A program made the position numbers and the translations under genes. A DNA stretch of 35,087 nucleotides from positions 1 to 35,087 of the forward strand of contig JAFZAP010000050.1 in the NCBI GenBank assembly GCA_017557185.1. Direction: 5' to 3'. This DNA comes from Prevotella sp. GTDB lineage: Bacteria > Bacteroidota > Bacteroidia > Bacteroidales > Bacteroidaceae. Under the pieces are notes generated by a model, which saw only the letters and a list, made by a program, of their open reading frames with translations, was not told the DNA's origin and made no database searches. Shown here piece after piece: positions 1-35,087 of this stretch (positions are counted from its first letter, which is position 1; each line of letters opens with the position of its first letter).

Positions 1-180
1 GACTCTATGTCTCTCTGTCAAGTTTCCTTGTTTCCTTCATTCCTTAGAATCATCATATTTCGTGGTTATAGATGTTCAAATATCCGTGAAAATCCATGAG
101 ATCCGTGGAGAAACTGAGGGGTCAAAAAGTATATAATTACCAAAAAATATGGAAATGATATAGCAGTTGACCTAATAGAG
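1..180. other. intergenic stretch without recognised gene
   Basis: No convincing ORF or RNA gene is visible. The only pattern is a short imperfect repetition of ATCCGTG/ATCCATG around 90-115, of the kind often seen between Bacteroidales genes. Confidence 0.5.
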
Positions 181-380
181 CACTGAAAGTGCGAAAGAAC
201 ATAGGCAGGCGGTGGAGTGCGTAGCACGAAACCCCTGTAAAAAGGTCAACAACAAATCAAAACCCCGATGGGGTGACAGAAATTCTGTCGTACCTTCGGC
301 ACTTATATTCTTCTGGCATCAATTACAGGGGTTTCACCCCTGCCTGTAATCTTCCCGCCCCTTCGGGGCTTAGGCGGTGA
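181..380. repeat. REPIN-like inverted repeat pair
   Basis: GAAACCCCTGTAA (228-240) is perfectly complementary to TTACAGGGGTTTC (323-335). The flanks extend the pairing: GGCAGG-GGTG at 204-214 faces CACC-CCTGCC at 335-344. Smaller palindromes lie around the pair: CCCCGATGGGG, GACAGAAATTCTGTC and GCCCCTTCGGGGC. No ORF fits here. The arrangement of two palindromic modules facing each other resembles REP doublets mobilised by RAYT transposases, but no such transposase is in the window. Confidence 0.6.
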
Positions 381-442
381 AAGAAAGGGGGAGAGAGAAG
401 GATGTCGCATGTTCAGAGTGTTGATGACTGAAGAGGAATGGT

Positions 443-476
443 CTCCCTCTCCCTTTGGAGAGGGCTGGGGTGAGGC
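443..476. repeat. palindromic intergenic repeat (CTCTCCCTTTGGAGAG type)
   Basis: The core CTCTCCCTTTGGAGAG is an imperfect palindrome followed by GGCTGGGGTGAGG. A related core and tail occur at about 23919-23955 and 23986-24021, so this is a dispersed family within the window. Confidence 0.55.
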
Positions 477-491
477 AATACCCGACGCGAG

Positions 492-641
492 CTAGAGTGC
501 TTCGTCGTCGGGTTTCTCTATCTGCCGGTTTGCCGCTGCGGCTTGCCGGTTCTTATTCGGTAGATGTTTCTTCTTTTTCAGCCAAGCCTGCTTGCGCTGT
601 TCGTATTCCTCGCGGTGTCGTTCCAGATAGTTGTCGGCCAT
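492..641 (-). CDS. small conserved-type basic protein, 49 aa, function unknown
   Basis: The reverse strand reads ATG at 641 to TAG at 492, giving a 49-aa protein starting MADNYLERHREEYEQRK. It is highly charged, with a KKKK stretch near residue 25, an Arg/Ala-rich middle, and the acidic end EKPDDEAL. It has no signal peptide or membrane segment and is probably cytosolic, with a helical or coiled-coil N-terminus. It lies 18 nt after the DUF4270 stop on the same strand and is likely co-transcribed with it. Short proteins beginning MADNYLE are familiar from Bacteroidales genomes, but I know no function. An inverted repeat (481-487 with 506-512) spans its stop codon and may form a transcript-end hairpin, though no U-run follows. 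Confidence 0.65.
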   Translation of the reverse strand: MADNYLERHREEYEQRKQAWLKKKKHLPNKNRQAAAANRQIEKPDDEAL

Positions 642-659
642 AATGAAAGGGAAACCAGA

Positions 660-2075
660 CTATTTGAACTTACCATAGAGAACACTGATCTGAATGGGCT
701 TGTAGGGATTCTCGCTACCGCCCACCAGGCGTGTGCTGCTGAGTTCCATCGAGTGGGAGACCTTCACCACGATGCTCGAGGATGTCGTGACGTCGACGGG
801 CACCAGTACCACCTTGTTCCAGTTAACTGACTGGCGGTTCTTGTTCATCGCCGAGATCAGCGTGGCAATATTGCTATAGAGATAGGTGTTGTTGCCCGTG
901 GTGCTGGGCGACGATGCCAGATACGACGTACGGTTGTTGATGATGCGATTGTTCTCGAAGAACGTATAGAGGCTGTCCTTCGGAATGAGCAGCAGCTGCG
1001 AGGGCGCCGGCAGGTTGTAGTCGCTCTGCGAAGAGTCGTTGATGCGCGGGATGACGAGCTTGGCAGCGCTCAGCGAGTCGGTGTCGTGACCTCTCAGGAT
1101 GTCGTCGACAGGCAGCGTGAGCTCGGTGAACAGTCCCGCCGGAGTCTTCAGATAGGTGCAGCTGTTGTCGGCAGCCAGCGTCTGAAGGTATGCGTCGTTG
1201 TTCTCAATCTTCGTGGTCTGCAGCACCTCTTCCGTTCCGCCGAACTCAATCAAAGCGTTGTAGACGGAGTCCTCGCTGAGTACGCGGAAGTAGACGATGA
1301 GCTTGCTGGTGAAGATGTAGGCCATCGAGCCGATGCCTCCCGTGCTCTCGAAGTAGAAGCCCGGCACGACGTTCTTGATGAACTTCAGCTGGTCGGAGAA
1401 GTTCGACTTGTCCTTGTACATCGAGTTGATGATGTACGAGCCGTAGTTGTTATACTGGTTGCCGTCCTTGTCGGTATAGGCATCGTTGAGCGGTATGCGG
1501 ATGTTGGACGTATAGCTGTCGCTGTAGCGTGTAGCCTTGCTGACACTCTGGTCGGCGAGCGTGTAGACTTTCTCCTTCTTGATGCCGCCCTGTCGCAGAT
1601 AGCCCTCCTTCTTCGGGTCGAAGTTGGAGTAGTAGCGCTGGTTCTCGAGCATGGGCTTTCCCATTTCGTGTGCCGTCACCTTCATCGTTGACAGCGAGTC
1701 GCCATAGAAATTGCTGAAGAACAGGCGTATCTCGCACGAGTCGGCGATGATTTTCCCGTCGATGCGGCTGGCGATGCTGTCGATTGCGGGGAAGGCGTTG
1801 GCATATTCCTCGAGCGTGTAGAACTGAGTCATGAAGTTTCCCGTGATTACGTTGCCTGTCTCCGGGTCGCGGATGCTGCCGAGATAGCCGTAGGTGGAAC
1901 GGGAATACACGGAGTCGGCCACGAGCGTGCGGGAACTGACCTTGAAGGTGTCGGTGGAGACATCAAGGTTGTCCATGTCGTGAATGAGTGATGAGCCGAT
2001 TTCGTTTGTGGTGTCGTCGCATGACGAGAGGATAAACATCGTGAGCATGACGCCCACAAGATATCTGAATTTCAT
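660..2075 (-). CDS. DUF4270 family lipoprotein
   Basis: A 471-aa protein with a lipoprotein signal peptide: charged MKFR, a hydrophobic stretch, then lipobox LSSC with Cys19, followed by DDTTNE. It should therefore be anchored in the outer membrane. The body is Ser/Thr/Asp-rich, with features typical of DUF4270, a Bacteroidetes-restricted family: an early GYLGSIRDPETG segment and a long beta-rich repeat-like region. No catalytic motif is visible and its molecular role is unknown. It starts 50 nt after the glycogen-synthase-like gene, with no promoter box seen in the gap, so it is probably second in that operon. The family assignment rests on recognition of overall sequence style. Confidence 0.8.
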   Translation of the reverse strand: MKFRYLVGVMLTMFILSSCDDTTNEIGSSLIHDMDNLDVSTDTFKVSSRTLVADSVYSRSTYGYLGSIRDPETGNVITGNFMTQFYTLEEYANAFPAIDSIASRIDGKIIADSCEIRLFFSNFYGDSLSTMKVTAHEMGKPMLENQRYYSNFDPKKEGYLRQGGIKKEKVYTLADQSVSKATRYSDSYTSNIRIPLNDAYTDKDGNQYNNYGSYIINSMYKDKSNFSDQLKFIKNVVPGFYFESTGGIGSMAYIFTSKLIVYFRVLSEDSVYNALIEFGGTEEVLQTTKIENNDAYLQTLAADNSCTYLKTPAGLFTELTLPVDDILRGHDTDSLSAAKLVIPRINDSSQSDYNLPAPSQLLLIPKDSLYTFFENNRIINNRTSYLASSPSTTGNNTYLYSNIATLISAMNKNRQSVNWNKVVLVPVDVTTSSSIVVKVSHSMELSSTRLVGGSENPYKPIQISVLYGKFK

Positions 2076-2125
2076 ATCTTACTGATGATGATGTTCTTTT
2101 TTGTTGTGTTCTGCCAACCTCGTTT

Positions 2126-2938
2126 TTATTCTTCGGCAGGTGTAATCTGCTCGTAGAACTGCTGATATGCAGCACCGAAGTCCTCGCCGGGATAGTGGAG
2201 GATAGGGCACTCCTTCTCGGCGGCATATTTCATCAATGCCGGGTCGACATTGGGGCTTGTCTCAATGATTCCGTCGCTGTAGTCGATAGCCAGCTTGCCG
2301 AGCTCCAGGAAGTCGAACTGATCCTTGTAAGGCTCCAGCAGCTTACTGTTGGCCTCGCGGAACTCGATGCAACGCTTGAAGTTGTCGGCAAGGGGCGCCT
2401 TCGGCTGGTCGTGGAACAGCGACGTCACGATTTTGGCATTGGCAAAGGCGGGTTCATCATGATAGGCTGTCTTCGCATAAAGGGGGATGACGGCGCTCAT
2501 CCATCCCTGACAATGGATGATGTCGGGTGTCCAGCGCAGCTTCTTCACGGTCTCGAGCACGCCTCTGGCAAAGAAGACGGCGCGTTCGCCGTTGTCGGCA
2601 TATTCCTGTCCGTTCTCGTCGACGGTCATCTGGCGCTTCAGGAAGTAGTCGTCGTTGTCGATGAAGTACACCTGGATGCGCGTGTTCGGTATGGTGGCCA
2701 CCTTGATGAGCAAGGGCTGGTCGGTGTCGTCGATGATGATATTCATACCCGACAGGCGGATGACGGGGTGCAGGTTGCCTCTGCGCTCGTTGATGTTTCC
2801 CCATTTGGGCATGAAGGTACGGATTTCATAGCCTCCTTCCTGAATCTTGTTGGGGACCTCTTTACCCATGACTGCCATCTCGCTTTCCGGAACGTATGGG
2901 AATATCTCCTGATTGATATACAATACTTTCTTTGCCAT
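2126..2938 (-). CDS. glycogen/starch synthase-like protein, GT5 N-terminal domain only
   Basis: A 270-aa protein from ATG 2938; an in-frame TTG lies 6 nt upstream, but the ATG giving MAKKVLYINQE is preferred. It aligns by eye to the N-terminal Rossmann half of ADP-glucose-type glycogen synthases: VLYINQEIFPYVPES, then GYEIRTFMPKWG, FIDNDDYF, FFARGVLE, and DIIHCQGW in place of the family's HxHDW. Full-length GlgA proteins are about 480 residues and carry a C-terminal GT1 half, which is absent. The KTGGL-type ADP-glucose motif is replaced by SEMAVMGKE. It may be a catalytically reduced or regulatory homologue, and the usual database name probably overstates its activity. A clear promoter box sits 21 nt upstream, making it first in the operon with the DUF4270 gene. 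Confidence 0.75.
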   Translation of the reverse strand: MAKKVLYINQEIFPYVPESEMAVMGKEVPNKIQEGGYEIRTFMPKWGNINERRGNLHPVIRLSGMNIIIDDTDQPLLIKVATIPNTRIQVYFIDNDDYFLKRQMTVDENGQEYADNGERAVFFARGVLETVKKLRWTPDIIHCQGWMSAVIPLYAKTAYHDEPAFANAKIVTSLFHDQPKAPLADNFKRCIEFREANSKLLEPYKDQFDFLELGKLAIDYSDGIIETSPNVDPALMKYAAEKECPILHYPGEDFGAAYQQFYEQITPAEE

Positions 2939-2958
2939 AGTCAAAACGTTTTGTTACG

Positions 2959-2966
2959 CAAAGGTA
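2959..2966 (-). promoter_or_regulatory. promoter -7 box of the 2938 operon
   Basis: The reverse strand reads TACCTTTG, a match to the Bacteroidetes TAnnTTTG box. No clean TTTG is seen 19-20 bp upstream. The transcript would start roughly 10-15 nt before the ATG. Confidence 0.6.
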
Positions 2967-2992
2967 CGAAAAAATTACGAAAAAATAAAAAA

Positions 2993-3048
2993 GTAAAAAG
3001 GTAAAACCCGATAAATGTATATTTTTTTATGGTTTTTTACCTTTTTAC
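2993..3048 (-). terminator. hairpin terminator after the biotin carrier gene
   Basis: GTAAAAAGGTAAAA (2993-3006) is a perfect 14-bp inverted match to 3035-3048, with a 28-nt loop. On the reverse strand the second arm runs into a T-rich tract (TTTTTTATTTTTT). It lies between the biotin carrier stop and the next promoter, so it likely ends the mmd transcript. The arms are built from a GGTAAAAA microrepeat. Confidence 0.5.
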
Positions 3049-3076
3049 CCTCAGTGCTTTTTCATTTTTTATCTTT

Positions 3077-3502
3077 TCACTCGATGACAACGAGCGGTGC
3101 GTCTTCCAAGACATTCTCGCCCATCTTCACGCAGATAGCGGTGACGGTGCCGTCGGTTTCGGCCTCGAGGTTGTTGGCCATCTTCATGGCTTCGAGCACG
3201 ATGACCACGTCGCCTTTCTTCACCTTGCTGCCAACTGCGACCTTGATGTCGGTGATGACGCCTGGCAGCGGTGCCTTCACGGCATTGTTGGTGTTGACAT
3301 TGGCGGCAGGAGTCGCTTCGTCGTGACTCTTCTCGTCGGCAGGCTGTCCGAGAACGACCTTCTTCTTCTCGGGCTCCTGTTCGGGTTCCATCTCGACCTT
3401 GAATTCCTCACCGTTCACGGTAACCGTTGCTACGTTCTCGACGATGTCGCCAATAGCAACCTTGTATTCCTTTCCGTCGATTGTATATTTGTATTCTTTC
3501 AT
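3077..3502 (-). CDS. mmdC: biotin carboxyl carrier protein of a methylmalonyl-CoA-type decarboxylase/carboxyltransferase
   Basis: A 141-aa protein. The C-terminal ~75 residues are a biotinyl domain with the canonical EAMKM motif, so Lys107 is the expected biotinylation site, preceded by PLPG and followed by ETDGTV. The N-terminal ~45 residues (MKEYKYTIDGKEYKVAIGDI) form the small beta-rich segment seen in decarboxylase gamma subunits. A Glu/Lys/Ala/Asn-rich linker (about 40-75) should act as the swinging arm. It carries CO2 between carboxyl donor and acceptor sites. Its ATG overlaps the TGA of the 52-aa gene (ATGA, 3499-3502), which indicates translational coupling in the mmdA operon. The precise enzyme (methylmalonyl-CoA decarboxylase, transcarboxylase or propionyl-CoA carboxylase) cannot be fixed from this subunit. 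Confidence 0.88.
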   Translation of the reverse strand: MKEYKYTIDGKEYKVAIGDIVENVATVTVNGEEFKVEMEPEQEPEKKKVVLGQPADEKSHDEATPAANVNTNNAVKAPLPGVITDIKVAVGSKVKKGDVVIVLEAMKMANNLEAETDGTVTAICVKMGENVLEDAPLVVIE

Positions 3503-3657
3503 TTCTTTACAGGTTTAGGGGTCATTACTTGAAATCTGGCATTCCACAACGTGTGGCGCGGCTTGATGGTGATGAAGCCCGGCTCACGGTCGTGCACGTT
3601 GTTGCCTTTGTATTCGTGAAGCGCCAAAGCGATGGCTGCATAGATGTTCTTGTCCAT
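3499..3657 (-). CDS. 52-aa OadG-like small subunit lacking the membrane anchor
   Basis: The reverse strand reads ATG at 3657 to TGA at 3499, giving 52 aa. It starts MDKNIYAAIALALHEY and contains DREPGFITIKPR, then TLWNARFQ and a basic PKPVKK end. The pattern (short AAIA-ALHEY helix, E-G-ITI strand, W-N-R) resembles the cytosolic tail of Na+-pumping decarboxylase OadG/gamma or MmdD/delta chains, which tether the carboxyltransferase to the biotin carrier. The usual N-terminal membrane helix is absent. The gene sits between mmdA and the biotin carrier and shares ATGA with the latter. The assignment is by context and pattern; a distinct assembly factor is the alternative. Confidence 0.7.
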   Translation of the reverse strand: MDKNIYAAIALALHEYKGNNVHDREPGFITIKPRHTLWNARFQVMTPKPVKK

Positions 3658-3685
3658 ATAACTATCAACTTTCAACTATCAACTA
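3656..3685. repeat. heptamer-type microrepeat AACTATC/AACTTTC
   Basis: The mmdA-to-small-gene gap is almost entirely AACTATCAACTTTCAACTAT plus one further partial copy. It resembles the short slippage-prone microrepeats at 29228-29259 and 33457-33476. Confidence 0.5.
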
Positions 3686-3686
3686 A

Positions 3687-5252
3687 TTACATCGGCATGC
3701 AGCCGTGTTTCTTGGCGGGAAGCGACTGCTTCTTGCAGGCCAGCTGAGCAAGTCCGCGACAGATGCGGAAGCGGGTGTTACGAGGCTCGATGACGTCGTC
3801 GATGTAACCGTATTGTGCTGCCTGATAAGGATTTGCGAAGAGTTCGCTATACTCTTCCTCCTTCTCGGCAAGGAAGGCGCGCACGTCTTCGCCGGCTTCC
3901 TTCTTGGCCTTGGCTTCCTTCGCACAGAGCACGGCGACGGCACCCGAGGCGCCCATCACGGCAATCTCGCTGGTGGGCCAGGCGAAGTTCAAGTCGGCAC
4001 GAAGCTGCTTGCACCCCATCACGATGTGGCTGCCGCCGTACGACTTGCGAAGCGTGATCGTGACCTTGGGAACGGTGGCTTCGCCGTAGGCATAGAGCAA
4101 CTGGGCTCCATGCAGGATGACGGCGTTGTACTCCTGTCCTGTGCCGGGCAGGAATCCCGGTACGTCGACGAGGCTCACGATGGGGATGTTGAAAGCATCG
4201 CAGAAGCGCACGAAGCGGGCACCCTTGCGCGAGGCATTTGCATCGAGAACGCCGGCATAGGCTGCAGGCTGATTGGCCACGATGCCCACGCTCTGTCCGT
4301 TGAAGCGTGCAAAGCCCACGATGATGTTCTTGGCGAACTTCGGCTGCACCTCGAAGAAATCTCCGTTGTCGGTGATAGCCGTTATCACCTTATACATATC
4401 ATAAGCCTTGTTGGGGTCGTCGGGAATAATCTCGTTGAGCAGGTCTTCCTTGCGGTCGATGGGATCGTTGCACTCCACCCGCGGAGCTTCCTCCATGTTG
4501 TTGGAAGGAATGTAGGAGAGCAGCGTCTTGATCATCTGCATAGCCTCTTCTTCCGTCTTGGCAGTGAACGAGGTCACACCGCTCTTCGAAGCATGCACGC
4601 TTGCTCCGCCGAGGTTCTCTGCGTCGACATCCTCGCCTGTCACCGCCTTCACAACGGCAGGACCGGTCAGGAACATATACGACGTGTTCTCCATCATCAG
4701 GATGAAATCGGTGAGGGCAGGGGAGTAGACGGCACCGCCTGCGCAGGGCCCCATGATGGCGGAGATCTGCGGAATCACACCGCTTGCCAGGATGTTGCGC
4801 TCGAAAATCTCACCATAGCCGGCCAGCGAGCAGATGCCTTCCTGAATGCGGGCACCGCCGGAGTCGTTCATGCAGATCATCGGAGCGCCGTTCTGCATCG
4901 CCATATCCATGACCTTGCAGATCTTCTGCGACATCGTCTCTGAGAGCGAACCGCCGTTGACGGTGAAATCCTGGGCGCTGACATACACCAAGCGGCCGTC
5001 GATGGTGGCAGAACCTACTACGACGCCGTCGCCCAGATACTGCTTCTTCTCCATACCGAAGTTATGGCAACGGTGCAGCTTGAACATGTCATACTCTTCA
5101 AAGGACCCTTCGTCGACCAACATCTCGATGCGTTCGCGTGCTGTGTATTTTCCACGCTGGTGTTGTTTGTCGATTGCTTTCTCACCACCACCCAGACGGG
5201 CCTTCTCCCGACGGGCAATGAGTTCCTTGATTTTTTCGGTTTGTTTACTCAT
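3687..5252 (-). CDS. mmdA: acyl-CoA carboxyltransferase alpha subunit (methylmalonyl-CoA decarboxylase type)
   Basis: A 521-aa protein, the normal length for MmdA/PccB. It has the two crotonase-like carboxyltransferase halves. The N-half carries RERIEMLVDEGSFEEYD, then DFTVNGGSLSE, NDSGGARIQEG and GPCAGGAVYSPALTDF. The C-half carries NQPAAYAGVLDANASRKGARF, LVDVPGFLPGTGQE and YGGSHIVMGCKQLRAD. The ASRKGARF segment and the GxGG-like loops bind the acyl-CoA and biotin. It transfers the carboxyl group between methylmalonyl-CoA (or propionyl-CoA) and the biotin carrier. In succinate/propionate fermenters this is the decarboxylation step. It is first in a three-gene operon behind a textbook promoter. 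The membrane beta subunit (OadB/MmdB) and a biotin carboxylase are not adjacent. Confidence 0.92.
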   Translation of the reverse strand: MSKQTEKIKELIARREKARLGGGEKAIDKQHQRGKYTARERIEMLVDEGSFEEYDMFKLHRCHNFGMEKKQYLGDGVVVGSATIDGRLVYVSAQDFTVNGGSLSETMSQKICKVMDMAMQNGAPMICMNDSGGARIQEGICSLAGYGEIFERNILASGVIPQISAIMGPCAGGAVYSPALTDFILMMENTSYMFLTGPAVVKAVTGEDVDAENLGGASVHASKSGVTSFTAKTEEEAMQMIKTLLSYIPSNNMEEAPRVECNDPIDRKEDLLNEIIPDDPNKAYDMYKVITAITDNGDFFEVQPKFAKNIIVGFARFNGQSVGIVANQPAAYAGVLDANASRKGARFVRFCDAFNIPIVSLVDVPGFLPGTGQEYNAVILHGAQLLYAYGEATVPKVTITLRKSYGGSHIVMGCKQLRADLNFAWPTSEIAVMGASGAVAVLCAKEAKAKKEAGEDVRAFLAEKEEEYSELFANPYQAAQYGYIDDVIEPRNTRFRICRGLAQLACKKQSLPAKKHGCMPM

Positions 5253-5290
5253 TTTATCGTGTATTTTATTGATTTCTCACAAAACGGATG

Positions 5291-5321
5291 CAAAGGTACA
5301 AAAAAATGAGGTGAGCGCAAA
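5291..5321 (-). promoter_or_regulatory. mmdA promoter (TTTG-N19-TAnnTTTG)
   Basis: On the reverse strand, TTTG at 5318-5321 and TACCTTTG at 5291-5298 are separated by exactly 19 bp, matching the Bacteroidetes consensus. The leader is about 35 nt. Confidence 0.8.
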
Positions 5322-5411
5322 AGAATTTATTGTTTTTTAGTAGTATTTCTACAAAGGTTGTGCATGAAAACTATAAATGTAATATCGAGATTGCAAATAA
5401 TACATAAAAAA

Positions 5412-5443
5412 TTTGGATAATTGCACAAAAAGTAGTAATTTTG
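5412..5443 (+). promoter_or_regulatory. ppdK promoter
   Basis: TTTG (5412-5415) and TAATTTTG (5436-5443) are 20 bp apart. The 19-mer ending in TAATTTTGC (5426-5444) recurs exactly in the rho promoter. The leader is about 80 nt and AT-rich. Confidence 0.78.
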
Positions 5444-5529
5444 CGCAACTTTTGGAATGAATTCCAGAGAGGTATTGGTTTTTATTGAGAAAGAAAAAGA
5501 GAAATTACAATAACTTAATTTGTTAACAA

Positions 5530-8250
5530 ATGAATCAGAAAAGAGTTTATACCTTTGGTAACGGAAAAGCTGAGGGTAACGCAAAAATGCGTGAAGAGCT
5601 GGGTGGCAAGGGTGCCAACCTGGCCGAAATGAATCTGATAGGTGTTCCCGTTCCTCCGGGCTTCACCATCACGACAGATTGCTGCAACGAGTACTACGAG
5701 GTGGGTCAGGAGAAGATCATGGAACTCCTCAACGACGACGTGATGGCTGCCGTGAAGCACATCGAGGACCTGATGAACTCGAAGTTCGGCGACAAGGAGA
5801 ATCCTCTGCTCGTCAGCGTTCGCTCGGGTGCCCGCGCTTCGATGCCCGGTATGATGGATACCATCCTGAACCTCGGTCTGAACGACGAGGTTGCTGAGGG
5901 TATGGTCGGCAAGACGCAGAATCCCCACTTCGTCTATGACAGCTATCGCCGCTTCGTGCAGATGTACGGCGATGTGGTGCTCGAGATGAAGCCTGTCAAC
6001 AAGGAGGATATCGATCCGTTCGAGGAGATCATCGAGCAGGTGAAGGCCGAGCGCGGTGTGAAACTCGACAAGGACCTCAGCGTCGACGAGCTGAAGAAGC
6101 TGGTGAAGCTCTTCAAGGCTGCCATCAAGGAGCGCACGGGCAAGGACTTCCCCGACGATCCCATTGAGCAGCTCTGGGGCGCTATCTGTGCTGTGTTCCG
6201 CAGCTGGATGAACGAGCGCGCCATCCTCTATCGTAAGATGGAAGGCATTCCCGACGAGTGGGGTACGGCTGTCAGCGTGATGGCTATGGTGTTCGGTAAC
6301 ATGGGCGATACCTCTGCAACGGGTGTTTGCTTCAGCCGCGATGCCGCTAACGGTGAGAACGTGTTCAATGGTGAGTATCTCGTGAACGCTCAGGGTGAGG
6401 ATGTCGTTGCCGGTATCCGCACTCCGCAGCAGATCACGAAGCTGGGTTCCCAGCGTTGGGCAAAGCGCGCCAGCATCTCTGAGGAGGAGCGTGCTGCCAA
6501 ATATCCTTCGATGGAAGAGGCTATGCCTGAGATCTATGCCCAGCTGAACGGCATTCAGGAGAAGCTCGAGAAGCACTATCATGACATGCAGGACATGGAG
6601 TTCACCGTTCAGGAAGGCAAGCTCTGGTTCCTCCAGACACGTAATGGTAAGCGCACGGGTGCCGCTATGGTGAAGATCGCCATCGACCTGCTCCACGAGG
6701 GCATGATCGACGAGAAGACTGCCATCATGCGTTGTGAGCCCAACAAGCTCGACGAGCTACTTCACCCCGTATTCGATAAGGTTGCCCTCTCGAAGGCTAA
6801 GGTCATCGCTCAGGGTCTGCCCGCCAGCCCGGGCGCTGCCTGCGGTCAGATTGTGTTCCACGCCGACGATGCCCAGGCTTGGCATCAGGATGGCCACAAG
6901 GTGATTCTCGTCCGCATCGAGACTTCGCCCGAGGACCTCGCTGGTATGTCGGCCGCTCAGGGTATCCTCACCGCTCGTGGCGGTATGACCTCTCACGCTG
7001 CCGTTGTGGCACGTGGTATGGGTAAGTGCTGCGTATCGGGTGTTGGAGCGCTGAATGTCGACTACAAGTCGAAGACTGTCGAGATCGACGGTGTGGTTTA
7101 CAAGGAAGGCGACTTCCTCTCGCTGAATGGTACTACCGGTCAGGTCTATGCCGGCGAGGTTCCCACCAAGGCTGCCGAGCTGAGTGGCGACTTCAAGGAG
7201 CTCATGGATCTCTGCGACAAGTACACGAAGCTGCAGGTGCGCACCAATGCCGATACTCCTCACGATGCTGAGGTGGCTCGTGCCTTTGGTGCAAAGGGTA
7301 TTGGTCTGACCCGTACTGAGCACATGTTCTTCGACGATAAGAAGATCATCGCTATGCGCGAGATGATTCTTTCCGACACTCCCGAGGGACGCGAGAAGGC
7401 TCTTGCCAAGCTGCTGCCTTACCAGAAGGCCGACTTCAAGGGTATCCTTGAGGCTATGAACGGACTGCCCGTCAACATCCGTCTGCTCGATCCTCCTCTC
7501 CATGAGTTCGTTCCCCACGATCTCGCCGGACAGGAGATTATGGCTAAGGAGATGGGCGTGAGCCTGGAGACCATCCAGCGTCGCGTGAACTCGCTTGCCG
7601 AGAACAACCCGATGCTCGGTCATCGTGGCTGCCGTCTGGGTATCACCTTCCCCGAAATCACAGCTATGCAGACCCGCGCCATCCTCGGTGCTGCCTGCGA
7701 GTTGAAGAAGGAAGGCAAAGATCCTCAGCCCGAAATCATGGTTCCGCTTATTGGTACGCTCCACGAGCTCGAGCAGCAGAAGAGCATCATCGAGAAGGTT
7801 GCCAAGGAAGTGTTTGCCGAGTATGGTGTTGAGATTAAGTTCGAGATCGGTACGATGATTGAGATTCCTCGTGCTGCCCTCACCGCTGATCGCATCGCCG
7901 AGCAGGCAGAGTACTTCTCATTCGGTACCAACGACCTCACGCAGATGACCTTCGGCTACAGCCGCGACGACATCGCTTCGTTCCTGCCCGTTTATCTCGA
8001 TAAGAAGATCCTGAAAGTTGACCCGTTCCAGGTGCTCGACCAGAAGGGTGTCGGCCAGCTCGTGAAGATGGCTGTCGAGAAGGGTCGTGCCGTACGTCCG
8101 AACCTCCGCACCGGTATCTGCGGTGAGCATGGTGGTGAACCCAGCTCTGTGAAGTTCTGCGCCAAGATCGGCCTGAACTACGCCAGCTGTTCGCCCTTCC
8201 GTGTGCCCATCGCCCGCCTAGCCGCCGCGCAGGCTGCCGTTGAGGATTGA
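5530..8250 (+). CDS. ppdK: pyruvate, phosphate dikinase
   Basis: A 906-aa protein, the usual length for PPDK. It interconverts pyruvate, ATP and Pi with PEP, AMP and PPi. Three domains are visible. The N-terminal nucleotide-binding domain begins VYTFGNGKAEG and contains LGGKGANLAEM and RSGARASMPGMMDT. The central swivelling domain carries GGMTSHAAVVARGMG, in which His489 is the phosphorylated residue. The C-terminal PEP/pyruvate barrel carries GIGLTRTEHMFF, RLLDPPLHEF, GTMIEIPRAAL, FFSFGTNDLTQM and GICGEHGGEP; the Cys of GICGEH is the expected general acid. It has its own promoter and ends at a strong hairpin. Codon use is GC-rich and biased, consistent with high expression. PPi-linked PEP/pyruvate exchange suits an anaerobic fermenter. 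Confidence 0.97.
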   Translation: MNQKRVYTFGNGKAEGNAKMREELGGKGANLAEMNLIGVPVPPGFTITTDCCNEYYEVGQEKIMELLNDDVMAAVKHIEDLMNSKFGDKENPLLVSVRSGARASMPGMMDTILNLGLNDEVAEGMVGKTQNPHFVYDSYRRFVQMYGDVVLEMKPVNKEDIDPFEEIIEQVKAERGVKLDKDLSVDELKKLVKLFKAAIKERTGKDFPDDPIEQLWGAICAVFRSWMNERAILYRKMEGIPDEWGTAVSVMAMVFGNMGDTSATGVCFSRDAANGENVFNGEYLVNAQGEDVVAGIRTPQQITKLGSQRWAKRASISEEERAAKYPSMEEAMPEIYAQLNGIQEKLEKHYHDMQDMEFTVQEGKLWFLQTRNGKRTGAAMVKIAIDLLHEGMIDEKTAIMRCEPNKLDELLHPVFDKVALSKAKVIAQGLPASPGAACGQIVFHADDAQAWHQDGHKVILVRIETSPEDLAGMSAAQGILTARGGMTSHAAVVARGMGKCCVSGVGALNVDYKSKTVEIDGVVYKEGDFLSLNGTTGQVYAGEVPTKAAELSGDFKELMDLCDKYTKLQVRTNADTPHDAEVARAFGAKGIGLTRTEHMFFDDKKIIAMREMILSDTPEGREKALAKLLPYQKADFKGILEAMNGLPVNIRLLDPPLHEFVPHDLAGQEIMAKEMGVSLETIQRRVNSLAENNPMLGHRGCRLGITFPEITAMQTRAILGAACELKKEGKDPQPEIMVPLIGTLHELEQQKSIIEKVAKEVFAEYGVEIKFEIGTMIEIPRAALTADRIAEQAEYFSFGTNDLTQMTFGYSRDDIASFLPVYLDKKILKVDPFQVLDQKGVGQLVKMAVEKGRAVRPNLRTGICGEHGGEPSSVKFCAKIGLNYASCSPFRVPIARLAAAQAAVED

Positions 8251-8276
8251 TCACATTAGCGATGCTATAATTAAAT

Positions 8277-8310
8277 AAGGTGGTTGGTACCTCGTATCAA
8301 CCACCTTCAT
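8277..8310 (+). terminator. ppdK terminator
   Basis: AAGGTGGTTG (8277-8286) pairs perfectly with CAACCACCTT (8298-8307) around an 11-nt loop. The T-run is weak, so some read-through into the next gene 36 nt downstream is possible. Confidence 0.75.
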
Positions 8311-8345
8311 TCTACTGAGATAAATTTAAAACCAAAAAACCGATT

Positions 8346-8834
8346 ATGAAGAAATTATTACTGTTGATGGGCATTCTGTTCTCTATGACCGTGAGTGCCC
8401 AGCGTGTAGCCAAGGTTGGAACTGTCGAACTGGGTCTTCCCTATGCCGAGGCGCTGCAAGCCATCAAGGCTGAGTTTGGAGAACCTGTTTCAGTCACCGA
8501 GAATCAGGAAGTGGTCTTCGGAAAGAAGAACTTCTGTGGATTCAACTACGATGAAGTGAAGTTCCGTTTCAAGAACGGCCGCTTCAACGAAGCTCGCTTT
8601 TTCATGAAGGTTGGCTCGAAAGGTGCTGCTCAGAAGCGCATGGAAGATATCGCCCGCGAACTTGGCAAGACTGAAGGCCTCTCGCGCGACATAGAGGACA
8701 ACAACACTTGGTTCTACAAAGGTGGTGTCTCGCCCGTGGGTGTGAGCCATCTCTTCACCATCTACACCTATCCGAAGCAGGGCACCTATGGCACAGAGTT
8801 GCGCTATGGTCCCGTCCGCTTCCCCGAGAACTAA
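8346..8834 (+). CDS. secreted hypothetical protein, 162 aa
   Basis: It has a signal peptide (MKKLLLLMGILFSMTVSAQ, likely cleaved near AQ) and is probably periplasmic. The mature part starts with KVGTVELGLPYAEALQAIKAEFGEP, a pattern reminiscent of small proteins with a G-x-s-x-x-e-v-x-x-x-l-G-x-P start. It then shows alternating beta-like segments (KVKFRFKNGRFNEARFFMKV) and ends in FTIYTYPKQGTYGTELRYG. No catalytic residues stand out. The next gene starts 25 nt later, so the two are probably co-transcribed. I do not recognise the family. Confidence 0.75.
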   Translation: MKKLLLLMGILFSMTVSAQRVAKVGTVELGLPYAEALQAIKAEFGEPVSVTENQEVVFGKKNFCGFNYDEVKFRFKNGRFNEARFFMKVGSKGAAQKRMEDIARELGKTEGLSRDIEDNNTWFYKGGVSPVGVSHLFTIYTYPKQGTYGTELRYGPVRFPEN

Positions 8835-8859
8835 CCGATAGGTCTCTACCGAACATATT

Positions 8860-9489
8860 GTGAAAAAACAACTCCTCACGTTATTCTGGCTGCTTCTGGC
8901 AGTTCTCCCCGCGAGTGCTCAGACGCTCAGGGAGGCATGGGTGTCGATGCCCGATTCGCTTTTGCCCTATCTGGACAAGGGCAAGCACGCGCAGCTGCTC
9001 GAACTCAACGATGCACGAATGCCAGCCGAAGCCGACAATAAACTGCAAGGCAAGAGTCGTCTCGACACGCTCCTGCAGAACTTCCTGCAGGTGTCGGCCA
9101 GCGAGAGTATGGTGTTGCAGATGAAGCTTCTGCCCAGCCAACCTGCTGAGGGGCAGGGCGCCGATAGCGTGCTCTGCGTGGTGCAAACCGTCAAAGGCCC
9201 ATGTCCGGAATCACGTGTGAGGTTGTTTTCGCGCAGTTGGGAATTGCTTTCCGATACCTGCTATCGCGATAAAAAACTCCTGGTGCGTCCCGATACCATC
9301 TCAGCCGAGCGGTTCGCAGAGCTTCTGGAAAGCATCCCGCTCGTCATGTGGAAGTCGGAGTTGCTTCCCGATGCCGACGAGTTGGTGCTCACCCCGTCTC
9401 TGCCTATGCTGTTTGTAGAGGAGAAAGAGAAAATGCAACCGCTTCTTTTGCAAAGAAATCTTAAATGGAACGGAAAAACATTTAAATAG
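8860..9489 (+). CDS. DUF3256-type secreted protein, 209 aa
   Basis: The start codon is GTG at 8860, giving MKKQLLTLFWLLLAVLPASAQ, a signal peptide. No in-frame ATG offers a better start. The mature protein opens with LREAWVSMPDSLLPYLDKGKHAQLLELNDAR, then DTLLQNFLQVSASESMVLQMKLLP, and ends with PSLPMLFVEEKEKMQPLLLQRNLKWNGKTFK. This closing block and the MPDSLLPYL opening are characteristic of DUF3256, a Bacteroidetes family of unknown function. It is probably periplasmic and possibly lipid- or outer-membrane-associated. It shares an operon with the preceding secreted protein. Confidence 0.75.
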   Translation: MKKQLLTLFWLLLAVLPASAQTLREAWVSMPDSLLPYLDKGKHAQLLELNDARMPAEADNKLQGKSRLDTLLQNFLQVSASESMVLQMKLLPSQPAEGQGADSVLCVVQTVKGPCPESRVRLFSRSWELLSDTCYRDKKLLVRPDTISAERFAELLESIPLVMWKSELLPDADELVLTPSLPMLFVEEKEKMQPLLLQRNLKWNGKTFK

Positions 9490-9521
9490 TGTTTCATTTC
9501 GTCATTTTTTAAGATGATTAT

Positions 9522-9552
9522 TTGCAGAAAAATGGCAATGTTCGTATATTTG
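9522..9552 (+). promoter_or_regulatory. promoter of candidate sRNA
   Basis: TTTG (9522-9525) and TATATTTG (9545-9552) are separated by exactly 19 bp. No forward-strand gene follows, only a terminator about 45 nt downstream. Confidence 0.72.
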
Positions 9553-9556
9553 CAAT

Positions 9557-9628
9557 GTGTTTTTCATGGTATTAGATTATTAAGGTTAATTAAAGATTGG
9601 TTGTCGTGAGACAATCAATTTTTTTTTT
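9557..9628 (+). ncRNA. candidate small RNA of about 70 nt
   Basis: A consensus promoter (9522-9552) is followed within about 75 nt by a strong intrinsic terminator (9596-9628), with no ORF between. The transcript would have an unstructured AU-rich 5' part containing ATTAGATTATTAAGGTTAA, then the terminator hairpin. It lies between a forward gene and the convergent glpQ-like gene. The alternative is that the hairpin simply ends the DUF3256 transcript and the promoter match is chance. The exact box spacing favours a real transcript. I cannot name a known family. Confidence 0.5.
9596..9628 (+). terminator. intrinsic terminator with 10-T run
   Basis: ATTGGTTGTC (9596-9605), a GTGA loop, and GACAATCAAT (9610-9619) form a 10-bp stem with one G-U pair, followed by ten T (9619-9628). 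Confidence 0.85.
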
Positions 9629-9699
9629 GTAATATTATACGTTTTTACCCTGAACTACGCAGGATGTGGCTCACTCTACTTGGTCAGGGCCAGGCTGAT

Positions 9700-10617
9700 T
9701 CAATATTCATTCACGACTTCCAGCAGTCGGTTGGGGTAGTTGGAGATGACTGCCTCTACGCCCATGTCAATCACTTTGTGCATCTGTTCCTTGTCGTCCA
9801 CCGTCCAAGTAACGATTTTCATTCCGTCGGCATGGGCACGATCCACCATCTCCTTGTCCATGATCTGCCAAGCGGGGCTGAGCCACTCTGGAGTGAAATT
9901 TAGTCTCCCCATGAATTGTTCGTAGGTTCCTGCGCCACCGCCAACCAGATACGACAGGTGGTGTCCGGGATAGGCCTCGTTCAGGTAATTGAGGGATCGG
10001 GTGTCGAAGGACTGTATGATGAGCCTGTCGCCCAACCCCAACGAGTCCAGCACTGCTATGCAGATGTCAACAAACTCGTGGTATTCAGGCCAGTCGCGTC
10101 CTTCGATGCCTCCGTCGTAGTTCGGGTCGCACTTGATTTCGATGTTGTAGTTCATCGGAGCGAGTTGGTGCTTTTTCGTGTAGGTCTCTACGGCTGTAAC
10201 TACCTCTACCAGCTTGCGCTTGGGCGTTGCAACTGGCTGCTGCTCAGGCATTTCTGCATTTCCTCTGATCCCCACGTCGTACTTGGCCACTGAGTCGTAG
10301 GGCATATGCCAGATGTATTCCCTGGGCTCTCCTTCCAACACCGGTGTTCCGTCGGGACGTGTTGTCAGGCGGTGCGAGAAGTATTTGTCGTGCGAAAGAA
10401 TCACCTGCTTGTCCTTGGTGACGCATAGGTCCATCTCCAGGGTGTTCACACACAGATCTACGGCATGAAGCATCGCCTCCAACGATTCTTCGGGGAACAG
10501 ACCCATACCGCCGCGATGTGCCTGCACGTCAACGATGTTTTTTTGTTGCTGTGCTGCTGCGTTGTAGAAAGAAAGTACGACCAGCGCGGCCGTGACCAAT
10601 AGTCTCCGAATCTTCAT
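9700..10617 (-). CDS. glycerophosphodiester phosphodiesterase, secreted
   Basis: A 305-aa protein with a signal peptide (MKIRRLLVTAALVVLSFYNAAAQ), so it acts in the periplasm. The GDPD TIM barrel shows the catalytic start AHRGGMGLFPEESLEAM (His and Arg of HRG, then Glu), followed by LEMDLCVTKDKQVILSHD, in which the acidic pair and the second His bind metal and act as acid. IEIKCD and IQSFD supply later metal ligands, and the barrel ends TWTVDDKEQMHKVIDMGVEAVISNYP. It hydrolyses glycerophosphodiesters to glycerol-3-phosphate and an alcohol, probably for lipid head-group scavenging. The length and motif order are normal for the family. It is a single gene downstream of the tRNA terminator; no clear promoter box is seen in the short upstream gap. 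Confidence 0.92.
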   Translation of the reverse strand: MKIRRLLVTAALVVLSFYNAAAQQQKNIVDVQAHRGGMGLFPEESLEAMLHAVDLCVNTLEMDLCVTKDKQVILSHDKYFSHRLTTRPDGTPVLEGEPREYIWHMPYDSVAKYDVGIRGNAEMPEQQPVATPKRKLVEVVTAVETYTKKHQLAPMNYNIEIKCDPNYDGGIEGRDWPEYHEFVDICIAVLDSLGLGDRLIIQSFDTRSLNYLNEAYPGHHLSYLVGGGAGTYEQFMGRLNFTPEWLSPAWQIMDKEMVDRAHADGMKIVTWTVDDKEQMHKVIDMGVEAVISNYPNRLLEVVNEY

Positions 10618-10644
10618 CTTGTTTGTGTCAAATTAGGTTTGTTG

Positions 10645-10676
10645 CAAAAAAGGACACCTTCAAATGGTGTCCTTTT
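10645..10676 (-). terminator. terminator of the tRNA-Arg transcript
   Basis: On the reverse strand AAGGACACC and GGTGTCCTT (10650-10658 and 10666-10674) form a 9-bp stem followed by a T-run (10645-10651). It lies 4 nt past the second tRNA. Confidence 0.85.
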
Positions 10677-10679
10677 GAG

Positions 10680-10753
10680 TGATTCCGGCGGGATTCAAAC
10701 CCACAACCTTCTGATCCGTAGTCAGATGCTCTATTCAGTTGAGCTACGGAACC
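10680..10753 (-). tRNA. tRNA-Arg (ACG), second of the pair
   Basis: A 74-nt cloverleaf. The acceptor GGTTCCG pairs with CGGAATC (one G-U), discriminator A. The anticodon arm is TCTGA-CTACGGA-TCAGA, giving anticodon ACG, which reads CGU/CGC/CGA after inosine modification. The T arm contains GGTTTGAATCC-type sequence. CCA is not encoded. It is identical base for base to the copy at 10789-10862. Confidence 0.95.
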
Positions 10754-10788
10754 ATCCGTATTTGTTTTGTGCTTACTCGGCTTGAAAG

Positions 10789-10862
10789 TGATTCCGGCGG
10801 GATTCAAACCCACAACCTTCTGATCCGTAGTCAGATGCTCTATTCAGTTGAGCTACGGAACC
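10789..10862 (-). tRNA. tRNA-Arg (ACG), first of the pair
   Basis: The same 74-nt sequence and structure as the copy at 10680-10753, with anticodon ACG and no encoded CCA. The two are separated by a 35-nt spacer and share one promoter and one terminator. Confidence 0.95.
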
Positions 10863-10897
10863 GTTTGAGGTCAACCCTCTTCCGTCGTAAGCGAGTG

Positions 10898-10929
10898 CAA
10901 AGGTAATACCTTTTTCGCGAACTGCCAAA
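10898..10929 (-). promoter_or_regulatory. promoter of the tRNA-Arg pair
   Basis: On the reverse strand, TTTG (10926-10929) and TACCTTTG (10898-10905) are separated by 20 bp. The expected start lies about 30 nt before the first tRNA. Confidence 0.75.
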
Positions 10930-11027
10930 TGTTTTCCGCTATTTTTTTGAAAATAGCTCAATTTCGTGGCAGTTCTGTGGCTATATCACGGATTTTCAAA
11001 TGAAAAACACCCCTTCATTTGCTCTTT

Positions 11028-12416
11028 TCACTTAATTTCCAAGCAGATGCGGCGATAGGAAACAAGGCGGAACGGGCCGTTGTCGTGAACTTCGCAGATG
11101 ATGTGGATGGTTGAGTTCTTGGCATCGGCCGGAATGTGGATGTCGGTCTTTGCCTTGTCAGCACTTGTAATAACAACCTTGTCGTTCCCTATTTCCGGCT
11201 GCTGCCACCAAAAGAAAGTCAGGTCGTCGCCGTCGGCATCCTTCGATTTTGCGGCATTCAGTCGGATGGTCGTCCCTGCCTTTGCCGTGAGGTGGATGGG
11301 TTGCACACCCTTCCTTCCGTTGACGACCACCTGCGGATTATGGTTGCCGCGTCCTTCGTCGGCCCATTGCATTCGCGCCATGAAGTCATGCAATTCGTCA
11401 GGATAGAAGCGCGTCTTGTAGCCTATGCTGATGCTGCGTACGGGCTCCTGCCAACTGGTCCAAGCTGTTGTGAGCGAATCGGCACACATTCCGCGCTCAT
11501 GATAGCCTGCCCAGCCTGCCTGCAGAGGGTCGTCGGGGTCGTTCAATCCGTTGGGCATCACGTAGAGGAAACTCGGCGTATCGCCCTCCACACCCCATTT
11601 GTAGTCGGGGTACACCTTACCCAGCACTCCCTTGCCCTGAATTCCTTCGGCATGCTGTTGCCAGTTGCGCTTTCCCAGTTCACATTGCTCCTGCCACGTG
11701 CCTTCGTCCCAGACAAACTGCAGGTCGTCGGCAAACTCGCGGCGCAACCACATGTGCGAACTGTAGGAACGATTCATGCGATTGTTGTATGCCATATCCT
11801 GATCGGTGATGGTATAGATGCGGAACTTGCGCACGAAGCGCTTCAGTTCCTCTGTCGAGCGTGTCTGCTGTACCTTCCAGATAGCCTGAGCCAGCGTGTT
11901 GGCACCTCCCCACGCAGCCACGTAGATGGGGCGCGGGTCGTCCTCGTCGGCCAACCGGATGAGGAGTTCGCTGCCTGGCGAGTCGTTTCCTTCTCCAATC
12001 GCCTTGATACCGCCATTCTGGCTGCCCATCACAGCCCGGCTGCGCATGTATTCAGCACTCGGCCAATAGCCCGTTTGCTGGCGCGTATTCTCTTTGTTCA
12101 GCGGCAGGAATGCCGTTTGCTTGGAGCGCTTCATCAGGTTCGGGAGATCCTTTTCGTAGGCATCGATCACTTCGTGTAGATATCGTGCCCACTCTGTTGG
12201 ATAAGGGTCGCAATTCCATCCCACGCTAGTGATAAGTGCTTCTATCTCAAAGAGATCGGCATACGACATCAGTCGCACCATCGACTCCATGTCGTCGGGT
12301 TCCACATCGGCAGGAGCGATGTCCGTGCAAACCACAAGGCGCGGCTTCCACTCCTTCGCTTGAGTGGAAAATGTGATTGACAACGCAATCAGCAGTAAGG
12401 TAGCGATTCTCTTCAT
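11028..12416 (-). CDS. secreted DUF1593 (nucleoside-hydrolase-like) protein
   Basis: A 462-aa protein with a signal peptide (MKRIATLLLIALSITFSTQA). The main domain (about 25-330) is DUF1593: RLVVCTDIAPADVEPDDMESMVRLM, with the Asp-rich calcium-site pattern of nucleoside-hydrolase-like folds, then LITSVGWNCDPYP, SPGSELLIR and YVAAWGGANTLAQAIW. The last ~110 residues form an Ig-like domain (LNAAKSKDADGDDLTFFWWQQPE), the arrangement seen in cellulose-binding Sde182-type proteins. It is therefore probably a periplasmic or secreted carbohydrate-active protein, substrate unknown. Its ATG lies 6 nt after the stop of the transpeptidase gene, so the two are an operon. Confidence 0.85.
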   Translation of the reverse strand: MKRIATLLLIALSITFSTQAKEWKPRLVVCTDIAPADVEPDDMESMVRLMSYADLFEIEALITSVGWNCDPYPTEWARYLHEVIDAYEKDLPNLMKRSKQTAFLPLNKENTRQQTGYWPSAEYMRSRAVMGSQNGGIKAIGEGNDSPGSELLIRLADEDDPRPIYVAAWGGANTLAQAIWKVQQTRSTEELKRFVRKFRIYTITDQDMAYNNRMNRSYSSHMWLRREFADDLQFVWDEGTWQEQCELGKRNWQQHAEGIQGKGVLGKVYPDYKWGVEGDTPSFLYVMPNGLNDPDDPLQAGWAGYHERGMCADSLTTAWTSWQEPVRSISIGYKTRFYPDELHDFMARMQWADEGRGNHNPQVVVNGRKGVQPIHLTAKAGTTIRLNAAKSKDADGDDLTFFWWQQPEIGNDKVVITSADKAKTDIHIPADAKNSTIHIICEVHDNGPFRLVSYRRICLEIK

Positions 12417-12422
12417 AAATTC

Positions 12423-13559
12423 CTAGAATTTGAGTGCCGATAGGCGCTTTGCCTTTGCCTCCGATGCTTGCGAGAGCTCTCCCTTCAGGTATTCCTCGAT
12501 GATGAGAGCAGCCATCGGAGCAGCCACATCGGCCCCGAAACCACCATGCTCGATATACACGCAGACGGCAATCTGCGGGTTGTCCATCGGAGCAAACCCG
12601 ATAAATGCCGAGTGGTCGCGCCCGCTGTTCTCGGCCGTTCCAGTCTTCCCGCAGATAGGGTAGGAGGGTGTGTTGATGGCTGTCGCGGTACCATTCGTAA
12701 CGGCTCGTCGCATGCCGCTGATGACGCTTGTAAAGGCTTCTGCGTCGATGCTCGACTCGCGTCGGGTGAGGTATCGTTGGCTCAACGGTTTCTCCTGCGT
12801 GCCCTGATGGATGTGTGGCGTGTAGAAATAGCCGCGGTTGGCAATCACGGCAGCGAGGTTGCAGAGTTGCATGGGCGTAGCGGTAATATCGCCCTGTCCC
12901 ATTCCTGCCCAGAGGATGGTCTTGCCGTCCCAGCCGTCCTTGTAGCGGCGGTTCAGGTAGCCTACGTTCGCCAGCAGTCCTCCTTTCTCGTCGGGGATGT
13001 CGATGCCCAGCGGACCTCCGAGCCCCAGGCTGCGCATGTGCCGGTTCCATGTGGTGATAGCTTCTTCTTTGTCCTCATACATGAACGTGTCGTTGATCAT
13101 CGCCATGAAGCCCGTGATGAACCACGTGTTGCACGATACCGCCAGCGCACCCCTCAGCGAAAGCGGTGAGGCATGCTCGTGGCAGCCCACATGGATGTTG
13201 CCGTCAGTAAACCCGTTCTTGCATTCTATGGTCGTCTCTGGCACCACCACGCCCTCTGTGAGGAGTGTGAGCGCTTGGGCAGTCTTGAACGTCGAGCCCG
13301 GCGGATACGCCTTGCCGATGGCCATATTCACATCGAAGCCCGTTGCCGAGCGTGCCGCCAGACAGATAATCTCTCCCGTCTGCGGGCGGATAGCCACGAT
13401 GCTGCCCTTCTTGCCCTGCAGCAGCCGTTCACCCAGTTGTTGCAGCAGAGGGCGCACGGTAAGCGGGCCGTCGTCAGGAAGTCCCTGTGCGGCGACATGC
13501 ATGCCCGCCATCACGAGCAGCCATTGGCAAACCATCAGTCTGATGATGTTTTTCTTCAT
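12423..13559 (-). CDS. stand-alone secreted penicillin-binding transpeptidase
   Basis: A 378-aa protein from ATG 13559. An in-frame ATG at 13601 is rejected because the promoter box at 13589-13596 lies downstream of it. The signal peptide (MKKNIIRLMV..HVAAQG) looks cleavable. The rest is one transpeptidase domain with all three motifs: SxxK as STFK (Ser89, Lys92), SxN as SCN (142-144), and KTG as GKTGTAE (305-307). The pattern YPPGSTFKTAQALTLL resembles the MrdA/PBP2 type. The long N-terminal dimerisation domain and fixed membrane anchor of class B PBPs (about 600 aa) are absent. It could be a DD-transpeptidase for a special niche, a carboxypeptidase, or a penicillin sensor. It is co-transcribed with the DUF1593 gene. 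Confidence 0.85.
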   Translation of the reverse strand: MKKNIIRLMVCQWLLVMAGMHVAAQGLPDDGPLTVRPLLQQLGERLLQGKKGSIVAIRPQTGEIICLAARSATGFDVNMAIGKAYPPGSTFKTAQALTLLTEGVVVPETTIECKNGFTDGNIHVGCHEHASPLSLRGALAVSCNTWFITGFMAMINDTFMYEDKEEAITTWNRHMRSLGLGGPLGIDIPDEKGGLLANVGYLNRRYKDGWDGKTILWAGMGQGDITATPMQLCNLAAVIANRGYFYTPHIHQGTQEKPLSQRYLTRRESSIDAEAFTSVISGMRRAVTNGTATAINTPSYPICGKTGTAENSGRDHSAFIGFAPMDNPQIAVCVYIEHGGFGADVAAPMAALIIEEYLKGELSQASEAKAKRLSALKF

Positions 13560-13588
13560 ATTCTCAGCAACGCCTGTCTTTTCACGTG

Positions 13589-13596
13589 CAAAAGTA
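13589..13596 (-). promoter_or_regulatory. promoter -7 box of the transpeptidase operon
   Basis: The reverse strand reads TACTTTTG, a TAnnTTTG match, about 30 nt before the chosen ATG. No good upstream TTTG box is seen. Confidence 0.55.
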
Positions 13597-13734
13597 ATCA
13601 TTTTTTTGGAAATGCCCCCGTTTTTTCCATTTTTCTTTTCTCGATATAATTATCGAAGAAAACAGGAATGCTCCCTATACACAAGACAGTATAAGATTAA
13701 ACTTTGTTGCTGAGTCGTGCTCCATATCTTTTCG

Positions 13735-16700
13735 CTAGAACCTTACTTTGATGCAGCGGCCATCCTTGAACTTCACGATGGTGATACCACGACCGGGGGT
13801 GGTGATGCGAATGCCGTTGAGGTTGTAGTAGCCTTCTATCTCGCTGGAAAGTGGCTCTACACTCACGTCCTCAATGCCCGACACCTCAGGATTACCGTAG
13901 TAGAACAGCTTGAAGCCATCCAACACAAGCAGGTCGTTTTCCACTGGCAGTATTTGTTTGACGCCTACGGTAATATCGCGCGTGTTAGCAATATTCACCT
14001 TCAGCAGGTTGTCATATCGTCCGGCGTTCAGATAAGCCTCGATGGCAGCATTGTTGGTAGGAACGAAGATGCCTGAGAGCTGTACTTCATTGCCCCCTTG
14101 GTTAAGCTTGGTTTCGGCGCCGCCCTCGGCAATGTGCTTGATCTTCTTTGTCCTGGTGTTGAATGTGATGCTCACCTTGACCTTGTTGTTGCCGTCCATA
14201 TAGTTCTTCACGGCTGTGGCGACGGGGCCTGGACGATAGAATCCGCGGGCCACCAGGCCATAATCACCCTTGGGCATTTCGAAGGGAATCGGCTGAGTGG
14301 CTGTGAACACTTCGGTGTTGGTGGCATGAATCATGCCATTGGTGAGTGCGGGCAAACCTTTCCAGCCGGAACCGGTGTCAAGTTCGGCATCGTCTAAGAC
14401 AAACGAAATGTCGATGGAATCCGTCAACTCGATGGCTGGCAGGTATTCAACAAGGTTGTTGAACAACGTCTGCACGGCCTCCTCAGTTTCAGCGGCAGTG
14501 AAGGCGGACTTAGCTTGTTCAATATTCTCAACCACAGCCATGAAGGCTGCATCCTGACCCTCCTCTCTCTCGTTGTGCTGACTGGCAGCCACGCTCTTCG
14601 ATCCTGCAATGAGGCGTTCCAGTCGATCTTGATTCAGCACCATCGTGGCAGTTTCCATCTCTTGCACTTCCTCGGGCGTGTAGATAATCCAGAATTGCTT
14701 GGTGGCACCGTTGCCGAAGTTCAGGGTCGGCGTCGATGGAGTGTTCTTTGTTGCTGCGTCGATGGCCATGACGGGAGGCGTCTCCGCACGATTGCTTCGA
14801 GCGAACCAATAGGGTTTCTTCTTGAAAGTCTTGGCGCCGATTTGGAAGTCAGCCGTGATGCGTGCCGGCATCAACTGAATCGTTTCTTTGATGTTTGGTA
14901 GTGCGTCATTGAGTGTCACAGCGCTTCCGGAATGCCGGAAATACTTGCCGCTCTTGAGGTTCTTGATGAAGTAAAGTCCCGTCATCTTGTCGTAGATGAT
15001 GTTCCATGCGAAAGAGTTGTTCGCAAGCAGCTCTGAGGCATTCTCCACTTCTTGATACATGAGCTTGCCCGTTTCCGATTCGCAAAGATACTTCTCGTTC
15101 ACTCCGTATGCCATGTTGGTGATGTAGTAGTGCAGCGAGTCGATGCTCTCGAAGCTGTAGAAAGGACATGCACCGTCATAGACAGCTGGCAGTCCGTCTT
15201 CGTAGAGAGCCTGTGCAAGGATGCAGGAGCGGATTTGCTGCATGTCGTTGCCGTTTCCTTCGTAGCAGATGTGCATGCCGTCGCCGTTACAGTTGTAGTT
15301 GCCGCGGCTCGAATCATAGTTCTCGAAGAAGTGTGTGACGCGGTTCGCACGCTCGCCCAGCCACCAGATGTCGGGATGCAACTCCTGGCTCCAATAGCGG
15401 CCGTGCTGACCCACACCCGTGCCGTGCATCATTTCATGGACCATTGTGCCTGTGTTACAACGCCAGGGACCTACGTTGATCCAGCCGCCATACGAGCAGT
15501 CGGCGGTTTCTGTGCCAGGACTGTAGTTCGCCGTTGGGTGGAAGCCCTTGATGGCCGTCCATGTGTTGTAGTAGGCCGTAGCCTCCCGCATGGCATTGTC
15601 AAGCCACAGGTTGTGCTCGTCGTCGCCGTTCCACAGGTAAGTATATACGGTTTCACCCTTCGGCAACGTGATGACGCGCACGGGTTCGCCATAGCCCACC
15701 GCGTAAGTCTTGGTAATGGCGTAGGCGCGCACCCAATATTCGGTGGAGGGCTCTACATTGTACATCACATATACTGGCGACCAGTTTGTCTCGTCGTTGC
15801 TCTGGTTGTTTGAGCTGTGCATATCCAGCACCGAGGGGTTGGGATTCTCTGCCCAGCAGAACCCGTGCTCGATGATGTCGCTGCCGGTAGCTTTCAGACG
15901 CCCCACCATGGCGCGACATCCTACGATCACCTCGCCAGTAGTCACGGTGGGAGCCGTGCCGCTACCATTGAGCACGTTATAGGCGAAGATGGCATCGTCG
16001 ACCATCTTCTCGGCTGCAGCCACCTTCTCGTCATCGATGTCGCCGCTGGCCTTCAGGCTCTTGGCATGGGTAATGGCGGCCTGCAGCTCTTCCTGTCCGT
16101 TGGGCTTACCCAAGGCCAATGCATCCTCACCCTTGGCAATGATGGTGTCGAGCTTCACGTAGAGCGCATTGCTGGCAATGGCATCGGCGATGGCTGCAGC
16201 CAGAGCTCTGGAAGCAGCGTCGCGCCCCACGCTGCCCGTCACAGCCTTGGCAGCGGCGATAGCCTGCAGCAGCGCCTCCTTCACGTCGGTATTCATGTCC
16301 TTGTCTACCAGTCCTTCTGCCTGGCTGATGAGCTCGTCGAAGGCTGCCTGCTCTGCTGCCTCGTCGAATCCCAGGAAATACAGGTGGAAATCGTCCACGC
16401 AGCAGTAGTTGCCTGTTGCCCTGACAGTCTCATAGCCGATGGTGACCTCGCCGGCAACGCTGACGAACTCCACCTCGTATCTGCCGTAAACGCCCACTTC
16501 CGTGCGCATATCGCCTGCAAAGATGTATGCTCCCGTCTGCTTGGCATTGGGGTTACTCTCCTGAATGTTCTGGGCTACCGCCGTGAGTTTGTAGCGACCG
16601 TTGGGCAAGTCTGTGAGGTTTTGCCAAAGTTTGGAATCACTTACTCCACCGCTCCAAGTCCACGTCTCTGCGTAGGTGTTGCCTACCTTGCGGAAAGCGT

Positions 16701-17520
16701 TGTTGCCCTGCGTGCCCATGCCGCTGAACTGCCATCCGTCATTACCGCTCTCGAAGCTCGGGTTCGTGATGAGTTCCGTCAGATCCATCGGATTGGAGGG
16801 GCTTGCCAAGTGCAGCCGGTAGGCAGTCATCGCTTCCTGCAGGCGCTTCACGGCAGCATCCATGCCTTCGCTCTGAGCAGCATCCATCAGCGCCTTCAGC
16901 GCTTCGATAGCAGCCTCCAACTCTGCACCCTCTTCGCTGCCGTCGTGCTGGTTCAGCTCATTCGCTTCGGCAACAAGCTGCTCCAGATAGCCCTTCACGT
17001 CTTCATAGATGAACTGATGCGTAAGACGGCAGTAATCGATGCATACATAGTTGCCCGTGCAGTTCTTGATTTCGGCACCGATGCGCAGTTTGCCGTCTGT
17101 CACCACACAAGTCACCGAGTAGTCGGCAGGCTGGTTGAAATTCGTCTTCTGGTTGTTGGCATAGATCCACGTGCCCGTGCAGATCTGGCTCATGTTGCTC
17201 TGCTTGACATTCTGGCAGGCCATCGTCAGCGTGTAGGTTCCCACAGGCATATTCGAGAGGTCCTGATAGATATAGGCATCGCCTGCTGTTCCGCCCGACC
17301 ACACCTCACGGTAGTAGCCGCCGTGTTTCAGCGGGAAATCATTGTTGCCCTGACGTCCGAACGAATTAGTCTTCCATAGGGATTGTCCTCCCTGCTCAAA
17401 GTCAGGGTCGCTGATACGGTCGGTCATGTCGGTTTGCGCCATTACGGAAAACACACTCAGGCAGCACATCGCGACCGTCGCCAATAATTTGATCTTCAGG
17501 TTAGTCATCATTGAATGCAA
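13735..17520 (-). CDS. large modular secreted protein with zinc-protease-like motif and C-terminal sorting-type domain
   Basis: A 1261-aa protein; ATG at 17520, or 17511 for MMTNLK. Signal peptide to about residue 29 (VMAQ). Two related beta-sandwich modules (about 30-170 and 246-385) share DPDFEQGGQSLW / NPSFESGNDGWQF openings, GTYTLTM / GRYKLTA and TGNYVCIDYC / TGNYCCVDDF, and look carbohydrate-binding. Helical FIVAR-like stretches (170-240, 385-520) separate them. An Fn3-like module (525-620) has HGFCWAENPNPS and YWVRAYAITK. Then comes HEMMHGTGVGQH (695-706), an HExxH metallopeptidase motif. A ricin-like segment follows (YFIKNLKSGKYFRHSG). The C-terminus (YYNLNGIRITTPGRGITIVKFKDGR) is the common Bacteroidales secretion-domain type. 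It is probably exported and surface-bound, acting on glycoprotein or mucin-like targets (inference). No trusted family name. Confidence 0.8.
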   Translation of the reverse strand: MHSMMTNLKIKLLATVAMCCLSVFSVMAQTDMTDRISDPDFEQGGQSLWKTNSFGRQGNNDFPLKHGGYYREVWSGGTAGDAYIYQDLSNMPVGTYTLTMACQNVKQSNMSQICTGTWIYANNQKTNFNQPADYSVTCVVTDGKLRIGAEIKNCTGNYVCIDYCRLTHQFIYEDVKGYLEQLVAEANELNQHDGSEEGAELEAAIEALKALMDAAQSEGMDAAVKRLQEAMTAYRLHLASPSNPMDLTELITNPSFESGNDGWQFSGMGTQGNNAFRKVGNTYAETWTWSGGVSDSKLWQNLTDLPNGRYKLTAVAQNIQESNPNAKQTGAYIFAGDMRTEVGVYGRYEVEFVSVAGEVTIGYETVRATGNYCCVDDFHLYFLGFDEAAEQAAFDELISQAEGLVDKDMNTDVKEALLQAIAAAKAVTGSVGRDAASRALAAAIADAIASNALYVKLDTIIAKGEDALALGKPNGQEELQAAITHAKSLKASGDIDDEKVAAAEKMVDDAIFAYNVLNGSGTAPTVTTGEVIVGCRAMVGRLKATGSDIIEHGFCWAENPNPSVLDMHSSNNQSNDETNWSPVYVMYNVEPSTEYWVRAYAITKTYAVGYGEPVRVITLPKGETVYTYLWNGDDEHNLWLDNAMREATAYYNTWTAIKGFHPTANYSPGTETADCSYGGWINVGPWRCNTGTMVHEMMHGTGVGQHGRYWSQELHPDIWWLGERANRVTHFFENYDSSRGNYNCNGDGMHICYEGNGNDMQQIRSCILAQALYEDGLPAVYDGACPFYSFESIDSLHYYITNMAYGVNEKYLCESETGKLMYQEVENASELLANNSFAWNIIYDKMTGLYFIKNLKSGKYFRHSGSAVTLNDALPNIKETIQLMPARITADFQIGAKTFKKKPYWFARSNRAETPPVMAIDAATKNTPSTPTLNFGNGATKQFWIIYTPEEVQEMETATMVLNQDRLERLIAGSKSVAASQHNEREEGQDAAFMAVVENIEQAKSAFTAAETEEAVQTLFNNLVEYLPAIELTDSIDISFVLDDAELDTGSGWKGLPALTNGMIHATNTEVFTATQPIPFEMPKGDYGLVARGFYRPGPVATAVKNYMDGNNKVKVSITFNTRTKKIKHIAEGGAETKLNQGGNEVQLSGIFVPTNNAAIEAYLNAGRYDNLLKVNIANTRDITVGVKQILPVENDLLVLDGFKLFYYGNPEVSGIEDVSVEPLSSEIEGYYNLNGIRITTPGRGITIVKFKDGRCIKVRF

Positions 17521-17542
17521 TAAAAGGTTAGTATTTCGTCTG

Positions 17543-17573
17543 CAAATTTACACAAAATTTCCGAAACAACAAA
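17543..17573 (-). promoter_or_regulatory. promoter of the 1261-aa protein gene
   Basis: On the reverse strand, TTTG (17570-17573) and TAAATTTG (17543-17550) are exactly 19 bp apart. The ATG is about 22-30 nt downstream. Confidence 0.8.
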
Positions 17574-17592
17574 GAAAAAGAATGAATTAACG

Positions 17593-17620
17593 AAAAGAGG
17601 GCCCCAACGCGGGAACCCTC
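17593..17620 (-). terminator. probable terminator of the lipoprotein operon
   Basis: The reverse strand shows GAGGG-TT-CCC, loop GCGTT, GGGG-CCCTC, then TTTT. It lies 130 nt after the last lipoprotein stop. A second weaker hairpin (GGGAAA with TTCCCC, about 17645-17670) precedes it. The rest of 17621-17750 holds no ORF. Confidence 0.55.
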
Positions 17621-17750
17621 CTGGTTGTGATGTGGTAGGAAAACGGGGAATCTATCTGTTTCCCTTCGCCCTATTATGTGTCTTGCAGAGCATTTGGCAG
17701 ATCTCGATATTGGTTGAGCCGCCCTTGTATTTGTATTACGACAAATTCGT

Positions 17751-18164
17751 TTAGTTTACTTTCTTTAAAGTCAAAGTACACGTGCTGTTGTCATCCAGCG
17801 TTCCGTCCATCTTGACCGAAAGTGTGGCTCCGTTCTGTGACAATAGCGTATAAACAAACATCGGCTCGCTCGTCCTTGCGTTATAGGTTTTGATGCGACC
17901 ACCTTCAATCTTGTAAGCGTCTTCCATCGAGAACCAACCCTTGCATGTTCCGTCAGACTTGAACTCTGCCTCACTTCCTACAAAAAGCCAGTTGCCGTGC
18001 TCGTTATTTCCAGCAATATTGGTAATCTTCCACTTGCCGACAATAATCTCTTTCGTGAACGACAATGAAGACTCGTCGTCATCATCACTACTGCAAGCTG
18101 TAAATCCCATGCTTACCAATGCAATCATCAGGATTGCCGTTAAATAGGAAAAAAACTTTTTCAT
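17751..18164 (-). CDS. surface lipoprotein, lipocalin-like, 137 aa
   Basis: The start is placed at ATG 18164, which overlaps the upstream TGA as ATGA. An ATG 6 nt earlier (18170) is possible. The lipobox ends FTAC (Cys24), followed by SSDDDDESS, matching the acidic lipoprotein export signal that sends Bacteroidetes lipoproteins to the cell surface. The mature ~110 residues begin with IIVGKWKITNI, then EAEFKSDGTCKGWFSM and FVYTLLSQNGATLSVKMDG, and end in TCTLTLKKVN. The GKW start and short beta-hairpin pattern suit a lipocalin-like or META-like barrel. No ligand can be inferred. It is translationally coupled to the preceding lipoprotein. Confidence 0.8.
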   Translation of the reverse strand: MKKFFSYLTAILMIALVSMGFTACSSDDDDESSLSFTKEIIVGKWKITNIAGNNEHGNWLFVGSEAEFKSDGTCKGWFSMEDAYKIEGGRIKTYNARTSEPMFVYTLLSQNGATLSVKMDGTLDDNSTCTLTLKKVN

Positions 18165-19009
18165 TTCCATGTGTATGTATAAATTAAGTCTGATTTGTCG
18201 TCTTTGAACGAATAGGACAAATGAATTCTTTCTATCGTGCCATCCTTATTGTAATAATAATCGCGATATGATAACTCGTCTGTAAGTACCCAATTTTTAC
18301 TCGTCCAGCGTGTCAGTTGGCCTTTTGTATTATATTGATAGGTATTATCCTTTTGAACGGTGCTTTTTCCTGTTTTATCATTAATCCAAGTCTCTTTTAG
18401 CAGATTATGGTGGCTGTCATATTCCCAGACCATCGTACCAAAAGGAGAGCCGTCTTGAAGCATAGTTGACACTTCTGTCACGGTGTTTCCACTATAGGAA
18501 TATTTCCTCACGTATCCATAACTTGTACTCGACAAGGCATTGCGCTCCGTCAATTTTGACAAACGTTTACTGCTGTCATATTCATAAGTATATTCAGTGA
18601 TTAGCTTCCCATCATCGTTATATTGCTGCATCACGGAAACAGAGTCGAATTCATTATACTGATATTTGTATTTGTAGGTAGAAAGCCCCACTTCGTCCAT
18701 AACTATAGCTCTGTTTCTCTCATCATAGGTATATTTATAGCTATGGTATAATCGTGTCTTTGTAACCGAACTATAGTAATTGGTTATCTTCTCAAGAAGA
18801 TTTCCCTTTTCGTCATACTTATAGTTCTCGTAATCTTCGCCATAGGTTGTTCGTTCTCCAAACTTCCAAGGATGTTCCTTTACGGTAATCTCTGCAAGAA
18901 ATTTCTTGCCATTACTACCAGACGTACCGTTGTCATCATCATCAGATGAGCAACTTACAAGATTGAACATCATCGTCAATCCCATTGTCAACAATAAAAC
19001 CTTTTTCAT
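18161..19009 (-). CDS. surface lipoprotein with YD-like repeats, 282 aa
   Basis: The lipobox ends NLVSC (Cys20), followed by SSDDDDNGTSG, again a surface export signal. The mature protein is a run of Tyr/Asp-rich beta segments of about 20-30 residues: YDEKGNLLEKITNYY, YTYDERNRAIV, YQYNEFDSVSVMQQYNDDGK, YEYDSSKRLSKLTE, WEYDSHHNLLKETW and YQYNTKGQLTRW. This resembles the YD/RHS-type repeat of wall-binding beta proteins, though shorter. It has no enzyme motif and probably binds something at the surface. Its codons are more AT-rich than those of the housekeeping neighbours. It is first in a two-gene operon behind a long structured leader. Confidence 0.8.
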   Translation of the reverse strand: MKKVLLLTMGLTMMFNLVSCSSDDDDNGTSGSNGKKFLAEITVKEHPWKFGERTTYGEDYENYKYDEKGNLLEKITNYYSSVTKTRLYHSYKYTYDERNRAIVMDEVGLSTYKYKYQYNEFDSVSVMQQYNDDGKLITEYTYEYDSSKRLSKLTERNALSSTSYGYVRKYSYSGNTVTEVSTMLQDGSPFGTMVWEYDSHHNLLKETWINDKTGKSTVQKDNTYQYNTKGQLTRWTSKNWVLTDELSYRDYYYNKDGTIERIHLSYSFKDDKSDLIYTYTWK

Positions 19010-19019
19010 GTCGCTTATA

Positions 19020-19204
19020 AATTTTGTTTGTCAAATAAAATGCGCAGGTCATTCCCACGCACTCCCGGCTCACCACAAGCCTCAGTAACCGTTGAAACGC
19101 CTGCGCACTATGCGCTGACGCCCTTGTTACTGATTGGCTCAGTTAGTCCGAGGTGGTGATTGGGAGTGTAGAGCCTACTATGTCCTGTGTCTCTATCGAA
19201 ACAC
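19020..19204 (-). promoter_or_regulatory. highly structured 5' leader, candidate cis-regulatory RNA
   Basis: Between the promoter box (19209-19216) and the lipoprotein ATG lie about 190 nt with nested pairings. A GATA-loop hairpin GTGTTTC/GAGACAC (19187-19204) sits at the expected transcript start. CACTCCC pairs with GGGAGTG (19060-19066 with 19162-19168), TCACCAC with GTGGTGA (19070-19076 with 19153-19159), and AGCC+TCAGTAAC with GTTACTGA+TT+GGCT (19078-19089 with 19126-19139). The apical GCGCA-TAG-TGCGC hairpin (19103-19115) tops it. CCTGCGCA (19041-19048, last in the RNA) can also pair with TGCGCAGG (19100-19107), competing with the apical hairpin, and is followed by TTTTATTT. This looks like an attenuator or riboswitch. 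I matched it to no known class. Confidence 0.6.
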
Positions 19205-19208
19205 GCTG

Positions 19209-19216
19209 CAAAGATA
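19209..19216 (-). promoter_or_regulatory. promoter -7 box of the lipoprotein operon
   Basis: The reverse strand reads TATCTTTG. The first base of the leader hairpin lies about 5 nt downstream, where the transcript should begin. Confidence 0.65.
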
Positions 19217-19312
19217 CAAAGAATTATTGGAAATAGATTCGGTATTGTAAAAAAGTTGAAGAAAAAAGTTTAAAATGATGTTGAAGGATTAGGAAATCCG
19301 AATAATAATTAG

Positions 19313-19320
19313 TATATTTG
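19313..19320 (+). promoter_or_regulatory. promoter -7 box of the 455-aa gene
   Basis: TATATTTG, a TAnnTTTG match, 20 nt before the ATG. The leader would be only about 15 nt. No clear upstream TTTG box. Confidence 0.6.
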
Positions 19321-19340
19321 TAGGCAAAAACTTAGTAACT

Positions 19341-20708
19341 ATGGAAAAGAGTGTTATAGACAATATTTCTTTTGTGTCAGGACTCAATTATTATTATGAT
19401 GGTTGGCGTAATGGTAAAGTAGGTGCAATTACGGATGTTGATAGCAATTGCATCTATAGATTTGTTGAGATGATTCATGACAAAAATGGGAATCCTATTA
19501 AACTCTATGAGTCAGAAAAGGATTGCCCTATTGTCATCGTTGGCATAACAGCATATTGGATAAGTTGGCGAAATAATAGTAATCCTATAATAAACAAGCT
19601 TGGAGGTGGTGCAAAACGTAAATGCAAATCAATCAGAGAACAGTTCGACGATTATACAAAAGAAAGATTCAAACAGTTCAAAGACAACTACAAAGATAAT
19701 CCTGACAGTTGGGACTGGGATTGGGATTATGAGTTTTATGTATATTATATCATCCCCAACGAAATAAAATTGAATAAGCAAGCAGAGGTTTTGTTTGATT
19801 ACATATCGGATAAAGACATTGAACAAGTCCGCTCTTTAATGAATAATTATATCAAATATCTAAAAAAAAATCGTATGGAGAAGGGTTATCATGTGAGTCC
19901 TGATTATTTAGTGTTGCGTTCAATTGCCTATTCTGACGAATCCATGCATGAAGACTTGGAAGATTATGAAGTGAATGAAACATTGGACAAGTTAGAAAAG
20001 GAAGGCTATGTTCAGGTTGCGTGGATTGAAGGACACGAGCCTGAAGGAGTAAGGCTACTTGACAAAGGCAAAGTCTACTTAAAGCAATTGGAAGAAAGAT
20101 ATAGAACTAAGGCAACATCATCAAAGAAACCAAACAGGCCTAAAGGCAAGGGAAAAAAGAAAAAGAATAACTCGAAAACAACAGCCACGTTTGTTTATAA
20201 TGGTTACGATAATGACACCTTTTCGAAACAACGACTTGAATTGATAGCAAGCAGTTTATTAGGGCAATTTGTTTTAGGTAGTAAAACAAGCAAATCCTTG
20301 ATTAAAGACTTCTTCACAGGTAAAGAAATTATTGATAATTCCAAAATCATTTGGAAAGGCACAAAAGCAGAACTGGTCTATTTCTTCAGAGAACTTAACC
20401 TGAGGGGTTACATAAAATGCACTAATGACGAAAAGATTTGGGTCATAGTTGCTTCGCATTTCAAAATAAAGAAAGAACTTAAAAAAGGTAATTATAAAGA
20501 TGTTCTTATTTCTGCAGAGTCGTTACAAAGCTACACGTGTAAACCAAAAGCTGTGATGATGCAGGAACTTGACAAAATTATTCGGTACTTTGAACCAAAT
20601 TTAAAGGCGGCGCTTGATATTAAAGAAATAGATACAGCACAAGAAGCCGAGGACTCGCTCCATCAAGAACTGGCTAATAAAGATTTTGCATGGAGCCTAA
20701 AGAAATGA
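19341..20708 (+). CDS. unknown protein, 455 aa, AT-rich, with winged-helix-like middle
   Basis: I do not recognise this protein. It has no signal peptide or membrane helix and is probably cytosolic. Residues 1-90 are mixed alpha/beta (LNYYYDGWRNGKVGAITDVDSNC). Residues 95-145 are charged and Trp/Asp-rich (DSWDWDWDYEFY). Around 185-250, SPDYLVLRSIAYSDES..VNETLDKLEKEGYVQV..EGVRLLDKGKVYLKQL reads like a winged helix. A very basic linker follows (KKPNRPKGKGKKKKNN). Residues 290-400 (IIWKGTKAELVYFFRELNLRGYIK) resemble a C-terminal domain I associate with Bacteroidetes mobile-element proteins such as RteC-type, a weak recollection. Base composition is far more AT-rich than the flanks, which suggests transfer. 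It is followed by the VirE-like gene. Confidence 0.75.
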   Translation: MEKSVIDNISFVSGLNYYYDGWRNGKVGAITDVDSNCIYRFVEMIHDKNGNPIKLYESEKDCPIVIVGITAYWISWRNNSNPIINKLGGGAKRKCKSIREQFDDYTKERFKQFKDNYKDNPDSWDWDWDYEFYVYYIIPNEIKLNKQAEVLFDYISDKDIEQVRSLMNNYIKYLKKNRMEKGYHVSPDYLVLRSIAYSDESMHEDLEDYEVNETLDKLEKEGYVQVAWIEGHEPEGVRLLDKGKVYLKQLEERYRTKATSSKKPNRPKGKGKKKKNNSKTTATFVYNGYDNDTFSKQRLELIASSLLGQFVLGSKTSKSLIKDFFTGKEIIDNSKIIWKGTKAELVYFFRELNLRGYIKCTNDEKIWVIVASHFKIKKELKKGNYKDVLISAESLQSYTCKPKAVMMQELDKIIRYFEPNLKAALDIKEIDTAQEAEDSLHQELANKDFAWSLKK

Positions 20709-20928
20709 ATTCTCTACCAATATTAAAGATTTTCTTCTACCTATAGAAAAATAATTACGTCTTTTTATTTTTGTTTGCGGATGCGCCTGTTCTAGGGGCT
20801 TCCGCAAATTCATTATATCTCTGTGGTATTGTTTTTTATGTCAGATTTCGTACAAATTTGGATAAAAATAGAAAACAGAGAAAAGATACCTCATAGAGAA
20901 CCTTCACAATAACGAGGGTAATAAACAA
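20709..20928. other. AT-rich gap with an 8-bp inverted repeat
   Basis: TTTGCGGA (20774-20781) pairs with TCCGCAAA (20801-20808), with further partial GC pairing inside. No T-run follows on either strand, so it is not a clear terminator. No promoter with both boxes was found for the downstream gene. Confidence 0.45.
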
Positions 20929-23172
20929 ATGAGATTAAATAACAAAACGATGGACACAATCCAACAAGGACTAGAGAAGAATCACATGGCTGCTCTGAAA
21001 GTCAGCCTGTTTAAAAACCTCTTCTCATTCAACAGCAAGGCTGTAGAGCTCTCAGAGATAGTGAGACTCATCAAGTATGACAATGACGTGAAGAACAAGT
21101 CGGAGGCTTATGTGTCAATGATGAGAGCCGTAGGCAAGAAGGAGGCTGACGATCAAGTGAAGCAAAAACAGTTGCCGGCCTGCTCAATTGGCGTATTATT
21201 CAACGGTGTAGGCCGACAGGTGCAACACATCCTCAGTTTCACTAGTTTGGGTTTTGTCGACTTGGACCAGATCGAAGACGTGGGTAAGGCCTTGAAACTG
21301 ATAAAGGCTGACCCGCACACGCTGATGGCTTACGTTACAGTCGGAAAGAAAGGATTACGGGTCATTTACTCATACGTACGCGAGCAGTCTGACGCCCATG
21401 TTGACTCTACTTCCTGGCGGGCGGCATTCTTAAAAGGAAACAACCACTATGCCGCTCTGACAGGACAACCTTATGACAACCAGTGCGCGGACTACGGTCA
21501 TCTTTGCGGGTTGGCACATGATGAAGATGTCTATGTGAACTATAGTGCAGAGCCATTTGTCATCACTGATGATGAAATCCTGCAGGCCAACTTTGCTTCT
21601 GGTAGTGAGAAGGGAAAGCCTCGCAAGGAGCATGACCCTGGTTCATTTGAGGTGAGCGTTGAAGGGGCATGGCCCAAGGTGCAGGGGATTCTGACAAAAC
21701 GCAACCTTGCCTTCCAACCAGGCCATCACCATGATTATGTCATGCATGCCAGTTTTCTCTTCAATCGCTTTGGTGTAGACCTTGAGGAACTCTTGGAATG
21801 GGCTTCTCAAGAGTGGAACGCCTATAACGACAAGCAGCGTGAGGCGACCATTCGTAGCTGCTACAAGAAAGAAGATGAACATGGTACTTGGAAGCTGAAC
21901 CAGTCAGGCCGGAAGAAGGAGAACTCGATGATTACCCTTCCCGAGATTGCCGAATGGTTAAAACAGAGATACGAATTGAAGTATGACGAGGTGACAGACT
22001 TGACGTACTGTCGATTGAAAGATTCTCATGAATGGAATACTGCGGACACCCGAACGATATGTACCATCCGGCGACTAATGGCTGAAGACACTGGCAAACG
22101 CGTATTGAAGACAGACGTTCAGGATGTCATGTGGAGTGACATCGCGGTGTCGGTACATCCCGTCAGAGCCTATCTTGAAGTACTTCCAAAGTGGGATGGC
22201 ATTGACCGTGTGGCACAGCTGGCTTCGTATATTGAAGTTGAACCTGCCCAGGCAGGGCAGAGTGATGAAGAGGCTCGTGATTTGCTCGAATGGGCGATGC
22301 ACAAATGGTTGGTAGGAAACGTGGGCATGTGGGAGCGCGACGATGTGGTCAACCACGAAATGCTGATCTTTGTAGGACCTCAGGGAATATACAAGACCAC
22401 GTTCTTCCGTTACCTGTTGCCACCTACACTCAGACGTTTCTATTGGGAGAATAACCACAATAAATTCTCTTCTAAAGACGACCAGATTGCATTGGGCGAG
22501 AATTGCCTAGTGGAGGTTGAGGAATTTAACATCACCACTTATAAGGAAATAGGTGTTCTAAAATCATCGCTGACGTCTAATAATATTAAGGAACGCAGAC
22601 CTTATGCGCGGCAGCGGGAAGAGAAGCACAGGTTGGCAGGTTTCTGTGGAACGTGCAACGAACAGTTCTTCCTTGCAGACGAAACGGGCAATCGCCGATT
22701 CCTCTGCTTCCTCGTTAAATGGATTAAAAACCCGAGGGAATGGGATATGGACTACGATCAACTATATGCCCAGCTTCGTTATGAGTTTCGATCTGGCGTA
22801 GAATATTGGTTCAACTATGAAGATGAACAGCGCATGGCACTTCAAAATGAGGAATTCCGTCTGTTGAGTGACGAGGAGATGCTGATACGTACTTATCTGC
22901 GCAAACCAAATTCCAATGAATCAGGAGAATTGATGAATGCTGCCAATATAATCCTTTACATCAATGGAGGTCGGTTGGGCAACGGGCTTTCCAGCAAGAA
23001 AGTCGGCTCAATCATGAGGAAACTTAAATACAAACCACAGCACACTTCTAAAGGTAATTTCTATAGGGTAGTTAAAATCTCTCATGATCAAGTTCAAATC
23101 GAAATAGCTAAAGACATGGTAAATGATGGAAATGATATTCCACAAACAGGAGAAGGCGATTTGCCATTCTGA
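20929..23172 (+). CDS. VirE/VapE-family protein with BT4734-like primase-type N-domain
   Basis: A 747-aa protein; ATG at 20929, with an alternative at 20950 (MDTIQQG). The N-domain (about 30-210) shows FTSLGFVDLDQIED with Asp111 and Asp113, then TLMAYVTVGKKGLRVIYSYV and PYDNQCADYGHLCGLAHDEDV, the BT4734-like/AEP-primase-like pattern. A PriCT-like helical part follows (about 245-320). The C-part (about 340-680) is the VirE/D5-like P-loop ATPase, with Walker A GPQGIYKT (483-490), NCLVEVEEFN as the Walker B-like acidic pair, and ETGNRRFLCF as a sensor-type Arg motif. Such proteins are primase-helicases of phage or mobile-element origin. In Bacteroidales they often stand alone near HU-like genes, as here. 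Function in the chromosome is unknown. Confidence 0.85.
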   Translation: MRLNNKTMDTIQQGLEKNHMAALKVSLFKNLFSFNSKAVELSEIVRLIKYDNDVKNKSEAYVSMMRAVGKKEADDQVKQKQLPACSIGVLFNGVGRQVQHILSFTSLGFVDLDQIEDVGKALKLIKADPHTLMAYVTVGKKGLRVIYSYVREQSDAHVDSTSWRAAFLKGNNHYAALTGQPYDNQCADYGHLCGLAHDEDVYVNYSAEPFVITDDEILQANFASGSEKGKPRKEHDPGSFEVSVEGAWPKVQGILTKRNLAFQPGHHHDYVMHASFLFNRFGVDLEELLEWASQEWNAYNDKQREATIRSCYKKEDEHGTWKLNQSGRKKENSMITLPEIAEWLKQRYELKYDEVTDLTYCRLKDSHEWNTADTRTICTIRRLMAEDTGKRVLKTDVQDVMWSDIAVSVHPVRAYLEVLPKWDGIDRVAQLASYIEVEPAQAGQSDEEARDLLEWAMHKWLVGNVGMWERDDVVNHEMLIFVGPQGIYKTTFFRYLLPPTLRRFYWENNHNKFSSKDDQIALGENCLVEVEEFNITTYKEIGVLKSSLTSNNIKERRPYARQREEKHRLAGFCGTCNEQFFLADETGNRRFLCFLVKWIKNPREWDMDYDQLYAQLRYEFRSGVEYWFNYEDEQRMALQNEEFRLLSDEEMLIRTYLRKPNSNESGELMNAANIILYINGGRLGNGLSSKKVGSIMRKLKYKPQHTSKGNFYRVVKISHDQVQIEIAKDMVNDGNDIPQTGEGDLPF

Positions 23173-23332
23173 TTCTTCACTATGTGAAAGATATGAAAGA
23201 TACTATTATAATTTTTGCTATAGAAAACAAATTTAACTTTTGTGTAAATGTATTCTTATAAGGTAAAGTTGGTAATATATCATTCACATAGTTCACGGAG
23301 TAGCCATATCTCTGTTCTTTATAAGAACGTAT

Positions 23333-23363
23333 AAAAAAACGCGCCCTCATTGCTGGGGGCACG
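23333..23363 (-). terminator. terminator of the HU-like gene
   Basis: On the reverse strand CGTGCCC and GGGCGCG (23340-23346 with 23357-23363) form a 7-bp stem with one G-U pair, followed by seven T. An additional inverted repeat GTTCTT-TAT-AAGAAC lies at 23313-23327. Confidence 0.8.
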
Positions 23364-23382
23364 TTCATTGAGAGTTTCAACC

Positions 23383-23838
23383 TTACGGGTTGGATTGCTG
23401 CTCGCCGTCCTTGTCGACTGCATTCACGGGAGTCTCCTCCACCTGCAGATCATCGAGGAACACACGTCTGCGCTGACCACCGCTGGCACTGGACCAATGG
23501 GTCTCGGGCTGGAAGTTCACACGGGAACCCACCACATGCTTCGAGGCTGAGAAGTCCTTCGCAGTGTCGGCAGGCTTGGTGGCCAGACCAATCTTGAACG
23601 AACCAAAGCCGTCGAGCTTCACACGGTAGGACTCCTGAAGCCAGAGCTTCATGACGTTCACCAGCTCGTCGAGCACGGCGATGACATCCGACTTCTTCAC
23701 CGACACATTGTCCTGAATCATCTGGGCAAGGTCCTTGGTGCACTTCGGAGTCTTCGGGTAGATGGCACGGGCGTACCACTTGCCACGAGTCGTCGACTCA
23801 GCGCGGTTGTCTTGATAAAGACGATACTTGATTGCCAT
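23383..23838 (-). CDS. HU-like DNA-binding protein (HU-HIG type)
   Basis: A 151-aa protein. It starts MAIKYRLYQDNRAESTTRGKWYARAIYPK, the extended first strand typical of the Bacteroidetes HU-HIG family. It continues LAQMIQDNVSVKKSDVIAVLDELVNVMKLWLQESYRVKLDGFGSFKIGLATKP, in which VKLDGFGSFKIG is the conserved dimer-arm start of HU/IHF. The tail after residue 105 (VNFQPETHWSSASGGQRRRVFLDDLQVEE) is family-specific and ends in an acidic, probably disordered stretch. It should bind DNA as a dimer with bending. It faces the VirE-like gene convergently, a frequent pairing in this order, and its long leader contains palindromic repeats. Confidence 0.88.
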   Translation of the reverse strand: MAIKYRLYQDNRAESTTRGKWYARAIYPKTPKCTKDLAQMIQDNVSVKKSDVIAVLDELVNVMKLWLQESYRVKLDGFGSFKIGLATKPADTAKDFSASKHVVGSRVNFQPETHWSSASGGQRRRVFLDDLQVEETPVNAVDKDGEQQSNP

Positions 23839-23847
23839 AGTCTGTTA

Positions 23848-24021
23848 TGCCCCCCTTAATCCCCCCGAAAAGGGGGACAGCCGAAACAGGGCTTGGGCTG
23901 TGGTTAATAAAGTTTTAGCCCCTTCTCTTTGGGAAGCCATGTCCTGGGGCGAGGATCATGACTTGCATATCTTGTGGCCTTTCTCTTCTCCCTTCCCTTT
24001 TGGGAGGGGATGGGGGTAGGC
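23848..24021. repeat. cluster of three palindromic intergenic repeats
   Basis: Three GC-rich imperfect palindromes: CCCCCC-GAAAA-GGGGG near 23862-23877, CCCCTTCTCTTTGGGAAG near 23919-23936 with CCTGGGGCGAGG, and CTTCTCCCTTCCCTTTTGGG near 23986-24005 with GATGGGGGTAGG. The last two match the type at 443-476. They lie within the predicted leader of the HU-like gene. Confidence 0.55.
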
Positions 24022-24040
24022 TTCTTCATATTTGCTATTG

Positions 24041-24072
24041 CAAAGTTACAAAATAATTCTCAGATATGCAAA
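24041..24072 (-). promoter_or_regulatory. promoter of the HU-like gene
   Basis: On the reverse strand, TTTG (24069-24072) and TAACTTTG (24041-24048) are 20 bp apart. The resulting leader is about 195 nt and carries the repeats at 23848-24021. Confidence 0.68.
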
Positions 24073-24111
24073 TATTTACGCAATTATTTTAAAGTATTTC
24101 TTTAATATTTT

Positions 24112-24287
24112 CAGAGCACTGATTTCGTCCTTACGGAGCACTGCTCCCGACCAAAGAGAGCACTGCTCTCGTCCATACAGAGCACGTTTCTATATCCTAC
24201 GGAGTACTGCTCCCGAGAGTACAGAGCATTGCTCCACAACCTACAGAGCATTGCTCCACAACCTACAGAGCACTGCTCCCGAGGGTA
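24112..24287. repeat. array of eight 22-bp palindromic units (GC type)
   Basis: Eight consecutive units of exactly 22 bp with consensus close to CAGAGCACTGCTCCCGACCT. Each has a GGAGCA-N-TGCTCC-like palindrome at unit positions 2-14. Units 6 and 7 are identical; the others vary mostly outside the core. The preceding 22 bp (24090-24111) hold an AT-rich TAAAG-TATTT-CTTTA palindrome centred on the same unit position. The array lies between the divergent promoters of the HU-like gene and the phosphohexomutase gene. It contains no ORF. The same family recurs at 34881-35087. Confidence 0.9.
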
Positions 24288-24325
24288 TGTAGAGATAAAT
24301 TTATATGCTATTTATGTCCTAAAAA

Positions 24326-24357
24326 TTTGGTTGTTTCAGATTTCTTTTGTATCTTTG
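24326..24357 (+). promoter_or_regulatory. promoter of the phosphohexomutase gene
   Basis: TTTG (24326-24329) and TATCTTTG (24350-24357) are 20 bp apart. The ATG is 48 nt downstream of the box. Confidence 0.78.
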
Positions 24358-24404
24358 CAATGTCGTATTAAGTAAGCATCTATTAACATTTTAACGTATA
24401 TCCT

Positions 24405-26150
24405 ATGGACAACAATGCACAACTGATCGCCCAATGTGAGGCGAGAGCGAAGCAGTGGCTGACGCCTGCTTTCGACGAAGAGACACGCAAGGCCGTGCAG
24501 GCCATGCTCGACAATGAGGACAAGACGGAACTCATCGACGCTTTCTATCGCGACCTGGAATTCGGCACTGGCGGCTTGCGAGGCATTATGGGAGCGGGCA
24601 CGAACCGCATGAACATCTACATCGTGGGCATGGCCACACAGGGCTTTGCCAATTACATCCTGAAGGCATTCCCAGGCAAGCAGAACGCTGTGGTGGTGGG
24701 ACACGACTGCCGCAACAACGGACGCCTGTTTGCTGAGACCGTAGCCAACATCTTCTCGGCCAATGGCATCAAGGTGTATCTCTTCGAGAGCCTGCGTCCG
24801 ACGCCAGAGATCTCGTATGCCATCCGTCATCTGGGCTGCCAGGCAGGTGTGAACGTGACGGCCAGCCACAACCCCAAGGAATATAATGGCTACAAGGCCT
24901 ACTGGGACGACGGCGCTCAGGTGCTGGCACCCCACGATAAGGGCATCATCGACGAGGTGAACAAGGTGACTATCGACGATGTGAAGTTTGAGGGCAACAA
25001 GGACCTCATTCAGATCATCGGCGGCGAGATGGACTGGGACTACCTGCAGGCCGTGAAGGAGGCAATGGTTGATCAGGACGTCATCCTGCGCCAGAAGGAC
25101 TTGAACATCGTCTATTCACCGTTGCACGGCTGCGGACGCGTGATCATCCCCGAGGCCCTGCGCTCATGGGGCTTCCAGAACATTCACGTGGTGCCCGAGC
25201 AGATGGTCATCGACGGCAACTTCCCAACGGTGGTGAGTCCGAATCCAGAGAACGCAGAAGCTATGACGATGGGTATGAATCTCGGTACGAAGCTGAATGC
25301 CGACCTCGTCATCGCCAGCGACCCCGATGCCGACCGTCTGGCCATCGTCTGCCGCAACCCGAAGGGTGAGTGGGAGATTCTGAATGGTAACCAGACCTGC
25401 ATGATGTTCTCGTGGTACATCATCGCCAACAAGAAGAAGCTCGGACAGCTGAAGGGCAACGAGTTTATCGTGAAGACCATCGTCACCACCGAGCTCATCG
25501 CCGAGATCGCCAAGAAGAACGGTGTGGAGTATCGCGACTGCTATACTGGCTTTAAGTGGATTGCCAACGAGATTCGCGAGTCGGAAGGCGTGAAGAAGTA
25601 CATCGGCGGCGGCGAGGAGTCGTTCGGATTCCTGCCGTTTGACAAGGTGCGCGACAAGGACTCCCCAGCATCAATCTGTCTGATCTGTGAGATTGCAGCA
25701 TGGGCTAAGGACAACGGCAAGACGCTCTACGACCTGCTCATGGACATCTACATGGAGTACGGCTTCTCGTTTGAGAACACCATCAACGTGGTGCGTCCCG
25801 GCAAGTCGGGTGCCGATGAAATCAAGCAGATGATGGAGAACTTCCGCCACAACCCGCCAACGGAGATCGGCGGATCGGAAATTGCCTTCACACGCGACTG
25901 GTCGGTGCTTGAGCAGACCAATGCCGACGGCTCGAAGACGAAGCTCGTACAGCCCGACACCAGCAACGTGCTGCAGTGGTTCTGCACCGATGGAACGAAG
26001 GTCAGCGTGCGTCCTTCGGGCACCGAGCCGAAGATTAAGTTCTACCTCGAGGTGAAAGACCCGACCATGAGTACCGCCGACGCCTATGACCGCTGTCTGG
26101 CTGGTGCCAAGGAGAAGGTCGAAGCCATCAAGAAGAGCCTGAAGCTCTAA
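24405..26150 (+). CDS. phosphoglucomutase/phosphomannomutase
   Basis: A 581-aa alpha-D-phosphohexomutase of the long type. The N-terminal GTGGLRGIMGAG motif binds substrate phosphate. The catalytic serine loop is TASHNPKEYNGYK, with Ser154 as the phosphoserine. The Mg2+ loop is DPDADR (306-311). The sugar-specificity loop is GGGEESFGF, and the phosphate-binding C-terminal loop is RPSGTEPKIKFYLEV. It interconverts hexose 1- and 6-phosphates (glucose, possibly mannose) in the cytosol, feeding glycogen and cell-surface polysaccharide synthesis. It has its own promoter and a bidirectional terminator after it. Which sugar it prefers cannot be read from the sequence. Confidence 0.94.
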   Translation: MDNNAQLIAQCEARAKQWLTPAFDEETRKAVQAMLDNEDKTELIDAFYRDLEFGTGGLRGIMGAGTNRMNIYIVGMATQGFANYILKAFPGKQNAVVVGHDCRNNGRLFAETVANIFSANGIKVYLFESLRPTPEISYAIRHLGCQAGVNVTASHNPKEYNGYKAYWDDGAQVLAPHDKGIIDEVNKVTIDDVKFEGNKDLIQIIGGEMDWDYLQAVKEAMVDQDVILRQKDLNIVYSPLHGCGRVIIPEALRSWGFQNIHVVPEQMVIDGNFPTVVSPNPENAEAMTMGMNLGTKLNADLVIASDPDADRLAIVCRNPKGEWEILNGNQTCMMFSWYIIANKKKLGQLKGNEFIVKTIVTTELIAEIAKKNGVEYRDCYTGFKWIANEIRESEGVKKYIGGGEESFGFLPFDKVRDKDSPASICLICEIAAWAKDNGKTLYDLLMDIYMEYGFSFENTINVVRPGKSGADEIKQMMENFRHNPPTEIGGSEIAFTRDWSVLEQTNADGSKTKLVQPDTSNVLQWFCTDGTKVSVRPSGTEPKIKFYLEVKDPTMSTADAYDRCLAGAKEKVEAIKKSLKL

Positions 26151-26166
26151 AACGAAGTAATAATAG

Positions 26167-26201
26167 CAAAGGCGTCTGGACCAGAAGTTCAGACGCCTTT
26201 G
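26167..26201. terminator. bidirectional terminator between the mutase gene and rho
   Basis: CAAAGGCGTCTG (26167-26178) pairs perfectly over 12 bp with CAGACGCCTTTG (26190-26201) around an 11-nt loop. It serves the convergent genes on both sides. Confidence 0.85.
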
Positions 26202-26226
26202 TTGATTATATGCCTTTCTTATTTTC

Positions 26227-28332
26227 TTATGAATTCATCGACAGCAGGAACTCCTCGTTGTTGATGGTGTTCTCCATGCGCTCGTGGATGGTGTTCATAG
26301 CCTCGATGGGGGTCATGTCGGCAATGTACTTGCGGAGAATCCACATGCGGTCGAGCGTGGTCTTGTCCTGCAGCAGGTCGTCGCGACGTGTGCTCGAAGC
26401 CACCAGGTTCACCGACGGGAAGATGCGCTTGTTGGAGAGTGAGCGCTCGAGCTGCAGCTCCATGTTACCCGTACCCTTGAACTCCTCGAAGATCACTTCA
26501 TCCATCTTCGAACCCGTGTCGATAAGGGCTGTGGCGATGATGGTAAGCGAACCGCCGCCTTCGATGTTGCGGGCAGCACCGAAGAAGCGCTTGGGCTTCT
26601 GCAGGGCATTGGCGTCGACACCACCCGTGAGCACCTTACCGCTGGCAGGTGCAACGGTGTTATAGGCGCGAGCCAGACGAGTGATGCTGTCGAGGAAGAT
26701 CACAACGTCGTGACCGCACTCCACCATGCGCTTGGCTTTCTCGAGTACGATGCCTGCAATCTTCACGTGGCGCTCGGCAGGCTCGTCGAATGTCGAGGCA
26801 ATAACCTCTGCATTCACGGTGCGAGCCATATCGGTGACCTCCTCAGGGCGCTCGTCGATGAGCAGCATCATCAGATAGGCTTCAGGATGATTGGCGGCAA
26901 TGGCGTTGGCAATATCCTTCATCAGAATGGTCTTACCCGTCTTGGGCTGGGCAACGATGAGTGCACGCTGTCCCTTGCCGATGGGTGCGAACAGGTCGAC
27001 GATGCGGGTAGAGAGGTTGGTGGTCTTCGGATCGCCACAGAGTGTGTACTTCTCATCGGGGAAGAGGGGTGTCAGATGCTCGAAAGGCATACGGTCCCTG
27101 ATGGCTGAAGGCTCGCGGCCGTTGATTTTCTGGATGCCCGTCAGGGGGAAGTACTTCTCTCCGTCGTGGGGCGGGCGCACCGTGCTCTCCAGTACATCAC
27201 CCGTCTTCAGACCGTAGCGCTTGATTTGGTTGGCAGCTACATAGACGTCGTCGGGCGAGGAGAGATAGTTGTAGTCGCTGGAACGCAGGAAGCCATAGCC
27301 GTCGGGCATGATCTCGAGAACGCCGTTCGCATTGATCAGGTCGTCGAAATTGTATTCTGCCTCTTCTTCCATCATGTCGTCGGCCACCATCGGCTCTGCA
27401 GGCTCCATGCTGCCCATCGGCATATTTCCTTGACGGGCAGTATAGGCTGGAGTCAGAGGGTTGTCGAACATGTCGAAGGCAGGAACGGCTCCATGATCCT
27501 CGATGGGCAGATCAACAACGGTGATAAAATCGGTGCCGTCGGCAGGATCGTCGGGCCATACGCCGTCAATCATGGGCTGCTGGCCGCCGTCGTTGTAGCC
27601 TTTCACGTTGCTCTGCTCGTTGTGGGCATTCACCTTCTCTTGCAGCTGAGCCAGCAGGTCGCTGTTGGGAGCTGGCGCTTCTGAGGCGTCGCGGGTGCCG
27701 AAGAGGGCTTCAGGAACAAATCCTTCCTCGTTGTCGCCGGCATTCTCAGGAACAACGTCCTCAGCCTGCTGTGTAGCTTTCAACGCTTCGATGGCAGCAA
27801 TGAGCTCGCGCTCACGCTTCGACTTGCGGCCGCGATGATTGGAAACTTGTTCCAGTTCGGCTTCCAGTTCCTCCAGTGTGGGTTGCGGCTTCGCATCAGC
27901 TTTGCCGGCCGAAGCCTTCCTGCTCTTCTTGCCCTCAACAGCGGCTGTCTTTTCAAACAGGGCAGGCTCCTCTGCCGTCTCGGCTTCCATAATAACCGGC
28001 TGCTGCTGATTCTCCTGCATGGGAGCATCGTCGTCCTTCGCCTTGAAGAGGGGCATCGGGTCGGGTACAGCGGTTTTATTTTTCTTCGTGTCGAAATTCT
28101 CTCCTTCTTTTCCGTTGACGGAATATACGTGATCGGTGTCCTTTTTGATAATACGCGTGCGTTTTCTCTTCTGCCCGAGCGGATTCTTCGCTGCCTCGGC
28201 AGTAGCCTGTTTTTCAAGGATATCATAGACCAATGTCTCCTTGTCGGAGATAGTGGCGTCGGCACCTATTTCATTGGCAATATCAACAAGTTCACGGATG
28301 TCTTTTGCTAACAAGTCGTCTTTGTAGTACAT
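26227..28332 (-). CDS. rho: transcription termination factor Rho with large disordered insert
   Basis: A 701-aa protein from ATG 28332; a TTG 6 nt upstream is in frame but less likely. Typical Rho is about 420 aa. Residues 1-45 are the Rho_N helical domain ([22 protein letters not shown]). Residues about 52-330 form a low-complexity insert rich in Lys, Glu, Ala, Asn, Gln and Pro, shifting from basic ([11 protein letters not shown]) to acidic ([12 protein letters not shown]). The RNA-binding cold-shock-like domain follows ([36 protein letters not shown]-type). The hexameric ATPase shows AQPKTGKT as Walker A and [27 protein letters not shown] and [14 protein letters not shown] (Q/R-loop region). 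It unwinds RNA from RNA polymerase at Rho sites. It has its own promoter and a roughly 100-nt leader. Confidence 0.96.
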
Positions 28333-28433
28333 AATCAAATGTATTATGGTTTGTGATTATTATTGTGATGATGGTTGGTGGAGATAATGAAGGTGCTACA
28401 AGAACTGTAACACGGTCTTCTTAAAAACCGCTG

Positions 28434-28441
28434 CAAAATTA
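28434..28441 (-). promoter_or_regulatory. rho promoter -7 box
   Basis: The reverse strand reads TAATTTTG within a 19-mer (28433-28451) identical to that in the ppdK promoter. The leader of about 100 nt could allow autoregulation, which is inference. The gap 28452-28514 shows nothing else. Confidence 0.68.
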
Positions 28442-28514
28442 CTACTTTTTGCGGAGAATAACGAATTTCACGGAAAGAATTACATGGCGATTAACAAATA
28501 TTAATAATCGTCTG

Positions 28515-29219
28515 TTATAATTCGATAAGTTTGTTCTCACGTTCGAGGGCGTGCCAGAGGGAATAGCGCAATTCAGGATTGAGTTGTTCCAGTTGGTTGT
28601 AAATGTTGCGCATGCTCGTGCGGTGGGTATCGGTGTCGTAGGGACAGCGTTTTTTCTGTGGCTGATAATGATGTGCTTCGGCATACGAAAGAATGTCGGC
28701 TTCGTGGCAGAGGCATAGCGGACGGATGATGCTGACGGGCATCTTCTTCATGCGTAATAATACGGGCATCGAGCCAAAGCGGCCTTGAAACGTGAGGTTC
28801 ATCAAGGCGGTGTGAAGGATGTCGTCCTGATGGTGGCCGAGAGCAATCTTCGAGCAGCCCAGTTCTTGTGCGAGGTTGAAGATCTGCTTGCGTCGGTTCC
28901 ACGAGCAAAGAAAGCAGGGTGGCTTCTCAGGGCTCTCGTCGAAGCGGGTGGTGAGAATGTGCAGAGGAACGTCAAGCTGTCGACAGAAGTCTTCGAGATA
29001 GGTGGTGTCGGTCTCGTAGGCGACATTCTCCATCCTTATATGAACGGCGCTGAGCTGGAAGCGTGGCGGATAGATTTGTCGCCGTTGCGCCAACAGTTCC
29101 AGTAGGCACAGCGAATCCTTTCCTCCCGACAGCGCCACAAGCACATGGTCACCATCGTCGATCAGGCGATATTCGCGCAGGGCACGAGTGAGAAGGCGGA
29201 GAAGGCGCTGTTCAATCAA
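28515..29219 (-). CDS. ttcA: TtcA-like tRNA 2-thiolation protein (PP-loop ATPase)
   Basis: A 234-aa protein. The PP-loop SGGKDS (31-36) activates the tRNA base by adenylation. A CxxC pair (CFLC, Cys102 and Cys105) followed by SWNRRK, and Cys192 in KKRCPYD, match the three [4Fe-4S] ligands of TtcA. GHHQDDILHTALMN is the second conserved block. The expected reaction is ATP-dependent thiolation of cytidine 32 in tRNA. It is somewhat shorter than E. coli TtcA (about 311 aa), lacking mainly C-terminal length, so a related thiolase of the TtcA/TtuA group is an alternative. No promoter was identified upstream; it may be transcribed with the DUF486 gene. Confidence 0.85.
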   Translation of the reverse strand: MIEQRLLRLLTRALREYRLIDDGDHVLVALSGGKDSLCLLELLAQRRQIYPPRFQLSAVHIRMENVAYETDTTYLEDFCRQLDVPLHILTTRFDESPEKPPCFLCSWNRRKQIFNLAQELGCSKIALGHHQDDILHTALMNLTFQGRFGSMPVLLRMKKMPVSIIRPLCLCHEADILSYAEAHHYQPQKKRCPYDTDTHRTSMRNIYNQLEQLNPELRYSLWHALERENKLIEL

Positions 29220-29227
29220 ACTGATAA

Positions 29228-29259
29228 ATGGTAAATCGTAAATCTGTAAATCGTAAATT
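29228..29259. repeat. GTAAATC microrepeat
   Basis: Four copies of GTAAATC/GTAAATT in about 30 nt fill the gap between the DUF486 and ttcA-like genes. Confidence 0.5.
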
Positions 29260-29263
29260 CAGT

Positions 29264-29632
29264 TTACTTCATAAACACCAGATAGACGGCGCAGATGATG
29301 AGAAAGAATGCTAGGATGTGGTTCCAATGCAGATGGTCGCCCTGAAACATGATGTTGGCGATGATGGCAAAGACGGCCAGCGAGATACACTCCTGCACGA
29401 CCTTCAGCTGAACCAGCGTGAAGGGACCGCCGTTGCCGATGAAGCCGAGCCTGTTGGCCGGCACCTGACAACAATACTCGAGGAAGGCTATACCCCACGA
29501 GAACACGATGACTCCGAGCAAGGGCCAGTTGTTGCTGACGCCCGATTGCTGTAAACGAAGATGCCCATACCAAGCAAGCGTCATGAAGACGTTGCTTAGT
29601 ATGAGCAAAATGATGGTATAAAGTCCGTTCAT
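29264..29632 (-). CDS. DMT-superfamily small membrane protein (DUF486)
   Basis: A 122-aa protein with four predicted membrane helices, roughly residues 3-20, 36-53, 73-96 and 101-120. The phrases NVFMTLAWYGHL, WGIAFLEYCCQVPANRLGF, GPFTLVQLKVVQECISL and HWNHILAFFLIICAVYLVF are typical of DUF486, a compact relative of drug/metabolite transporters of EmrE size. The substrate is unknown and it may function as a dimer. It lies 41 nt after nfnAB and 45 nt before the ttcA-like gene on the same strand. Confidence 0.88.
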   Translation of the reverse strand: MNGLYTIILLILSNVFMTLAWYGHLRLQQSGVSNNWPLLGVIVFSWGIAFLEYCCQVPANRLGFIGNGGPFTLVQLKVVQECISLAVFAIIANIMFQGDHLHWNHILAFFLIICAVYLVFMK

Positions 29633-29673
29633 TTCTTGTTTTGTTTGTTGCGATATTATCGCAACTTACTGAA

Positions 29674-32034
29674 CTATTGATTGCTGAGACGCTTGTGCAT
29701 GTTGAGGGCTGCACGGCGGCCGTCGCCCATAGCAAGGATTACGGTAGCACCACCACGCACAATGTCGCCGCCGGCGAAGAGGTTCGGGCGCGACGACTGC
29801 ATGTCGTCATTCACAACGATGGTGTTCTTGCGACCAAGCTCAAGGCCTTCGATGGACTTCGGTACAAGCGGGTTGGGCGATACGCCTACAGCCACGATGA
29901 CCTGATCGACATCGATGGTGACGGTCTTTCCTTCAACAGGAACAGGCGAACGACGGCCGGATGCATCGGGATCTCCCAGCTCCATCACCTGAAGCACGGC
30001 GGCGCGAACAGCACCCTTCTCGTCGGCCAGATACTCGATGGGGTTGTGAAGCGTCATGAAGTTGATGCCTTCTTCCTTCGCATGCTTCACTTCCTCCAGA
30101 CGGGCAGGCATCTCGGCCTCAGAACGACGATAGACGATGGTCACCTCTGCACCCAGTCGCTTGGCGGTACGGCAGGAGTCCATTGCTGTGTTACCGCCAC
30201 CGACGACAAGCACTTTGTGGGCTTCGTTGAGCGGAGTGTCGGTCTTCGGGTTGGCGGCATCCATCAGGTTCACACGCGTCAGATATTCGTTCGACGACAT
30301 GATGTTCAGATAGTTTTCGCCAGGAATATTCATGAAGTTGGGAAGGCCTGCGCCGCTGGCCACGAAGATACCCTTAAAGCCTTCATTCTCAAGCTCTTGC
30401 GCGCTGATGGTTTTACCAACGATTACATCGGTCTGGAAGTGCACGCCCATCTTTTTGAGGTTGTCGATCTCGACGTCGACAATCTTGTTAGGCAGACGGA
30501 ATTCGGGAATACCGTACTTCAGCACACCGCCAATCTCGTGAAGGGCCTCGAACACATGAACGTCGTAGCCCAACTTCGCCATATCGCCGGCAAAGGAGAG
30601 TCCGGCAGGACCTGAACCCACAACAGCTACCTTGATGCCGTTGGCAGGTGCCAGGTCGGGCAGGGAGATCTGTCCGCTTTCGCGTTCGTAGTCGGCGGCG
30701 AAGCGCTCCAGATAACCGATAGCCACAGCGGGATGGTTCATCTTCAGGTGAATACACTTACTCTCGCATTGTTTCTCCTGCGGGCACACACGTCCGCAGA
30801 CGGCAGGCAGGGCAGAAGTCTGCTTCAGCACTTTGGCTGCAGAAAGGAAGTCGCCGCGCTCGATGTTCTTGATGAACGAAGGAATGTTGATGTTCACAGG
30901 ACAACCCTCTACGCAAGTGGGTTTCGGGCAGTCGAGACAACGCTTGGCTTCGGTGAGCGCCATTTCAGCTGTCAGGCCGATATTGACTTCTTCCGTGCGT
31001 GTTGTAGCACGATAGACGGGGTCGAGTTCGGGCATGATGACACGCGGGATGAGCGTGCGCTCCTTCGGCTTCATCGAGGCACGCAGCTCCTTGCGCCACT
31101 CTGTCTCGCGATCCGTCAGCGACTCGGCAGGAGTTGCAGCTTTGTTCTCATCGCTTGCTGCCGTTGTCGTTTCCTTCTTCTCGCTCACTTCCTCTGTGCA
31201 TGTGGGGCAGATGTGGTCTTCGTAGTGCTCCATCTCTTCCAGCTCCGCACGCTTGAAGGTTCCCATGCGCTTGAACATCTCGTCCCAATCTACCTGATGT
31301 CCGTCGAACTCAGGACCGTCGATGCAGACGAACTTCGTCTTGCCGCCGATAGTCAGTCGGCAAGCTCCGCACATACCCGTTCCGTCGACCATGATGGTGT
31401 TGAGCGAGACATCGGTGGGGATATTGTATTTCTGAGTGAGCAGGCACGAGAATTTCATCATGATGGGAGGGCCGATAGCGAATACGCGGTCGACGTGGGG
31501 TTCCTGTTGGATGAATTTCTCGATACCAACGGTCACCACACCCTTCTCACCATACGAGCCGTCGTCGGTCATGATGATAACCTCATCGGACGATTCGCGC
31601 ACTTTGTCCTCCATGATAATCAGCTCCTTCGAGCGACCTGCAAGCACAGAGAGCACGCGGTTGCCTGCTTTCTTCAACGCCTGGATGATGGGCAGCATCG
31701 GCGCTACGCCCACACCGCCTCCTGCACAGATCACGGTGCCGAAGTTCTCAATGTGAGTAGGATTCCCAAGCGGTCCTACAACGTCGGCAATCATATCGCC
31801 TTCGTTCAGGCGACAGAGTTTTGTTGACGACAGGCCAACGGTTTGTACGACAAGCGTGATGGTGCCACGGGCGATGTCGGCCTCGGCAATCGTGAGCGGC
31901 ATGCGCTCGCCGAGTTTGTCGACACGAACAATGACAAAGTTGCCAGCCTTGCGGCTCTTGGCGATGAGTGGTGCCTCCACTTCCAGCAGGAATACTTTCT
32001 CAGAGAGTTGCTCTTTGCGAACGATCTTGTTCAT
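29674..32034 (-). CDS. fused NfnA-NfnB type NADH-dependent ferredoxin:NADP+ oxidoreductase
   Basis: A 786-aa two-part flavoprotein. The first ~275 residues are an FNR/dihydroorotate-dehydrogenase electron-transfer subunit, with CAGGGVGVAPMLPI at the nucleotide site and the [2Fe-2S] loop TGMCGACRLTIGG..FVC. After an Ala/Glu/Thr-rich linker comes the GltD-like half. It has Cys-rich CLDCPKPTCVEGCPVNI and CGRVCPQEKQCESKCI for two [4Fe-4S] clusters, the FAD loop VAVVGSGPAGLSFAGDM, the NADP(H) loop VVGGGNTAMDSCRTAKRLGA and the end LFAGGDIVRGGATVILAMGDGRRAA. NfnAB bifurcates electrons between NADPH, NAD+ and ferredoxin. A glutamate synthase small subunit is the other common label, but no large subunit is nearby. 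It starts 27 nt after serS and is likely co-transcribed with it. Confidence 0.88.
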   Translation of the reverse strand: MNKIVRKEQLSEKVFLLEVEAPLIAKSRKAGNFVIVRVDKLGERMPLTIAEADIARGTITLVVQTVGLSSTKLCRLNEGDMIADVVGPLGNPTHIENFGTVICAGGGVGVAPMLPIIQALKKAGNRVLSVLAGRSKELIIMEDKVRESSDEVIIMTDDGSYGEKGVVTVGIEKFIQQEPHVDRVFAIGPPIMMKFSCLLTQKYNIPTDVSLNTIMVDGTGMCGACRLTIGGKTKFVCIDGPEFDGHQVDWDEMFKRMGTFKRAELEEMEHYEDHICPTCTEEVSEKKETTTAASDENKAATPAESLTDRETEWRKELRASMKPKERTLIPRVIMPELDPVYRATTRTEEVNIGLTAEMALTEAKRCLDCPKPTCVEGCPVNINIPSFIKNIERGDFLSAAKVLKQTSALPAVCGRVCPQEKQCESKCIHLKMNHPAVAIGYLERFAADYERESGQISLPDLAPANGIKVAVVGSGPAGLSFAGDMAKLGYDVHVFEALHEIGGVLKYGIPEFRLPNKIVDVEIDNLKKMGVHFQTDVIVGKTISAQELENEGFKGIFVASGAGLPNFMNIPGENYLNIMSSNEYLTRVNLMDAANPKTDTPLNEAHKVLVVGGGNTAMDSCRTAKRLGAEVTIVYRRSEAEMPARLEEVKHAKEEGINFMTLHNPIEYLADEKGAVRAAVLQVMELGDPDASGRRSPVPVEGKTVTIDVDQVIVAVGVSPNPLVPKSIEGLELGRKNTIVVNDDMQSSRPNLFAGGDIVRGGATVILAMGDGRRAALNMHKRLSNQ

Positions 32035-32061
32035 AATGCTATAATTTATTTGTGGTATTAT

Positions 32062-33393
32062 TTAGAAAGGTTTATCATCGATGATTTCGAAACCGCAATA
32101 CGGCACGAGAGCCTTCGGCACGCGAATGCCTTCGGGCGTCTGGTTGTTCTCGAGGATGGCAGCCACGATGCGGGGAAGGGCGAGAGCCGAGCCGTTGAGC
32201 GTGTGGCAGAGTTCGATCTTCTTGTCTTCTGTATGACGATAGCGGCACTTCAGGCGGTTGGCCTGATAGGTGTCGAAGTTGCTGACCGACGATACTTCAA
32301 GCCAGCGGCCTTGTGCTTCGGAGTAAACCTCGAAGTCGTAGCAGATAGCGGAGGTGAAACTCTGGTCGCCGCCGCAGAGCAACAGAATGCGATAGGGCAG
32401 TTCCAGTTTCTTCAGCAGGCCTTCCACGTGCTCCAGCATCTCACGATGACTCTCCTTTGAGTGCTCGGGCTTGTCGATACGCACGATCTCTACCTTCGAG
32501 AACTCGTGCAGACGGTTCAAGCCGCGCACGTCCTTTCCGTAAGAACCAGCCTCTCTGCGGAAGCATTCCGTGTAGGCACAGTTCTTGATGGGCAGGTCTT
32601 TCTCGTCGAGAATCACATCTCGGTATATGTTCGTCACAGGCACTTCGGCGGTCGGAATCAGGTAGAAGTCGTCGACTTCGGCGTGATACATCTGACCTTC
32701 CTTGTCGGGAAGCTGACCAGTACCATAACCCGAAGCAGCGTTGACCACTGTGGGAGGCATAATCTCCGTATAGCCACTCTTGCGGGCTTCGTCGAGGAAG
32801 AAGTTGATGAGCGCGCGTTGCAGGCGTGCACCCTTGCCTATATAGACGGGGAAGCCTGCACCCGTGATCTTTACACCCAGGTCGAAGTCGATGAGATTGT
32901 ATTTCTTCGCGAGTTCCCAGTGGGGCAGCGGGTTGTCAACACCCAGCGAGGGGTTCACGTCCCAGTTGCCTACTGTGTCCTGGTCGGTGCATTCCTTCAG
33001 GTTCGACTTCACCACACGGTTGTCTTCGGCTGCAACACCCTCTGGCACTTTGTCGTAGGGGATGTTCGGAATCTGGCAAAGCAGCGTGGTGAGTTCCTGC
33101 TCAGCCTTGTCCATCAGCTCCTGCAGGTCCTTGTCTTTCTGCTTGAAGTCGGCCACCTGCAGCTTTATCTGTTCGGCCTCGTCGCGCTTGCCTTGCTTCA
33201 TGAGCGCACCAATCTGGGCTGCCAGTTGCTTGGCTTGCTGCTTGGTCTGGTCGAGCTCACGCTGTGCCTCACGACGGCGGCGGTCAACTGCCAATACGTT
33301 TTCAATAGCTTCGCGAGCACCATTGAAGTGCTTTTTCTCAAGGCCGCGAATCACCCGTTCTGTTTCCTCGTTGATGAGTTTCAGTGTCAACAT
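32062..33393 (-). CDS. serS: seryl-tRNA synthetase
   Basis: A 443-aa class II synthetase. The N-terminal long antiparallel coiled coil (about 28-110; RREAQRELDQTKQQAKQLAAQIG) grips the long variable arm of tRNA-Ser. The catalytic domain shows motif 1 near LINFFLDEARKSGYTEIMPP, TAEVPVTNIYRDVIL as the serine-site block, motif 2 FRREAGSYGKDVRGLNRLHEFSKVE, and motif 3 in TLNGSALALPRIVAAILE. It charges tRNA-Ser in the cytosol. The length is normal. Promoter box at 33442-33449; divergent from mutY. Confidence 0.96.
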   Translation of the reverse strand: MLTLKLINEETERVIRGLEKKHFNGAREAIENVLAVDRRRREAQRELDQTKQQAKQLAAQIGALMKQGKRDEAEQIKLQVADFKQKDKDLQELMDKAEQELTTLLCQIPNIPYDKVPEGVAAEDNRVVKSNLKECTDQDTVGNWDVNPSLGVDNPLPHWELAKKYNLIDFDLGVKITGAGFPVYIGKGARLQRALINFFLDEARKSGYTEIMPPTVVNAASGYGTGQLPDKEGQMYHAEVDDFYLIPTAEVPVTNIYRDVILDEKDLPIKNCAYTECFRREAGSYGKDVRGLNRLHEFSKVEIVRIDKPEHSKESHREMLEHVEGLLKKLELPYRILLLCGGDQSFTSAICYDFEVYSEAQGRWLEVSSVSNFDTYQANRLKCRYRHTEDKKIELCHTLNGSALALPRIVAAILENNQTPEGIRVPKALVPYCGFEIIDDKPF

Positions 33394-33441
33394 AATGTTA
33401 TTTGCGGTTTATAAAATTGACGATTTTCTATTTACAATCTG

Positions 33442-33449
33442 CAAAATTA
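33442..33449 (-). promoter_or_regulatory. serS promoter -7 box
   Basis: The reverse strand reads TAATTTTG, about 49 nt before the ATG. A CTAGGAA microrepeat (33457-33476) occupies the upstream spacer region. Confidence 0.62.
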
Positions 33450-33492
33450 CAAAAAAACTAGGAACTAGGAACTAGAAACATAAAACTTTTTG

Positions 33493-33500
33493 TAATTTTG
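33493..33500 (+). promoter_or_regulatory. mutY promoter -7 box
   Basis: TAATTTTG ends at the G of an in-frame GTG (33500). Transcription would begin downstream of that GTG, so translation should start at ATG 33533. Confidence 0.6.
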
Positions 33501-33532
33501 TGGCAAAAATCTGGAAACTTACAGTTAGAAAC

Positions 33533-34555
33533 ATGAAACTCTTCACCTCGACATTGCTTCAATGGTTCCAAGAAAACGGCAGGCAACTCCCTTGGCGCGA
33601 GACCCGCGACCCCTATGCTATCTGGCTGAGCGAGGTCATTCTTCAGCAGACGCGCATCCAGCAGGGAACGGCCTATTGGGAGCGTTTCATGGAGCGTTGG
33701 CCGCGAGTCGAAGGCTTGGCTGCTGCCTCTGAGGATGAAGTGTTGCGCATGTGGCAAGGACTGGGCTATTACAGTCGTGCGCGAAATCTGCATGCTGCCG
33801 CCCGCCAGATTGTGGCATTGGGACATTTCCCCAACACGTTCGAAGAAATCAAGAAGCTGCGCGGAGTGGGCGACTACACAGCAGCAGCGATTGCCTCTAT
33901 CGCCTTCAATCTTCCGGAAGCCGTTGTCGACGGAAACGTCTATCGTGTTTTGTCGCGCTATTTTGGAATTGATACGCCTATCAACACAACCGAAGGAAAG
34001 CACACCTTCACGGCTTTGGCGCAGGAACTGCTGCCCGTGCGCGAGGCTTCGGCATTCAATCAGGCGATGATGGACTTCGGTGCTATTCAATGTACACCTC
34101 AGTCGCCGCGCTGTCTGCTGTGTCCGTTGGCGGAGTCGTGTGCTGCTTTGCGTGAGGGTAGGGTAGACGAACTCCCCGTAAAACTGAAGACGCTGAAGGT
34201 GAAGACGCGACACCTATTATATATTTATATACGCTGTCAAGGGCAGACTGCTATTCATCGTCGAGGTGAAGGCGACATCTGGCAAGGTCTCTGGGAGCCC
34301 TTCCTCATCGAGGATGCCCCCCTGCCTGAAACGATGGGCAAGCTGAAGTTGTTGAGGAGCAATGTGAAGCACGTTCTTACCCATCGCATCATTCTTGCCG
34401 ATTTCTACCTTCTTGACTGCGAGCAGCGTCCATCGTTGCCTGCTGACTATATCTGGATCGACGAGCCCGATATAGAGAACTATGGAGTTCCCCGCCTTGT
34501 GGAACTGTTGCTCGAGGCTGTTGCCGACCAGGATGCGAGCAACAGGAAACAATAG
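33533..34555 (+). CDS. mutY: A/G-specific adenine DNA glycosylase
   Basis: A 340-aa protein from ATG 33533; the upstream GTG at 33500 overlaps the promoter box and is rejected. Motifs: LPWRETRDPYAIWLSEVILQQT with catalytic Glu34, the helix-hairpin-helix LRGVGDYTAAAIASIAF, and VVDGNVYRV with catalytic Asp133. The [4Fe-4S] site is C-x6-C-x2-C-x5-C (Cys187, 194, 197, 203). The C-terminal ~110 residues are the NUDIX-like domain that recognises 8-oxoG (GDIWQGLWEPFLIE, KHVLTHRIILADFYLL). It removes adenine mispaired with 8-oxoguanine. The length is normal. It is a single gene with a short leader, divergent from serS. Confidence 0.95.
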   Translation: MKLFTSTLLQWFQENGRQLPWRETRDPYAIWLSEVILQQTRIQQGTAYWERFMERWPRVEGLAAASEDEVLRMWQGLGYYSRARNLHAAARQIVALGHFPNTFEEIKKLRGVGDYTAAAIASIAFNLPEAVVDGNVYRVLSRYFGIDTPINTTEGKHTFTALAQELLPVREASAFNQAMMDFGAIQCTPQSPRCLLCPLAESCAALREGRVDELPVKLKTLKVKTRHLLYIYIRCQGQTAIHRRGEGDIWQGLWEPFLIEDAPLPETMGKLKLLRSNVKHVLTHRIILADFYLLDCEQRPSLPADYIWIDEPDIENYGVPRLVELLLEAVADQDASNRKQ

Positions 34556-34617
34556 TTGTACATTCCCATCTTTTAGGCAATGATATTGGAGATGACCTAA
34601 GAATGTGGTTTCGTAAA

Positions 34618-34797
34618 ACGGCCTGAAAGGCCAATAAGCAAACAGCCCAGGGCCAACGCCCTGGGTTTTGTGTGTTTAGGCATTTCCTCGCGCTGTAAGT
34701 GCAAAAGCTTTTGCCCTTTCAGGGCGCGATTTCTCTTGTGCCATACTACCCAGGGCGATGCCCTGGGCTGATAGCTAGCTGGCCCTTCAGGCCGCTT
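34618..34797. repeat. REPIN-like inverted pair (CCCAGGGC-N4-GCCCTGGG modules)
   Basis: Left module: CGGCCTGAAAGGCC, a spacer, then GCCCAGGGCCAACGCCCTGGG. The right module is the inverse: CCCAGGGCGATGCCCTGGGC, a spacer, then GGCCCTTCAGGCCG. Between them are AAAGCTTTT and CCCTTTCAGGGCG-type palindromes. No ORF is present. Confidence 0.7.
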
Positions 34798-34880
34798 TTG
34801 TGCTTTGTTTGACCATCTCTTATATTATTCCTTTCTTTTATTTGTTACCTAGTAACTGCGCGAAACACGGCTTTCGGATG

Positions 34881-35087
34881 GATGGAGCATTGCTTTCATC
34901 TATGTGGAGCATTGCTTTCGTGTATGCGGAACAATACTCCCGTTTTGCTATCTCAATGCTCCCGTTCAGTAAATTAACTTAATTTGATCGGTAAATTAAC
35001 TTATTTTACTCAGTAAATTAACTTATTTTACTTGGTAAATTAACTTAATTTACTACACAAATTAACTTAATTTACTGAACAATTTAA
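34881..35087. repeat. 22-bp palindromic array, GC-type then AT-type units, continuing past the window
   Basis: Four units of 22 bp with the GGAGCATTGCT core (34881-34968, decaying to the right) are followed without a break by five units of 22 bp with GTAAATTAACTTAATTTAC (34969-35078) and a partial sixth. Both unit types are palindromes centred on unit position 10, so the register is kept across the switch. A degenerate unit may precede (34859-34880). There is no ORF or promoter. Confidence 0.9.

What the first reader, a model, noticed from the sequence alone, without database searches (positions are those of the whole stretch)
19020..19204. Structured leader with competing hairpins upstream of surface lipoproteins
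About 185 nt fold into nested stems of 7, 7 and 12 bp plus an apical hairpin. The segment TGCGCAGG (19100-19107 on the reverse strand) can pair either locally or with CCTGCGCA at 19041-19048, immediately before TTTTATTT. Mutually exclusive pairings ending in a U-rich stretch are the hallmark of attenuators and riboswitches. The folding starts at the predicted transcript start. I found no match to cobalamin, TPP, SAM or preQ1 consensus, so it may be an undescribed class.
Basis: partly seen in the sequence, partly recalled or inferred. Interest (0 to 1): 0.72.

Follow-up and report, generated by a model that had tools for sequence, protein, structure and literature searches.

The report
Bistable leader RNA before exported-protein genes
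Prevotella-type gut bacteria carry a knotted RNA at the start of messages for diverse, mostly exported proteins; it can pair in two competing ways and looks like an undescribed kind of RNA switch, though what it senses and whether it switches are untested.

Summary
The RNA (19204 to about 19033, minus strand) follows a Bacteroidota-type promoter, folds better than shuffles (z -5.45) and ends in a U-rich tract 23 nt before a lipoprotein gene. It has no Rfam 15 match. Covariance models find it in 126 of 399 genomes of its family, 21 of 393 of its order and, of 296 across the phylum, only its own; up to 11 copies per genome. Helices P3-P6 covary. Genes behind it are diverse, mostly exported by a crude rule (109 of 147). 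Leader-peptide and separate-sRNA readings are not supported. A local terminator hairpin is possible in the window but absent in 29 of 150 relatives. Ligand, direction of switching and termination are unproven.

The parts
19209..19216 (-). -7 promoter element TATCTTTG (TAnnTTTG class)
   Evidence: Sequence; TAnnTTTG within 70 nt before the motif in 142 of 162 copies, 9.7 expected; consensus as quoted in PMC7366714 (passages)
19187..19204 (-). P1, 5'-terminal hairpin GTGTTTC/GAGACAC
   Evidence: MFE; at least 4 bp at this place in 130 of 140 copies examined, median -7.4 against -2.1 kcal/mol shuffled
19136..19175 (-). P2 GGCTC (19175-19171) with GAGCC (19140-19136); its loop holds the 5' strands of P3 and P4 (pseudoknot)
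   Evidence: Kept 5/5 in 23 of 24 relatives, with GGTTC/GAACC and TGCTC/GAGCA versions; chosen by RNAalifold; only 86.6% paired in A5, where its 3' strand is partly fixed by the pattern and its 5' strand partly misaligned; not seen by eye in the most distant rows L232-L236
19060..19168 (-). P3 CACTCCC (19168-19162) with GGGAGTG (19066-19060)
   Evidence: 7 of 7 pairs changed on both sides, 96.1% of cells paired
19070..19159 (-). P4 TCACCAC (19159-19153) with GTGGTGA (19076-19070)
   Evidence: 100% paired, 6 of 7 pairs changed on both sides in A8 and in A6
19067..19081 (-). P4loc hairpin GGCT/AGCC whose loop carries the P4 3' strand (kissing-type pseudoknot; base 19070 is claimed by both)
   Evidence: 4/4 in 22 of 24 relatives; in A5 100% paired, 2 of 4 pairs changed on both sides, partly fixed by the search pattern
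19083..19132 (-). P5 CAGTAAC (19132-19126) with GTTACTG (19089-19083)
   Evidence: 6 of 6 pairs examined changed on both sides, 98.7% paired
19095..19123 (-). P6 GGGCGTC/GGCGTTT and P6a GCGCA/TGCGC: the local, competing hairpin
   Evidence: P6 85.6% paired in A5; in A6 12 of 12 pairs of P6+P6a changed on both sides, 83.6% paired
19040..19108 (-). P7, long-range helix: 19108-19090 with 19059-19040; core TGCGCAGG/CCTGCGCA
   Evidence: -26.6 kcal/mol as a duplex; core 95.8% paired (88.6 shuffled), 7 of 8 pairs changed on both sides (3.9 shuffled) in A6; 91.6% (84.2) and 7 of 10 (2.9) in A8; P7 was not in the covariance models
19041..19061 (-). T, possible local 3' hairpin before the U-tract
   Evidence: -10.4 kcal/mol; duplex of -8 or better in 107 of 150 relatives, weaker than -5 in 29
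19033..19040 (-). U-rich tract TTTTATTT
   Evidence: At least 5 T in the 9 nt after the last strand in 154 of 160
18161..19009 (-). first downstream gene: 282-aa lipoprotein (LVSC lipobox, by eye)
   Evidence: ORF, sequence; Pfam DUF4972 and RHS repeat only below their curated cut-offs
17751..18170 (-). second gene: 139-aa lipoprotein (FTACSS, by eye), overlapping the first by 10 nt
   Evidence: clusters with the first genes after the RNA in L114 and L196

Best explanation
It is a cis-acting structured 5' leader, a member of an undescribed Bacteroidales RNA family, that controls the gene(s) behind it by strand exchange. Transcription starts just before a 5' hairpin (P1). A knotted core forms next (P2, P3, P4, P5, with the P4loc loop kissing the P2 loop). 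Then one strand (19107-19100) either stays in the local P6/P6a hairpin or is taken by the last-made strand (19048-19041) into the long helix P7, which can stack on P5 as an H-type pseudoknot and lies directly against a U-rich tract. The choice most likely sets whether RNA polymerase stops at the U-tract or goes on into the gene 23 nt further. Shown by computation here: promoter motif, fold, both covarying pairings, near-equal energies, U-tract, gene context. Inferred: that the exchange happens in cells, that it acts on transcription termination rather than translation or stability, and that a shared cell-wide signal (ligand, ion, protein or temperature) biases it; the diversity of the cargo argues against feedback by one pathway product.
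For: Fold z -5.45. Relatives in 126 of 399 genomes of the family and 21 of 393 of the order. Covariation on A5: 38 pairs, 94.7% of cells paired against 75.7 shuffled and at most 44.4 slid; on A8, 19 loci of other families, 90.2% against 66.6, 32 of 38 pairs changed on both sides against 22.5. The shared strand covaries with its local partner and with its distal partner. P6+T and P7 are near equal: medians -22.1 and -23.2, within 5 kcal/mol in 80 of 103; P7 with a shuffled segment -9.7. Promoter element before the RNA in 142 of 162, in the spacer in 6 of 136 (6.3 expected). Nearest ORF within 300 nt on the same strand in 145 of 154 copies, opposite in 4, none in 5. Exported-like product 109 of 147 against 153 of 434 neighbouring ORFs, odds ratio 5.3, p 2e-16. 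G-U cells 150 against A-C 23 in P3+P5+P7, so the minus strand is the functional RNA.
Against: No expression, probing or termination data. Two measures are hardly above shuffles: pairs with a change on both sides 23 against 20.7 (23 of 500 shuffles as high) and further pair types 73 against 71.6 (171 of 500), because the columns vary so much. Both T and P7 put a helix against the U-tract, so which state terminates cannot be told. T is absent in 29 of 150; own strands beat swapped ones for T in 150 of 177 overall but only 12 of 25 in rare classes, for P7 156 of 177 and 17 of 25. U-tracts are often short or interrupted. P7 energies leave out pseudoknot cost. The exported-protein rule is mine and crude, and the background ORFs were at least 100 aa, the tested ones at least 60 aa.
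Confidence: 0.6

Rival explanations
1. A constitutive 5' untranslated region that protects the message or tunes translation: the 5' hairpin and knotted core block decay, and no signal is sensed.
For: 5'-terminal hairpin in 130 of 140 copies; diverse cargo with no common pathway.
Against: Two competing partners for one strand, both with compensatory changes, and a U-tract in 154 of 160 are not needed for a mere stabiliser.
Confidence: 0.2
2. A protein- or sRNA-operated leader: the switch is real, but the sensor is a trans-acting factor, not the RNA itself. This overlaps the best explanation.
For: Very conserved loop and strand sequences (invariant columns); a global RNA-binding protein RbpB is named in the title of a Bacteroides paper that mentions FopS often (PMC11697453, listing and start of abstract).
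Against: No candidate partner was sought or found here; sequence cannot separate it from a ligand-binding RNA.
Confidence: 0.3
3. A free-standing small RNA that ends at the U-tract; the gene behind it has its own promoter.
For: Own promoter motif, stable fold, U-tract.
Against: TAnnTTTG in the spacer in 6 of 136, as expected by chance (6.3) (other promoter types not tested); same-strand gene nearest in 145 of 154.
Confidence: 0.06
4. A DNA-level element: a folded recombination site or the end of a mobile cassette.
For: Upstream flanks shared between copies with different genes, e.g. L024 and L071; copies near guaA in a variable region; mosaic cargo.
Against: G-U cells far outnumber A-C (150 against 23), so selection acts on the RNA strand; only 32 similar pairs among 129 flanks behind the first gene, so no family-wide 3' border; copies within a genome are as diverged as between genomes (median identity 0.67 and 0.66; 25 copies in 8 genomes).
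Confidence: 0.05

Closest known systems
Pseudoknot riboswitches such as preQ1, SAM-II and fluoride (recalled; a preQ1 review, PMC11625349, seen as listing and start of abstract)
   Same: Leader position, pseudoknot next to the expression platform, alternative local hairpin.
   Different: Larger knotted core (P2/P3/P4/P4loc), no Rfam match, no known ligand, diverse cargo.
Transcription attenuators with alternative hairpins (trp type; recalled)
   Same: Mutually exclusive strands before a U-tract.
   Different: No conserved leader peptide: 83 of 162 leaders hold any closed ATG ORF of 10 or more codons, at scattered places.
c-di-GMP (GEMM) riboswitches (recalled)
   Same: One RNA class before many unlike genes, many of them exported; several copies per genome.
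   Different: No Rfam match to any family; fold not otherwise compared.
Bacteroidales-1, Bacteroides-1, Bacteroides-2, GUCCY-hairpin and other motifs (table in PMC2864571, passages)
   Same: Structured RNAs of the same phylum.
   Different: Those with Rfam numbers are covered by the Rfam scans, with no match; Bacteroides-2 and GUCCY-hairpin are listed without an Rfam number and were not compared.
HMP2 candidate RNAs of human microbiomes (PMC8040213, passages)
   Same: Includes Prevotella and Bacteroidetes candidates.
   Different: The examples seen have other contexts (uvrC, TonB, RuvA, TPR); the supplementary sequences could not be compared, so overlap is not excluded.

Membership tests
Any Rfam 15 family | covariance-model score at or above the gathering threshold | tested here: not met
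   Whole window at gathering: no match on the RNA; window 18950-19330 up to E 10: only mir-459 at E 7.5; 20 of the 28 genus loci up to E 10: none on the RNA
cis-regulatory leader RNA | promoter before the RNA, no excess of promoters between RNA and gene, gene on the same strand | tested here: met
   142/162, 6/136 (6.3 expected), 145/154
cis-regulatory leader RNA | compensatory changes in the helices | tested here: met
Bistable RNA switch | one strand with two partners, both covarying | tested here: met
   energies
Bistable RNA switch | two folds observed in solution or in cells | not testable with these tools
   needs structure probing
Intrinsic-terminator attenuator | stable local hairpin followed by a U-tract | tested here: inconclusive
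   U-tract 154/160; local hairpin strong in 107/150, absent in 29/150
Intrinsic-terminator attenuator | conditional termination in cells | not testable with these tools
   needs 3'-end mapping
Leader-peptide attenuator | conserved short ORF in the leader | tested here: not met
   83 of 162 have any, at scattered places
Metabolite riboswitch | specific ligand binding | not testable with these tools
   gene context is too diverse to name a ligand
Independent sRNA | gene behind it has its own promoter | tested here: not met
   TAnnTTTG only

The most novel reading that the evidence does not exclude
A new pseudoknot riboswitch class of the Bacteroidales that senses one cell-wide signal and sets expression of a swappable set of exported and lipoprotein genes, so that any gene recombined behind the leader joins the same regulon.
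Probability: 0.35. Interest if true: 0.88.

Novelty: new variant of a known kind. Interest (0 to 1): 0.75.

Why it matters
It is a large, well-supported RNA family with no Rfam 15 match in gut bacteria, several copies in some genomes, in front of mostly exported proteins of unknown regulation. The double covariation of one strand predicts exact tests of switching, and one leader before unrelated cargo offers a way to find a signal that sets part of the bacterial surface.

Tried and rejected
Known family: no Rfam match. Phage or plasmid origin: no DNA match of the window's RNA in plasmids or phages, 0 viral contigs by one exact pattern; the covariance models were not run on those collections. 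Repeat within the genome: one full copy in the window's genome; most other hits cover the promoter. Own sRNA, DNA site, leader peptide: see rivals. A fifth strand after the U-tract pairing with the last strand: 50 of 159 beat 95% of shuffles, so not claimed. Local terminator hairpin as a family-wide feature: not upheld. One example in my notebook, L018 and L137 as different genes with shared flanks, is withdrawn: both are BspA-type LRR proteins.

Rows dropped: of 28 places found in the genus search, L019, L021 and L023 are partial and L033 looks like a coding-sequence match, so 24 were aligned. 192 model hits were reduced to 164 distinct copies. 150 of 161 distinct RNAs entered the energy test, the rest lacking the anchor or length. 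103 of 104 rows entered and 102. 142 of 147 downstream proteins went to Pfam. The alignments overlap: 11 of 24 rows of A4, 17 of 64 of A6 and 2 of 19 of A8 have the same letters as a row of A5. The compact display left out insert columns; no string is quoted from it.

Literature: eight searches showed no title or abstract start describing this RNA; only passages of three papers were seen. The 224-motif paper sought by DOI is not held.

Full report
Observation. The minus strand from 19204 to 19033 was read. The 185 nt fold at -71.9 kcal/mol, z -5.45, 0 of 200 shuffles as good; the other strand folds less well, z -3.37. TATCTTTG at 19216-19209 matches the -7 consensus TAnnTTTG quoted in PMC7366714 (passages). 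The gene behind it starts at 19009 and encodes a protein with a lipobox; a second, overlapping gene (17751-18170) does too (lipoboxes by eye).

Known or not. No Rfam 15 family reaches its gathering score on the RNA; up to E 10 only a microRNA at E 7.5 appears; 20 of the 28 genus loci give nothing on the RNA. Eight literature searches showed no title or abstract start that describes it. PMC8040213 lists thousands of candidates whose sequences I could not compare (passages).

Relatives. A DNA search found matches in 25 of 299 genomes of the genus, own included; one of the 25 (L033) looks like a coding-sequence match. 24 copies gave a first alignment. Covariance models then found the RNA in 126 of 399 genomes of the family, 15 of 30 genera, in 21 of 393 of the order (17 of these, own included, at E 1.1e-6 or better, the other four between 2e-4 and 6e-4), and in no genome but the window's own among 296 in the phylum-wide sample. 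These wide searches scored only 7 or 10 candidates per genome, so counts are lower bounds. Twelve genomes, the window's own and eleven picked for many hits, held 1 to 11 copies at E 0.01 when searched more deeply. An exact-pattern scan of named genomes gave 110 stretches; the 80 titles shown are mostly Prevotella, Prevotellaceae, Bacteroidaceae or Bacteroidales MAGs, many named after ruminant or other herbivore gut samples, with one isolate, Prevotella sp. tf2-5; a few carry other labels such as Muribaculaceae, Paludibacteraceae or Lachnospiraceae. The window's RNA has no DNA match in the phage or plasmid records, and the pattern none in viral contigs.

Structure. On 103 distinct sequences (A5), 38 pairs are 94.7% paired against 75.7 in shuffles and 32 to 44 when partners are slid; the count of pairs changed on both sides (23 against 20.7) and of pair types (73 against 71.6) is hardly above shuffles, while cells changed on both sides are 743 against 229. 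P3 has 7 of 7 and P5 6 of 6 pairs changed on both sides. A5 was chosen with a pattern that fixes P4 and parts of P2 and P4loc, so P4 was tested elsewhere: in A8 (19 loci of other families, found by model; 2 of them also in A5, 10 less than 80% identical to any A5 row) and in A6 (64 rows; 10 from pattern-found loci, 17 with the same letters as an A5 row) it is 100% paired with 6 of 7 pairs changed on both sides. By literal strings, of 107 rows of A4, A6 and A8, 83 have the common pair of strands, 21 differ on both and 3 on one. P2 is kept 5/5 in 23 of 24 but only 86.6% in A5; it crosses P3 and P4. P4 pairs with the loop of a small hairpin, P4loc. The core is therefore pseudoknotted twice. G-U cells outnumber A-C cells 150 to 23, which fixes the functional strand.

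The switch. RNAalifold on the first alignment chose the long-range pairing unprompted. P7, never part of the covariance models, is 95.8% paired (88.6 shuffled) with 7 of 8 pairs changed on both sides (3.9 shuffled) in A6, and 91.6% (84.2) with 7 of 10 (2.9) in A8. The same strand also covaries with its local partner: in A6 all 12 pairs of P6+P6a show changes on both sides, 83.6% paired. P7 extends further: the stretch after P6 pairs with the segment before the last strand, own better than swapped in 83 of 102; CATA occurs there in 42, and TATG in the facing segment of all those 42 (54 in total). Energies: P6/P6a plus T median -22.1, extended P7 -23.2, with shuffled segment -9.7, within 5 kcal/mol in 80 of 103; in the window -24.5 and -26.6; pseudoknot cost is left out. 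Because the 5' strand of P7 ends where the 3' strand of P5 begins, P7 can stack on P5 (inference from the anatomy).

Against a simple terminator. The U-tract is nearly universal, 154 of 160, but the local hairpin T is strong in 107 and absent in 29 of 150. Own strands pair better than swapped ones in 150 of 177 for T and 156 of 177 for P7; in rare versions of the last strand it is 12 of 25 for T and 17 of 25 for P7. T is 83.6, 89.9 and 77.1% paired in A5, A6 and A8, although the models favoured it. So P7, not T, is the best candidate for a family-wide helix at the U-tract. Whether P7 stops polymerase, or prevents T from doing so, is open.

Context. TAnnTTTG lies within 70 nt before the motif in 142 of 162 copies (9.7 expected) and in the spacer to the gene in 6 of 136 (6.3 expected); a hairpin follows the promoter in 130 of 140. 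The nearest ORF within 300 nt is on the same strand in 145 of 154 copies with enough sequence, on the other in 4, and absent in 5. 147 downstream proteins fall into 80 clusters, the largest of 21. By my crude rule 109 of 147 look exported against 153 of 434 neighbouring ORFs (odds ratio 5.3, p 2e-16), and 31 of 147 against 32 of 434 also have a lipobox. Pfam: LRR_5 in 13, LRR_8 in 8, Big_2 in 6, DUF4468 in 5 of 142 scanned; no common pathway is visible (first 25 of 56 families shown). There is no conserved leader ORF.

Cargo exchange. Copies with unlike genes can share upstream flanks, e.g. L024 and L071; the window's second gene clusters with the first gene after the RNA in L114 and L196; L016 and L144 have alike second genes behind different first genes (alike by eye and by flank match). 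In nine loci guaA (GMP synthase; Pfam for one of them) lies upstream of the RNA. In one related genus, 2 of the 18 genomes with guaA (19 loci) have the RNA within about 1.5 kb; the genome used as query has its copy about 1.8 kb away and is missed by that window. Copies within a genome are as diverged as between genomes (median identity 0.67 and 0.66; 25 copies in 8 genomes), except neighbouring pairs of up to 0.95. This looks like an old leader with recombining accessory cargo rather than a recent transposon (inference).

Verdict. A real, covarying leader RNA with no description found, with two competing pairings of one strand. How it works is inferred: most likely control of elongation at the U-tract by a shared signal. 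It works like a pseudoknot riboswitch or attenuator; membership in either is not shown, because ligand binding and termination were not testable here.

Noticed in passing
window 9557-9628 (+): An Rfam match to BTncRNA_FopS, a Bacteroidetes family of paralogous sRNAs (75.4 bits, gathering 56).
   Followed up: no
window 10680-10862 (-): Two tRNA genes of equal score (62.1 bits each), 35 nt apart.
   Followed up: no
window 20929-23172 (+): A protein with VapE-like and BT4734-like N-terminal domains, about 1.7 kb from the RNA; such proteins often sit on mobile elements (recalled).
   Followed up: no
L136 5044-5203 and 5391-5548: Two copies of promoter plus RNA in tandem, about 190 nt apart, with no gene between them.
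   Followed up: partly
L019, L021, L023: Partial copies of the RNA (3' part, altered 3' end, 5' half), which look like decaying remnants.
   Followed up: no
between U-tract and start codon of some relatives, e.g. L083, L136, L102: A second recurring sequence (GTTAGTGC in 22 and GGCAATATTGC in 15 of 159), in places complementary to the last strand of the RNA.
   Followed up: partly
L197-L215, downstream of guaA: A very variable region with many short inverted repeats behind guaA in one related genus; L215 seems to hold a tyrosine recombinase gene there (by eye, no family search).
   Followed up: partly
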